Source of the DNA: Butyrivibrio sp.
Lineage (GTDB): Bacteria; Bacillota; Clostridia; Lachnospirales; Lachnospiraceae
Assembly: GCF_017635265.1 (NCBI RefSeq)
Contig: NZ_JAGBLU010000106.1
Coordinates: 1-52,632 of the forward strand
Reading direction: 5' to 3'
Length of the DNA: 52,632 nt
Shown: positions 1 through 52,632 of the stretch, one piece after another
Layout of the letters: every line of letters starts with the position of its first letter
Numbering within the stretch: the first letter of the stretch is position 1
The notes under the pieces: generated by a model
The model's database searches: none
What the model saw: only the letters and a program-made list of their open reading frames with translations
What the model was told of the DNA's origin: nothing
Position numbers and translations under genes: made by a program

Positions 1-53
1 AAAGTACGCCATTTTTAGGGCAATTCTTCTCAATCGATCCCATATCTTCCAAT
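1..53 (-). CDS. Possible start of a gene running off the left edge
   Basis: An ATG at 53 opens a frame without a stop to the window edge (17 codons, beginning MGSIEKN). A GGAAG lies only a few bases before it, so the ribosome site is weak. It follows the permease gene by 70 bases in the same direction and would belong to that importer operon. The product cannot be recognised from so few residues, and it may be chance reading. Confidence 0.3.
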
Positions 54-122
54 CTTTTAGGATAGTATTAACTTTTCAAGGTTCAATCGGGCGGATCCCG
101 TTATTTATGCTCTAAATGCACT

Positions 123-932
123 TCAATTCCGAAAGGCTATGTACTTCTGCCCTATGAGGTAAAAAATCAGTACAGGGAGTACACTAAGGAGCAGTCCTGC
201 CATCATTGGAGCGTACTCTGCAGAATGGTTAGTAAGGAATGTCTTGATGGAGATAGCCAGTGTCTTGGTATCTGTCTTAGTAAGAAATAAACTGGACATC
301 AAGAAGTCGTTCCACACACCCATAGCAACAAATACCGTAACAGTTATGATTATTGGTTTTAAAAGTGGCATTATAATATTGAAAAAAGTCTTTGTAAAAC
401 TGCACCCATCAATAAGAGCTGCTTCATCAAGTTCCCGTGGAATCCCCTCTACAAATCCTGAATAAAGAAATACCGCAAATGGTATGTTTAATCCAACTGC
501 CACATATGCAACCATTAGAAGGTTATTTGAAAAACCAAGTATTCCCGCATATATTCTGACAAGAGGAATCATATAAACCTGAAATGGTGCCACCATTGAA
601 GCAAGAAAAGCCATAAAGATTATCTTATTTATCTTCCATTTCTTTCTTGCAAACAAATATCCTGTCATGGATGAAAGAATCATATTTATCACTACTGCTG
701 TTACTGTGATAAATGCAGTATTTGCCAGCGATTTAAAGAAATTCATCCTGTCTATTGCTGTTACAAAATTTTCAAAACTAAGATATCCCGGTAGTGCAAA
801 TGGATTTCTGATAAAATCTGCAGTTGACTTAAATGAGTTAACTACCAGCATATAAAAGGGAACCATGAAGAATATTAGTATTATCAAGGTTATAGCAAAA
901 ACAATGCTCTTTTTTCTGCGTTCTGAGCTCAT
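123..932 (-). CDS. CUT1 sugar ABC transporter permease, MalG type
   Basis: Inner-membrane permease of a binding-protein-dependent carbohydrate importer. The 269-residue protein has six predicted membrane segments, the first at about residues 9-31. The cytoplasmic EAA loop that docks the ATPase is seen as DEAALIDGCSF followed by IIMPLLKP. It overlaps the upstream permease gene by 4 bases, so the two are probably translationally coupled. The C-terminus ends QKYIAFRN, a little short of the usual glycine-rich VKGxxxGAVKG ending seen in the permease at 8588. No ATPase gene is nearby; CUT1 systems often share one MsmX-like ATPase encoded elsewhere. The substrate is not readable from sequence. Confidence 0.93.
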   Translation of the reverse strand: MSSERRKKSIVFAITLIILIFFMVPFYMLVVNSFKSTADFIRNPFALPGYLSFENFVTAIDRMNFFKSLANTAFITVTAVVINMILSSMTGYLFARKKWKINKIIFMAFLASMVAPFQVYMIPLVRIYAGILGFSNNLLMVAYVAVGLNIPFAVFLYSGFVEGIPRELDEAALIDGCSFTKTFFNIIMPLLKPIIITVTVFVAMGVWNDFLMSSLFLTKTDTKTLAISIKTFLTNHSAEYAPMMAGLLLSVLPVLIFYLIGQKYIAFRN

Positions 933-1813
933 GCATCAACCCTCCCTCTTCTGGTAAAGTATACCTGTAATAATGAAATGACAGAGACGATAACAAAAAG
1001 AATGATCGCCTGAGCCTGTCCAACACCAAAGTCCATACTTGTAAAGGCTGTCTGATAAATCTTATAGGCTATAAGTTCTGTAGATTTATAGGGACCTCCC
1101 GCTGTAAGGGACAGGTTAGTATCAAATGACATAAAGCATCTGGAAATTGCAAGGAATACGCAGATTGCTGTTGTTCCTCTTATCATAGGTATCTTTATCT
1201 GCATAACAGTCTGAAAAACTGTTGCTCCATCTACGCGGGCTGCCTCCATAAGATCTGCGGGAACGGCTGTAAGGCCCGCGATATAAATAACCATCAGATA
1301 TCCGCTCATCTGCCATGCACTGACAATGATAAGCGCCATCAGTGCCCTTACAGGATTGGTAAGCCATGAAGTCTGCATCCAGCTTATTCCTGTGAATTCA
1401 CCCAGTTTTGTAAGACCGAATGAGAAGATGAAATTCCAAATATAACCCAGAATAATTCCGCCAATTATGTTAGGAGTAAAAAAGCCTGTTCTGAAAAGGT
1501 TCTGACCTTTTATTCCACTAGTTACCACTAAAGCCAGAATAAAGCCTATAAGATTACTTAATATAACCGTAAAAAGAGCATATACAACCGTTTTCCAAAA
1601 AGCTCCCAAAAAGGCTGAATCAGTTAGTATGTTCTTGTAGTTTTCAATTCCAATAAAATTTATATCCTGTGACAAACCATTCCAATCAGTAAACGTGATA
1701 AATAATCCATATACGAATGGAATAATCACCACCGAGAACCATATGAAAAATGATGGAAACCCAAATAAAAGAAATTCTTTTATGCTCGTCACTTTTTTAT
1801 TTTTGACACGCAT
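929..1813 (-). CDS. CUT1 sugar ABC transporter permease, MalF type
   Basis: First permease subunit of the importer, 294 residues from the chosen start. Membrane segments are spread over the chain, beginning near FPSFFIWFSVVIIPFVYG. The EAA loop reads LMEAARVDGATVFQTV followed by IKIPMIRG. I chose the ATG at 1813 (MRVKNKK), which sits 7 bases after an AAGGAG site. An in-frame ATG at 1834 lies upstream of that ribosome site and would add seven residues. It follows the solute-binding protein by 65 bases and pairs with the MalG-type subunit downstream. Confidence 0.93.
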   Translation of the reverse strand: MRVKNKKVTSIKEFLLFGFPSFFIWFSVVIIPFVYGLFITFTDWNGLSQDINFIGIENYKNILTDSAFLGAFWKTVVYALFTVILSNLIGFILALVVTSGIKGQNLFRTGFFTPNIIGGIILGYIWNFIFSFGLTKLGEFTGISWMQTSWLTNPVRALMALIIVSAWQMSGYLMVIYIAGLTAVPADLMEAARVDGATVFQTVMQIKIPMIRGTTAICVFLAISRCFMSFDTNLSLTAGGPYKSTELIAYKIYQTAFTSMDFGVGQAQAIILFVIVSVISLLQVYFTRRGRVDA

Positions 1814-1878
1814 TCTAATTCTCCTTGAAATCATATAAAACAGGGAGGGACGCGCCCTCCCTATCTTACTTTTTTAGA

Positions 1879-3267
1879 TCAATATTCTCTTTTATCCTGT
1901 TTGGACCAGTACTCATCGATCTGAGTTGCAAGTTTTGTTCTGTCGCATGCACCTGAAAGGTATTCGCACATATAAGCTCCGCACTCATACCAGATATCTG
2001 ATGGGCAAAGACTTGGTGTGCCATAGAAATCTGCTGTTTTTCCTGCTGAGATGTAGCTTGCAGTTGACTTACCAAGAGGGCTGTCAATTGTAGCCTGGCA
2101 GTTCTTAAATGGAAGGGCCTGTCCAAGGCGCTTTGCCTGAACTTCATGTGAATAGCTGTCAGATGAGATGTACTCAATGAACTTAAGACCTGCGAGCTGC
2201 TGTTCTTCTGTATTCTGACTTGCATCAATGCAATAGCCCTTAGCATAAGATGTAGGAAGCTGCTGATTTGTAACATCACCTGCATCATCGCTGTGAGGAA
2301 CAGGCATAAGTCCAAACTCATCTCCCTCACCTACAAGTTCTGCCATGTATGTCCATGCCCAGTCACCCATGAACCATGTACCGCATTTACCTTCTGCAAG
2401 TGCCATAGCATCAAGGTTTACGTCTCCAACAAGCGGATCATTTTTGTTGTAGTTGTACTGTGCAAGCATGTCAAAGGTATCCATAAATCCATTAAATACT
2501 TCTGAATCTATCTCTTTTGTCTCTCCTCCAATAATAGAGTTAACGTAATCAACACGTGCCTTGGTATCTCCAATAGCTGCGCCGTAGGTCTGGCAAAGAT
2601 AATGTGCTCCAAGAGACCAGTTAACGCCTGTAAGGCATGTTGCTGCAACACCGGTTGCCTCGATCTTATCAAAAAGGTCCTTTAAGTCAGATCTTGTCTT
2701 TATTGTACTTGGATCAAAATCTCCACCTACTGCCGCATCACATACAGCCTTGTTGTAAAGTAGTCCTATACCTGCCGCAGACATTGGAACTGCATATACA
2801 GTACCATTAAAAGTCATTGTGCTAAGGGATGCCTCCTCAATATTGTCGAGCATTGCCTCGCCGGTAAGAGGACGCATTCTGTCCTGGTTTTCCCAGATAT
2901 TAATTGGATCCATAAGTGCTACTGTTGGTCCTTCATTACTTGCATACAGCGCCATCCACTGCTGAAGCTGATCATCGCCAGCTGCAATATACTCTACTGT
3001 AATCCCCGGGTTCTTGCTTTCGAAGTCAGATATCAGGTCCTGATACATATCATCCTTACCTGTTTCTGTTGTGTAAAACGAAATAGTTACAGGCTCAGAT
3101 GAAGTTTCTGCATTTGTGGTTTCTGCAGCCTTCTCTTCAGTGGTTGTCTTAGCTGCAGTAGTTGAGTCACTACTCTGTGTAGTTGTAGAAGCTACACTTC
3201 CACATCCTGCAAGTGTTGATACCCCAAGCACTCCAGCCATCAGTAAACTAAACGTTCTTTTCCTCAT
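1879..3267 (-). CDS. Sugar-binding lipoprotein of ABC importer
   Basis: Extracellular solute-binding lipoprotein of the CUT1 family, 462 residues. A signal peptide (MRKRTFSLLMAGVLGVSTLAG) ends in an LAGC lipobox, so the mature protein is anchored by Cys22. A Ser/Thr-rich linker of about 35 residues follows, then the two-lobed binding domain beginning at VTISFYTTETG. A GGGAGG ribosome site precedes the ATG. It heads the importer operon and has its own promoter, which carries the motif shared with the SGNH gene promoter. The AraC regulator gene lies just upstream and probably controls it. The family fits an oligosaccharide ligand; identity is unknown. Confidence 0.93.
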   Translation of the reverse strand: MRKRTFSLLMAGVLGVSTLAGCGSVASTTTQSSDSTTAAKTTTEEKAAETTNAETSSEPVTISFYTTETGKDDMYQDLISDFESKNPGITVEYIAAGDDQLQQWMALYASNEGPTVALMDPINIWENQDRMRPLTGEAMLDNIEEASLSTMTFNGTVYAVPMSAAGIGLLYNKAVCDAAVGGDFDPSTIKTRSDLKDLFDKIEATGVAATCLTGVNWSLGAHYLCQTYGAAIGDTKARVDYVNSIIGGETKEIDSEVFNGFMDTFDMLAQYNYNKNDPLVGDVNLDAMALAEGKCGTWFMGDWAWTYMAELVGEGDEFGLMPVPHSDDAGDVTNQQLPTSYAKGYCIDASQNTEEQQLAGLKFIEYISSDSYSHEVQAKRLGQALPFKNCQATIDSPLGKSTASYISAGKTADFYGTPSLCPSDIWYECGAYMCEYLSGACDRTKLATQIDEYWSKQDKREY

Positions 3268-3295
3268 AAAAAATACCTCCCTTCAATGTAACTTT

Positions 3296-3349
3296 AGAAT
3301 AACAAAGTCATTGATGAGAGGCTTTCCTATTTTTGTCGGTATAGTTGTC
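3296..3349 (-). promoter_or_regulatory. Probable AraC-activated promoter of the importer operon
   Basis: On the minus strand, GACAAC-N8-CAAAAAT (3329-3349) is followed after exactly 27 bases by a -10 hexamer TATTCT (3296-3301). No good -35 hexamer is seen at the normal distance, as expected for an activator-dependent promoter. The same motif, with the same 27-base gap, occurs before the SGNH gene at 5453-5506. The regulator is inferred to be the AraC protein encoded at 3355-4200. Confidence 0.7.
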
Positions 3350-3354
3350 AATTT

Positions 3355-4200
3355 TTATTCTGGTAAAAGCTCGGCTCTTTTTCCCTGTTTCATCCAGTCT
3401 GAAGGCGTACAGCCAAAGTTCTTTTTGAATGTTTGAATGAAGGACTTGGCATTGGGAAAACCATGATTCAGAGCGCATTCTATCAGCCTTACATTTTCAT
3501 CTTCCTTCATTTCATCTACGCAGTGCATAAGCCTTACATTTTGAAGATACTGATAGAAATTCTTCCCCACATGCTCTTTAAACATCCTTGATAAATGGGC
3601 AGGGGTATAATTAAAAGCTCTGGAAACTCCTGCAAGATCAAGCTGCTCCATATAATTTTCATCTATATAATTAATTATGGACTTTATATTTATATCCCCG
3701 TTATCTTTGCATTGCTCCGAAGCTTTTCCCGTTATAGCGCAGCTTTCCTTCAACATAATAAGGAAATCAAATACAAGTTCCATCTTTTCAATGTCAGATT
3801 TTCCCTGTTTTTTATACTCGCCAAATTTAATGAGTTCCCGCCTTATTCTTTCCGCATCCTCTTCTTTTTTGGGATATTCAAAATACACGTTTTCTCCTAT
3901 CCACCTGTCTATAAAGCTTTTTGAGACTTGTACACATATTCCCTCAAAATGATCACCGGGCTCAACCCAGTGATTTGAATGCAGAACTCCACTGTTTATA
4001 ATACAGAAGTCCCCCGGCGAAAGCATCTTGTTTTCGCCATCAACATTGTATTTTATCCTTCCTGCTGTAGTCAGATTAAACTCAACATTTCTGTGCCAAT
4101 GGAGTGAAGTAAAAATGTCAGTTCCATCAAAATAATGATTAAAAATCCTTACAGGAACCTGATTGTAAATAAATGCCTCACTCTCATAAAGCTGTGCCAT
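3355..4200 (-). CDS. AraC-family transcriptional regulator
   Basis: A 281-residue regulator with an N-terminal cupin-like sensing domain (about residues 10-110, with HWHRNVEFN and PGDFCIINSG) and a C-terminal double helix-turn-helix (about 175-280, from INYIDENYMEQLDLAGVSRAF to the typical GCTPSDWMKQ ending). Proteins of this layout usually bind a sugar in the cupin and activate nearby catabolic genes. The gene sits between the SGNH hydrolase (55-base gap, same transcript) and the importer. Each of those two units starts with the same putative binding motif, so it probably activates both and, through the first, its own expression. Confidence 0.94.
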   Translation of the reverse strand: MAQLYESEAFIYNQVPVRIFNHYFDGTDIFTSLHWHRNVEFNLTTAGRIKYNVDGENKMLSPGDFCIINSGVLHSNHWVEPGDHFEGICVQVSKSFIDRWIGENVYFEYPKKEEDAERIRRELIKFGEYKKQGKSDIEKMELVFDFLIMLKESCAITGKASEQCKDNGDINIKSIINYIDENYMEQLDLAGVSRAFNYTPAHLSRMFKEHVGKNFYQYLQNVRLMHCVDEMKEDENVRLIECALNHGFPNAKSFIQTFKKNFGCTPSDWMKQGKRAELLPE

Positions 4201-4255
4201 GGTGTTCCTCCTTAGTTATGCAATAACTGCCGCATAATAATGCGGCAGGCTTTAC

Positions 4256-5425
4256 TTATCCCATAATAGTCTTAATATCCACAGCCTTAGCCATTTCCAT
4301 ACCACCTAAAGTATTAGGGTGCAGGCCGTCACCAATGTTCATGTTATTTCGCATGTAGCCAGGTCTGTTTGCATCTTGCAGTGCCTTATCAAAATCAAAA
4401 TAGCCGTCGTGCAGTTCTCCCTTTCGAATCCAGTCATTGACTTCATTTCGCACCTTTTCAAATTTTTCAATCCACCACTTAGGATAGTCATCATTCCCGC
4501 TTGGCATTATGGTTCCAAAAAAGATCTCAGCACCGTTTTCGTGAGCACATTCAATTATCTGCCTGTAACCTTGTATCAGATCTTCTGAAGAAATAGTTTC
4601 TTCTTTTTCCTCGAGCTGTATTGGATGCATAATATCGTTTATTCCAATAAGTACACATACAGCGTCTACATCATCAATCTCAAATACATCTTTTTCAAAG
4701 CGCTTAACTCCGGCCTCTCCAAAAAGAAGCAGTTCTTTTCCTGCTGCTTTCACATAGGTCGCATCATTTATGAGCCTGTTACCGCCAATTCCACAGTTTA
4801 TTACAGATACCTTCTCAAAATACCCATTATAAAGACGCTTAGTCAGAGCATTTGTATAAAATGACATATGGGTAATAGAATCTCCAAATGCAGCGATAGT
4901 CTTCGTTTCATCAAAGGTAAGAACCTGCACTGCATCGAAGCCGATAAACATCGACTGCATGTGGATGTTAGGATCATTTTTCATGAACTCGGATATAATG
5001 TCGCGTGAAATCTCCCTGCCATCACGCTCAAGAGTAACCTTCGCTCCATCATCAGCCCAAAAACAGCAGATTGATTCATATATCTGCTTTTGCCCAAAAT
5101 GAAGTAAAACATACAGCTTATCGCCGGCGCTGACTTCAAGCAAGGTCTCATCGCTAAATATCTCCTGCCCCGGCTCTAAGGTAACTACGGACTTCCCATC
5201 AACTTTTAATGCTTCTTTTCCTATGTCTTTCCCATTTCTGATAACGCCAATATAAGCCTCATCTATAACGAGATTTCTTTTGGCATACTTGTTGGAAAAT
5301 CTTACTCTCACCTTGGATCCGCTTATGTTGTTATAGAAAACAACCTTCTGGTCTGCATTTTCAATACTTGCGATATCTTCGACATAATTAATTCTCAAAT
5401 ATTTAAATGAACTAACCCATTTCAT
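4256..5425 (-). CDS. SGNH/GDSL-type esterase with N-terminal domain
   Basis: Ester hydrolase of the SGNH fold, 389 residues from the chosen start. The first ~165 residues look like a beta-rich accessory domain. The catalytic domain then shows block I FGDSITH (nucleophile Ser183), block II CGIGGNR, block III IGINDI, and block V DGLHPN with the Asp and His. No signal peptide is seen, so it should act inside the cell on imported material; deacetylation of oligosaccharides is typical of relatives. I chose ATG 5425, 8 bases after GGAGG; a start at 5452 would lie upstream of that site. It is first in a transcript with the AraC gene. Confidence 0.9.
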   Translation of the reverse strand: MKWVSSFKYLRINYVEDIASIENADQKVVFYNNISGSKVRVRFSNKYAKRNLVIDEAYIGVIRNGKDIGKEALKVDGKSVVTLEPGQEIFSDETLLEVSAGDKLYVLLHFGQKQIYESICCFWADDGAKVTLERDGREISRDIISEFMKNDPNIHMQSMFIGFDAVQVLTFDETKTIAAFGDSITHMSFYTNALTKRLYNGYFEKVSVINCGIGGNRLINDATYVKAAGKELLLFGEAGVKRFEKDVFEIDDVDAVCVLIGINDIMHPIQLEEKEETISSEDLIQGYRQIIECAHENGAEIFFGTIMPSGNDDYPKWWIEKFEKVRNEVNDWIRKGELHDGYFDFDKALQDANRPGYMRNNMNIGDGLHPNTLGGMEMAKAVDIKTIMG

Positions 5426-5452
5426 ATAATAAACACCTCCACTCTCATACAT

Positions 5453-5506
5453 ATTATATGAAGCGGAGGTTTGTCCTTCTTTTCAATTTTTGCGGAAGCT
5501 GTTGTC
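5453..5506 (-). promoter_or_regulatory. Probable AraC-activated promoter of the SGNH-AraC unit
   Basis: The minus strand carries GACAAC-N8-CAAAAAT (5486-5506), then exactly 27 bases, then a consensus -10 TATAAT (5453-5458). The proximal end of the motif is 61 bases before the SGNH start, against 62 bases for the importer promoter. The two motif copies agree at 14 of 21 positions and the gap sequences are otherwise different, which supports a functional site rather than a recent duplication. Confidence 0.7.
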
Positions 5507-5535
5507 GTTTTTTGTGATGACTGATCCACGATAAA

Positions 5536-5952
5536 TTATTCTGCATCTCCATCATAGAACGATATTGTCACTCCGCCAGGTGCTCCTGTGACTGTTCCCG
5601 TGATATCCGCTGTTTCCATCCACTTAAGTGCCTCTGAATCAGTGTAGATAATTGGCTTTGTGTGGATAACTCCGCCACCACTTATAGGAGCTGTCTCACC
5701 ATTATTCTCTATAAAGATGAGGCAGTCTTTTCCATCGCAGTCTTTTCCCTCCAAAATATATCTGGCGGAAAGAAATCTCGGCTCACCTGCTGCCTCTTTT
5801 TGTGTATCCACACCGCCGGGGAGAATCCTGCCTTTGAAATTCTCGCAGTTGCATGAGCCATGAAACAGGATCATTGTTGCCTTGCCGTCGGTACCTTCTA
5901 CGTTGAATATTTCATCAAGCAAAACATCAATTACCAAAATAGGTTTTTCCAT
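5536..5952 (-). CDS. DUF3237 family protein
   Basis: A 138-residue protein that I place in the DUF3237 family from the pattern GSCNCENFKGRILPGGVD, then ARYILEG and the C-terminal TGTVTGAPGGVTISFY. The biochemical function is not established to my knowledge; members often sit among catabolic enzymes and have a small beta-barrel. No signal peptide is seen. The ATG at 5952 overlaps the stop of the upstream esterase gene (TGATG) and has GGAGG six bases before it, so translation is coupled. A GTG one codon earlier is possible but less likely. Its position as last gene of the long esterase-transporter run suggests it handles the same substrate. Confidence 0.8.
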   Translation of the reverse strand: MEKPILVIDVLLDEIFNVEGTDGKATMILFHGSCNCENFKGRILPGGVDTQKEAAGEPRFLSARYILEGKDCDGKDCLIFIENNGETAPISGGGVIHTKPIIYTDSEALKWMETADITGTVTGAPGGVTISFYDGDAE

Positions 5953-6776
5953 CACTTACCCTCCATGATACTGTCCGGAATAGCCAGACTGTTTCGGCTT
6001 CCCTCAGGAATCCCTGTAAGGAAAGAAAATGCCGGATCCATCATTTTTTCCCAAGCTTCAAAATCATGATTACCTGTGGTCTCCCAGAATCTGTAAGGAA
6101 TGCCCGCTCCATCAAGGGCTTTCCTAAAGCACTTCACCTGAGAGTCCACTGCAATGTCCCTGTCTCCGCAACCGATAAAGAGCTCTGGAATATCTTTTTT
6201 ATCTGCCTCAGTATAGGTTCTTGTTATGTTCCATTTGCTCTTTTCATATTCTTCAAAGTTTCCGAACATATTGGCAAACTCAGCATCTCCAAAGCCGCCC
6301 TTAGCCGGATCGCACAGAAGCATATACGGATCTGTTGCCGGTGAAAAGGCCGCAACCTTTGAAAAGACATCGCTATATAAAAGGCCATTTAAAAGAGCTC
6401 CGTAGCCGCCCATTGAAATGCCGGCAATGTAGGTATCCTCCCGCTTGTGGGACAGATTAAACATATCCCTTGTTCTCTCAATAAGCTCTTTTCCTATAAA
6501 TGTACTGTAGCTGGCATTTCTCTCAGGATGATCTACGTAAAAAGAATTCTGACCGTTTGGCATTACTATTGCAATGCCCTTTAGTTCAGCCTGTTTCCTC
6601 ACTCCAAGCATAGTGATGATACTTGAATAATCACCGCTGTAACCCGGCAAAAAATATACTGTTTTATAGGGAGGTTTTGCATCTGAGCCAAAAGGGCCTC
6701 TCTCAGGCATAAACACTGCCATTGAAACTCCTTGTTTTAGACTCTCCGATAAAAAATGAACTTCTGAAAAAGACAT
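5952..6776 (-). CDS. Esterase of the esterase-D/feruloyl-esterase-like alpha/beta hydrolase family
   Basis: An alpha/beta hydrolase of 274 residues in the putative-esterase family that contains S-formylglutathione hydrolase, tributyrin esterases and some feruloyl esterases. The nucleophile elbow is GISMGGYG with Ser121. The acid is in GCGDRDIAV and the base His in TGNHDFEAW, so the triad is complete. The oxyanion region is FLPGYSGD. No signal peptide is present, so it works on imported esters. It resembles its neighbour at 6826-7626 along most of its length, which points to an old tandem duplication. The natural ester is unknown. Confidence 0.88.
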   Translation of the reverse strand: MSFSEVHFLSESLKQGVSMAVFMPERGPFGSDAKPPYKTVYFLPGYSGDYSSIITMLGVRKQAELKGIAIVMPNGQNSFYVDHPERNASYSTFIGKELIERTRDMFNLSHKREDTYIAGISMGGYGALLNGLLYSDVFSKVAAFSPATDPYMLLCDPAKGGFGDAEFANMFGNFEEYEKSKWNITRTYTEADKKDIPELFIGCGDRDIAVDSQVKCFRKALDGAGIPYRFWETTGNHDFEAWEKMMDPAFSFLTGIPEGSRNSLAIPDSIMEGK

Positions 6777-6825
6777 ACCTCGCTCCTTTAATTGTCATTT
6801 ACTATACTTTCAGTTCATTCAGGCT

Positions 6826-7626
6826 TTATGCGTTCTCAAGAACCCATTCAATGCCCTTTCCGATGTAAGCATTCCAGAAATTCCAGTCATGAATTCCCGG
6901 GCCTTCTTCATACTTCATTTTTGCACCCTTGTCTTCAAGGAACTTTCTCATGATCTGGTTGTTTTCATATAAAAAGTCATCTGTTCCGATTGCCATATAT
7001 ACAGGAGGAACTGGTTTTCCATCTTTCTCTATCCTCTCATAAAGGACTTCCGGATTAGCATCGGACTCTTCTACCTTTGAAAGATCTCCAAATACCTCTT
7101 TGTAATAATCATAGTTTGCAATCTCATCTCTTGAATCAGGATCCATATTTGCAATCTGGTGGATAATAAGCGCTGATGAAAGAGCTACAACTCCCCCAAA
7201 GGTCTCAGGATATGCAAATGCGGTGTGAAGCGCACCAAAACCTCCCATAGAAAGGCCGCCTATAAATGTATCCTCTCTCTTATCAGAAAGGCCAAACATC
7301 ATCCTGGTAAATTCAACAACTTCCTTTCCTGCATATGTGCAGTACTGAGTGCCTGTTGCCTTTCTATCAAGATAAAAGCTATTGCCTCCATTTATCATGA
7401 TCACTGCCATGTTGTACTTAAAGGCTATATCTTCTGCTATTCCGTTATATTCCCAGTCACATTCATTACCTGAAAAGCCATGTAAAAGATACAGTGTCTT
7501 CATAGGTCTTTTGTAATGTGGATTATCTCCCATCATCATCACAGGAACATCCTTTGGAATAACATAAACAATGTTCACCTGCCCCATCAGTGCTAAAGAA
7601 TAAAAACGTAATCTCCCTGTTGCCAT
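6826..7626 (-). CDS. Tributyrin-esterase-like alpha/beta hydrolase
   Basis: A second 266-residue member of the same esterase family. It has the oxyanion motif LLHGFSGNE, the elbow GLSMGGFG with Ser126, the acid in GTDDFLYE and the His in PGIHDWNFW. The complete triad predicts activity on short acyl esters. The protein is cytoplasmic by the lack of a leader. It lies between the NIF3-like gene and its paralogue with gaps of 37 and 49 bases, so all three are probably on one transcript. Two divergent copies side by side suggest different acyl groups or positions on one substrate. Confidence 0.88.
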   Translation of the reverse strand: MATGRLRFYSLALMGQVNIVYVIPKDVPVMMMGDNPHYKRPMKTLYLLHGFSGNECDWEYNGIAEDIAFKYNMAVIMINGGNSFYLDRKATGTQYCTYAGKEVVEFTRMMFGLSDKREDTFIGGLSMGGFGALHTAFAYPETFGGVVALSSALIIHQIANMDPDSRDEIANYDYYKEVFGDLSKVEESDANPEVLYERIEKDGKPVPPVYMAIGTDDFLYENNQIMRKFLEDKGAKMKYEEGPGIHDWNFWNAYIGKGIEWVLENA

Positions 7627-7663
7627 ACCTTACTTCTCCTTTTTAAATCATATTATGTGTTTT

Positions 7664-8542
7664 TCATCTGCCTTCTCTTGTCTGATAGCTCCACATATCT
7701 CCTGTCGGAACATATGTTACAGATACGCCTTGTCCAACAACTTCCGGAAGCCAGTCTGCTGCGTATTTTGCACCGAGCTCTTCCCAGTTAAAGTGTCCTA
7801 TATTAAAGCATGCTTTGTGCTCTCCAAGAGAAACGGCATCTCTTATATATGATAACAAATTCCATTCAATTATCTCACCGGGAATTATCGCATCTATGTT
7901 TTCTTCCTGCATTGTCCTTATTATTTCAGTGGTATAGTCTGTGTAGTAACCATCTTTTTCCGAGGAAGGAATAAATGCTTCAGGATATATATGCCCTACC
8001 AGAGCAATCTTTTTAATTTTATCTTTTGCTCTTCCTATATATCTGGTTCCATTCATTCCAATCTTTTCAATAAGCTCTGTGATAATATCTTCCACAGTCT
8101 CCTCTTTTGGAAGATTTACAACATAGCCAAAAGGAATGCCCTTACCTGTTGTATCTACGCATTCGCTCCATCCCATGTACTTAAGAACACCTGTAAAAAT
8201 GCCATCAGGTCTGTGAGCATGAGTATGGTCATGATCCCTGTAAATCACAATTCCATGATCTTCTGCCAGCTTTATCTTTTCATCATATACGTCGCACTTA
8301 AAGTCAGCCTTCCAGACGGCAAAATCAGGTGTCAGGTAACTTGTAGGCTCATGGACATAAAGGAAATTGCACCCAAGCTCAATAGTCTTTTTTATGACTT
8401 CAACTGTAGGAACAAGGGCTGTCACAATTCCTGTGCACTCAAGGTCAGGATTTCCACATTTTACCCCATCGCAGCCATTATAATCCGGCCCCAGATCTGG
8501 ATGATACTCTTCTATCTTTTGAATAATCTCACTAATCTTCAT
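7664..8542 (-). CDS. NIF3-like dinuclear metal protein
   Basis: A 292-residue protein of the NIF3/YbgI type, recognised by the N-terminal VTALVPTVEVI region, the metal-site segments FLYVHEPTSY and RDHDHTHAHRPDG, and the C-terminal GEIIEWN and IGHFNWEELG. These supply the His, Asp and Glu ligands of the family's two-metal centre. The general function of the family is unsettled. Housekeeping NIF3 genes usually sit beside trmK or rpoD, so a copy inside an esterase-transporter run is probably a specialised hydrolase. I chose ATG 8542, five bases after GGAGG, which drops four upstream residues. Confidence 0.82.
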   Translation of the reverse strand: MKISEIIQKIEEYHPDLGPDYNGCDGVKCGNPDLECTGIVTALVPTVEVIKKTIELGCNFLYVHEPTSYLTPDFAVWKADFKCDVYDEKIKLAEDHGIVIYRDHDHTHAHRPDGIFTGVLKYMGWSECVDTTGKGIPFGYVVNLPKEETVEDIITELIEKIGMNGTRYIGRAKDKIKKIALVGHIYPEAFIPSSEKDGYYTDYTTEIIRTMQEENIDAIIPGEIIEWNLLSYIRDAVSLGEHKACFNIGHFNWEELGAKYAADWLPEVVGQGVSVTYVPTGDMWSYQTREGR

Positions 8543-8587
8543 ATTTTCCTCCAAGCTCTATATTAAACAATGTATTTCTGCTCTAAC

Positions 8588-9499
8588 TCAGCCTTTCACA
8601 GCGCCTACTACAACACCCTTAACAAAATACTTCTGAACAAAAGGATATATAACTACAATCGGAAGTATTCCTATAACAGCCATGGACATTCTGACCGCGT
8701 TACTGGGAAGTGATACCGCTCCCGTTCCTACCGCGATACTTGCGGCCCCGCTCTTTAAGTACTGAATATTATTCATGATCCTTATAAGAAGGTTCTGAAT
8801 ACCGTAGTACTGAGGCTTCTGAATGTAGTAAAGGGCATTTACCCAGTCATTCCAATAGATAAGGGCGGTGAAAAGAGATATCGTAGCTACTGTAGGTATT
8901 GCAAGTGGGAAGATGATCTTAAAGAAAATAGTAAGCTCACTTGCACCATCAATCTGAGCTGATTCTATAAGTGCCTCAGGAATGCTGTTGCTGTAATAAT
9001 TTCTTACCAGAAAAATATTGAAAGCACCGCACAGGTAATTTGGAATGATAAGGGCCCAGATAGTATTCTTTATATTAAAAACCTGTGTCCACATCATGTA
9101 TGAAGGAACCACACCACCATTAAAGAGCATTGTAAAGAAAACGAAGAAAGCAAGCGCGTTCTTATATTTAAAGTTTCTTCTGCTCATGGGGTAAGCGATC
9201 ATTGTGGTGATAAGTACACTTACGACAGTTCCTATTACTGTAACAAGGATTGAAATTCCGTATGCTCTGAAAATAGTTGAGCCCTGCTGGATCATATATA
9301 CATAAGCATCAGTGGACCACTTTTCAGGGAAAAATGAATATCCGTTTCTAAGAAGCGTTGTCTCATCAGTGAACGACGCTATCACAATAAGTATGATTGG
9401 TAAAAGAGCCATGACAGTCAAAATGCCGAGTACTATAGTTGCGACTGCCTTGAAATTCTTTGTATCAGATGCTCTTTTCATTTTCATAATGTTTTCCAT
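8588..9499 (-). CDS. LplC/YtcP-type ABC transporter permease
   Basis: A 303-residue permease of the CUT1 branch that pairs with LplB-type subunits. The cytoplasmic EAA loop reads ALIESAQIDGASELTIF with IIFPLAIP. The N-terminal segment carries the EETTLL/GYSFFPEKWS motif typical of YtcP-like proteins, and the C-terminus is the usual VKGVVVGAVKG. An AGGAG site precedes the start. It forms a permease pair with the gene at 9523. Unlike the pair at 13128-14938, this one has no adjacent solute-binding protein; the orphan lipoprotein at 21258-22796 is a candidate partner. Confidence 0.93.
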   Translation of the reverse strand: MENIMKMKRASDTKNFKAVATIVLGILTVMALLPIILIVIASFTDETTLLRNGYSFFPEKWSTDAYVYMIQQGSTIFRAYGISILVTVIGTVVSVLITTMIAYPMSRRNFKYKNALAFFVFFTMLFNGGVVPSYMMWTQVFNIKNTIWALIIPNYLCGAFNIFLVRNYYSNSIPEALIESAQIDGASELTIFFKIIFPLAIPTVATISLFTALIYWNDWVNALYYIQKPQYYGIQNLLIRIMNNIQYLKSGAASIAVGTGAVSLPSNAVRMSMAVIGILPIVVIYPFVQKYFVKGVVVGAVKG

Positions 9500-9522
9500 T
9501 TTCTATCTCCTATATCTGACTT

Positions 9523-10455
9523 TTAGAACAATGCATTGTCGCTATCAATCTTACGAACAAGTGCATTGGCTGAAACTACAATTATGAATCCAAGAAGTGA
9601 CTGGAATAGTCCTGCTGCCGCTGACATTCCTACATCATTAAGCTCCATAAGACCTCTGTATACGTATGTATCAATAGTCTGCGTTGTAGAATAAAGAGCT
9701 CCTGAATTCATTGGCACCTGATAAAAAAGTCCAAAGTCAGAGAAGAAAATTCTTCCAACTGCCATAAGTGTGAGAATGATAACTGTAGGCTTGAGCATAG
9801 GCAGTGTAATCCTGAATATCTGCTGAAGTTTGCTTGCTCCATCAAGGCTCGCTGCCTCAAATACTGACTTATCTATTCCCGCAATGGCTGCAAGATAGAT
9901 GATCGACTGATATCCCGCATTCTTCCACATCTGAACAAATATGAGGATAAATGGCCAATATTTCTTTTCCATGTACCAGGCAATATCCTCTTTTCCAAGA
10001 GCCTTCAGGATAGTATTGTTGATAAATCCGCTATCCGAGTTAAGGAATGCATACACCATATAAGCTATGATTACCCAGCTCATCAGATTAGGTAAAAGAA
10101 GCGCAGACTGGAAAAACTTTGTTCTAATAGAATCTCCCAGAGCATTTAAAAATATCGCAATGGTAATCGCAAGTATAGTTCCTATCACAATAAAAGCCAG
10201 ATTATAAAGTATGGTGTTTCTCGTCATTATAAATGCATCTTTTGTTTGGAAAAGAAATTTGAAATTATCGAATCCATTCCACGGGCTTTTCCATACGCCT
10301 TTTTTGTAACTAAACTTCTTAAAAGCAAGGAAAATACCGAACATTGGAATGTAGTTATTGATCAGTAGATAAATTATACCCGGGGCCGCTATCAGAAGAA
10401 GTGGACCGGATTTTGCATATTTTGTTTTAACTTTGCTTTTTTTCATATCAGACAT
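9523..10455 (-). CDS. LplB-type ABC transporter permease
   Basis: A 310-residue permease whose N-terminal pattern LLLIAAPGIIYLLINNYIPM and the following FLAFKKFSYKKG are characteristic of LplB/YteP subunits. The EAA loop is FEAASLDGASKLQQIF with ITLPMLKP. I chose the ATG at 10455 (MSDMKKSK), preceded by AAAGGAG; the longer reading from 10521 would begin inside the end of the MFS gene. It ends 24 bases before the second permease. The pair would form the channel of a complex-oligosaccharide importer powered by an ATPase encoded elsewhere. Confidence 0.92.
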   Translation of the reverse strand: MSDMKKSKVKTKYAKSGPLLLIAAPGIIYLLINNYIPMFGIFLAFKKFSYKKGVWKSPWNGFDNFKFLFQTKDAFIMTRNTILYNLAFIVIGTILAITIAIFLNALGDSIRTKFFQSALLLPNLMSWVIIAYMVYAFLNSDSGFINNTILKALGKEDIAWYMEKKYWPFILIFVQMWKNAGYQSIIYLAAIAGIDKSVFEAASLDGASKLQQIFRITLPMLKPTVIILTLMAVGRIFFSDFGLFYQVPMNSGALYSTTQTIDTYVYRGLMELNDVGMSAAAGLFQSLLGFIIVVSANALVRKIDSDNALF

Positions 10456-10511
10456 AACTCGTCTCCTTTCCTGACTATAATCAGTATAAGGAAGACGAGC
10501 CGTCTTTTCTT

Positions 10512-11711
10512 TCAAAAACAAGTTCTGTTTTTTTGATTTTGAGATTTGGTTCTTCCATTAAAACTATAAACAATAAAATAACCGGTTGCTGCTACCAAAA
10601 GGAATCCACAGAAATAAAAAATAAGTGAATATCCTTTAATCCCAACAAATGCACCAATAATCGCCCCTCCAATTATTGGTCCGATTCCCTGACAAATATC
10701 TCCTCCAAGATAAAAAGTACTGGTAGCTACCCCGCTTCTATCTTTTCCGAGTTTAGCAACACACCCTGCCTGTAAGGATGGCTGAGCAGCCCCCTGACCA
10801 ATAGCCCTTATTGCTGCAGTTATTAGTATTGATATGTATGTTGTGCTACTTCCTAATAGAAACATAGATATTGTTCCAAGAAATAGCCCCGGAATTACCG
10901 TGTAGCATATTCCTTTTTTATCCATAAGTTTGCCGGAAAGAGGTCTTGTTATAAATAAAACAACTGCATATACAGAGTAATATGCACTAATTCCCTTTAT
11001 ACCAAGTTCATCTGTGAACATTACAAGATATGAAGCTATAACTCCATTTGCAAAAGAAAACATTCCTGCTACATATGTATACGGAATTGCTTCAGGTGCT
11101 ATTATGTCTGTAAATTTTACTTTTCGCAGCGTGCATTTCTTTTCCTGTTCATCCAAGATGTATGACAACGCTACTGCCAGCAGTGTCAGGCCCGCTGCTA
11201 TCAAAAATGTTCCCTTCATCCCGATAGTTTCAGATAGAACCAGTCCAACACCTGGGGCTACAGCAGATCCTATAACCATTCCTAGTCCAATATATCCAAT
11301 CCCTTCTCCCATTCGTTTTTTAGGAATCATCCTGGCAGCCATGGACATCTGACAGGTTCCGCTAAATGCAAATCCTATTCCATTTAGAATTCTGAATAAA
11401 ATCAGCATTTGGCTATTAGTTGTTATTGCAAATCCCAAAAGACCAACACACATAAGAAAGTAACTGATTCTAAGAAGTTTCTTGTTGTTTACTCTGTCTG
11501 CAATAACTCCGCTAATAGGCCTACATATAAGTGATGTCAATGAAAACAGTCCTACGATCACACCTGCAAATGTAATACTTATTCCTATACTTACAAGATA
11601 TTTTGAGAGAGTTGTTGCTATCATATAGAAGGAAAAAGAGCCTGCCAAGTTTATTAGTAGCAAAACCACAAACTGTCTGTTCCAAAGTCTTATATCATTT
11701 TCAACTCTCAT
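10512..11711 (-). CDS. Major facilitator superfamily transporter
   Basis: A 399-residue carrier with about 12 hydrophobic segments. The MFS signature between segments 2 and 3 is seen as ISGVIADRVNNKKLLR and its counterpart in the second half as PLSGKLMDKKG. It starts with an ATGA overlap with the carboxylesterase stop, so the two are translationally coupled. That suggests it carries a substrate or product of the esterase, for example exporting a released acid or importing an ester. Direction and ligand cannot be told from sequence. Confidence 0.9.
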   Translation of the reverse strand: MRVENDIRLWNRQFVVLLLINLAGSFSFYMIATTLSKYLVSIGISITFAGVIVGLFSLTSLICRPISGVIADRVNNKKLLRISYFLMCVGLLGFAITTNSQMLILFRILNGIGFAFSGTCQMSMAARMIPKKRMGEGIGYIGLGMVIGSAVAPGVGLVLSETIGMKGTFLIAAGLTLLAVALSYILDEQEKKCTLRKVKFTDIIAPEAIPYTYVAGMFSFANGVIASYLVMFTDELGIKGISAYYSVYAVVLFITRPLSGKLMDKKGICYTVIPGLFLGTISMFLLGSSTTYISILITAAIRAIGQGAAQPSLQAGCVAKLGKDRSGVATSTFYLGGDICQGIGPIIGGAIIGAFVGIKGYSLIFYFCGFLLVAATGYFIVYSFNGRTKSQNQKNRTCF

Positions 11712-13120
11712 TGCTCACCTAAGATTTTCTTTAAATTTTCTAATATTTTTCCTTCTCTCTCATTCATCTTTAGTAGATTGGGATGTATTTCTGATCTGCA
11801 CTCCGGAACACAAAGCCTCATGGTATACCCCTCTTTGCCAAATGTTTTCCACTTTGGCATATTGTCCCCATTGGGATCACCGTATTTTGCAAAGTTTGAC
11901 CAATAGCTCAACATAGTCTCAGAGAGTTTATAATCATCTTCTGTATATGGTCTCCAGGTATCATCAAGTGTCCCAAAAACATATCTGTTGTCACAGGAAT
12001 GAGGGGTACCAATATCATCTCCCGGCTGAGGTCTGTCAAAGCAGTAAACATAAGGTTCTTTTAACCCATGTGCTATTAATTGTCTTCCAAGGAGCCTTGC
12101 CGATGGAGCCATGTCGTTCCCAAAAACAGAAGTTATATCCGGGTTGTAGCCTTCATCAACTGTTGTTCCCATTAGATAATCTACATTGTGCATATTACCT
12201 TTGAAAGCACATGCTTCGATAGATTCCGGCACAACATATCCATCACCATAGACATTAAAAGTATTTAAAAAACTTGTTTTAACAAATTCAATATTGTTCT
12301 GTTCAAGGTCCTGCCAGGGCATTTTTCTCATTTCTTCTATAGACTTGCATCCACAAAAGTGCATAAATTCTTCGCCTCTTACTTCCATCTGCTCTCTTGT
12401 AACTATCCCGAATGTTGTGAATAATCCTCCACCGGAATGCATGGCTGCGTGTTGAAAAAGCCCCTTTGTTAGAGTACTGCAACATATTGCCTGAACAGCC
12501 CTGGCCCCACCGGATTGACCAAATATGGTAATATTTTCAGGATCACCACCAAAGCCTTTAATATTTTCTTTTACCCATCTAATGGCCATGATCTGATCCA
12601 TGATTCCGTAATTGCCACTGGCATTGTTTCCACTTTCTTTGGCCAGTTCCTTGTTTACATAAAAGCCAAAAACATTAAGTCTGTAGTTGATAGTTACAAC
12701 TATGCAGCCTTTTTCACAAAATCCATCGCCACAGTATTCATAACAGGATCCGTACCAGGCCTGAAGACCTCCTCCATGGATATATACCATAACAGGAAGC
12801 ATATCATCAGGACTATTTGCCGGAGTGTACACATTAAGATAAAGGCAATCCTCATCCATCTGCGGAGGATATGCATATCCTGGCGTTTTCGTTATAACAT
12901 GGCCTGTTTCATCATGCATGCTAAAAGAAGCCTGCGGTGAAACCGGTCCAAAATTATCACACTTCCTTATCTTCTCCTCGTAATCCGGCTCCTGTGGAAA
13001 TTTGAATCTTCTATCGCCAATTGGAGGTTTTGCGTATGGAATTCCCTTAAACAAAGCAAATCCAGCGGGACTTTTTACGCTTTCAAGCTTTCCATATTTT
13101 GTATCTACTTCTTTAATCAT
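11708..13120 (-). CDS. Type B carboxylesterase
   Basis: A 470-residue member of the carboxylesterase/cholinesterase family. It has the N-terminal AGFALFKGIPYAKPPIGDRRF block, the oxyanion HGGG at about 115-118, and the elbow FGQSGGA with Ser203, where many relatives have GESAGA. The His segment is TPHSCDNRYVFG. No signal peptide is seen, so it acts in the cytoplasm. It lies 7 bases after an LplC-type permease and overlaps the MFS gene. In gut and rumen bacteria such enzymes cleave aryl or acyl esters; the substrate here is unknown, but the surroundings favour an imported plant ester. Confidence 0.92.
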   Translation of the reverse strand: MIKEVDTKYGKLESVKSPAGFALFKGIPYAKPPIGDRRFKFPQEPDYEEKIRKCDNFGPVSPQASFSMHDETGHVITKTPGYAYPPQMDEDCLYLNVYTPANSPDDMLPVMVYIHGGGLQAWYGSCYEYCGDGFCEKGCIVVTINYRLNVFGFYVNKELAKESGNNASGNYGIMDQIMAIRWVKENIKGFGGDPENITIFGQSGGARAVQAICCSTLTKGLFQHAAMHSGGGLFTTFGIVTREQMEVRGEEFMHFCGCKSIEEMRKMPWQDLEQNNIEFVKTSFLNTFNVYGDGYVVPESIEACAFKGNMHNVDYLMGTTVDEGYNPDITSVFGNDMAPSARLLGRQLIAHGLKEPYVYCFDRPQPGDDIGTPHSCDNRYVFGTLDDTWRPYTEDDYKLSETMLSYWSNFAKYGDPNGDNMPKWKTFGKEGYTMRLCVPECRSEIHPNLLKMNEREGKILENLKKILGEQ

Positions 13121-13127
13121 CTTGTCT

Positions 13128-14015
13128 TTATCCTTTCACTCCACCTACAACTATTCCCTTAACAAAAGCTTTTTGAACAAACGGATAGATAATTATCACA
13201 GGCGCAAGTGCTATTACTGCGATTGCCATCCTGATCCCCGTACTTGGCAGGCTACCCGCAGCAGCCCCTCCTTGAGAGGCTGCCTGAGTAGAAAGAAATT
13301 GGACATTATTGATCATGGTATTTAAAACATTTTGAATACCATAAAGATTTGTTTTCATCAAAAGAAAATACAATCCATTTTGCCAGTCATTCCAATATGC
13401 CAGTCCCACCATCATTCCAACAGTAGCAATTATTGGTTTTGATAATGGAAATACTACTTTATTAAGAATCTGTAATTCAGTTGCTCCATCAAGCTTTGCT
13501 GCTTCTAAAAGCGATTCAGGAATATTATTCACAAAAAAGTTTTTCATGATAATAACGTTGAAAGCGTTCATCATTAGATTTGGGACCAGAAGCGCAAAAT
13601 AAGTATCGCGTATATGAAAAATCTGAGTCCACATCATGTACGAAGAAACCAATCCTCCATTAAATAGCATTGTAAAAAACACCATGAACAATATAATATT
13701 CCGTCCCTTCAAATCTTTCTTGGACAAGGGATATGCCAGAAATGTTGTCAAAAAAAGATTTACAAAAGTTCCTATAGCTGTTACGGAAATGGTTATAAGA
13801 TACGCTCTCAAAATAACATTTCCGCTGAACAGAATGTATTTGTACGCATACAAACTAAAAACCTGTGGAACAAAAGAATATCCGTTTAGTATAAGTGTCT
13901 GTTCTTCTGTTATCGATGCCATAAACACCAGAAAGATTGGAAGAACGCTAAAAAGAGCTAGTAGGGAGAGGATCACATTTACAAATATTTTGAATGACTT
14001 TTTATTTGTTATCAT
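13128..14015 (-). CDS. LplC/YtcP-type ABC transporter permease
   Basis: A 295-residue permease closely resembling that at 8588-9499: the same EEQTLILNGYSFVPQ segment, an EAA loop LLEAAKLDGATELQIL with VVFPLSKP, and the VKGIVVGGVKG ending. It starts after an AGGAG site, 11 bases beyond the LplB partner. Together with 14027-14938 and the lipoprotein 14950-16512 it completes an LplABC-type importer without its own ATPase. Two such permease pairs in one transcript suggest the locus takes up two related oligosaccharides or arose by duplication. Confidence 0.93.
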   Translation of the reverse strand: MITNKKSFKIFVNVILSLLALFSVLPIFLVFMASITEEQTLILNGYSFVPQVFSLYAYKYILFSGNVILRAYLITISVTAIGTFVNLFLTTFLAYPLSKKDLKGRNIILFMVFFTMLFNGGLVSSYMMWTQIFHIRDTYFALLVPNLMMNAFNVIIMKNFFVNNIPESLLEAAKLDGATELQILNKVVFPLSKPIIATVGMMVGLAYWNDWQNGLYFLLMKTNLYGIQNVLNTMINNVQFLSTQAASQGGAAAGSLPSTGIRMAIAVIALAPVIIIYPFVQKAFVKGIVVGGVKG

Positions 14016-14026
14016 ATTATTCTCTC

Positions 14027-14938
14027 CTAAAATAATGCATTTTCTTTGTCTATTTTCTTTGTCAGGGCATTAGCTCCCAAAATGAGCAAGAATCCAAGAA
14101 CAGACTGCATAAAGCTTGCTGCCGATGATCTGCCGATATCATTTGATTGCATAAGGCCCCTGAATACATAGGTATCAATGGTGTTTGTCACATTAAATAA
14201 CAATCCATTATTCATTGGCACCTGATAAAAGAGACCAAAATCAGAATGGAACACTCTTCCAAGGCTTAAAAGAACTAATGTAATTATTGTGGGTTTAAGA
14301 AGCGGTAATGTTATCTTAGTGATCTGTTTCCAAATGGACGCACCATCCACTACTGCTGCTTCATAATAAGTCTTGTCTATTCCTATGATCATAGCGAAGT
14401 AGATTATTGTGTTATATCCAAAGGTTTTCCATAGATATACTATTATCAATATGTAAGGCCAATACTTAGGATCTGAATACCAGCTTATTTTCTCAAGTCC
14501 AAGCTTTTCAAGTATCCCTGAATTTATAAGTCCCGCATCTCCCGCAAGAAAAGCGTACACCACATAACTCAAAAGGACACTGGATAAAAGAAATGGCAAC
14601 AGAATTGTAGTCTGATACACTTTAAGTACTGTCTTCCTGGTCACTTCAGCCAAAAGAATTCCCACGATAATAGACACAATAGTACCCAGAAAAATGAAGG
14701 CTAGATTATAACCTATGGTATTTCTGAAAATTATAAATGCATCTTTCGTCTTAAAAAGATAAACAAAGTTGCTAAAACCAACCCAGTCACTTTTAAATAT
14801 TCCCTTGGAATAGTCAATTTTCTTAAAAGCAATTACCAGTCCAAAAAGCGGAATATAATTATTTATGATCAGGTACAAAAGTCCCGGCACCATCATCAGA
14901 TACAATGGCAGATTTTTGATCGTATTTCTTTTTTTCAT
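14027..14938 (-). CDS. LplB-type ABC transporter permease
   Basis: A 303-residue LplB-type subunit with the family pattern MVPGLLYLIINNYIPLFG and VIAFKKIDYSKG at its N-terminus and an EAA loop YYEAAVVDGASIWKQI with ITLPLLKP. It is paralogous to 9523-10455. It lies 11 bases after the solute-binding lipoprotein gene and 11 before the LplC partner, a tight operon arrangement. The AAAGGTG ribosome site is 5 bases from the ATG. Confidence 0.93.
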   Translation of the reverse strand: MKKRNTIKNLPLYLMMVPGLLYLIINNYIPLFGLVIAFKKIDYSKGIFKSDWVGFSNFVYLFKTKDAFIIFRNTIGYNLAFIFLGTIVSIIVGILLAEVTRKTVLKVYQTTILLPFLLSSVLLSYVVYAFLAGDAGLINSGILEKLGLEKISWYSDPKYWPYILIIVYLWKTFGYNTIIYFAMIIGIDKTYYEAAVVDGASIWKQITKITLPLLKPTIITLVLLSLGRVFHSDFGLFYQVPMNNGLLFNVTNTIDTYVFRGLMQSNDIGRSSAASFMQSVLGFLLILGANALTKKIDKENALF

Positions 14939-14949
14939 AGATTCACCTT

Positions 14950-16512
14950 TTACTTATTTGCAAGATATTCATCAAGCTGGCGCTGCTTTTCCTCTATGAT
15001 TTTGTCAATTCCAGCACTCTCAAGTGCACTTAAAAATTCCTGGTATGATGCATCCATATCTGATGGAACTCCGCATTCCAAAGCAGGTCTGTACTGTGCC
15101 ACTACATTTGCACATGCTGAAATCTCGTTTTCAACAGCTGTACTGTCAAATGCAAATCCAAAGGCATCCGAATACTCAACTGAATTGTTTGCTTCAACCA
15201 TGATTTCGTAATAATCAGGGTCAGACTCAAACGGAATTGAGATTGTGCAGTTAGGCCATGTCCATGAAACTCCCATTGACCAACCGGTTGTAGTCATGTC
15301 TTTTCCGTCAATATAAGCTGCTGTTCCATCTTCAAGAATCTGATAATGAACATTCTCAACACCAAGACACAGAAGGTTCTCAATATCAGGATCAACAGTC
15401 ATAAGATAAAGAAAAGCTGCTGCCTTATCAGGATTCTTACATGTTGGAGCTACGCAATACCACCAGTCAGGTGAAGTAACAGTTCTATCCATGATAGATA
15501 CACTTATGCACTCAACTCCATAGTTGGTAGTAGAATAATTACCATTTGAAGCTGCGTCATAATGAATAGCAAAGCATCCCAGGCACTTTCCACTTGGGAG
15601 ATAATCACCTGGTCTGTCAACCACATTAAGCGGATCATCCATTGTGATGCCAATCTCTTTCCACTTTTTGAAATATTCAACCATATTCTTGTAGTCGTCA
15701 GTTGCATAGTAGTTCACTACAGTTTTATCATCGTCTGCCAAAAGCCCTCCAAGAATATTGGGATCTCCCATGTTATCTACACGTCCAACAAAAGCCTGAT
15801 TATTAAGTCCTGCTGAACTTGTTCCAACCAGCGCCTTATCGGGATAATCTGCCTTTACCTTTTCAAAAAATTCCGTAAGCTGGTCAAGCGTTATAGCATC
15901 ACCATTCTGAAGTCCATATTTATCGCCTATTTCTTTAGTTGTTGTGTATACCGGAAATCCTGCGAAGTTCAGATATCTTGTAAGACCGTAAGTAGTTCCA
16001 TTTATTTTTCCACAGTTATATACACTCTCTGTAATAGCTGCTTTCATCTCTTCTTCATATGGTGCAAGATACTCATCCAGTGCAATAGCCTGACCGTTAT
16101 TTACTACACTGCTTAACGTGCTCCATCGTCCCGTAAAATAGATATCAACAAGATCATCTCCACCTGAGAGCAATAACGACATCTGTTGCTGCATGTTTCC
16201 GTAAATTATTGGAACAAACTCAATGTTACATCCGATTTTTTCTCTGGTAATCTTACTTATTTCCTCTTCAACTGTTGCCTTATCGGTTGGTTCATTAATG
16301 CAGAGTACACTCACCTTGATTGTTGGATAATCTTCAGGGTTTATACTTACATTTTCTACTGTTGTAGCAGTATTTTCCGAGGTTTCCACATCCGATGTTT
16401 CTGAAGTCCCTGTTGTTGATGTAGTACCTTGACTTCCACATCCCCAAAGAAAAGTTGACATTACCACCGTGGCTGATGCACAGCACAACCACTTTTTAAA
16501 CTTTGTTTTCAT
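14950..16512 (-). CDS. LplA-type solute-binding lipoprotein
   Basis: A large extracellular binding lipoprotein, 520 residues from the chosen start. The leader MKTKFKKWLCCASATVVMS ends in a lipobox LWGC, followed by a Thr/Ser/Glu-rich linker. The binding fold starts near YPTIKVSVLCINEPTDK, with EEISKITREKIG typical of LplA-like proteins. I chose ATG 16512 after AAAGGAG; the frame continues 21 codons upstream without a ribosome site. It is the first gene of the long run ending at 5536 and so the likely substrate detector of the locus. It is similar in type to the orphan lipoprotein at 21258-22796. Confidence 0.93.
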   Translation of the reverse strand: MKTKFKKWLCCASATVVMSTFLWGCGSQGTTSTTGTSETSDVETSENTATTVENVSINPEDYPTIKVSVLCINEPTDKATVEEEISKITREKIGCNIEFVPIIYGNMQQQMSLLLSGGDDLVDIYFTGRWSTLSSVVNNGQAIALDEYLAPYEEEMKAAITESVYNCGKINGTTYGLTRYLNFAGFPVYTTTKEIGDKYGLQNGDAITLDQLTEFFEKVKADYPDKALVGTSSAGLNNQAFVGRVDNMGDPNILGGLLADDDKTVVNYYATDDYKNMVEYFKKWKEIGITMDDPLNVVDRPGDYLPSGKCLGCFAIHYDAASNGNYSTTNYGVECISVSIMDRTVTSPDWWYCVAPTCKNPDKAAAFLYLMTVDPDIENLLCLGVENVHYQILEDGTAAYIDGKDMTTTGWSMGVSWTWPNCTISIPFESDPDYYEIMVEANNSVEYSDAFGFAFDSTAVENEISACANVVAQYRPALECGVPSDMDASYQEFLSALESAGIDKIIEEKQRQLDEYLANK

Positions 16513-16617
16513 ATTCCCTTCTCCTTTCTTTTGGAAACCATCGCAGTAATCCCCTAACACGCTGATTTCCCGCAAGTTTTCTTGCTAATATAGAAAGTAT
16601 ATGGAGGATTGAAATGA

Positions 16618-16656
16618 ATTATAATAACTTCAAAGAAACCTTGTGCATGGTGCACA
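16618..16656 (-). promoter_or_regulatory. Promoter and candidate operator of the esterase-importer run
   Basis: A consensus -10 TATAAT lies at 16618-16623 on the minus strand, about 105 bases before the lipoprotein start. The -35 position has no consensus hexamer; instead a perfect inverted repeat TGTGCA-TGG-TGCACA (16642-16656) covers it. A symmetrical site replacing the -35 box fits a dimeric regulator binding site. Candidates are the PucR-type, LysR-type and YesN proteins encoded nearby; the sequence does not say which. Confidence 0.5.
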
Positions 16657-16679
16657 TTCATATGTTTTTATCGCATAAA

Positions 16680-16792
16680 TCGAGTAGGCTGACTCCTACT
16701 CGATTTCGCACACGAACATTCCGCACTTAGTGCTCCATGTTCTTACGACCGGCAAATGAATTTGTATGCAAGCATCCATTCGCTTGCCGGTC
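16680..16792. repeat. Structured intergenic element with three hairpins
   Basis: Three consecutive inverted repeats fill this stretch. The first has 9-bp arms TCGAGTAGG/CCTACTCGA (16680-16703). The second pairs GAACAT/ATGTTC around GCAC/GTGC (16714-16742). The third has 9-bp arms GACCGGCAA/TTGCCGGTC (16747-16792) with further inner pairing. It lies between the PucR-type gene terminator and the importer promoter, so it need not be in either mRNA. A 27-codon frame (16696-16779, minus, beginning MDACIQIHLPVV) runs through it but has no ribosome site. The layout resembles a dispersed intergenic repeat or a small structured RNA; I cannot decide between them. Confidence 0.55.
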
Positions 16793-16800
16793 TTGTGCAA

Positions 16801-16830
16801 CAAAAAAGAACTGTGATTTTTCTCACAGTC
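16801..16830 (-). terminator. Rho-independent terminator of the PucR-type gene
   Basis: On the minus strand, GACTGTGA and TCACAGTT form a hairpin with a short loop, followed by a T-rich run (TTCTTTTTTG). It begins about 13 bases after the PucR-type stop codon, so it ends that transcript. Confidence 0.85.
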
Positions 16831-16842
16831 CTCAAAAAGCCA

Positions 16843-18072
16843 CTATTTCATAATATTTCCCACATAATCTCTGTAATACATAACAATATTACATGACAAG
16901 AATAGATTATACAGAAGCCGGTTGTCATCTAATTTTAGTGCAGTCAGCTCTTTTATACGATTCAATTTGTTCAGTATAGTGTTTCTGTGAAAAAACATAT
17001 CTTTAGCAGTTTCAGTAACATTACAGTTATGGGTTATGTAGGAATAAAGAACATCCAATAAGTCAGTATGATTCTGAAAATCATGTATCATAAGCGTCCA
17101 TACGGCAGGATGAGTAAGATAAACTATATTGGAATGTCCTACATGCTTGATATAACTTTCAAAAGCCAGGTCTATCAATTGAAAGCATGAATTTTCAAGA
17201 TGGGGATAAATATTGTTGTATTTTGGCTTAAGTCCCATTTTCTCAGAAATATCAAGGACTGATCTGGCATTAAAATACAATGTGTAAAGATGTTCTATCG
17301 CTCTGCTTGAATTGCTAATACCTGCATGCAAATGATAATGCTCAAGCATTTCAGAAAGCATTCCGTAATCAAATTCAAATTGTGGATAAACTCCGTCCCA
17401 TTTGTCCTTTTGGGATTGGGTATGAATTATAATAAATTCTTGGGTTTTTCTGTAATAGAATACATTCATATCCGGAAATAGCTGACTTATAGAGAACAAT
17501 ATCTTCTTAATGGTTCTTTCATCTAAAGTCTTGCCGTCTTCATTTCCGCTTTGCGATTCATTTTGAAAATACCTTACAACAAATATGGCCATATAATTGC
17601 CAAGCCTATGAGGAAGAAGCATTGCCTTCTCTGCTGTATCAGATTTATTGTCAGTCTTATTAGCTATTACCGTATCCCAGAATTTTGAGCATATCTCTTC
17701 TGCTGATATTTGTAAGTGTTTTTGCTTGTTGAGATTGGCAATACGGTTAAAAAAATTTTTTTCGGAAATTGATAAGATCAAAACGTTACTTCTTATCTCT
17801 TTTACTTTATCAATTGAAATTTCATCAGCTGAATTAAAAAGCACAAAGAGTGTATTTGTATTCTTAGATTGAAGTATTGGATAGAGACTTTCAAAACAGG
17901 AATAATCTCCTGCATAAATTGTGCAGAATACGTTATTAGATGAAATGATGGTGCTCATCCCCGGATATAAATATCTGATTCCATCGTAAAGATTACAGTT
18001 AAGCTCAGTGGTTAAAATGTTTTTATATACTATCTCCGTATTGAAAATATTGATAAATTCAGAAATGTTCAT
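16843..18072 (-). CDS. PucR/CdaR-type transcriptional regulator
   Basis: A 409-residue protein with the C-terminal helix-turn-helix of the PucR/CdaR group, seen at about 350-400 as THNCNVTETAKDMFFHRNTI followed by LNRIKELT. The N-terminal ~130 residues and the middle region (a GGDEF-like remnant is usual in the family) show no signature I can name with confidence. Relatives sense sugar acids, purines or aromatic compounds and act on neighbouring genes. It follows the LysR gene by 26 bases, so both regulators are probably on one transcript, and it precedes the importer run it may control. Confidence 0.82.
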   Translation of the reverse strand: MNISEFINIFNTEIVYKNILTTELNCNLYDGIRYLYPGMSTIISSNNVFCTIYAGDYSCFESLYPILQSKNTNTLFVLFNSADEISIDKVKEIRSNVLILSISEKNFFNRIANLNKQKHLQISAEEICSKFWDTVIANKTDNKSDTAEKAMLLPHRLGNYMAIFVVRYFQNESQSGNEDGKTLDERTIKKILFSISQLFPDMNVFYYRKTQEFIIIHTQSQKDKWDGVYPQFEFDYGMLSEMLEHYHLHAGISNSSRAIEHLYTLYFNARSVLDISEKMGLKPKYNNIYPHLENSCFQLIDLAFESYIKHVGHSNIVYLTHPAVWTLMIHDFQNHTDLLDVLYSYITHNCNVTETAKDMFFHRNTILNKLNRIKELTALKLDDNRLLYNLFLSCNIVMYYRDYVGNIMK

Positions 18073-18098
18073 AGTGCCCTCACGCCAAGAATCATATA

Positions 18099-18953
18099 TC
18101 AGATCAAATCATTCATAAATTTTTTTGCAAGCTCTCTATCGGCAGAATCAGTCCTATATACGCCGTATATTTCCCATTTATAGGCGTCCTTTATTGGAAT
18201 AGCTCTTATATCTTCATTGTCTTCAAAGAACTGTGGGCATATTCCTATTCCGATTTCACTTTTAACAAGCCTGTAGATTGAACGCCCTTCGGCTACCTTA
18301 GCCACTATTTCAGGCATAAAGCCATTGACCTGACAGATGTTGTTGATATCCTGATAAATATGATAGTTTTCATTCATGGAGATGATTGGCTCATCTTTAA
18401 TGTCTTTTATTTCAACCTGCGCAGCATCCCATAATCTGTGGCCCCTATAAACATATAAAACCACATCTATTGCTTCTACAAGCTGCACTGACAGCCCAGG
18501 ATCACCGGGCTTTCCCACCACGAATCCAAAACTTATCTCATCATTTATAACCTGCTTTAGGATTTTCTTATTTTCATACTCCGACCAACTGGCCACCAGT
18601 TCAGGATTGTCATTCATAAAATTATTTATCCTGGCTATATCAATTACCCTGATAGTCCCTGCAGCAAAACCAACTCTGAATCTCTTTTCCTTGTTGTCCA
18701 CAACCTCAATTGAGGACAACATTTCATTTATATCCTTGATGATCTTCTGAGACTTTTCGTAAAAGACCTTGCCGCTTTCGGTAGGCATAAGACCATCTTT
18801 ACTTCGATTAAAAAGCTGAGTGCCACACTCATCCTCCAGCCCTTTGATAATCTTACTAAGGCCTTGTGGAGACAAAAAGAGCTTACTAGCTGCAGTCTGC
18901 AGATTATGTTCCTCATATACAGTTTGAAAACACTTTAGATTTCTTGTATTCAT
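18099..18953 (-). CDS. LysR-family transcriptional regulator
   Basis: A 284-residue regulator from the chosen start. The N-terminal winged helix is clear (NLKCFQTVYEEHNLQTAASK then LSPQGLSKIIKGLEDECG), and the remainder is the two-lobed periplasmic-binding-like effector domain (RFRVGFAAGTIRV, then GIGICPQFF). I prefer ATG 18953 (MNTRNLKC), which places the helix-turn-helix at the usual distance from the N-terminus. A start at 18989 would lie inside the hairpin after the flavoenzyme gene. Neither has a good ribosome site. Genetic context suggests control of the flavoenzyme or the importer genes. Confidence 0.9.
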   Translation of the reverse strand: MNTRNLKCFQTVYEEHNLQTAASKLFLSPQGLSKIIKGLEDECGTQLFNRSKDGLMPTESGKVFYEKSQKIIKDINEMLSSIEVVDNKEKRFRVGFAAGTIRVIDIARINNFMNDNPELVASWSEYENKKILKQVINDEISFGFVVGKPGDPGLSVQLVEAIDVVLYVYRGHRLWDAAQVEIKDIKDEPIISMNENYHIYQDINNICQVNGFMPEIVAKVAEGRSIYRLVKSEIGIGICPQFFEDNEDIRAIPIKDAYKWEIYGVYRTDSADRELAKKFMNDLI

Positions 18954-19004
18954 AAAAAATATTTTATTATAAAATCCCCTGCCAAACAATGTGCTTGGCA
19001 GGGG
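18954..19004 (-). terminator. Terminator or attenuator between flavoenzyme and LysR genes
   Basis: A perfect 10-bp stem CCCCTGCCAA/TTGGCAGGGG (18976-18985 and 18995-19004) with a 9-base loop is followed on the minus strand by an AT-rich tract ending in six T. It starts 24 bases after the flavoenzyme stop. The LysR ATG comes directly after the T-run, so read-through would be needed to express LysR from the upstream promoter. Confidence 0.75.
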
Positions 19005-19028
19005 ACTGTATATAAAAGTATTAATGAA

Positions 19029-21020
19029 TTAGATGTGATTTGCTACTTCGAAAGCATCCCAGATAGCATACATGATGTTTGATACCTGTCTTGCATCACC
19101 AAGAAGATATACTTCATCGATGTCATTCTTGTACTGGTTGTAGAGTGATGACTCACTTGTGTATCCAACGCAAAGAGTTACGCTGTCTGCAGCGATCTCT
19201 TTTACATCTCCACCGACTTCAGCCTGAAGCTTTCCATCCTTGTAGCCTGTAACCTTTGCTCCTGTAACAACCTCGATTCCATTGAATGGAATGAGCTGTT
19301 CAAGCATTTCCTTGTTGGCACTGCAAAGAGGTCCGTTTACTGCAAGAAGCTTATCAAGAGCTTCTACGATAGTAACCTTTTTGCCCTTCTGAGCAAGGTC
19401 AAGAGCAAGCTCACAGCCAACGAGTCCGCCACCAACTACAACAGCGTTGTCTCCGGTTTCTTTTTCTCCGAGAAGAACCTGCTCAGCTGTATATACTTTT
19501 TCATCATCGCCAAGAGAGAACTTCTTTGGACGAGAACCTGTAGCGAAGATTACTGCGTCAAAAGATTTATCCAAGATCTCTTTTTCTGTAGCCTTAGTAT
19601 TCATGTGAACTTCAACGCCAAGGCGAACCATTTCATCTTCATACCACTTAGCAAGTGCAATGTCATCTTCCTTGAAAGCAGGAGCGCCACCGGGGATGAG
19701 GTTACCGCCAAGTCTTGAAGATGCTTCATAAAGGACAGGCTCATGGCCTCTTTCAGCAAGTACTCTTGCAGCTTCACATCCGGCTACACCGCCACCCACA
19801 ATAAGAACTTTTTTCTTCTTAGCAACAGGTGTGTACTGGTTAAGTCTCTCTTTTCCACACTGTGGATTAACAGCACAGTTGATAAGTGAGTAAGTCTGGA
19901 TACGTCCCATGCAGCCTTCCTGGCAGCTGATACAAGGACGAACCTGTGAAACATTTCCTCTGCGGATCTTGTTAACGATATCAGGGTCTGCAAGTGTAGG
20001 TCTTCCAAGAGATACCATGTCACAGATATTATTGTTAAGGCACTCAATAGCAGTGTCTGGATTATCTACACGACCTGCCATGATAACAGGAATGTTTACA
20101 TTCTCTTTAGTAATTCTTGCAAACTCTTTATATGGAGCCTTCTCCATATACATCGGTGGGTGATTCCACCACCAGGCATCGTATGTGCCGGCATCTACGT
20201 CAAGGGCATCATAGCCATACTTCTCAAGGAGCTTTGCTGCCTCGATACCTTCTTCAATATCACGGCCCTTTTCTTCAAATTCTTCTCCAGGAAGAGCACC
20301 CTTACGGAAATCTTTTATCATACTCTTAAGTGAGAATCTAAGAGCAACAGGGAAATCCCAGCCGCATGTCTTTGCGATTTCTTCACGGATTTCTTTTGCA
20401 AACCTGAGTCTGTTCTCAAGTGATCCGCCATACTCATCAGTACGCTGGTTAAAGAATGAGATAGCAAACTGATCGATAAGGTATCCTTCATGAACAGCAT
20501 GGATCTCAACACCATCAAAACCAGCTCTCTTAGCATTGTAAGCGCCCTTGCCAAAGCTCTCTACGATGCCGTGGATCTCTTCTACAGTAAGAGGACGACA
20601 AGTCTTGTCAAGCCATCTGTGTGGAACTGCAGAAGCAGATACTGGTGGGAACTCTCCTAAGTTTGTAGGGATAGTAACTCGTCCAAATCCACCACTCATC
20701 TGAAGGAAGATCTTGGAGCCATAAGCATGAACTCTTTCTGTCATCTCACGGCTTGTTCTTACGAACTGAACCGGGTTGTAAGTTGAGTTTGGTGTGTTAG
20801 GGAATGAAGGCTTTTCAACCTCTGTATCAGAGAATGTTACACCTGTGATGATAAGGCCGATTCCGCCCTGTGCACGTCTTGTATAATAGTCAATTCCTCT
20901 GTCATTCCAGCCACCTTCGCAGTCTCCAAGACCAAGTGGTCCCATAGGAGCCATTGCGTAGCGGTTCTTGATTTCGAGCTTACCGATCTTGATAGGCTCA
21001 AAAAGTCCTTGGTACTTCAT
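19029..21020 (-). CDS. Fe-S flavoenzyme of the 2-enoate/2,4-dienoyl-CoA reductase type
   Basis: A 663-residue NADH:flavin oxidoreductase. Residues 1-350 form the old-yellow-enzyme FMN barrel (LFEPIKIGKLEIKNRYAMAP, then DGVEIHAVHEGYLIDQF). A CISCQEGC motif with a further cysteine in SLINCAVNPQCG binds the 4Fe-4S cluster. The second half holds two Rossmann motifs, VLIVGGGVAGCEAA for FAD and AVVVGGGLVGCELA for NAD(P)H. Length and order match clostridial 2-enoate reductase, 2,4-dienoyl-CoA reductase and the bile-acid enzymes BaiCD/BaiH, which reduce activated C=C bonds. The substrate is not decided by sequence. An AGGAGG site precedes the ATG. Neighbouring esterases make a cinnamate-type enoate worth testing. 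Confidence 0.92.
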   Translation of the reverse strand: MKYQGLFEPIKIGKLEIKNRYAMAPMGPLGLGDCEGGWNDRGIDYYTRRAQGGIGLIITGVTFSDTEVEKPSFPNTPNSTYNPVQFVRTSREMTERVHAYGSKIFLQMSGGFGRVTIPTNLGEFPPVSASAVPHRWLDKTCRPLTVEEIHGIVESFGKGAYNAKRAGFDGVEIHAVHEGYLIDQFAISFFNQRTDEYGGSLENRLRFAKEIREEIAKTCGWDFPVALRFSLKSMIKDFRKGALPGEEFEEKGRDIEEGIEAAKLLEKYGYDALDVDAGTYDAWWWNHPPMYMEKAPYKEFARITKENVNIPVIMAGRVDNPDTAIECLNNNICDMVSLGRPTLADPDIVNKIRRGNVSQVRPCISCQEGCMGRIQTYSLINCAVNPQCGKERLNQYTPVAKKKKVLIVGGGVAGCEAARVLAERGHEPVLYEASSRLGGNLIPGGAPAFKEDDIALAKWYEDEMVRLGVEVHMNTKATEKEILDKSFDAVIFATGSRPKKFSLGDDEKVYTAEQVLLGEKETGDNAVVVGGGLVGCELALDLAQKGKKVTIVEALDKLLAVNGPLCSANKEMLEQLIPFNGIEVVTGAKVTGYKDGKLQAEVGGDVKEIAADSVTLCVGYTSESSLYNQYKNDIDEVYLLGDARQVSNIMYAIWDAFEVANHI

Positions 21021-21175
21021 TAAATCTCCTCCTTATTTTTAATGACATACGCCATTTGTTATTTTTTTGTCATAATATGCATTAATTTTAACCTATGATT
21101 TTTTTACAAGCCATCAACAAAAAGTTTCATACGCTAAACAATAATTTTATATTAAGCCGGACATGTTTTTTCTCC

Positions 21176-21222
21176 ATAAAAATAGCCCTACACCGTTTTT
21201 AAACCGGCATAGGACTATTTAT
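21176..21222 (-). terminator. Terminator of the orphan binding-protein gene
   Basis: The arms AAATAG-CCTA-CCGG and their complements form a long, slightly imperfect hairpin with an A-rich loop, followed on the minus strand by TTTTTATGG. It starts about 37 bases after the lipoprotein stop and separates that gene from the flavoenzyme gene, which therefore needs its own promoter within 21021-21175; I see no convincing -35/-10 pair there. Confidence 0.75.
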
Positions 21223-21257
21223 TAAAGTGGGTTTACGAACCTTTTTATAATTAAAAC

Positions 21258-22796
21258 TTACTGCTGTGAAAGCCAAGCATCAAGCTGTTCCTGCTTTGCA
21301 TTAAGGATATCATCATAGCCTGCCTCCTTAAGTGCCTGACGGAACTCAGAGAGAGCTAACTCTGTATCAACTGAACCGCAAGCGATACCTGGAAGGTACT
21401 GCTGGATCACATTGCTTACTGCTGTGTACTGTGTCTGAACAGAGGAAGGATCAAATGTGAAGCCCATAGCTGGTGAGCAAGGAGCATTGTGGTTCTGCTC
21501 ATCCTCCCAGGCAAGAGACTCTGCTGAGCCTGAGCCCTCAAGTGGCCACTGAATAAAGAAGTTTCCAAGTACACCGCAAGAAAGCTGTGCTGTATAAGGA
21601 ACAGTTGCTGCGTCCTGTCCTTCAGGGTAAGAAACTGTGCCATCAGCATTCTTCACATAATCTTCACCCTCAATGCCATAGAGCATTGTGTTGATAACTT
21701 CAGGATCTGTATATGTAAGGTTAAGGAACTTAAGTGCTGCATCAGGATTCTCTGATGTGGATGCAATAACCTGTGCTACTGCATTCATTGAAGATGTATC
21801 AAGATAAGCATCTCCAAGGGCAATTGCACCAACTTCATAACCTGAAGGAGCAGAAAGAGAAGCTGCTGTATCTTCAAGTGGATAGCTGTATGAAGCAGAA
21901 TATGCGAAATATCCGCCTGATGACATGAGCTCTGCTGCCGCAGAAGTTGTTGTTGCTGCATCCTTCATGATGTAGTCACTCTTGTACCAGTCTCTGATAA
22001 GAGAAGCATACTTCTCAAAATCTGCAAGATCATAGTAGCTTGTTACTGTCATATTATCACCCTGAAGGACACCTGTTGGTGATGCAAAAGAATCACCAAG
22101 CCAGTCGATAGATGGAATCCATCTTGTAAGGCCGCTGTCACCCTGTGAAACAGGTGCAAGTGGTGTAATTTCAGGATGTGCCTCTTTTACCTGAGCAAAG
22201 ATAGCTGTAAGATCATCTACACTCTTAACTGATTCCATATCAAGGCCAAGTTCCTCAGCAAGGTCCTTTCTGTAGATCAGCATAGGCTGAAGAGCAAAAG
22301 GCTTAAGTGTTGGAATAGCATAAAGCCTTCCATCGTACATTGTGGTCTTAAGCCACTCCTCTTCAAAAAGAGCTTTAAGTTCAGGAGCATCTGTATCGAC
22401 CATATCTGTTATGTCATAGCACATATCACTTGCAATAGAATTGCCAAGATCACCCAAAGTGTGGAAAATATCAACTTCACCGTTCTGAACAGCAAGGCTT
22501 ACCTGCTGAGTATAGTCAGCAATTGAAAGAGGCATAAGATGAACTTCTACGCCGATCTTTTCTCTTGTGATCTGGTTAAGTGCCTCTTCTACCTTTGAAG
22601 TATCATCAGGAACTGTGTTGAATGTAACAAATGCGTATGTAATCTGTGCATAGTCGCCATCCTCTGCTTTTGAAGCAGTCTGGACAGAACTATCTGAGTC
22701 CGCATTACTACCGGATGTTTCTGCAGAAGATCCACAGGCAACAAGTGAAAATGCCATAGCTCCGGCAAGTAACATACTTACAATTTTCTTTACCAT
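21258..22796 (-). CDS. Orphan LplA-type solute-binding lipoprotein
   Basis: A 512-residue extracellular binding lipoprotein. The leader MVKKIVSMLLAGAMAFSL is followed by the lipobox LVAC, a Ser-rich linker and a binding domain with VEEALNQITREKIGVEVHL, as in LplA-type proteins. I chose ATG 22796 after GGGAGG; 15 more codons upstream have no ribosome site. It has its own terminator and no permease gene beside it. The YesM/YesN pair immediately upstream usually controls exactly this kind of importer, and the unaccompanied permease pair at 8588-10455 is a plausible partner. Ligand unknown. Confidence 0.92.
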   Translation of the reverse strand: MVKKIVSMLLAGAMAFSLVACGSSAETSGSNADSDSSVQTASKAEDGDYAQITYAFVTFNTVPDDTSKVEEALNQITREKIGVEVHLMPLSIADYTQQVSLAVQNGEVDIFHTLGDLGNSIASDMCYDITDMVDTDAPELKALFEEEWLKTTMYDGRLYAIPTLKPFALQPMLIYRKDLAEELGLDMESVKSVDDLTAIFAQVKEAHPEITPLAPVSQGDSGLTRWIPSIDWLGDSFASPTGVLQGDNMTVTSYYDLADFEKYASLIRDWYKSDYIMKDAATTTSAAAELMSSGGYFAYSASYSYPLEDTAASLSAPSGYEVGAIALGDAYLDTSSMNAVAQVIASTSENPDAALKFLNLTYTDPEVINTMLYGIEGEDYVKNADGTVSYPEGQDAATVPYTAQLSCGVLGNFFIQWPLEGSGSAESLAWEDEQNHNAPCSPAMGFTFDPSSVQTQYTAVSNVIQQYLPGIACGSVDTELALSEFRQALKEAGYDDILNAKQEQLDAWLSQQ

Positions 22797-22816
22797 AATA
22801 ACCTCCCTTGTTAAAA

Positions 22817-22845
22817 TGTGCATTTTATATTGTGCACTCATTATA
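22817..22845 (-). promoter_or_regulatory. Putative promoter region of the orphan binding-protein gene
   Basis: A TATAAT hexamer on the minus strand (22840-22845) lies 43 bases before the start codon; no good -35 is seen, which fits YesN-type activation. Two direct TGTGCA boxes (22817-22822, 22831-22836, plus-strand sense) are 14 bases apart just downstream. The same hexamer makes up the inverted repeat before the other LplA-type gene. Confidence 0.45.
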
Positions 22846-22905
22846 CAAAAGGGTGTTAATCATTCTCTTTCAAAAACAAGCTTTGATTTTTTGATTTTAA
22901 GGTTT

Positions 22906-24516
22906 TTATCCATTTGTCTGATTATGATACTCATTTGGAGTAAGTCCCGTATTCTTTTTGAATACCGTTGAAAAATAGGAGAAGTTGTCAAACCCTACTT
23001 CTGTAGCGACGTCACTTATGCGAACGTCAGCCCGTGACAGAAGTTCTTTTGCCTTATCTATTCTAAAATCAGTTATATACTGCTTAAGGCTGACTCCGGT
23101 CTCTTTTTTAAACATCTTGGCCATATACTCAGGAGTAAGATAAACACTCTCCGCAATCTCATTCCTTGAGATATCTTCCTTGTAATGCTCATGAACAAAA
23201 GCCTTGGCTCTTGAAACTATAGAGTCTGATGCCTCAACCTCTGAGACATAATCAAGGGTTGTTGAAATGATATAAACCTGCCATCTCATCATATTCATGA
23301 GAGAGTCCGTTGACTGTCTGGCAAGAGACTCTGATGCTTCATTGGCAAAAAGCTGCGTCGCCTGAATCTCTTTGCTGTGAAGATAAACAAAAACAATCTG
23401 AAGCAGATCCTGCTTTATTTCTGTAAGAGCTGCTGCATCCAGTTTTTTGGCTGCTGCCAGATTTTCCATGCTAAACTTCAAAAGATTCAACAGTTCTTTC
23501 TTTTTCTTTTCATTCAGGAGAAGTCTTATCTCCTGTTGATCCAGCATATGTCCTTTTTCTGATGCAAGAACTATCTCATCATTCTCATGGAATATCTTCC
23601 CCTTCGAGGCAACATTGTTTTTATCAAGTTCCTCCATGTGGGTCTTTGCAAGATAGAGCTTCGATATGCTGCAGGGATTCCCAATATAGATTGTGATGGT
23701 ATTTTTTAGCTTTTCTCGGGCTTCCTCGAGTATTTCTGCATCGCCCACGCTCATACGCTCATTTATTATTCCCGTTTTGGAGTCTTCTACAACAACCGCA
23801 GTATATACAATTCCCTTTACGCGATAGTTTACAAATTTACTTTCAGAAATTCCGATAAATATCCTTTCGCACAGGATAGAAACCAGTTCTTTTTCATACG
23901 CACCGGCTCTGCCCGCTCCCCAGCTTTCCTCAATCTGCTCAATATTGCCGCTTGATATGATATAAAGCCTGTAATCAATTTCCGGGGCTATATTTAATCT
24001 TCTCTGCTCTATTTCCTTACTGATTACAGATTCATCTGCAACAATTCTCTGCTGCAAAACATCAAGCCAGAACATTGCCTCTACATACTCAAGATTTCCG
24101 GAATACCATTCTTCGTATATAGATGCCTTCTGACTCTCCTGCTTTTCATGTATTCTCTGGAGAGCCATATTAAGCTCTGCTTCCATTCTGTCTGCATTGA
24201 AGGGCTTTACCACATATCCGCTGGCTTTGTATTCTATGGCCTGCCTTGCATAGTCAAATTTTTCATGGCTTGTAAGGAAGATAAACTCAGTGTCAAAAGA
24301 GTTCTCCCTGGCCCACTTGATAAGGTCCAGTCCACTTCCCATAGGCATCTCGATATCACAGATAGCAAGGCTTATCTCATTCTCTTCAAAAAGCTTCTGC
24401 GCTGTTTTTATGTTGTATGCTTTATGAACTTTTTCGATATGAAATTTATCCCAGTCAACCGCATTTACTATGACATCGACCGTGGGAAAATCATCATCAA
24501 TTACGATAGCTTCCAT
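22906..24516 (-). CDS. YesN-type response regulator with AraC DNA-binding domain
   Basis: A 536-residue response regulator. The receiver domain occupies about 1-120, with the acidic pocket VIDDD, the phospho-acceptor Asp in AICDIEMP, the conserved Thr in FLTSH and the Lys in YVVKPFN. A long middle region of the YesN type follows, and the C-terminal ~100 residues are a double AraC helix-turn-helix (ISRNEIAESVYLTPEYMAKM, then ISDVATEVGFDNFSYFSTVF). I chose ATG 24516 (MEAIVIDD), which starts directly at the receiver and overlaps the kinase gene by 16 bases. A GTG at 24552 is less likely. It should activate the binding-protein gene downstream. Confidence 0.92.
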   Translation of the reverse strand: MEAIVIDDDFPTVDVIVNAVDWDKFHIEKVHKAYNIKTAQKLFEENEISLAICDIEMPMGSGLDLIKWARENSFDTEFIFLTSHEKFDYARQAIEYKASGYVVKPFNADRMEAELNMALQRIHEKQESQKASIYEEWYSGNLEYVEAMFWLDVLQQRIVADESVISKEIEQRRLNIAPEIDYRLYIISSGNIEQIEESWGAGRAGAYEKELVSILCERIFIGISESKFVNYRVKGIVYTAVVVEDSKTGIINERMSVGDAEILEEAREKLKNTITIYIGNPCSISKLYLAKTHMEELDKNNVASKGKIFHENDEIVLASEKGHMLDQQEIRLLLNEKKKKELLNLLKFSMENLAAAKKLDAAALTEIKQDLLQIVFVYLHSKEIQATQLFANEASESLARQSTDSLMNMMRWQVYIISTTLDYVSEVEASDSIVSRAKAFVHEHYKEDISRNEIAESVYLTPEYMAKMFKKETGVSLKQYITDFRIDKAKELLSRADVRISDVATEVGFDNFSYFSTVFKKNTGLTPNEYHNQTNG

Positions 24517-26237
24517 ACACTGCTCTGCCTCTTTACTCTCTTTGGTATCCACATATCAACTTTACTGCCGTGAGGCTCTTTATTAGAAAATTCTATCAGG
24601 TCATCTCTTCTGTACATCAGACTTAAAGTCTTTTTGAGATTCCAAAGGCCTATTCCATGTCCATTTTCTTTTACTGCCACATTACCATTTTTTACCTGCA
24701 AAAGAAATTCCGAAGGGAACCCAACTCCATCATCCTCCACGACAATATGGCACATCTCCTCACCATTTCGCTCTTCAAGCTTACAGGAAATAAGTATTGA
24801 AGTAAGGTTATCCACAGAAACAGTGTGTTTATAAATGTTTTCCAGAATTGTATGAATAAGAAGCTGTGGAACAGGATAATCGAGTATTTTTTCATCAATG
24901 TCAATAAAATCAAATACGCATCCCGGATACAGAATTTCCTGCATCGCAATATAGTCTTTTATATGCTCTATCTCTTCCGTCAAAGGAACAGTGTGCATTC
25001 CGGATTTAAAAAGATATCTCACGTTTCTGGAGAGTCTTTCTATGTAATCACGTATTTCCTCATTCCGATCCTGATAAGACATACTGTGTATCGTAGTAAG
25101 CGCATTTAAGAAAAAGTGAGGTTTTATCTGAAGCTGTACGTATTTTAGCGTTGCTTCATCAAACTGAATTCTCTCCTCATAAGAGCGCATTCGCAGATTG
25201 ACAATTGTGTCTATCATCTGATTAAAGCTGTTATTTATCTGTCTGAACTCAACTGTATCTGCTTTGTTGGGAAGTCTAAGCGACTGTTCTCCATTTTCTA
25301 TCTTTTTCATGGCAATAAGTAATTCCCGCAACGGGGCATATACCACTCGCCTTGTATAAAGAGTTATGACACCCAGCAAAACGATCGCCGAAACAACAAG
25401 CAGTATTATAATAAGCTGTATCGTTTGATAGTTTCCATATACTCTGTGTTTTTCCAATGCCACAAAAATACCAAAATCCCCTTTTGCTGATGGTCCACCA
25501 AGTACAAGATATTTTCCGTCATCAGACCATGAAGCACCCGAACTCACTTTAAAGCTAAGATCTGAGCTTGTGATCTCTCCATTATCCGTCTGAACAATAA
25601 TGTCGTTATTAATATCAGTTATCGCGTAGCATACTGAATCATTAGTTATGAGTCTTTCCAAAATTCCTGATATATTTACCAGTGCCCCAAGCATACGATT
25701 TTTATTTTTATAAAGGCGTAGAAGATATTTCTTTTCTCCGATCTGTCTGTATATCCATTTAGATGGCATGTTTCCTGGATACTCCAGGATCATTTCTTCT
25801 ATGCTCTGACGGATCATTACAGTATCGTTATAATTTAGGCCGTTTGCAGTCTTAGCTATATAGTTATTTCCAATAAGATCATAGAAAAAAATAGTCTCAA
25901 CGTCAGTACTACTACCTGCTATGTTCTTCAGAGTCTGTAACATGTTTTGTTGTGCTATAGCCTTCTGGACATCCGTGCCATTTTTAAAAGCAGAAATATC
26001 AGCATTATCCTGCAGAACAACAGCAAGAGCCTGTTCATTAGCCTTTAAAACTTCTTCTATTTCATAATCCGAGATTTCTTTTGCCTGTGATAGCGTAGCC
26101 CCCGCAGCGCTCTCCAATGTGGTCCTGGTATTCCACCATATGGCTGACAAAATGATTATCATCAGGATCATGTAGAATAGAACCGCAGATGCAATTGTAC
26201 GTATAAAAGAGTTATTCTTTTCTTTTAGCTTTTGCAT
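24501..26237 (-). CDS. YesM-type sensor histidine kinase
   Basis: A 578-residue membrane kinase. The first membrane helix spans about 13-33 and the second about 272-295, enclosing an extracellular sensor region of roughly 240 residues. A HAMP linker follows, then the His_kinase-type H-box QIKPHFFLNALTTIHS and an ATPase domain with ILENIYKH (N box), VEDDGVGFP (G1) and HGIGLWNLKK (G2). Such kinases detect extracellular sugars, often with a binding protein, and phosphorylate YesN. Its start overlaps the HipA-like gene by 13 bases with a weak AAAGG site six bases upstream, so expression is tied to that gene. Confidence 0.93.
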   Translation of the reverse strand: MQKLKEKNNSFIRTIASAVLFYMILMIIILSAIWWNTRTTLESAAGATLSQAKEISDYEIEEVLKANEQALAVVLQDNADISAFKNGTDVQKAIAQQNMLQTLKNIAGSSTDVETIFFYDLIGNNYIAKTANGLNYNDTVMIRQSIEEMILEYPGNMPSKWIYRQIGEKKYLLRLYKNKNRMLGALVNISGILERLITNDSVCYAITDINNDIIVQTDNGEITSSDLSFKVSSGASWSDDGKYLVLGGPSAKGDFGIFVALEKHRVYGNYQTIQLIIILLVVSAIVLLGVITLYTRRVVYAPLRELLIAMKKIENGEQSLRLPNKADTVEFRQINNSFNQMIDTIVNLRMRSYEERIQFDEATLKYVQLQIKPHFFLNALTTIHSMSYQDRNEEIRDYIERLSRNVRYLFKSGMHTVPLTEEIEHIKDYIAMQEILYPGCVFDFIDIDEKILDYPVPQLLIHTILENIYKHTVSVDNLTSILISCKLEERNGEEMCHIVVEDDGVGFPSEFLLQVKNGNVAVKENGHGIGLWNLKKTLSLMYRRDDLIEFSNKEPHGSKVDMWIPKRVKRQSSVWKLS

Positions 26238-26986
26238 AATAAACCTTTGTACCTGTCTAATTGGTATTTCAGAACCGTTAGCGCCCTGGATTGTGGTTCT
26301 TCTCTTAATGCCGCCTCTAACTTATCATAATCGATTCTCAATGTCACACCTGCCAGCTGTGCCTGCATTTCCAGACTGGATGAGAAGGGCTGCCCATATG
26401 CCGATTCAATATTCTCATCAATAGAATTATCCATTGGAAAGCGTGTAAGATCACTAAGAAGACCAGCTCCATTGTCAAACACAGGTGCTTCAAAACATTC
26501 TTCTGTTTCTGTATCCACAATTATTCCAAGATTATTAAAATGCCTGTCGGTATTCAATATAAGCATATCAAATGCAAGTATTTTTGACAGATAATCACTG
26601 CAATCAAATCCTGTGTAATCACGTATAAATTCTTTTATAAAATTTATCCTATCCTGAGGATCATCCATAATGATAATGCGCTCAGACAGGTTCCCTCCAA
26701 AATACATATCATACAATCTTTGAAAACTCAAAAAAGAACATCCTTCTTTTAAAAAATTCTGAGATCTGCATCCTTTTTTCCCATTGATAGTACATTCTTC
26801 GTATCTGACAAAATAATCCACATTCGAACAGGAAAGAACAAGCGATGCCAACTGCTCAGTTTTTCCTTCATAACCTGCTCTGTTCTCTTTATACCAAAAT
26901 CCCTTATCAAAATATTTTGGCTGAGTTCCCTTTGAACTTCCTGCAACCATCACCATCGCACGAGGGCTTAACTTGTAGTCTCTCAT
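26225..26986 (-). CDS. Short HipA-like kinase
   Basis: A 253-residue protein with the catalytic core of HipA serine/threonine kinases. The glycine-rich nucleotide loop is AGSSKGTQPKYF (about 15-26), the catalytic loop LNTDRHFNNLG has Asp147 and Asn152, and the metal-binding motif is VFDNG with Asp171. Full HipA is about 440 residues; the N-terminal subdomain 1 is missing here. The ATGA overlap with the XRE gene argues for the start at 26986, not 27007. HipA family kinases phosphorylate tRNA synthetases or other targets and are held by a HipB-like partner. The core motifs are intact, so activity is plausible; the target is unknown. Confidence 0.82.
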   Translation of the reverse strand: MRDYKLSPRAMVMVAGSSKGTQPKYFDKGFWYKENRAGYEGKTEQLASLVLSCSNVDYFVRYEECTINGKKGCRSQNFLKEGCSFLSFQRLYDMYFGGNLSERIIIMDDPQDRINFIKEFIRDYTGFDCSDYLSKILAFDMLILNTDRHFNNLGIIVDTETEECFEAPVFDNGAGLLSDLTRFPMDNSIDENIESAYGQPFSSSLEMQAQLAGVTLRIDYDKLEAALREEPQSRALTVLKYQLDRYKGLLCKS

Positions 26987-27528
26987 ATCAATTTGACATC
27001 CTTCCATTTTATTTTTTCATCGTGAAGCTTAATCCAAAAAGTATCTTCATAAGTCACTCCGTGAGACAGTTTAATAAATTCATAAGGATTATTGGATGTA
27101 AGATTAGCTTTTTCTAAAATTCTATCAAGGTCCGCCCGTCCATCCTCGTAGCATCTGTCCTTCAAAAAAGAATAAAAGCGCTCTAAATTAAGCCTGTTTC
27201 CGGAAAATGGTTGTCCTATACCATCTTTCTTTATTTTGTTGAATTTAATATTTTTTCTACTTCTATCAAGTTCCACTATACACACTATTTCATCTCGATC
27301 CATAACATCATATACTGTATAATCTACCGGAGTCAGGTGTATATCCATGCCAAGCACATCCAATATAGAAAGAAGTGTATCTAAAGAAGGCATCTGCTTT
27401 CCCAATTCAAATCTACTATAATTTGACTGTTTAATACCGCATAGCTTCGCCACCTGCGCTTGAGTCATTCCAAGAGCTTTTCTTCTTTTCTTTATTTTTA
27501 TGATTATTTCTTCAACATTTTGTTTCAT
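26983..27528 (-). CDS. XRE regulator with C-terminal piece of the HipA N-lobe
   Basis: A 181-residue protein. Residues about 10-65 form an XRE/Cro helix-turn-helix (KALGMTQAQVAKLCGIKQSN), as in the HipB antitoxin. The remaining ~115 residues are far more than HipB has. The end, KLSHGVTYEDTFWIKLHDEK followed by IKWKDVKL, resembles the stretch that precedes the nucleotide loop in intact HipA-like kinases. The kinase gene follows with an ATGA overlap, so the two proteins would be made together. It probably represses the promoter at 27548-27576 and restrains the kinase. The N-lobe resemblance is my judgement from pattern, not a search. Confidence 0.8.
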   Translation of the reverse strand: MKQNVEEIIIKIKKRRKALGMTQAQVAKLCGIKQSNYSRFELGKQMPSLDTLLSILDVLGMDIHLTPVDYTVYDVMDRDEIVCIVELDRSRKNIKFNKIKKDGIGQPFSGNRLNLERFYSFLKDRCYEDGRADLDRILEKANLTSNNPYEFIKLSHGVTYEDTFWIKLHDEKIKWKDVKLI

Positions 27529-27547
27529 GCGTTATTCCTCTGTAATT

Positions 27548-27576
27548 AGAATATATCATTTTTGATATATTATCAA
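27548..27576 (-). promoter_or_regulatory. Promoter with palindromic operator before the XRE-HipA genes
   Basis: The minus strand has -35 TTGATA (27571-27576), a 17-base spacer and -10 TATTCT (27548-27553). The palindrome ATATATCA-N4-TGATATAT (27551-27570) fills the spacer exactly and overlaps the -10. A dimeric XRE protein bound there would block polymerase, which is the usual autoregulation of HipB-type antitoxins. Confidence 0.72.
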
Positions 27577-27577
27577 A

Positions 27578-27622
27578 CAAAAAAAGAAGCTGCAAAAATG
27601 ATTTCTCATTTTTACAGCCTCT
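27578..27622 (-). terminator. Terminator of the ABC exporter operon
   Basis: GAGGCTGTAAAAATGA and TCATTTTTGCAGCTTC form a 16-bp hairpin with one mismatch and a GAAA loop, followed on the minus strand by seven T. It starts about 22 bases after the exporter stop codon, and it separates that operon from the XRE gene promoter. Confidence 0.9.
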
Positions 27623-27643
27623 CGTCTTTATAACACTCATTTT

Positions 27644-29584
27644 TTATGCAGTTTCTTCTGCCTTATTTCCTGTATAGAGCTGGTAGTAACGCTGCTTCTT
27701 GGCAATGAGTTCATCGTGAGTTCCCTGCTCTACGATGCGGCCCTGCTCAAGGACTACGATGCAGTCACTGTTTTTAACAGTTGAAAGTCTGTGGGCAATA
27801 ACAAAGGTAGTTCTGCCCTTCATGAGTTTATCCATACCATCCTGAACGATCTTCTCTGTACGTGTGTCGATTGATGAAGTAGCTTCATCAAGAATAAGTA
27901 CAGGCGGATCTGCTATGGCAGCTCTGGCAATAGCAAGGAGCTGACGCTGACCCTGTGAGAGGTTTGCTCCATCACCTGTAAGCATTGTGTCGTATCCCTC
28001 AGGAAGTCTTTTAATAAAGCTGTGTGCATTTGCAAGCTTAGCTGCTGCAATTACTTCTTCGTCTGTGGCATCAAGCTTTCCGTAACGGATATTGTCGCGC
28101 ACAGTTCCTGTGAAAAGATGTGTATCCTGAAGTACTATTCCAAGTGAACGGCGAAGATCAGCTTTTTTTATCTTGTTGATATTGATGTTGTCGTATCTTA
28201 TCTTACCATCCTGGATATCATAAAATCTGTTGATAAGGTTTGTGATCGTTGTCTTTCCTGCACCAGTTGAACCAACAAATGCGATCTTCTGACCAGGCTT
28301 TGCATGAAGGACGATATCGTGAAGAACCATCTTTTCATCTGTATAACCAAAGTCAACGCCATTAAATGTAACATCGCCTTCCATCGGCTGATAGGTTGTT
28401 GTACCTTCTGCCTTGTGGTAATGCTTCCATGCCCAATGTCCTGTATGATGATCAGCCTCAACAACTTCTCCGTCTTTAATCTCTGCATCAACAAGAGTTA
28501 CATAGCCTTCATCAGTTTCAGGCTGTTCATCAAGAAGTCTGAAAATACGCTCAGCTCCTGCAAGGGCCATGATTATTGAGTTGAACTGCATGCTCACCTG
28601 GTTGATAGGCATTGAGAAGCTCTTATTGAAAGTAAGGAAACTTGCAAGAGCACCAACAGTGAAGCCTACCGCAACTGAGTCAGAAAGAGCTATCGCTCCA
28701 CCTATCATAGCGCAGATAACATAGCTGGTATTACCAAGCTGAGCATTTATAGGTCCAAGAGCACCTGAAAAGCCGTTAGCCTTAAATGAGCTCTCATAAA
28801 GCTGCTGATTGAGCTCATCGAATTTTTCGATTGCTTCCTGCTCATGATTGAATACTTTGATTACCTTCTGACCAGTCATCATCTCTTCGATATAACCATT
28901 TAATGAGCCGATGTTCTTCTGCTGAGCTACGAAGTTTTTACCTGAAGCCTTTGTGGCCTTAGCTGAGCAAAACAGCATAATTCCAACCATCAAAAGAGTT
29001 ATCAGAGTCAATGGAATACTGAGCACAACCATAGAGATCAGAACACTCACGATTGTGATCGCACTGCTGAGCATCTGTGGAATACTCTGGCTTATCATCT
29101 GTCTTAATGTATCAATATCATTGGTGTAGATTGACATGATGTCGCCATGGGCATTTGTATCAAAGTACTTTATAGGAAGACTCTCCATGTGGACAAAGAG
29201 CTCTTCACGGAGTTTTCTCAATGTTCCCTGGTTAATATAGATCATAACCTTCGCCTGAACAAAAGCTGCGATAACACCTATTCCATAGAAAATCGCAACT
29301 CTTCCCATCGCAGCAAGAAGTGGGCCGTAGTCACTGTTTCCACTGTCAAGCATTGGCTGAATGTAGGAATCAATAAGTGTCTTTGTGAAAAGAGTTCCCT
29401 GAACGCTTGAAAATACTGTTAACAGTATGCAAACAAGCACAGTTATCATATGTAAAGGATAGTATTTAAAAACATATCCCATTATTCTTTTAAATAAAGC
29501 ACCGGGGTTTTGCACCTTAGGTCTTGGCATTCCACGTCTGTTTCCACCGCCGGGACCTGTTTTTATCTGTTTTGTATCTGCCAT
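27644..29584 (-). CDS. Heterodimeric ABC exporter, subunit with consensus ATPase site
   Basis: A 646-residue half-transporter: about six membrane helices (residues ~30-330) fused to a nucleotide-binding domain. The ATPase domain has Walker A GSTGAGKTT, signature LSQGQRQ and Walker B LILDEATSSID with the catalytic Glu. An extra segment of about 40 residues rich in His (ADHHTGHWAWKHYH) precedes the ATPase core, as in several clostridial homologues. It forms a pair with the upstream gene, which has a degenerate site, like TM287/288 or LmrCD. I chose 29584, seven bases after GAGAGG. Multidrug or peptide export is the usual role. Confidence 0.92.
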   Translation of the reverse strand: MADTKQIKTGPGGGNRRGMPRPKVQNPGALFKRIMGYVFKYYPLHMITVLVCILLTVFSSVQGTLFTKTLIDSYIQPMLDSGNSDYGPLLAAMGRVAIFYGIGVIAAFVQAKVMIYINQGTLRKLREELFVHMESLPIKYFDTNAHGDIMSIYTNDIDTLRQMISQSIPQMLSSAITIVSVLISMVVLSIPLTLITLLMVGIMLFCSAKATKASGKNFVAQQKNIGSLNGYIEEMMTGQKVIKVFNHEQEAIEKFDELNQQLYESSFKANGFSGALGPINAQLGNTSYVICAMIGGAIALSDSVAVGFTVGALASFLTFNKSFSMPINQVSMQFNSIIMALAGAERIFRLLDEQPETDEGYVTLVDAEIKDGEVVEADHHTGHWAWKHYHKAEGTTTYQPMEGDVTFNGVDFGYTDEKMVLHDIVLHAKPGQKIAFVGSTGAGKTTITNLINRFYDIQDGKIRYDNININKIKKADLRRSLGIVLQDTHLFTGTVRDNIRYGKLDATDEEVIAAAKLANAHSFIKRLPEGYDTMLTGDGANLSQGQRQLLAIARAAIADPPVLILDEATSSIDTRTEKIVQDGMDKLMKGRTTFVIAHRLSTVKNSDCIVVLEQGRIVEQGTHDELIAKKQRYYQLYTGNKAEETA

Positions 29585-29586
29585 CT

Positions 29587-31341
29587 TCATACCTCTCTAT
29601 TTTCATCAAAATCTGCGTCGCCGCTCATTCCGGTCTGTGACTCATATACTTCCCTATAAATATCATTGGATTTAAGAAGTTCATCATGTGATCCAAATCC
29701 ATTCACTTTACCATCGTCCATAACGATTATTCTGTCGCATCCCTGAACTGAGCTTATACGCTGAGCAATGATAAGCTTTGTAGTTCCAGGTATTTCCTCT
29801 GCAAAAGCCTTCCTGATCTTGGCATCTGTAGCTGTATCAACAGCACTTGTTGAATCATCAAGGATAAGGATCTTAGGCTTCTTTAAAAGAGCTCTTGCGA
29901 TACAAAGTCTCTGTCTCTGTCCGCCGGAAACATTGGTTCCGCCCTGCTCGATCTCTGTGTTATAGCCCTGAGGCATTTTCTCTATGAATTCGTCAGCACA
30001 GGCCATTTTGCAGGCTCTCTGGCATTCTTCCAAAGTCGCGTCCTTATTGCCCCATCTGAGGTTATCAAGAATTGTTCCTGAGAACAGCACATTCTTTTGA
30101 AGTACTACAGAAACCTGATCTCTCAAAGTCTCAAGATCATAATCTCTTACATCGATGCCGCCGACTTTAACAGAACCGCCTGTGACATCATAGAGTCTGC
30201 TTATAAGGTTAACCAAAGATGACTTGGCTGAACCGGTTCCGCCGATAATTCCAATAGTCTCACCGGATTTAATATCAAGATTTATGTCTTTTAACACCGG
30301 TTCCTCGGAAGTCTTGTTATAAGCAAAATTAACGTGCTTAAATGAAATACTTCCATCCGGCACTTTCATAACGGGATCAGAATTATTTGTAATATCTGTC
30401 TTTTCCTCAATTACTTCTGCAATACGCTTACCACTTGCTGTTGCCATCGTGATCATTACAAATATCATGGCAAGCATCATGAGGTTCATAAGAATTGTCA
30501 TGCAATATGTCAAAAGACTCATGAGGTTACCGGTAGAAAGACTACCTCCAACAATCATGTGTGCTCCCAGCCAGCTGATAAGAAGGATGCAGGCATATAC
30601 AGTTCCTGTCATTATAGGACTCATGTATACTACATTCATTTCTGCTTTCACAAACATGTTGTAGATATTAAGTGCTGCCTTTTTAAACTTGTTGTTCTCG
30701 TAGTCTTCTCTTACATATGCCTTAACTACTCTGATAGCCGAAACATTCTCCTGAACACTTTCGTTAAGGGCATCATACTTTTCAAATACTTCTTTGAAAT
30801 ACTTTGTAGCCTTATTCATGATAAAAATCATTATGATTGAAAGAATGATAACTGCTATTAAATATATTGAAGCAAGTTCTGAATTGATGGTAAAAGCTGC
30901 AATCATAGCAATTACAAGAGATGAAGGTGCTCTCATTGCCATTCGAAGTATCATCATATATGCATTCTGAATATTGGTCACATCTGTTGTAAGTCTTGTT
31001 ACAAGTCCTGATGTTGAGAACTTATCAATGTTTGAAAATGAAAAGGTCTGGATATTATCAAACATGGCCTTTCTTAAGTTCCTTGCAAATCCGGCAGATG
31101 CTTTTGAGCCGAAATAGGCTCCGCCAAGTCCCGCACAAAGCCCTAAGATAGCAATAACTATCATCATTCCACCGGTTCTGAAAATAAGTCCCATATCATT
31201 GCCATATATGCCAAGATCCACTATTCTCGCCATCAGAATAGGAATCACCATTTCGCATATAACTTCGCCAATCATACAGATTGGTGTCAATATGGATGGA
31301 AGTTTGAATTCCTTAAGTTCTTTTAATAATGTCTTAACCAT
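29587..31341 (-). CDS. Heterodimeric ABC exporter, subunit with degenerate ATPase site
   Basis: A 584-residue half-transporter with six membrane helices and an ATPase domain. Walker A reads GGTGSAKSS, signature VSGGQRQ and Walker B ILILDDSTSAVD: the catalytic Glu after Walker B is Asp. That substitution marks the inactive site in heterodimeric exporters, so this chain should pair with the product of the next gene, which carries the normal Glu. The stop overlaps the partner's first possible start. It lies 21 bases after the MarR gene, on the same transcript, so export is probably induced by a MarR ligand such as an antimicrobial or aromatic compound. Confidence 0.92.
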   Translation of the reverse strand: MVKTLLKELKEFKLPSILTPICMIGEVICEMVIPILMARIVDLGIYGNDMGLIFRTGGMMIVIAILGLCAGLGGAYFGSKASAGFARNLRKAMFDNIQTFSFSNIDKFSTSGLVTRLTTDVTNIQNAYMMILRMAMRAPSSLVIAMIAAFTINSELASIYLIAVIILSIIMIFIMNKATKYFKEVFEKYDALNESVQENVSAIRVVKAYVREDYENNKFKKAALNIYNMFVKAEMNVVYMSPIMTGTVYACILLISWLGAHMIVGGSLSTGNLMSLLTYCMTILMNLMMLAMIFVMITMATASGKRIAEVIEEKTDITNNSDPVMKVPDGSISFKHVNFAYNKTSEEPVLKDINLDIKSGETIGIIGGTGSAKSSLVNLISRLYDVTGGSVKVGGIDVRDYDLETLRDQVSVVLQKNVLFSGTILDNLRWGNKDATLEECQRACKMACADEFIEKMPQGYNTEIEQGGTNVSGGQRQRLCIARALLKKPKILILDDSTSAVDTATDAKIRKAFAEEIPGTTKLIIAQRISSVQGCDRIIVMDDGKVNGFGSHDELLKSNDIYREVYESQTGMSGDADFDENREV

Positions 31342-31362
31342 AAGTCTCTCCTTTTAATAATC

Positions 31363-31833
31363 TTAGCTAAGGGATCTGAGATTATCAATTATTCTGTCCA
31401 GATAACCTCTAAGCTGCAGAATTTCTTCTTCACTAAACCCACTTACAAGATAATTGTCTGTATGGTGCCTTCTCTCTTTGTTTTTTTCAACAAACTCCAG
31501 ACCCTTTTCAGTAAGCGTTATATTTCGATACTTCCTGTTTTCGGGGTCTGTAACAACCTGAATCATCTCTTTTTCCACAAGCCTTTTTATAAGGCCTATA
31601 GTCGTGGGATGTTTGATGTGAAGTGCATCTGAAATGTCCTTCTGCGTAACTTTTTTCTCACGGTTTCCGTCAAGATAGGAAATAACCATAAGCTGAGAAA
31701 AAGTCATATCATCCTCCCGGAGCTGTTTATTAAAAACAGCAACAAAAGCCTCATGAACAAGCTTGAATTTAAAGCTTATGGGCTCATGCTCCCTGTCTCT
31801 AAAAAACTCTCTTGCATCATCTGTGCAATCCAT
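31363..31833 (-). CDS. MarR-family repressor of the exporter operon
   Basis: A 156-residue MarR-type regulator. The winged helix is at about 45-105 (MTFSQLMVISYLDG, then TQKDISDALHIKHPTTIGLI and VTDPENRKYRNITLTEKG), flanked by the dimerisation helices. MarR proteins repress until a small, often aromatic ligand binds. It is the first gene before the two ABC subunits, and its own promoter holds a long inverted repeat, so autoregulation of the whole operon is the natural reading. Confidence 0.94.
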   Translation of the reverse strand: MDCTDDAREFFRDREHEPISFKFKLVHEAFVAVFNKQLREDDMTFSQLMVISYLDGNREKKVTQKDISDALHIKHPTTIGLIKRLVEKEMIQVVTDPENRKYRNITLTEKGLEFVEKNKERRHHTDNYLVSGFSEEEILQLRGYLDRIIDNLRSLS

Positions 31834-31866
31834 GTCTACCTCGCTTTTTTGTAATCATATATAAAA

Positions 31867-31922
31867 GACAACATGTAGTTAGCTACATTTAATATAATAA
31901 GTAGCTAGCTACATGTTGTCAA
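31867..31922 (-). promoter_or_regulatory. MarR promoter with long inverted-repeat operator
   Basis: The minus strand has a consensus -35 TTGACA (31917-31922), a 17-base spacer and -10 TATTAT (31894-31899). Two 20-base arms, 31867-31886 and 31901-31920, are complementary at 19 of 20 positions around a 14-base centre containing the -10. Each arm also holds an internal TAGCTA-like half-palindrome. One operator overlaps the -35 and spacer, the other the transcription start, so repressor bound at either would block initiation. Confidence 0.85.
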
Positions 31923-31959
31923 TACTTGTTAATATAACTTCATAATTATTTCATATTTA

Positions 31960-31994
31960 AAGACTCCCCTCTTTTTTTGAAGGGAGTCTTTCTC
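31960..31994 (-). terminator. Terminator of the fructose PTS cluster
   Basis: AAAGACTCCC and GGGAGTCTTT form a strong hairpin with an A-rich loop, directly after the ptsI stop codon. The 3' arm ends in TTT, but the following tract is AT-rich rather than a pure T-run, so termination may be less than complete. Confidence 0.7.
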
Positions 31995-31995
31995 A

Positions 31996-33702
31996 TTATT
32001 CTCTTGTCTCTTCTTTTAAGAGAGCCACAATATCTTTTTCATTATCAAGAGCCATTACTTTTTGAGTTAATTTATCAGCTTCTTCTTTACTCCATTTGGA
32101 TATGATACATCTGGCTGTAAGAACAAGAACCGGATTGACGCTAAACTCAGTCAGACCATAAGAAATAAGAAGAGGAATCATCATAGGATCTGCCGCCGCT
32201 TCTCCACACATACCTACCGGAATTCCGGCTTTTCTTCCGCATTCTATAATGTGCTTAATAGATCGAAGCACAGAAGGCTGGAAGGTAGAGTAAAGATATG
32301 CAACATCAGCATTACCTCTGTCAACACTCATAGTATACTGGGTAAGATCATTGGTGCCAATCGAGAAGAAATCCGACTCTTTTGCAAGGATATCCGCAAT
32401 AAGCGATGCAGAAGGTGTTTCAATCATGCATCCAACCTCAATATCCTTGTCATAAGCTATCTGCTTTTCGTCAAAATCCTTTTTTATTTCCTCTACAAGC
32501 GCCTTAACCGCTCTAAGTTCATCAATGCAGGTCACAAGCGGAATCATGATCTTTACTTTTCCAAAAGCGCTGGCACGCATGATTGCACGAAGCTGTATCT
32601 TATAACTGTCTTTATTGCCAAGGCAATATCTGACAGCCCTGTATCCAAGGAATGGATTTTCTTCCTTCTTCATATTGAGGTAAGGAATATCCTTATCTCC
32701 ACCAATATCAAGAGTTCTTATAATCACAGGCTTGCCGCCCATGGTCTCTGCAGCTTCCTTGTAGGCTGCAAACTGCTCATCTTCTGATGGCATATGATTG
32801 TTGTCCATGAACAGAAACTCTGAACGGAACAGTCCTATTCCTTCACCATCACATTCAATCGCTTTTTTGGCATCCTTGGGAGTTCCGATATTACAGAACA
32901 ACTCAACCGACTCACCATCAAGAGTCTTGGTTTCCTTTCCAAGAAATCCCTTAAGTTCTGATTGTTTTTTTATGAACTCTTCTCTCTTAAGAATAAACTG
33001 TGAAAGAATGTCTCCTTCCGGATTTATATAGACATTTCCCTCTGTTCCATCAACAACTGCAGTATCCTTGTCCTTTACAAGTTTGGTTATGTCCGGCACC
33101 GAAAGAACTGCAGGAATTTCCAATGCTCTGGCAAGAATAGCTGAGTGTGAAGTCTTTCCGCCTATCTCTGTCAAAATACCCACAACATTATCTTTGTTGA
33201 TCTGGGATGTCATTGAAGGAGTCAGATCCTTGGCTACAAGTACTGTACCCGGGGCTACTTTACTTATATCTACATCCTTTATTCCAAGGAGAATTTTGAG
33301 CATAGAAACTTTGACATCGCTGATATCTGATGCTCTCTGACGCATCAAGTCATCGTCCATCTTTGAGAACATGCCAATGAACATGTCACAAACCGCTTCA
33401 ACAGCAGCCTCGGCACACTGGCCGGAGTCGATCATTTTTGTCATCTCCCCCGCCATAGAAGGATCAGAAATCATAACAAGATGTCCTTCAAAGATTTCTG
33501 CTTCTTTAGGACCGATTCTCTTTCTGATATCTTCTGCCATAGCAGTAGTTTCAGCCTTGAATTCATCTATAGCTTTATTAAAACGTTCCTTTTCAGCATC
33601 TATGTCTTCTACTTTTTTTGCATCATATTTTAGTTCCTGCTCTACAATGACACATACGCTTCCGATTCCTATTCCGCGCGATGCGGCGATTCCTTTATAC
33701 AT
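31996..33702 (-). CDS. ptsI: PTS enzyme I (phosphoenolpyruvate-protein phosphotransferase)
   Basis: Cytoplasmic first enzyme of the sugar phosphotransferase system; it takes phosphate from PEP and passes it to HPr. The 568-residue length is normal. The phosphohistidine site is GGKTSHSAILARA with His186. The PEP-binding barrel shows TLDIGGDKDIPYL, EVGCMIETPSA and the conserved Cys in VGMCGEAAADP. It is the last gene of the fru cluster, separated from ptsH by 254 bases of tandem repeats; its AGGAGG site lies just beyond the last repeat copy. Linkage to fruA suggests fructose-linked expression in addition to its general role. Confidence 0.97.
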   Translation of the reverse strand: MYKGIAASRGIGIGSVCVIVEQELKYDAKKVEDIDAEKERFNKAIDEFKAETTAMAEDIRKRIGPKEAEIFEGHLVMISDPSMAGEMTKMIDSGQCAEAAVEAVCDMFIGMFSKMDDDLMRQRASDISDVKVSMLKILLGIKDVDISKVAPGTVLVAKDLTPSMTSQINKDNVVGILTEIGGKTSHSAILARALEIPAVLSVPDITKLVKDKDTAVVDGTEGNVYINPEGDILSQFILKREEFIKKQSELKGFLGKETKTLDGESVELFCNIGTPKDAKKAIECDGEGIGLFRSEFLFMDNNHMPSEDEQFAAYKEAAETMGGKPVIIRTLDIGGDKDIPYLNMKKEENPFLGYRAVRYCLGNKDSYKIQLRAIMRASAFGKVKIMIPLVTCIDELRAVKALVEEIKKDFDEKQIAYDKDIEVGCMIETPSASLIADILAKESDFFSIGTNDLTQYTMSVDRGNADVAYLYSTFQPSVLRSIKHIIECGRKAGIPVGMCGEAAADPMMIPLLISYGLTEFSVNPVLVLTARCIISKWSKEEADKLTQKVMALDNEKDIVALLKEETRE

Positions 33703-33712
33703 CCGTATCCTC

Positions 33713-33917
33713 CTAAAATAAGGAAGTTCTGCTCTCGAACTTCGTTCTCGCCAGAACGACCATGACTACTAAACTCGATAAAACCTCGTTAAATCAGCAG
33801 ATGTTCTGCTCTCGAACTTCGTTCTCGCCAGAACGACCATGCCTACTAAACTCGATAAAACCTCGTTAAGTCAGCAGAAGTTCTGCTCTCGAACTTCGTT
33901 CTCGCCAGAACGACCAT
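33713..33917 (-). other. Three tandem micro-ORFs within the repeat array
   Basis: On the minus strand each 77-base repeat holds a short frame: 33846-33917 and 33769-33840 (23 codons each, both beginning MVVLARTKFESRTSADLTRF) and 33713-33763 (16 codons, diverging after RTS). The two full copies differ at two bases within the frame and both changes are silent (ACT/ACA, GAC/GAT). The last frame ends in TAG that overlaps the ptsI ribosome site. None has a convincing ribosome site itself. They may be a by-product of a dispersed repeat; translation is unproven. Confidence 0.35.
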
Positions 33918-33956
33918 GACTACTAAACTCGATAAAACCTCGTTAAGTAGTCATGG
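33726..33956. repeat. Three 77-bp tandem repeats between ptsH and ptsI
   Basis: Copies begin at 33726, 33803 and 33880 with an exact period of 77 bases. They are nearly identical: copies 1 and 2 differ at about four positions, and copy 3 diverges only in its last ~11 bases. Each contains GTTCTG...CAGAAC with an inner GAAC/GTTC. The junctions form AGCAGA-N3-TCTGCT. The end of copy 3 closes a 13-base inverted repeat, GACCATGACTACT and its complement, at the ptsH side. They would form a chain of hairpins in the ptsH-ptsI mRNA and could adjust the ratio of the two products or stabilise an end. Confidence 0.9.
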
Positions 33957-34220
33957 TCAATCTCCCAATCCACTCTCAACAAGTTCAACCGCTTTCTTTA
34001 AAGCCTCTGCTTCATCCGGACCATCGCACTGAATCTCTATCTCTGCCCCACATTTAATGCAGGCACTCATAAGCATCATAACGCTCTTTGCGTCGTAAGC
34101 TGTTCCATTAAAAACCACCTTAACATCACTGCTAAAAGGTGTTACGGTCTGGCAAAAAAGACTTGCCGGACGCATGTGCATTCCCTGTTCATTTGTTACT
34201 TTTACTGTCTGTGATACCAT
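33957..34220 (-). CDS. ptsH: HPr phosphocarrier protein
   Basis: Small cytoplasmic phosphocarrier of the PTS, 87 residues from the chosen start. The active site is QGMHMRPASLF with His15, and the regulatory site is DAKSVMMLMS with Ser46, the residue HPr kinase modifies in Firmicutes. I chose ATG 34220 after AAAGGA; a 20-codon upstream extension would run into the hairpin after fruA. It accepts phosphate from enzyme I and gives it to the EIIA domain of FruA, both encoded next to it. Confidence 0.96.
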   Translation of the reverse strand: MVSQTVKVTNEQGMHMRPASLFCQTVTPFSSDVKVVFNGTAYDAKSVMMLMSACIKCGAEIEIQCDGPDEAEALKKAVELVESGLGD

Positions 34221-34246
34221 TTTTTTATCCTTTCTTAAAAACCCTA

Positions 34247-34280
34247 ATGTACAGCCACCTTTTTTCCAGTGGCTGTACAT
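34247..34280 (-). terminator. Hairpin between fruA and ptsH
   Basis: ATGTACAGCCAC and GTGGCTGTACAT form a perfect 12-bp stem 16 bases after the fruA stop. The minus-strand tail is TAGGGTTTTT, a modest T-run. It may end part of the fru transcripts or set a processing point so that ptsH-ptsI levels differ from fruK-fruA. The ptsH ribosome site lies directly beyond it. Confidence 0.6.
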
Positions 34281-34296
34281 AACTTATTGTTATATA

Positions 34297-36228
34297 TCAG
34301 TCTTCTGCTTTCTTTTTAAGAAGACCGAGCATTAAGCATCCTACTACTGATCCAACAAGGAGAGCAACAAGATACATTGCTACATTACCTACTACAGGGA
34401 ATACGAAGATTCCGCCGTGTGGAGCCATAAGTGTACATTTAAATACCATTGAAAGGGCTCCTGCAACACCTGAACCAACCATAAGTGATGGAATTACTCT
34501 TATAGGGTCAGCAGCTGCAAATGGGATTGCTCCTTCTGTAATAAAGCAGAGTCCCATAATAAAGTTAACAGGACCTGACTTCTGCTCAGCAGGAGTAAAT
34601 CTGTTCTTAAAGAAAATAGTTGCAAGTGCAATTGCGATTGGAGGAACCATACCACCAACCATGATTGCAGCCATGATCATATATCCTGTTTCATTTTGGT
34701 TTGCAAGACTTGCAAGACCAAAAGCATATGCAGCCTTATTAAGAGGGCCGCCCATATCTGTAGCCATCATTGCACCAAGAAGAATACCAAGAACAACCAT
34801 TGACCCGGTTCCCATTCCCTCAAGAAGTGCTGTAATACCTGCATTGATAGCACCAACAATAGGATTGATGGCACACATTACAATACCGATAATAAGAATT
34901 CCGCAAAGAGGATAGATAAGTACAGGCTTAATTCCTTCAAGCGCCTGTGGGAGCTTATCGCAGATCTTTTCCATCCACTTGACAAGGTAACCTGCTGCAA
35001 AACCTGCAACCAATGCACCAAGGAAAGCTGATGGAACATCTCCTGAAGGAGCTGCAAATGTTGCGCCTGTGCTTGCAAGAGCACCACCTACAAAACCAAC
35101 TGCAAGACCGGGACGATCTGCAATACTCTGTGCTATAAATCCTGCAAGAATAGGTAGCATAAAGCCAAATGCTGTTCCGCCTATTGACTTGAACCATGCA
35201 GCCACGGGAGTATTGCTACCAAAGTTACTCGGATCAATTGAGTAATCATCCAAAAGGAATGCAATGGCAATAAGTATACCACCACCGATAACGAATGGAA
35301 GCATGTGTGATACACCGTTCATAAGATGCTTATATGCCTGACGTCCAACTGATTCATTTGAATCATCAGATGAAGCTGAAACCTTTCCGGAATGGTGATA
35401 AACTGATACATCTCCATCTGTTGCCTTCTTAAGAAGGTTCTCCGGATTATGGATAGCTTCTTTTGTTGAAGTAATGATTACAGGCTTTCCGTTGAATCTT
35501 CCCATATCAATGTTTTTATCACATGCTACGATAACTGCGTCTGCTTCTTCAATTTCTTTTGCTGTAAGAACGTCTTTTGCTCCGGCTGATCCGTCTTTCT
35601 CAACCTTTATATCAATTCCAAGCTCTTTTGCTTTGAGCTCCAAAGCTTCAGCAGCCATAAATGTATGAGCAATACCTGTAGGACAAGCAGTTACACCTAC
35701 AAGCTTTTTAACCGAAGGTTTTGACTTGGCAGGTGTAGCCGCAGCTGCCTTTGCATTTACCTCTTTATCTTTTTCCGCTTCCTTATCATCAATAACTTTA
35801 AGGAACTCGTCAGCTGTCTTTGCTTCAAGAAGTTTTTTGGCAAAAGTCTGATCCATAAGAAGTGTCATAAGTTTTGAAAGAACTTCCAGATGAGTGTCCG
35901 CAGCTGTATCCGGTGCTGCAATCATGAAGAAAAGATTACTTGGATTTCCGTCAAGTGACTTGTAGTCAATTCCGTTTGGAATCGTTATAGCTGTAAGACC
36001 TGCATTTTTAACTGCCGCAGATTTTCCGTGAGGCACAGCGATTCCCATACCGATAGCCGTAGAACCCTTTTCTTCGCGGGCAATAATCGCCTTCTTAAAC
36101 TCAGCTGCATCATGTAGATTTCCAACTTTTGAGTGCAGCTCTATCATTGCATCGATCGCGCTTTCCCTGTCAGTAGCAGGGCAATTCAAGAGTATACCCT
36201 CTTTCTTTAGTAAATCTGTGATTTTCAT
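34297..36228 (-). CDS. fruA: Fructose-specific PTS transporter EIIABC
   Basis: Membrane permease that takes up fructose and releases fructose 1-phosphate. The 643-residue chain is EIIA (about 1-148, phospho-His67 in AVPHGKSA), an Ala/Lys/Pro-rich linker, EIIB (about 173-270, phospho-Cys182 in GVTACPTGIAHTF) and EIIC (about 300-640, many membrane segments, with ATDMGGPLNKAAY). The A-B-C order is normal for Firmicutes FruA. It follows fruK by 18 bases. Product and neighbour fit: FruK phosphorylates the fructose 1-phosphate it delivers. Confidence 0.96.
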   Translation of the reverse strand: MKITDLLKKEGILLNCPATDRESAIDAMIELHSKVGNLHDAAEFKKAIIAREEKGSTAIGMGIAVPHGKSAAVKNAGLTAITIPNGIDYKSLDGNPSNLFFMIAAPDTAADTHLEVLSKLMTLLMDQTFAKKLLEAKTADEFLKVIDDKEAEKDKEVNAKAAAATPAKSKPSVKKLVGVTACPTGIAHTFMAAEALELKAKELGIDIKVEKDGSAGAKDVLTAKEIEEADAVIVACDKNIDMGRFNGKPVIITSTKEAIHNPENLLKKATDGDVSVYHHSGKVSASSDDSNESVGRQAYKHLMNGVSHMLPFVIGGGILIAIAFLLDDYSIDPSNFGSNTPVAAWFKSIGGTAFGFMLPILAGFIAQSIADRPGLAVGFVGGALASTGATFAAPSGDVPSAFLGALVAGFAAGYLVKWMEKICDKLPQALEGIKPVLIYPLCGILIIGIVMCAINPIVGAINAGITALLEGMGTGSMVVLGILLGAMMATDMGGPLNKAAYAFGLASLANQNETGYMIMAAIMVGGMVPPIAIALATIFFKNRFTPAEQKSGPVNFIMGLCFITEGAIPFAAADPIRVIPSLMVGSGVAGALSMVFKCTLMAPHGGIFVFPVVGNVAMYLVALLVGSVVGCLMLGLLKKKAED

Positions 36229-36246
36229 AGTCCCTCCTTGTATGCC

Positions 36247-37152
36247 TTATAGGCTATTATATAGTTCGTGTATTGCTTCTCCTGTTGCCAGATCATCTGA
36301 AAAAGCAGTTGCACTTCCGGCAGCAGTACCCATTTTTAGAGCCTCTTCGTAACTCCCTTTATTTAGATATCCGGCGATGAAACCAGCGACCATTGAATCG
36401 CCTGCTCCTACCGAATTTCTAACCTTCCCCTTAGGAACACCCACGCGGTATTTCTCACCGGTCTCAGTAATGAGCATTGAACCGTCACCAGCCATAGAAA
36501 TAAGAACATTTCTGGCCCCCATCTCCTGAAGTTTTCTAGCATGTTCCTCAATCTCATCATCGGTCTTAAGAACCGTTCCAAACATCTCACCAAGTTCGTG
36601 ATTGTTGGGCTTTATTAAAAATGGATGATACTTAAGGACGTTCTTTAAAAGATCCTTTGTGGCATCAACAACAACTTCGATCTTTTTATCGCAGACAAAA
36701 GAAATAATTCTTTCATAAACGTCGCTTGGAAGTGAATTTGGAATACTTCCTGCAAGAATAAGAATGTCGCCATCCTTAAGCTCTTTTATCTGTGCAAAAA
36801 GCTTATCCAGAGCATCAGCCGGGATCTTGGGGCCCTGAGCATTTATCTCTGTTTCAGCCTGTCCTTTTATCTTTACATTGATTCTTGAGATTCCATCGCT
36901 TAGCTTTATGAAGTCAGCTTTAATTCCTCTCTCATTTACACTCTTTTCGATTGCTTCTCCGGTGAAACCTGCAACGAATCCAAGAGCTGTATTGTCTATT
37001 CCCAAGTTCTTAAGAATAGTTGATACGTTGATTCCCTTTCCACCAAAGTAACATTCCTCAGAATCTGAGCGGTTTGTCATTCCAGGTAAAAGAGAATCGC
37101 TCATTCTGACTACATAATCAATTGCCGGATTAAAAGTAACCGTATAGATCAT
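36247..37152 (-). CDS. fruK: 1-phosphofructokinase
   Basis: PfkB-family kinase that converts fructose 1-phosphate to fructose 1,6-bisphosphate. It has 301 residues from the chosen start. Signatures are the N-terminal YTVTFNPAIDYVV, the substrate motif GGKGINVSTIL and the catalytic GAGDSMVAGFIAG near the C-terminus. I chose ATG 37152, six bases after GGAGG; the longer reading would overlap the fruR gene. Position between fruR and fruA confirms the fructose assignment over tagatose kinase. Confidence 0.95.
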   Translation of the reverse strand: MIYTVTFNPAIDYVVRMSDSLLPGMTNRSDSEECYFGGKGINVSTILKNLGIDNTALGFVAGFTGEAIEKSVNERGIKADFIKLSDGISRINVKIKGQAETEINAQGPKIPADALDKLFAQIKELKDGDILILAGSIPNSLPSDVYERIISFVCDKKIEVVVDATKDLLKNVLKYHPFLIKPNNHELGEMFGTVLKTDDEIEEHARKLQEMGARNVLISMAGDGSMLITETGEKYRVGVPKGKVRNSVGAGDSMVAGFIAGYLNKGSYEEALKMGTAAGSATAFSDDLATGEAIHELYNSL

Positions 37153-37168
37153 GTGTTTCCTCCTTACT

Positions 37169-37915
37169 TCATACAACCTTCACGATTGTTTTACTACTAT
37201 AGTTCTTACTGGGCTCTTTATCTGTTATAATGCAGCAGCTTGTTATGTCTGCAAAAGTAACTGAACTAACCTGACCAAACTTGGTATGATCTGCCAGAAC
37301 ATAAGAGATATACGCATGTTTGACAGCTTCCTGCTTCACCAATGCTTCATCTACATCCGGTGTTGTAAACCCGGCCGGAATTGATATTCCGTTGGTTCCC
37401 ATGAAAGCCTTTGTAAAATGATACTTACTTATTCCTTCAATACAGTCAGGACCGATTATTGCTTCTGTGGAAGCCTTGCATCTCCCGCCGATTATCATTG
37501 TACTCAGGCCCTTTTCCAGAAGCTTTTTGGCATGGACTATTCCGTTTGTAATATATTTGGCCTTGGTATTTTCTATGTACTTGATCATCTCAAGTGTTGT
37601 GGTACCGGAGTCAATATATACAAAGTCATCATCATATATTAAAGAAGCCGCATATTTACTGATTGCATTCTTCTCATCTTTATTAAGAGATGCCTTTGCC
37701 GATACAGAAGGCTCAAATGTAGTAACATCTCCTGCAATGATGGATGTGGCACCGCCAAAAACCTTCAGAATCTTCTTTTCATCATGAAGCACTGAAAGGT
37801 CACGACGAATAGTAGCGGCAGAAGCATCAAATTTCTCCATCAGTTCTGCTACTGTAACTGCATTGTTGTCATTGATATATGAAACTATCAGATCCCGACG
37901 CTCTTGTGTAAGCAT
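37169..37915 (-). CDS. fruR: DeoR-family repressor of the fructose cluster
   Basis: A 248-residue regulator with the DeoR N-terminal winged helix (RRDLIVSYINDNNAVTVAEL, then DASAATIRRDLSVLHDEKKI) and the C-terminal sugar-phosphate sensing domain (DDDFVYIDSGTTTLEMI, with the ADHTKFGQVS motif). The family releases DNA on binding a phosphorylated sugar, here presumably fructose 1-phosphate. It is first in the cluster, 16 bases before fruK, behind a promoter covered by four AATCA half-sites. Confidence 0.93.
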   Translation of the reverse strand: MLTQERRDLIVSYINDNNAVTVAELMEKFDASAATIRRDLSVLHDEKKILKVFGGATSIIAGDVTTFEPSVSAKASLNKDEKNAISKYAASLIYDDDFVYIDSGTTTLEMIKYIENTKAKYITNGIVHAKKLLEKGLSTMIIGGRCKASTEAIIGPDCIEGISKYHFTKAFMGTNGISIPAGFTTPDVDEALVKQEAVKHAYISYVLADHTKFGQVSSVTFADITSCCIITDKEPSKNYSSKTIVKVV

Positions 37916-37944
37916 ATTCCCCTCTTAGTCTTTTTATTGAATAG

Positions 37945-37996
37945 ATAATATCATTATATTTAATCAATTTCAATCAATATTAATCACAAATAATCA
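37945..37996 (-). promoter_or_regulatory. fru promoter with four phased FruR half-sites
   Basis: The minus strand shows -35 TTGAAA (37968-37973), a 17-base spacer and -10 TATTAT (37945-37950). Four copies of AATCA (plus-strand sense) start at 37962, 37972, 37982 and 37992, exactly 10 bases apart, one overlapping the -35 and one in the spacer. Direct half-sites one helical turn apart fit cooperative binding of a DeoR repressor on one DNA face. The rest of 37916-38157 is AT-rich with nothing else I can name. Confidence 0.75.
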
Positions 37997-38157
37997 TTCT
38001 GTATATTGTAAAATACTCACAAACATAATACAAGCAATCAAAAAGCGCTATTATTGATGAGTTTTTTTGAGCATTTAGGTTTTATTATAACCGGCACAAA
38101 TATCAATAAATATATTCTAAAAAAAGAATAAAGCTTAGGGGTATTGCGTAAATCTTC

Positions 38158-38187
38158 TTTACAAAGGCGCTTCGAATAAACTAAAAT
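38158..38187 (+). promoter_or_regulatory. Putative promoter of the CheC-like gene
   Basis: TTTACA (38158-38163) and TAAAAT (38182-38187) are separated by 18 bases on the plus strand, about 40 bases before the start codon. This is a moderate match to a housekeeping promoter. No flagellar-type (sigma 28) motif is seen. Confidence 0.45.
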
Positions 38188-38226
38188 ATTATTAGGTTTT
38201 CATATTAAATCATGGAGGTAGCTGTC

Positions 38227-38832
38227 TTGGAAGGAATGCATTTAACTCATGAACAGGTTGATATCTTAGGTGAGATTGCAAATATAAGTATGGGAAATTC
38301 TGCAACAACCCTTAGCATGATGGTAAACAGAAAGGTCGACATCACGACTCCTAACGTCAAAGTGATCAAACGAAGTGAAGCTCTTGATGATTATGAAAAG
38401 ACCTGTATTTTTGTGCAGATTCACTATGTTAAAGGTTTAGAGGGCAATAATGTACTGGTACTCAAAGAACATGATGTCAAGGTTATGACCGATCTCATGA
38501 TGGGCGGTGATGGCACAAATACTTCCGGAGAAATCACGGAACTTCATCTGTCTGCTGCATCTGAAGCAATGAACCAGATGATGGGAACCAGCGCAACCAG
38601 TCTGTCTTCCATGCTGGGTGTTCCTACAGACATAAGTACTCCGATAGTTAATCAGATTGATGTGGAAAGCATAAAAGTTTTTGAAAAAATGTTTGATACT
38701 ACTTATGATAAATTTGTTAAAATAGCCTTTAGGATGACAATAGGTGACCTTATCGATTCCGTTATGGTACAATTATATCCGGTACAGTTTGCAGAGGATA
38801 TGTGCCAAAAATTTATGAACAAAGGAAAATAA
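38227..38832 (+). CDS. CheC/FliY-type CheY-phosphate phosphatase
   Basis: A protein of 201 residues with two copies of the CheC phosphatase signature, E-x2-N followed ~22 residues later by P: LGEIANISMGNS with DITTP, and SEAMNQMMGTSA with DISTP. Both sites look intact, as in CheC and the N-terminal half of FliY; the FliN-like C-terminal domain of FliY is absent. It should remove phosphate from CheY or a similar receiver. I prefer the TTG at 38227, eight bases after GGAGG; the ATG at 38212 lies before that site. No chemotaxis or flagellar genes are nearby; it is paired with a DUF4317 gene 8 bases downstream. Confidence 0.83.
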   Translation: MEGMHLTHEQVDILGEIANISMGNSATTLSMMVNRKVDITTPNVKVIKRSEALDDYEKTCIFVQIHYVKGLEGNNVLVLKEHDVKVMTDLMMGGDGTNTSGEITELHLSAASEAMNQMMGTSATSLSSMLGVPTDISTPIVNQIDVESIKVFEKMFDTTYDKFVKIAFRMTIGDLIDSVMVQLYPVQFAEDMCQKFMNKGK

Positions 38833-38840
38833 TATTTATA

Positions 38841-39977
38841 ATGAATAAGGCAGAAACACTAGAAATCAAGAAACAGTTTACACCAGACAGATGCACCATT
38901 GATCACATCTGCGGATGCTACGTTGATCACGAAAAAAACAAGAGACTTACTTTCAGAAAGGCCTTTGGACAACTTCCTGAAGAAGAGATGTTTAAATATC
39001 TTGATATTTTCCAGCATACACTTGCAGGTACATTTGGCAAGAATCTGATCAGTCTTGAGTTTCCTCTTGACCAGGAACAACCGGGAGGAACTCAGGACTT
39101 TCTTTTGACTTTACGTAATTCAAGGCTCGAAGACGATGAGCTTGTAGATGAATTCTACGATAAGATCATCGCCAATTATATTAATGGTGAAAACTATTAT
39201 ATTATAGTCGTTCACGCAGTCTATGACATTCCGGGTGTCACAAATGATGGCATCGAAATGGAGGACGCATCCGATAAGATTTACGATTACATTCTTTGCA
39301 GCATATGCCCTGTAAAGTTATCAAAAGCCGGTCTCGGGTATAATGAATCCAAAAATGTGATTGAAGACAGATATCGCGACTGGGTTGTAGAGGGTCCCAC
39401 AAAAGGATTTCTTTTCCCTGCTTTTATAGAGAGAGATACAGATATCCACAATATGCTCTATTTCACCAAAAAGCCCGATGATCTTCAGCCTGAATTTGTT
39501 GAAGCTATGTTCGGCGGAAGAGCTCCTATATCTGCTCCTGAGCAGAAGGATATATTTGATGCGGTTGTTCAGAACACAATCGGAGAAGATGCCGACTATG
39601 ATATCATGAAAAATATCCACGACAATCTCAATGATATGATTGAAGATCACGAAGGAGATCCGGAACCTTTAGAGCTTTCAAAAAAAGATGTGAAGCAACT
39701 CCTTCAGGACAGTGGTGTTTCTGAGGAAAGACTTGGTTATTTTGAAGAAAACTACACCAAATGTGCAGGGGACGAGGATTTTCCTCTTCTTGCCAGCAAT
39801 ATTGCCAACACCAAAAAATTCGATATCGAAACTCCTGATGTCGTAATCAAAGTAAAACCCGATCGGACAGATCTTGTTGAATCAAAGATAGTGGACGGCA
39901 GACAATGCCTTGTAATTGCCGTAGATGATCATATTGAAGTAAACGGAATCAATGTAAGAACATTCATGAACAAGTAA
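38841..39977 (+). CDS. DUF4317 family protein
   Basis: A 378-residue cytoplasmic protein that I recognise as DUF4317 (start MNKAETLEIKKQFTPDRCTI, then HICGCYVDHEKNKRLT). The family is common in Lachnospiraceae and has no established function. It has no membrane segment or leader. Visible features are an acidic middle (ADYDIMKNIHDNLNDMIEDH) and a beta-rich C-terminal part with DVVIKVKPDRTDLVESKIVD. I chose ATG 38841, beyond the CheC-like stop; the longer frame from 38802 would overlap it. Cotranscription with a phosphatase suggests a signalling link, which is inference only. Confidence 0.85.
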   Translation: MNKAETLEIKKQFTPDRCTIDHICGCYVDHEKNKRLTFRKAFGQLPEEEMFKYLDIFQHTLAGTFGKNLISLEFPLDQEQPGGTQDFLLTLRNSRLEDDELVDEFYDKIIANYINGENYYIIVVHAVYDIPGVTNDGIEMEDASDKIYDYILCSICPVKLSKAGLGYNESKNVIEDRYRDWVVEGPTKGFLFPAFIERDTDIHNMLYFTKKPDDLQPEFVEAMFGGRAPISAPEQKDIFDAVVQNTIGEDADYDIMKNIHDNLNDMIEDHEGDPEPLELSKKDVKQLLQDSGVSEERLGYFEENYTKCAGDEDFPLLASNIANTKKFDIETPDVVIKVKPDRTDLVESKIVDGRQCLVIAVDDHIEVNGINVRTFMNK

Positions 39978-39980
39978 AGA

Positions 39981-40020
39981 AAAAGAGCTTTTACTTTTTT
40001 GTAAGTAAAAGCTCTTTTTG
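39981..40020. terminator. Bidirectional terminator
   Basis: AAAAGAGCTTTTACTT and its complement form a 16-bp perfect stem with a short loop, and T-runs follow on both strands. It ends the CheC-DUF4317 transcript on the plus strand and the small gene and gdhA transcript on the minus strand. Confidence 0.92.
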
Positions 40021-40022
40021 TA

Positions 40023-40181
40023 TTAGTGCATGCTGCGAAGCATCTCTATCGCCGTCTTAGGCTGATTGTCAATTTTGTAATTATAGTTATCGTACTTATT
40101 AAGAAGTCTTGCACGCATCTCCTCAGGATGATTATATAACTGATCCATTACTCGGTCAAAAACCTGTTTCCATTCACCCAT
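40023..40181 (-). CDS. Small conserved-looking protein of 52 residues
   Basis: A short gene with an ideal ribosome site: GGAGG, seven bases, ATG. The product begins MGEWKQVFDRVMDQLYNHPE and ends EMLRSMH. It is charged, helical in character and soluble, with no leader, cysteine or metal motif. It ends directly at the bidirectional terminator and lies 170 bases after gdhA. I do not recognise the family. The good ribosome site, codon use like its neighbours and exact fit before the terminator support a real gene. Confidence 0.7.
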   Translation of the reverse strand: MGEWKQVFDRVMDQLYNHPEEMRARLLNKYDNYNYKIDNQPKTAIEMLRSMH

Positions 40182-40351
40182 ATCGTCGCCTCCATTTATA
40201 AAAGACCAACAACAGTAGCGTGATTTATATTATCTGTTTTTCATTAATTATTCAATGACATTTTTCACAAAAAAGTGTGAAATAACTGTGTTCTCGAAAA
40301 ACAAAATCAGATTTTTGACCAAAGCATGAATAATTTATTCAAAAGAGATTA

Positions 40352-41913
<1,562 letters not shown>

Positions 41914-41935
41914 TAGCAAATTTTATTTTTTATTT

Positions 41936-43477
41936 TTATTCACTTTCATTATCTGAACTTTCTTCAGATTGTTCCTGCGAATCTTCCGATGAATCCGAAG
42001 ATTCGGATTCATCATTAGATTCGTCCGTAGATTCAGATTCTTCGCTTTCTCCCACACTATCACCTTCACTGTTGGAATCTTCAGAGGATTCGTCAGTTTC
42101 CTCTGAATTATTTTCGCTTTCTTCCTCGGTGTTCTCTTCGTTACTTTCCTCAGTACTTTCTTCGGTGCTCTCGTCAGTACTCTCTTCCGTATTTTCCTCT
42201 GACTCTTCTTCCTCAGTTTTTTCTTTTACTATCCATCTGTAGAAAAATGCGTGGTTTCCTATCATCTCGTATTCAGCAATGCCATAATAATCTGCCCAAT
42301 ACTGCGTCATAAAAAAGAGATAATCACCAACACGGGCTCCGTCCAATACCTCCTGAGCTGCTCTGATACATGTGGAATTAGGACCGTTTGAAATGATAAG
42401 TTCAACCTTACCTGAGCGATATGATGCAAACTGCATGTTTTGAGTTATAACTCCTACAACAGTATTGGGAAAAGCAGAGCTTTTAACTCTATTCATAATA
42501 ACAGAACCAACCGCAAGTTTACCGGTATAGGATTCGCCATCAGCTTCAGCCTGTATTGTAGCAGCAAGCCAGGTAAGTTCATCTGCACTTGCAGCGTAAG
42601 ATCCGGAAGTATCTTCCTTTGTAATTGCAAGTCGTTCAGCAATCTGTTTAGCCAAAGCTGCCTGCGCCGCTGCAGTCTTTGCTTCCAGAGCTTTCATTTT
42701 GGTATCCAGTTCAGTAAGCTGTTTATCGTAATCAGCAAGCTTGCTTTTTTCAGAAGAAAGACTGTTTTTGGTACTGCTGAGCTGTCCCCTGACGGTATCT
42801 GTCAAATCAGCAAGTTCATCGTGTTTCTCATCCAGTTCACCCTGATACTTATCAAGTTCTGCCTCTTTTTCTTCTACTACAGCTTTCTTGCTTTCTATAT
42901 CAGCCTGCAATTCTTTGTACTCAACAATTTTCTTTTGATCATATTCTATGATCGCATTCAAATATTCAAATTTGGTCAGGAACTCCTGAATAGTACCGGA
43001 AACTAATAGAATCTGAAGAAGGCCCGCACCCGAGCCTTTTTCATAAGTAGACTTTAATCTCTTTTTTAGAAGTTCATATCTTTCCTGCTCTTCAGCCTTA
43101 GCCTGCTGAAGTTCTGAATTAAGCTTAACTATTTCCGAAGAAACTTCGGCCATCGCTTCTTCAGCTTCTGATATTTCCTCATTAAGAGAATCAAGCTTGT
43201 TGGAATAGCCATTGATGGTACTCTGCAAGACACTACTTTGACTTTCCAGATTAGATACGTTGCTCTGAGTCTGTGCCTTTTGTCCTTGAAGCGTACTGAT
43301 AGCATCCTGAGTCTCTTTAGTTTGTTTTTCAAGGTCAGATATCTCTGCCTGAGTCTGTGCTTCCTGTTCCTGCATTGCAGCAATAGTTTCATCATACTCA
43401 TCAGCAAAGCTGGTAAACGGCATACTTCCCACTATGATTGCTACAAGCAAAATACCCAACAAAAACTTTCCGCGCAT
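41936..43477 (-). CDS. Secreted coiled-coil cell wall hydrolase, SleB domain
   Basis: A 513-residue exported protein. A signal peptide (MRGKFLLGILLVAIIVGS, cleavage near SFADEY) is followed by a long coiled coil (about 30-275, rich in Glu, Gln, Lys), as in CwlO/PcsB-type proteins. A hydrolase-2 (SleB-like) domain occupies about 300-410, with the catalytic Glu in IQAEADGESYTGKLAVGSVI and the NRV and NHAFFYRW blocks. The last ~95 residues are a Ser/Glu repeat tail. It should cut peptidoglycan during growth or separation, with the coiled coil as a control element. The acidic tail may keep it soluble or bind cations at the wall. Confidence 0.9.
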   Translation of the reverse strand: MRGKFLLGILLVAIIVGSMPFTSFADEYDETIAAMQEQEAQTQAEISDLEKQTKETQDAISTLQGQKAQTQSNVSNLESQSSVLQSTINGYSNKLDSLNEEISEAEEAMAEVSSEIVKLNSELQQAKAEEQERYELLKKRLKSTYEKGSGAGLLQILLVSGTIQEFLTKFEYLNAIIEYDQKKIVEYKELQADIESKKAVVEEKEAELDKYQGELDEKHDELADLTDTVRGQLSSTKNSLSSEKSKLADYDKQLTELDTKMKALEAKTAAAQAALAKQIAERLAITKEDTSGSYAASADELTWLAATIQAEADGESYTGKLAVGSVIMNRVKSSAFPNTVVGVITQNMQFASYRSGKVELIISNGPNSTCIRAAQEVLDGARVGDYLFFMTQYWADYYGIAEYEMIGNHAFFYRWIVKEKTEEEESEENTEESTDESTEESTEESNEENTEEESENNSEETDESSEDSNSEGDSVGESEESESTDESNDESESSDSSEDSQEQSEESSDNESE

Positions 43478-43489
43478 AAACTCCTCGTT

Positions 43490-44650
43490 TTACTCTTTGT
43501 CCTCTATAGCCCCCATATTTTCTTCTGCCGTTATTTCAGAAGCTCCCTCACCGGCTTCTGTATCACTAACTGTTTCTTGCAAACTGTCTTTTTCGTTTTC
43601 TTCCCTGCATTCCAAAGCCTCAGGTTCGGAACTATCCGAACTTATAACCTGTTCCTGCAAAGCGCTGTCTTTCTCAATAGGGAAATTTATACCATTGGTC
43701 TTTCGTATGAAATCCATCATATTGAGAATCTTTAAAGTTTCTGAGTGAGGCATTTCAGGACATTCAAGCCACTTTTCATTTAGTGCTCTTACGCACGCCT
43801 CAACTTCATACTCGTAACCTGTCTTCTGCTTTGGTCTCTTATAATAGGCAACTTTTTTATGATTAGAATCGTAGACAGTAATTCCCTCAAAATTATTTAT
43901 ATTATCTACAACGATATATCCTTTGCTTCCGTAGATAACACCGCTTCTGTCGCTGACAGAAAGAGCTGAAGCATTCAATACTGCCATTTTCCCATCTCTG
44001 TATCTCAAGGTAATGCTATCATGAAGATCCATACCAAAATTATTAAATGAACACATGGAAACAATATCAGTCACATCATCTCCAAAGACCATAGACGCAA
44101 AGTTAAGCACATAAACGCCAAGGTCAAGGAGTGCGCCTCCTCCAAGTTCAGGCTTGGCAATTCTCTCTTTTGCAGCAATGTTATATCCAAGGTTGGCAGT
44201 CAGCATTGTGGGCTCGCCTATTACACCCGAGGCAAGAATCTCCATAAGCTTATTTCTCATTGGCATGAATCTTACCCACATGGCCTCTACTACCAAAAGA
44301 TTTTTTTCTTCAGCAAGCTTAAAAATATTTTTGGCCTGCTCTTCATTAAGCATAAAAGCCTTTTCACACAGTACATGCTTGCCGTTTAAAAGAGCAAGCT
44401 TAACATTTTCAAAATGCTCAGAATGAGGCGTCGCTACATATACAAGGTCAACCTTAGGATCAGCTACAAGACTTTCATATGAACCGAAATGTCTTTTTAT
44501 GCCATATCTTGATGCAAATTCCCTGGCTTTGTTCTCAGTTCTGGATCCAACCGCATAACAAGTCACACCCTTTGTATTTTTAAGGGTTTGTGCCATAACT
44601 CCGGCAATCTTACCTGTTCCCATAATAGCAACTCTAGTGCGTCCAAACAT
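43490..44650 (-). CDS. Gfo/Idh/MocA-family oxidoreductase with acidic tail
   Basis: NAD(P)-dependent sugar or cyclitol dehydrogenase, 386 residues from the chosen start. The Rossmann motif is AIMGTGKIAGVMAQ, the catalytic Lys motif KHVLCEKAF (most relatives have EKP), and the substrate domain has LGGGALLDLGVYVLN. The core ends near residue 335; the last ~50 residues are rich in Ser and Glu, which is unusual for this family. I chose ATG 44650, eight bases after GGAGG. It lies 12 bases before the cell wall hydrolase and 26 after the SH3 gene, so a cell-envelope sugar is a reasonable guess. Confidence 0.88.
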   Translation of the reverse strand: MFGRTRVAIMGTGKIAGVMAQTLKNTKGVTCYAVGSRTENKAREFASRYGIKRHFGSYESLVADPKVDLVYVATPHSEHFENVKLALLNGKHVLCEKAFMLNEEQAKNIFKLAEEKNLLVVEAMWVRFMPMRNKLMEILASGVIGEPTMLTANLGYNIAAKERIAKPELGGGALLDLGVYVLNFASMVFGDDVTDIVSMCSFNNFGMDLHDSITLRYRDGKMAVLNASALSVSDRSGVIYGSKGYIVVDNINNFEGITVYDSNHKKVAYYKRPKQKTGYEYEVEACVRALNEKWLECPEMPHSETLKILNMMDFIRKTNGINFPIEKDSALQEQVISSDSSEPEALECREENEKDSLQETVSDTEAGEGASEITAEENMGAIEDKE

Positions 44651-44676
44651 ATGGTATGCCTCCTTTTTGCTAGCAA

Positions 44677-45975
44677 TCATTCAAGGAATTCTGACTTAAC
44701 GTATCCCGTACTTCCATTATACTCTACTTTTGCCCAACCATTTGAATATTGTTCCACCACATTAACAGCAGAGCCTGAATAAATCATTTCAAGTATCTCT
44801 GAATCAGTACTCTGAGACTTACGAAGTCTTACAGAATCATTGACCGTCATTTTCCCGGTCTTAGCAGAAGTATCTTTATCAGCAGTAGAAGTCTCGTCAG
44901 CATCAGCCAGGCTTTCAGTCTCCTCATTATCGGTATCGGCTTCTACAGTTTCCTCACTTATAACCTCAAAAAATTCAGTTTTCACGTAGGCGACTCCGCC
45001 ATCATATTCAATTTTACTCCAGCCGTTTGCAAGTGCTTCAAGCTGTTTAAATTCCTGTCCTTTAGTAGTTTTACCGAGTATATCTGCAGTTTCACTATCG
45101 GATTTTCTTATGTTAATAACATCAGTTGCTTTAATTGTACGAACTATAGCTGTTTCAGTCTCACTTTCTTCTGTAGAAGCAGCCTCAGAGCTCTCTGCAT
45201 TTGAATCTGTTTCTGATGCATCCTCAGAGGTTTCAGATGCACTGGCCTCTGATGAAGCAAGTGCCTCACCTACAGAAACCTGTAGTCCTGACCTCATCTT
45301 AGTGAGGAGCTCTGCAAGAGTCTCATCTGAATTAACCATTTCGTTATAGCTTGAAGCAACCTTATTATTAAGGTCAATAACATCAGCCTGAACATTTACA
45401 TTCTTGATATACTCAATTTCATTGGCATCAGCGATATCTCCGTTGATATAAAGATTACCGTCATCGTCAGAGCAGATATACATTGTCTCAAGTCCGGGAA
45501 TAGCCTTATCATAATCATAAAGCTTAACTTCATTGTACACATAAGCGATGTAGCTTCCTGTAAGAGGTCCCGGTTTTGTATAAACTACAATATTTTCAAA
45601 ATCCTCGATATATTCTGCTGCAGCAACAGCTTTCAGAGCTTCAGTCTCATCAAGTCCCTTATAAATTGACTTAATGGTCTCAGAATCACCTTCTGCCATA
45701 GCTGTATAGTATGTGTCAACCAGTGCATTAACTTCAGGATAAGCATTTTCTTCCATAGTTACATCCTGAATCTCATAAGTCGCAGCTGCATCCGAATCAG
45801 ATGATGCCTGCGCCAGCTCGGTAGCCCTGTGATTGGCGCTCAAAGCTATTGCAACAGTAATCACAACTGCAACAATCAAAATAACCGGCATCAATATTTT
45901 TTTATTGTCCCCTAATATGGCAAATATATCTTTTTTTTCTTTTCTCCAAGAATTTAAATCATTTTTTTTCTTCAT
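44677..45975 (-). CDS. Membrane-anchored protein with two bacterial SH3 domains
   Basis: A 432-residue protein from the chosen start. After a short charged N-terminus comes one membrane segment (VILIVAVVITVAIALSA, about residues 27-46), so most of it is outside the cell. The middle region (about 65-240) is of unknown fold. Two SH3b repeats follow Ser/Glu-rich linkers: IKATDVINIRKSDSETADIL with GWSKIEYDGGVAYVKTEF, and MTVNDSVRLRKSQSTDSEIL with GWAKVEYNGSTGYVKSEF. SH3b domains bind peptidoglycan. It begins the run with the oxidoreductase and cell wall hydrolase, 48 bases after a tRNA gene and probably on the same transcript. Confidence 0.85.
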   Translation of the reverse strand: MKKKNDLNSWRKEKKDIFAILGDNKKILMPVILIVAVVITVAIALSANHRATELAQASSDSDAAATYEIQDVTMEENAYPEVNALVDTYYTAMAEGDSETIKSIYKGLDETEALKAVAAAEYIEDFENIVVYTKPGPLTGSYIAYVYNEVKLYDYDKAIPGLETMYICSDDDGNLYINGDIADANEIEYIKNVNVQADVIDLNNKVASSYNEMVNSDETLAELLTKMRSGLQVSVGEALASSEASASETSEDASETDSNAESSEAASTEESETETAIVRTIKATDVINIRKSDSETADILGKTTKGQEFKQLEALANGWSKIEYDGGVAYVKTEFFEVISEETVEADTDNEETESLADADETSTADKDTSAKTGKMTVNDSVRLRKSQSTDSEILEMIYSGSAVNVVEQYSNGWAKVEYNGSTGYVKSEFLE

Positions 45976-46022
45976 TATAAAAACCTCTGGATTTATATTA
46001 ATCCCCACTATATCTAAAATGA

Positions 46023-46094
46023 TGCACCCGACTGGACTCGAACCAGCAACAAAGGCGTCGGAGGCCTACGTTTTATCCATTAGACTACGGGTGC
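46023..46094 (-). tRNA. tRNA-Arg (anticodon CCG)
   Basis: The minus strand folds as a 72-base tRNA: acceptor GCACCCG/CGGGTGC, T arm CTGG-TTCGAGT-CCAG, and anticodon loop CTCCGAC with anticodon CCG preceded by T33. The D arm has one C-A mismatch and the anticodon stem an end U-U. The CCA end is not encoded. It decodes the CGG codon. Confidence 0.95.
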
Positions 46095-46108
46095 ATAAAC
46101 ACTCGAAT

Positions 46109-46138
46109 ATAATATCATATGCGCACCCTAAAGTCCAA
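46109..46138 (-). promoter_or_regulatory. Promoter of the tRNA-Arg gene
   Basis: TTGGAC (46133-46138), an 18-base spacer and TATTAT (46109-46114) lie on the minus strand, placing the start about 10 bases before the mature tRNA. The -35 abuts the stop codon of the upstream DUF5688 gene, so that gene has no terminator of its own. Confidence 0.7.
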
Positions 46139-46139
46139 T

Positions 46140-47039
46140 TTATATAGCTATTTCTTCCTGTAATATTCCAATCTTATCTGTCTCTTTGTCATAATAATAG
46201 ACATTATCACTTAATATCTCACCCTCTTCAACAACCGAAGAATTGACCTCTTTTACCATTTGATATATGGCCCCGGCTTCAATCTTCACCCTGTCGTAGG
46301 GAAGGACTATTACCTCATGCACAGATGAAGGGATTATCACAATACTGCTTTCAAGTTTCTTTGAAATTGTCTCAATAACTTTTGGGTAAAGAAAAACTCC
46401 TGCCCCATTATGTTTGGCACTATTGGTAAGAACAAACATATCAGGAAACGGATTCATGAGCATGGCATCACTTTGCTTTACAAGATACTCTGAAATATTG
46501 GAAAATGAGTACGGCGAGATCTTTGGTGCATTCTCAAACACATTTTCCCAAAGCTCATTTTCGCTAACTTCCCAAACTTTCAGATGATCACTTTTTATAG
46601 TGATACTTCCATCCCCAAGCTTTTCATTGTGTATCAGGCAAACAGGCACCAGTGCCAAATCCGCAAACCTCTTACATGGTATATCTTCAAGATATTTCTG
46701 ATTTTTATAATAGTTTATGACCTTAAATGACAGGAGCGCTGCAACCTTTGAAAAATCTTCAAAAAAAGTCATATCTACACCTTTTCCCGGTGCATTCTGT
46801 TTATATATATCAACTATTTCATTCACAATGCTCATAAGCACCTTGCCATCTTTATACTGATCATAAAGATGGTCAATATAGATTGTGGGAGCCACGTTTT
46901 CCTCTTTTTTCTTAATAATAAGAGCATGATTAACTATTCCGTTATTTTTGGTTACTTCTCTATACTCTACATTCACCTTTTCTCCCAATACATCACTGAC
47001 TTCCTCTGACATGATTTTTCCAAATTCCAATATATTCAT
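46140..47039 (-). CDS. DUF5688 family protein
   Basis: A 299-residue cytoplasmic protein that I assign to DUF5688, seen often and in many copies in Lachnospiraceae. Typical parts are the start LEFGKIMSEEVSDVLGEKV, NHALIIKKKEENVAPTIYID and the C-terminal half with PDMFVLTNSAKHNGAGVFLY and SSVHEVIVLPYD. The C-terminal pattern recalls proteins that report on their own synthesis or schedule, but no function is established. No membrane segment or catalytic motif is evident. It lies 127 bases after efp, beyond a terminator. Confidence 0.8.
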   Translation of the reverse strand: MNILEFGKIMSEEVSDVLGEKVNVEYREVTKNNGIVNHALIIKKKEENVAPTIYIDHLYDQYKDGKVLMSIVNEIVDIYKQNAPGKGVDMTFFEDFSKVAALLSFKVINYYKNQKYLEDIPCKRFADLALVPVCLIHNEKLGDGSITIKSDHLKVWEVSENELWENVFENAPKISPYSFSNISEYLVKQSDAMLMNPFPDMFVLTNSAKHNGAGVFLYPKVIETISKKLESSIVIIPSSVHEVIVLPYDRVKIEAGAIYQMVKEVNSSVVEEGEILSDNVYYYDKETDKIGILQEEIAI

Positions 47040-47064
47040 TTAATTTCCTCTCCATTTGTTTTGA

Positions 47065-47112
47065 TAAAAAAGTAAAAAAATAAGACAATAGCTATTGTCA
47101 ACTATTGTCTTA
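47065..47112 (-). terminator. Terminator of efp
   Basis: AAGACAATAG and CTATTGTCTT form a 10-bp stem; the minus strand continues with TATTTTTTTACTTTTTT. The hairpin starts 55 bases after the efp stop. The loop repeats GACAATAG/CTATTGTC in part, so an alternative fold exists. Confidence 0.88.
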
Positions 47113-47166
47113 CATTCGTTTCTATAAAATTATGATCCAAATGAATCAGATACGGTTATATACAGA

Positions 47167-47724
47167 TTAAACTCTTGAAAGGTACTCACCTGTTCTGGTA
47201 TCAATCTTGATAACATCTCCTTCGTTAACAAAGAGAGGAACATAAACTGTAGCACCAGTCTCAACTGTAGCAGGCTTTGTAGCACCTGTTGCTGTGTCGC
47301 CCTTAAATCCAGGCTCTGTCTCAGAGATAGCAAGTTCTACGAACATTGGAGGCTCAACTGCGAACACGCTTCCATTGTAAGAATTGATCTTGCATACTTC
47401 ATTCTCTTTAACGAACTTAAGAGAATCTCCAACCTGCTCTGATGTGAGGCCGATCTGCTCATAAGTCTCTGAATCCATGAAGTTATAGATATCGCCATCC
47501 TGATAGAGATACTGCATATCTTTTCTGTCGATACGAGCTGCAGGGAACTTCTCAGTAGGACGGAATGTTGTCTCTTTAACACCGCCATTGATGATATCCT
47601 TAAGCTTTGTTCTAACGAAAGCAGCGCCCTTACCAGGCTTAACATGCTGGAATTCAATAATCTGACATACGTTACCATCGATCTCGATGGTCATACCATT
47701 TCTGAAATCACTTGCAGAAATCAT
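47167..47724 (-). CDS. efp: Elongation factor P
   Basis: Cytoplasmic translation factor that relieves ribosome stalling at polyproline. The 185-residue chain has the three-domain layout: KOW-like domain I with the tip loop [14 protein letters not shown], domain II, and the C-terminal OB domain ending with the signature [13 protein letters not shown]. The tip Lys in PGKGA is the residue modified in many bacteria. No epmA/epmB- or ymfI-like modification gene is in the window. An AGGAGG site precedes the ATG. Confidence 0.97.
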
Positions 47725-47797
47725 AAAAAATCCTCCTAAAAAACGTCACTATCTGCTTTTAAGAAAGTAACAATATAAATTTTTACATCAAACAACT

Positions 47798-47831
47798 AGT
47801 ATAGTTTAAACTATAACCCTATTTTTTTCAA
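47798..47831 (-). promoter_or_regulatory. Putative efp promoter with a 16-base palindrome
   Basis: On the minus strand TTGAAA (47826-47831) is followed after 17 bases by TAAACT, with a better -10 match TATACT (47798-47803) a little further on. A perfect palindrome TATAGTTT/AAACTATA (47800-47815) covers the -10 region. It may be a regulator site or simply AT-rich symmetry. Confidence 0.45.
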
Positions 47832-47886
47832 CTGTTTTTTATAATGAAGTCAATCAACAGCAAATAGTTTTTTATATGAAGGCCTG

Positions 47887-49191
47887 TCACAATATATCTA
47901 TATGTTCTCCGGCAAGAGCTTTGTTCATACTTCTGACTGCACAGAACTTACCGCACATTGAGCAGGTATCATCAAATTCAGGGGCTCTGTCAGTTCTTAT
48001 TGCTTTAGCCGTTTCCGGATCGATGGCACATTCCCACTGCTTATCCCAGTCAAAATTTTTCCTGGCATCTGCCATTTCATTGTCTATATCCATGGCATGA
48101 GGAATCTTTTTGGCTATATCTGCCGCATGCGCAGCAATTTTCGATGCGATAATTCCCTGTTTAACGTCATCAACATTAGGAAGAGCAAGGTGTTCTGCCG
48201 GTGTTACATAGCATAAAAATGCCGCCCCTGCTGCCCCGGCGATGGCACCGCCGATTGCCGAAGTAATATGATCATATCCCGGTGCAATATCGGTTACCAG
48301 AGGGCCAAGTACATAAAATGGTGCGCCCATGCATATTGTCTGCTGCATTTTCATATTGGCCTCAATCTGATCCATCGGAACGTGCCCCGGTCCTTCTACC
48401 ATTACCTGCACGTCTTTTTCCCAGGCTCTCTTAGTAAGTTCTCCAAGCCTTACAAGTTCCTCTATCTGACAGACATCACTTGCATCGGCAAGGCAGCCCG
48501 GTCTGCAAGCATCTCCAAGAGATATTGTCACATCATATTCTCTACATATTTCCAATATCTCATCGAAGTATTCGTAGAAAGGATTCTCCTGCCCTGTCAT
48601 GCTCATCCATGCAAATACAAGAGAGCCGCCTCTTGAAACAATATTCATTTTTCTCTTGTGCTTTTTAATCTGATCAATGGTTTTTCTTGTTATCCCACAA
48701 TGAAGAGTTACAAAATCAACTCCATCCTCAGCGTGAAGCCTTATAACATCGATAAAATCCTTAGCTGTCAGTTCCGATAAATCTCTTTGATAGTGAATAA
48801 CACTATCATAAACAGGAACTGTTCCGAGCATAACAGGACATTCTTCAACAAGCTTTTTTCTAAAGGGCTGTGTGTTTCCGTGGGAAGACAGATCCATAAT
48901 GGCATCAGCACCCATGTTTACAGCCGCCATCACTTTTTCCATCTCAACATCATAATCCTTGCAGTCCCTTGAAACCCCAAGATTCACGTTAATCTTGGTC
49001 TTTAACATTGAGCCTACTCCCTTTGGTTTTAAACATTTATGATTTTTATTGGCACAAATTGCCACCTGACCTTTTGCCACAAGTTCCCTTATTTCCTCAG
49101 CCGTTCTGTATTCATCATGGGCAACCGCCTCCATTTGAGGGGTTATGATTCCCTTTCTTGCAGCATCCATCTGAGTTGTATAATTCGTCAT
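47887..49191 (-). CDS. thiC: Phosphomethylpyrimidine synthase
   Basis: Radical-SAM enzyme that converts aminoimidazole ribotide to HMP phosphate, the pyrimidine half of thiamin. The 434-residue length is that of the short anaerobic form without the long N-terminal extension. Visible are [11 protein letters not shown], the substrate regions [10 protein letters not shown] and [15 protein letters not shown], and the C-terminal cluster motif CSMCGKFC (CxxCxxxxC type), which binds 4Fe-4S. It is the last gene of the thi operon, 38 bases after thiD. Confidence 0.97.
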
Positions 49192-49229
49192 ATTTTATCT
49201 CCTTACAGTTTTATTCATTACTTTCAAAT

Positions 49230-50099
49230 TCACGCTTCGTGCTTTACATTTGCACAAGCCTGCAAAACATTATGCAAAAGAGGTCCTCTTCCTTTTCCGA
49301 GCTTTAATCCCGCAGCTATACAGCTTTCGATATAGTTCTTTGCCTTTTTTACAGACATTTTCATATCCATATTACCTGCCAGATTACAGGCTATTGCACT
49401 TGAAAGCGTACACCCGGTGCCATGGGTATTTGGATTGTCGATTCTTTTTCCGTCATACCATACGATTTGGCCTTTGGTGCTGTTATCGCCTGCCTTATCC
49501 GGAATAAAGCACAGGCAATCCGCACACAGCCTATTCTCATCAAAAGAGCTGTGTCCGCCCTTTAAAAGAACGCTGCAGCCATATTCATCAGCCAAAAAGA
49601 GGGCTGTTTCCTCCATATCACTTTTAGAGTTTATTTTCCTTCCGCTTAATATCTCCGCTTCGGGGATATTGGGGGTTATGAGACTGCACAGGCAAAAGAG
49701 CTTTTTTTTCATAAACATAATTTCATCTTTTTTGGAAAACTTAGTTCCTGATGTTGAACTCAAAACAGGGTCCAAAACAACATAAGAAGGTTTGTATTTT
49801 TTTAATGCATCAGCCACAACGCTCATGACTTCTATATCCGGAAGCATTCCTATTTTTACAGCATCGGGAAAAATATCCTCAAAAACCGCCTCCATCTGTT
49901 TTTGGACAAAATCACCATCCACAGCCCTTACCCCCATTACTCCGGTAGTGTTTTGAGCAGTCAGGGCCGTTATGACGCTCATTCCATATACTCCATGGGC
50001 TTCCATTGTCTTTAGATCTGCCTGAATACCGGCTCCACCGGAGCAGTCACTCCCGGCAATCGCAAGTACTGTCTTTATCTCTTTTGATCCACCGTTCAT
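49230..50099 (-). CDS. thiD: Hydroxymethylpyrimidine (phosphate) kinase
   Basis: Phosphorylates HMP and HMP phosphate to HMP pyrophosphate. The 289-residue protein has the ribokinase-like fold: VLAIAGSDCSGGAGIQADLK at the N-terminus, VLDPVLSSTSG in the middle, and the anion-hole and catalytic motif NTHGTGCTLSSAIA. It starts five bases after the thiE stop. It links ThiC's product to ThiE's substrate. Confidence 0.96.
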   Translation of the reverse strand: MNGGSKEIKTVLAIAGSDCSGGAGIQADLKTMEAHGVYGMSVITALTAQNTTGVMGVRAVDGDFVQKQMEAVFEDIFPDAVKIGMLPDIEVMSVVADALKKYKPSYVVLDPVLSSTSGTKFSKKDEIMFMKKKLFCLCSLITPNIPEAEILSGRKINSKSDMEETALFLADEYGCSVLLKGGHSSFDENRLCADCLCFIPDKAGDNSTKGQIVWYDGKRIDNPNTHGTGCTLSSAIACNLAGNMDMKMSVKKAKNYIESCIAAGLKLGKGRGPLLHNVLQACANVKHEA

Positions 50100-50104
50100 A
50101 ACAA

Positions 50105-50749
50105 CTACTCCGTTTTCAGAACCGTATAAGCTTCAAACAATTCTTTTGCCGCCATATATGGATTTTCTGACTTCATAATGGCTGAAACCACGCATATACC
50201 GGATATTGGAGCATCTTTAAGGACACTTATGTTATCTTTATTAAGACCTCCTATGGCATTTACCGGAATCGGGACGTTTCTGCAGATTTCTTTTAACGTA
50301 TCAACAGAAGTTATAACTGTCTTAACATGGGTTGTTGTGGGATATATGGCTCCAACTCCCAGATAGTCTGCACCATTTTCGTATGCTGTGGCTGCCTGCT
50401 TAAGAGTTTTGGTGGTGGCACCTATTATCTTCCCGTCTCCGAGTATTTTTCTGGCAATATCTACCTGCATATCACTCTGTCCAAGGTGCACGCCTTCCGC
50501 ATCAACAGCCATTGCCACATCAACTCTGTCATCAATAATAAGCGGCACATCATATCTTTTGGCTATTTTATGCACCTTGTCAGCAAGAGATATATACTCT
50601 CTTGTACTTTTTTCTTTTTCTCTTATCTGAAGCATGGTCACACCACCCCTTAGGGCATCCTCGACCTTTTTTAAAAAAACTTCTTCAGTCATATCTGTAC
50701 TGTCTGTGACCAGATACAGCTTCATTTGACTTTTTTTCAGTCTTGTCAT
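50105..50749 (-). CDS. thiE: Thiamin phosphate synthase
   Basis: Joins HMP pyrophosphate and hydroxyethylthiazole phosphate to thiamin phosphate. The 214-residue barrel shows MLQIREKEKSTREYI, the pyrophosphate site PLIIDDRVDVAMAVDAEGVH and LGQSDMQ, and YLGVGAIYPTTTH. Start at 50749 follows an AAAAGGA site by eight bases. It lies between thiM and thiD, whose products are its two substrates. Confidence 0.96.
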   Translation of the reverse strand: MTRLKKSQMKLYLVTDSTDMTEEVFLKKVEDALRGGVTMLQIREKEKSTREYISLADKVHKIAKRYDVPLIIDDRVDVAMAVDAEGVHLGQSDMQVDIARKILGDGKIIGATTKTLKQAATAYENGADYLGVGAIYPTTTHVKTVITSVDTLKEICRNVPIPVNAIGGLNKDNISVLKDAPISGICVVSAIMKSENPYMAAKELFEAYTVLKTE

Positions 50750-50806
50750 TTATATATTCCTTTTCTTTATGTACTGCTGATATTTTGCTTTTTTATTTCT
50801 CCGCAT

Positions 50807-51670
50807 TTAAAAACTTATCTTTTCTGATTTAATCTGCCTGTCAACATAGTCACCACTTAAAAGAGATATGGCATCCAAAAGCTTTATCAGAAAACTTCCG
50901 CTTCCTATCTTTTTTTCACGTAGTCCTGTTGTTTCAGCTATAGCTTCTTTATATCCAATGTTTTCATTTTCAGGATAGCTTTTGTATGCATACTCTCCGG
51001 CAATTCCAAAAAATCCGCAGGCTCTTACAACCTGCCCGATATCTTGCTTTTTGGAAAGAAAACTTGCGCATATGGCTCCGAGCATACATCCTGTTCCGGT
51101 TATGTTTCCCATCTGCTCTACTCCGTTTGAAACAAGAAAAGTTTCTTTACCATCGGTGACAATGTCTTTTTCACCACTGCACAGAACTGTTACATTTAGG
51201 TTTGCGGCCAGCTTTTCACATATTTGGGCAATATCTTTTATTTTTATTTCTTCATCTGCATCGACACCTTTGCCTTTGTATGTGTCATCAAAAAGTGCTT
51301 TTATTTCTGCATTGTTTCCTTTGACAACCATAAAACTCTCGAAATTACCAATATCGCCAACGGATTCTTTTCTTATTTTCAAAAGCTCACCGACAAAATC
51401 CCTCCGAAGCCTTGAACACGCAACTCCCACAGCATCAAGTACTATCGGGATTTTTTTTGACAGTGCTGCTTGGAGAGATATCTTCATAGACTCCATCCTT
51501 GAATCAGAGATGTTTCCCAGATTCAAAAGAAGAGCTGAAGAATCATTGGTTATTTCTTTTACCTCCAAGGGATGCTCTGCCATTATGGGCTTATCGCCGA
51601 GAGCCAAAACCGCATTGGCACACTGCATCATCGATATCGGATTTGTAATACAATGAATGAGATTTGCCAT
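50807..51670 (-). CDS. thiM: Hydroxyethylthiazole kinase
   Basis: Salvage kinase that phosphorylates the thiazole alcohol. The 287-residue protein has the family start HCITNPISMMQCANAVLALG, the PIMAEHPLEV segment, PIVLDAVGVACS and the nucleotide motif NITGTGCMLGAICA. Its ATG shares a base with the thiW stop (TAATG), so kinase and transporter are coupled in translation, matching uptake followed by trapping. Confidence 0.96.
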   Translation of the reverse strand: MANLIHCITNPISMMQCANAVLALGDKPIMAEHPLEVKEITNDSSALLLNLGNISDSRMESMKISLQAALSKKIPIVLDAVGVACSRLRRDFVGELLKIRKESVGDIGNFESFMVVKGNNAEIKALFDDTYKGKGVDADEEIKIKDIAQICEKLAANLNVTVLCSGEKDIVTDGKETFLVSNGVEQMGNITGTGCMLGAICASFLSKKQDIGQVVRACGFFGIAGEYAYKSYPENENIGYKEAIAETTGLREKKIGSGSFLIKLLDAISLLSGDYVDRQIKSEKISF

Positions 51671-52203
51671 TATGCCGCCTTTTCGTTTGAATTAGTATCT
51701 TTTAAGCTATTCTGGATTTTAGAAAGGACACCTGCTGCCTCTAATCTGTTAAGCAGTACAAACGCGATGCTTCCGCCTATCAGAGTTCCGCAGATAAAAG
51801 ATGGCACATAGAAAAACCATGTAAGTCCCTGTTTGCCCCAGATATATGTCATTACCGGATATGAAACGATTGCTCCAATGATTCCGGTTCCAATGATTTC
51901 TCCAAGAACTGCAGCAATGATCCTGCCTTTGGATAATTTGTATAAAATACCAGAAAGGGCTGCTCCAAAAACAGCTCCTGTCAGTGCCAGGGGAGGAATT
52001 CCCATTATCATCATTCTTATGACACCAATTAAAACAGCGCACAAAAATGCATAGGCCGGTCCCATAAATACTGCGCAGGTGATGTTAATAAGATGAGCCA
52101 TGGGGCACATTCCCTCAACCCTTAAGATAGGTGATATCACAACCCCAAGTGCCACAAACATGGCCAGCATCACCATCCTGATTAAATAGTTACTTTTTTT
52201 CAT
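51670..52203 (-). CDS. thiW: Thiazole transporter subunit ThiW
   Basis: Small membrane protein of 177 residues with about five hydrophobic helices and the ThiW family start MVMLAMFVALGVVISPILRV followed by EGMCPMAHLINI. ThiW is regarded as the substrate-binding component for the thiamin thiazole moiety, acting with a shared energising module not encoded here. An AGGAG site is six bases before the ATG. It is the first gene after the TPP riboswitch and is coupled to thiM. Confidence 0.93.
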   Translation of the reverse strand: MKKSNYLIRMVMLAMFVALGVVISPILRVEGMCPMAHLINITCAVFMGPAYAFLCAVLIGVIRMMIMGIPPLALTGAVFGAALSGILYKLSKGRIIAAVLGEIIGTGIIGAIVSYPVMTYIWGKQGLTWFFYVPSFICGTLIGGSIAFVLLNRLEAAGVLSKIQNSLKDTNSNEKAA

Positions 52204-52263
52204 AGTCTTCTCCTATTCCCAGACGGCTTGCATACGACTCTGCTCCCTGAAGGTTTTGCGTGT

Positions 52264-52302
52264 AAAGCAGAAGCGGAAGTAACCTTGTTTGGTTGCTTCC
52301 GC
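52264..52302 (-). terminator. Expression-platform terminator of the TPP riboswitch
   Basis: GCGGAAGCAACC and GGTTACTTCCGC pair as a 12-bp stem (one mismatch) with a six-base loop, followed on the minus strand by TTCTGCTTT. It sits between the aptamer and thiW, the position expected for ligand-induced termination. An alternative antiterminator pairing was not worked out. Confidence 0.75.
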
Positions 52303-52314
52303 TAAAATCTCCTA

Positions 52315-52408
52315 TTATCAGGCATCCCTACGTTGGCATTATCCAAATCAGGTTCTCGGTCGAAGGTCGCACCTTCCTCTCAGCCTGTAATACAAGCTCC
52401 CGTCTGTT
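52315..52408 (-). promoter_or_regulatory. TPP riboswitch (THI element)
   Basis: On the minus strand the aptamer has its conserved core: ACGGGAGCTTG, then CAGGCTGAGAGGAAGG, ACCGAGAACCTGATTTGGAT and AATGCCAACGTAGGGA. The CTGAGAG and GAACCTGAT segments bind the pyrimidine and pyrophosphate of TPP. It lies 110 bases before thiW and should lower expression of the whole thi operon when thiamin is plentiful. Confidence 0.97.
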
Positions 52409-52423
52409 AAATTTTCCTTTCTT

Positions 52424-52452
52424 TTTATACACCAATTCATTATCCGGCGCAA
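52424..52452 (-). promoter_or_regulatory. Promoter of the thi operon
   Basis: TTGCGC (52447-52452), a 17-base spacer and TATAAA (52424-52429) lie on the minus strand just before the riboswitch aptamer, leaving a short lead of about 10 bases. Confidence 0.7.
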
Positions 52453-52558
52453 GGGATATTTTGTCCTTTATTTATCTTTTGGCTGGTCAGAGTTACAGTT
52501 CAGACCCTAGCTTGACGCACAACCCTAACGATTAAAAATCACATATTAAAATTGTCTC

Positions 52559-52593
52559 AAACCCAGAAAAAATCTTGCTTTTTCTGGGTTTTT
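52559..52593. terminator. Hairpin terminator at the right edge
   Basis: AACCCAGAAAAA and TTTTTCTGGGTT form a 12-bp stem with a loop of about 7 bases. The plus strand continues with TTTTTCT and the minus side is A/T-rich, so it could stop transcription mainly in the plus direction. No plus-strand gene lies before it; it may insulate the promoter that follows. Confidence 0.65.
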
Positions 52594-52596
52594 CTA

Positions 52597-52625
52597 TTGC
52601 ATTTTACATCGTTATGGTATATAAT
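52597..52625 (+). promoter_or_regulatory. Strong promoter pointing out of the right edge
   Basis: TTGCAT (52597-52602), a 17-base spacer and consensus TATAAT (52620-52625) lie on the plus strand seven bases before the window ends. The next gene to the right is therefore probably on the plus strand, making this a divergent junction with the thi operon. Confidence 0.65.
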
Positions 52626-52632
52626 ATAAACG

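What the first reader, a model, noticed from the sequence alone, without database searches (positions are those of the whole stretch)
24501..27528. HipA-like kinase split so that its N-lobe start sits on the XRE partner, and fused into a YesMN operon
Seen: the kinase is 253 residues, begins just before the nucleotide loop and keeps NTDRH and DNG motifs; the XRE protein has a ~115-residue extension ending in DTFWIK...WKDV, which looks like the missing N-lobe edge. ATGA overlap joins them, and the kinase gene overlaps the YesM gene by 13 bases. Known: in HipBST the HipA N-subdomain is a separate antitoxin protein, HipS. Inferred: here the HipS-like part is fused to HipB, and the module is tied to a sugar-sensing two-component system.
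Basis: partly seen in the sequence, partly recalled or inferred. Interest (0 to 1): 0.75.

Follow-up and report, generated by a model that had tools for sequence, protein, structure and literature searches.

The report
Kinase cap fused to its repressor
A Butyrivibrio-group bacterium carries a two-gene, toxin-antitoxin-like unit in which a small HipA-type kinase lacks its N-terminal cap and the cap sits on the DNA-binding protein encoded just upstream; many related bacteria repeat this design with different DNA-binding heads, while the neighbouring sensor genes look like a local accident.

Summary
A 181-aa XRE protein and a 253-aa HipA-type kinase overlap at ATGA; the kinase overlaps YesM by 13 bp. 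The XRE C-domain (residues 69-181) aligns with residues 2-113 of single-chain kinases of the same genus (hhalign 97.9%, E 5e-13), and the kinase with residues 136-332 (99.3%, E 2e-20). The pair is one kinase in two pieces, with the cap fused to an HTH protein. It is no recent frameshift: 76 of the 80 best kinase relatives have an adjacent cap partner. Other caps carry MqsA-like, resolvase-type, probably AbrB or RHH heads, or none; cap and kinase co-vary (r 0.90). A palindrome upstream of the XRE gene, unique in the held genome, recurs at 5 of 5 examined orthologue loci. The YesMN link is not supported: none of 12 YesM orthologues in the genus shows the module in the fetched flanks, and B. proteoclasticus P18 keeps the module but lost YesMN by deletion. 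No sequence similarity of the cap to HipS, HipA or any Pfam family was found; 'HipS-like' rests on position and predicted fold order. Most likely a HipBST-like module with HipB and HipS fused: a new variant of a known kind. Toxicity, inhibition and target are untested.

The parts
27550..27571 (.). Palindrome AATATATCA-N4-TGATATATT upstream of the XRE gene; candidate operator (a place between -35 and -10 was read by eye only)
   Evidence: exact core TATATCA-N4-TGATATA occurs once in the held 4.15-Mb genome, 88% complete; 0.07 expected in the window at up to 2 mismatches, 7 of 100 shuffles reach one; present at 5 of 5 examined orthologue loci including the window, one with a mismatch
26983..27528 (-). 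XRE-cap fusion protein, 181 aa (proposed antitoxin and autorepressor)
27331..27528 (-). HTH_3/XRE head, residues 1-66
   Evidence: Pfam HTH_3 E 5.7e-16; Foldseek ranks 2 and 3 of the model are HipB structures 8ezt and 4pu7, rank 1 a designed protein
26986..27324 (-). Cap (HipS-like) domain, residues 69-181
   Evidence: hhalign to residues 2-113 of single-chain kinases, 97.9% E 5e-13 and 98.2% E 4.9e-14; predicted E-E-E-H-H-H-E
26225..26986 (-). HipA-type kinase without the cap, 253 aa
26915..26938 (-). Gly-rich loop SSKGTQPK (kinase residues 17-24); Ser/Thr at residue 17
   Evidence: residue 17 Ser or Thr and G20 in 66 of 66 rows; Q22 in 62, K24 in 65
26540..26548 (-). Catalytic DRH (kinase residues 147-149)
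   Evidence: invariant in 66 rows
26468..26476 (-). Mg-binding DNG (kinase residues 171-173)
   Evidence: D171 and G173 in 66 of 66 rows
26983..26986 (-). ATGA stop/start overlap of XRE and kinase genes
26225..26237 (-). 13-bp overlap of the kinase gene with YesM
22906..26237 (-). YesM and YesN; neighbours, not part of the module

Best explanation
A two-gene, toxin-antitoxin-like module in which HipB and a HipS-like cap are one protein. Shown by sequence: the kinase core is intact but lacks the N-terminal cap of its single-chain relatives; that cap is the C-domain of the HTH protein; a palindrome conserved with this XRE type lies upstream of the pair. Inferred: the cap docks on the kinase beside the Gly-rich loop and holds it inactive, as HipS does to HipT, while the HTH carries the complex to the palindrome and represses the operon. 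When the XRE-cap protein is lost or displaced, promoter and kinase are released together and the kinase phosphorylates an unknown target (aminoacyl-tRNA synthetases are the precedent), stopping growth. YesMN was caught downstream in this lineage and may share the transcript.
For: Collinear, non-overlapping profile matches of cap and kinase to one single-chain family. 76 of 80 relatives keep the pair. Cap and kinase distances correlate, r 0.90 over 62 pairs, permutation maximum 0.105. G20, K33, E44, D140, D147, H149, N152, P168, D171 and G173 in 66 of 66 rows; Ser/Thr at the place of HipA Ser150 in 66 of 66. Kinase profile matches HipA (79.6%) and CtkA (E 1.2e-8); fold nearest CtkA, then HipA and HipT(Lp). 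HTH resembles HipB. Palindrome at 5 of 5 examined orthologue loci, unique in the held genome. 20 of 49 headed partners have an upstream palindrome against 1.7 expected, headless 0 of 26. dN/dS window to P18: XRE 0.145, kinase 0.247. In L163, L135 and L033 the kinase is broken and the partner intact. HipS inhibits HipT: PMC10627512 sections 5-6.
Against: No sequence link of the cap to HipA, PDB chains or Pfam; the HipA profile was thin (5 sequences). No conserved counterpart of HipS Trp65: around it (residues 122-132) Trp reaches at most 9 of 62. 4 of 80 kinases have no detectable partner yet keep the catalytic residues, odd for a lethal toxin. dN/dS rests on 3N/5S and 7N/7S, and all 3 XRE replacements lie in the HTH (ratio 0.77 there). 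After dereplication the palindrome contrast is 5 of 17 against 0 of 8, p 0.12. No complex was modelled; toxicity, inhibition and target are untested.
Confidence: 0.6

Rival explanations
1. Split holoenzyme: the cap is a subunit needed for kinase activity or substrate choice, and the pair is a regulatory kinase that controls its own promoter rather than a toxin-antitoxin system.
For: Single-chain relatives carry the same cap in cis, so the cap is compatible with a working kinase. Cap and kinase evolve together. 26 of 76 partners have no head, so a cap without DNA binding is common.
Against: 4 of 80 kinases stand alone with intact catalytic residues. In HipBST the same piece inhibits (PMC10627512). 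Partner intact with kinase broken in L163, L135 and L033 fits an antitoxin better.
Confidence: 0.22
2. Anti-phage abortive-infection module: as in the best explanation, but the trigger is a phage product that displaces the XRE-cap protein (not exclusive of the best explanation).
For: The kinase matches PADLOC phage-defence-candidate PDC-M03A (E 8.8e-14); the window's cap matches PDC-M03B only weakly (E 0.032). 18 of 77 partners match one PDC-M03B model at E<=0.01. A HipA-type kinase with a DUF3037 partner protects against phage (PMC13092281, PMC12548924, passages). Patchy spread and some plasmid and phage copies.
Against: The PDC label is a candidate. I did not look for defence genes around the locus. 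Only 6 phage records, 5 viral contigs and 14 plasmid records carried relatives, all under 60% identity.
Confidence: 0.3
3. Part of a sugar-sensing circuit: the kinase or XRE-cap protein acts with YesMN.
For: 13-bp overlap and same strand, so shared transcription is likely.
Against: None of 12 other genus YesM loci shows cap or kinase in the fetched flanks, about 1.5 kb upstream in 10 of them and about 0.3 kb in L152 and L156. None of the 80 kinase loci has a YesM or YesN homologue (E<1e-20) on the kinase strand in the stored flanks, which fall short of full length in 33 of 80; L036 has only a solute-binding-protein remnant. P18 keeps the pair but lost YesM and YesN by deletion.
Confidence: 0.05
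4. Recent frameshift or split of a single-chain kinase gene.
For: Single-chain homologues exist in the same genome and genus.
Against: They form a separate, distant family; 11 of 18 examined have an XRE-like gene (by eye) directly upstream. The split form occurs in 76 of 80 relatives and at four further genus loci with this XRE type: P18, G156, G189, G198.
Confidence: 0.01

Closest known systems
hipBST (E. coli O127; Legionella)
   Same: Kinase core without N-subdomain 1; cap supplied by another protein; separate HTH protein in the operon (PMC10627512 sections 5-6 and passages; PMC8262856 sections and passages).
   Different: HTH and cap are one protein here; two genes, not three; no detectable sequence similarity of the cap; no conserved Trp65 equivalent seen.
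hipIN / hipJS (Gerdes 2021, PMC8262856) and PADLOC PDC-M03 (that PDC-M03 corresponds to hipIN is my inference)
   Same: Small kinase plus a partner with a HipS-like domain; PDC-M03A matches the kinase, PDC-M03B weakly the cap.
   Different: In hipIN and hipJS the partner gene is downstream and HipN is HipS-HIRAN; here the partner is upstream and HTH-cap, and no HIRAN is among the 25 of 28 Pfam families shown for 77 partners.
hipRG (Gerdes 2021, PMC8262856)
   Same: HTH partner gene and a kinase without N-subdomain 1.
   Different: HipR is described as Stl-like and HipG lacks a conserved Ser/Thr by the Gly-rich loop; here Ser/Thr is present in 66 of 66. Its supplementary sequence table could not be read, so shared members are not excluded.
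Single-chain kinases of the same genus (L165-L194)
   Same: Cap and kinase homologous to the two pieces here; an XRE-like gene upstream in 11 of 18 examined, by eye.
   Different: The gene border lies before the cap, not after it.
HipAD / DS-6 / PDC-M66
   Same: HipA-type kinase with a partner protein that restrains it (PMC13092281, PMC12548924, passages).
   Different: Partner is DUF3037/DUF1829; PDC-M66A matched this kinase only at E 0.022.
CtkA (Helicobacter pylori)
   Same: Nearest solved fold of the kinase, TMq 0.66.
   Different: 16% identity in that match; only its name and scores were seen.

Membership tests
HipA-type Ser/Thr kinase | Gly-rich loop, ATP Lys, catalytic Asp/Asn and Mg Asp conserved | tested here: met
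   G20, K33, D147, N152, D171 in 66 of 66 rows; correspondence with E. coli HipA read by me from alignment A7
HipA-type Ser/Thr kinase | Match to Pfam HipA_C | tested here: inconclusive
   E 0.01, 15.9 bits, cut-off 30.5; 27 of 28 family members match at E<=0.1
HipA-type Ser/Thr kinase | Fold like HipA/CtkA | tested here: met
   Model pLDDT 95.2; CtkA E 2.1e-9 TMq 0.66, HipA 3dnu E 4e-4 TMq 0.45
hipBST | Three separate genes B, S, T | tested here: not met
   Two genes, HTH and cap fused
hipBST | Kinase lacks N-subdomain 1, cap supplied in trans | tested here: met
   hhalign to single-chain relatives; that the cap acts in trans is inferred
hipBST | HipS sequence similarity to HipA N-subdomain 1 | tested here: not met
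   hhalign 0.4% against a 5-sequence HipA profile; no Couple_hipA among all 17 Pfam families hit by 53 caps at E<=0.5
hipBST | HipS fold: strands, three helices, last strand | tested here: inconclusive
   Predicted E70-77 E80-88 E94-98 H115-123 H134-140 H148-155 E164-168 against a text description with four N-terminal strands; no superposition was available
hipBST | Trp65 wedge of HipS | tested here: inconclusive
   Trp at most 9 of 62 at any of residues 122-132; which column corresponds to Trp65 is my reading
hipBST | Kinase toxic, neutralised by the cap protein; target TrpS | not testable with these tools
   Needs expression and kinase assays
hipIN / PDC-M03 | Kinase of the PDC-M03A family | tested here: met
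   E 8.8e-14, 49.7 bits; the library gives no cut-off
hipIN / PDC-M03 | Partner HipS-like plus HIRAN, encoded downstream | tested here: not met
   Partner upstream with HTH head; PDC-M03B only E 0.032; no HIRAN in the window protein
hipRG | No conserved Ser/Thr beside the Gly-rich loop | tested here: not met
   Ser/Thr in 66 of 66
hipRG | HipR C-domain Stl-like | not tested
   No Stl profile was compared
Autoregulated TA operon | Operator for the HTH protein at its own promoter | tested here: inconclusive
   Conserved palindrome, unique in the held genome; DNA binding not assayed

The most novel reading that the evidence does not exclude
The cap is a portable kinase-control domain served by many DNA-binding heads: in one cap-kinase family about ten different heads (three or more XRE types, MqsA-like, resolvase-type, RHH-like, AbrB-like) or none have been adopted, each mostly once per clade and several with their own operator, so that a promoter-bound repressor physically carries the kinase's missing lobe, and kinase release and gene induction are one event.
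Probability: 0.4. Interest if true: 0.75.

Novelty: new variant of a known kind. Interest (0 to 1): 0.57.

Why it matters
It shows that the border between repressor and kinase in Hip systems can move, placing the cap on the repressor, and that one cap-kinase pair is served by many DNA-binding heads. That makes the question of what HipS does (antitoxin, subunit or anchor) testable in a simple two-protein system, in a common and, as far as my searches went, unnamed family found mainly in Clostridia, whose cap matches no Pfam family.

Tried and rejected
Functional link to YesMN: rejected as a general feature. Recent frameshift: rejected. Three-gene hipBST layout for headless partners: not found as a rule; of 26 headless partners only L041 showed, by eye, an apparent DNA-binding gene directly upstream (recombinase-like, 4-bp overlap). 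Sequence link of the cap to HipA, PDB chains or Pfam: none. The 50 listed Foldseek rows of the partner were filled by its HTH, so they give no verdict on the cap. PHROGs gave HTH regulators and, for the kinase, families of unknown function. Viral contigs: 5 relatives.

Papers: in the listings of searches, and in the sections and passages I read, I met no HTH-HipS fusion. Only open-licence PMC was searched; supplements and most subscription papers were out of reach; the Payne 2024 preprint on phage-defence candidates was seen only as a reference.

Dropped rows: A3 and the tree use 65 of 80 loci plus the window (10 dropped at 89-99% identity to a kept row, 5 with an incomplete profile match). 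The fold alignment A4 uses 42 of 77 partners, A6 53 of 77. The cap-kinase correlation uses 62 pairs. L076 was dropped from the palindrome count (contig end). Head classes were assigned by eye; AbrB-, RHH- and coil-type names come from no model hit. Two 'headless' partners, L092 and L105, lie inside headed clades and may be truncated genes.
Full report
WHAT IS THERE. On the minus strand lie an XRE gene (27528-26983, 181 aa), a HipA-type kinase gene (26986-26225, 253 aa) joined to it by ATGA, and YesM, which starts 13 bp inside the kinase gene. The window is a whole contig (C83) of a 4.15-Mb, 88% complete genome. Its nearest named relative here is Butyrivibrio proteoclasticus P18, with 98% XRE and 97% kinase identity. 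A paralogous pair (180-aa HTH protein plus 268-aa kinase) lies elsewhere in the same genome.

THE CAP. Pfam sees only an HTH in the XRE protein and nothing in the cap alone. I built alignments of kinases (A3), partners (A4), caps (A6) and a single-chain kinase family (A5; 28 of 79 genus genomes match its query at E<=1e-15). hhalign places XRE residues 69-181 on single-chain residues 2-113 (97.9%, E 5e-13; cap-only alignment 98.2%, E 4.9e-14). It places the short kinase on residues 136-332 of the same chain (99.3%, E 1.8e-20). The two genes thus correspond to successive parts of one protein, with an HTH in front. AlphaFold gives a four-helix HTH (H2-18, H23-30, H34-41, H49-58), then E70-77 E80-88 E94-98 H115-123 H134-140 H148-155 E164-168 (pLDDT 90.6, pTM 0.62). 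Published HipS has four strands, three helices and a fifth strand (PMC10627512 section 5). Against this, the cap does not match a five-sequence HipA profile (0.4%), Couple_hipA or any PDB chain by profile, and I see no conserved counterpart of HipS Trp65. I call it HipS-like by position and predicted topology only.

THE KINASE. Model pLDDT 95.2, pTM 0.92. Foldseek: CtkA E 2.1e-9, then HipA 3dnu and HipT(Lp). By profile it matches CtkA (E 1.2e-8) and HipT(Lp) (E 0.013) in the PDB and the HipA profile (79.6%). G20, K33, E44, D140, D147, H149, N152, P168, D171 and G173 are invariant in 66 of 66 rows; Q22 is kept in 62 and K24 in 65; residue 17, at the place of HipA Ser150, is Ser (47) or Thr (19). 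It should be an active kinase.

THE FAMILY. 30 of 150 genomes drawn from the same family at E<=1e-10 and 34 of 79 in the genus at E<=1e-20 have a match, the window's own genome included in both. 76 of these have an adjacent upstream cap partner; L047, L050, L052 and L055 show none. By my own sorting of the sequence before the cap, the 76 partners are: no head (under 40 aa) 26, resolvase-type HTH 20, MqsA-like XRE 11, second XRE type 8, coiled-coil plus HTH 2, another HTH 2, AbrB-like 2, coiled coil 2, window-type XRE 1, third XRE type 1, RHH-like 1. Pfam supports the larger classes: HTH_3 in 25, HTH_7 in 22, MqsA in 12 of 77. On the kinase tree the head state changes at least 12 times; 10 is the minimum for 11 states, so head types are mostly clade-specific rather than freely shuffled. 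Head/no-head changes at least 7 times. Cap and kinase distances correlate at r 0.90 over 62 pairs, permutation maximum 0.105: cap and kinase travel together while heads differ between clades.

OPERATOR. AATATATCA-N4-TGATATATT lies 22-43 nt before the XRE start. Its core occurs once exactly in the held genome; four further sites with one mismatch give 5 against 3 for the control pattern. It recurs upstream of the orthologues in P18, G156 (one mismatch), G189 and G198, whose upstream DNA, except P18's, looks otherwise unrelated by eye. Across the family, palindromes with arms of 8 or more within 100 nt upstream occur in 20 of 49 headed partners (1.7 expected) and 0 of 26 headless ones (0.5 expected; Fisher p 3.5e-5). 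After dereplication the figures are 5 of 17 and 0 of 8, p 0.12. Motifs differ between head types and also within the resolvase type.

YESMN. 13 of 79 genus genomes have this YesM at E<=1e-100, including the window's own. None of the other 12 shows cap or kinase in the fetched flanks. None of the 80 kinase loci has YesM or YesN on the kinase strand within the stored flanks. P18 has the same transporter-transporter-XRE-kinase order, but its next ORF is the first 12 codons of YesM running into the solute-binding-protein gene. The junction corresponds to window 26203 and 21557 with a 5-bp overlap, a loss of about 4.6 kb. The pair therefore persists without YesMN. dN/dS between window and P18 is 0.145 (XRE, 3N/5S) and 0.247 (kinase, 7N/7S); the cap has 0N/4S and the HTH 3N/1S.

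MECHANISM. The best-supported reading is a HipBST-like toxin-antitoxin module with HipB and the cap fused: the cap restrains the kinase and the head represses the operon. Restraint, toxicity and target are inferred. Broken kinases beside intact partners (L163, L135, L033) fit this; orphan kinases (4 of 80) do not. A split holoenzyme is the main rival. A phage-defence role is possible: the kinase matches PADLOC PDC-M03A at 8.8e-14, and a HipA-type kinase with a DUF3037 partner defends against phage (PMC13092281 and PMC12548924, passages).

AGAINST THE LITERATURE. Gerdes 2021 (PMC8262856; abstract, sections 4, 5, 10, 11, 16 and passages) describes ten Hip gene organisations; in what I read, none is an HTH-cap fusion upstream of a core kinase. 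The searches named in Tried and rejected listed no such description. I file it as a new variant of a known kind.

Noticed in passing
G000 contig C150, loci L004 and L198: Same genome: a 270-aa kinase, a 272-aa partner whose residues 71-113 weakly match PDC-M03B (E 0.00093), and a 432-aa HipA lie in tandem on one strand.
   Followed up: partly
L002, L003, L005, L006 (own genome): Four more Hip-type kinases in this one genome: a second split pair (L002) and three single-chain-sized forms of 392-413 aa, L006 with an XRE-like gene upstream.
   Followed up: partly
L163 (G156), L135 (G198), L033, L008: Kinase truncated (L163), internally deleted (L135) or interrupted by a stop (L033, L008); the cap partner is intact in the first three and not found in L008.
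   Followed up: partly
L047, L050, L052, L055: Kinases of the same family without a detectable cap partner but with the invariant catalytic residues.
   Followed up: no
L041:4022-4672: A recombinase-like gene (216 aa, read by eye) overlaps a headless cap gene by 4 bp, giving a recombinase-cap-kinase order reminiscent of hipMP.
   Followed up: no
L034: Reversed order: kinase first, 120-aa headless cap second, 16-bp overlap.
   Followed up: no
L108, L115, L051: Cap heads that look, by eye, like AbrB swapped-hairpin (L108, L115) and ribbon-helix-helix (L051) DNA-binding domains.
   Followed up: no
L162:6040-6342: P18 has a 100-aa ORF that begins as YesM and continues in the solute-binding-protein gene, left by the deletion.
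   Followed up: yes
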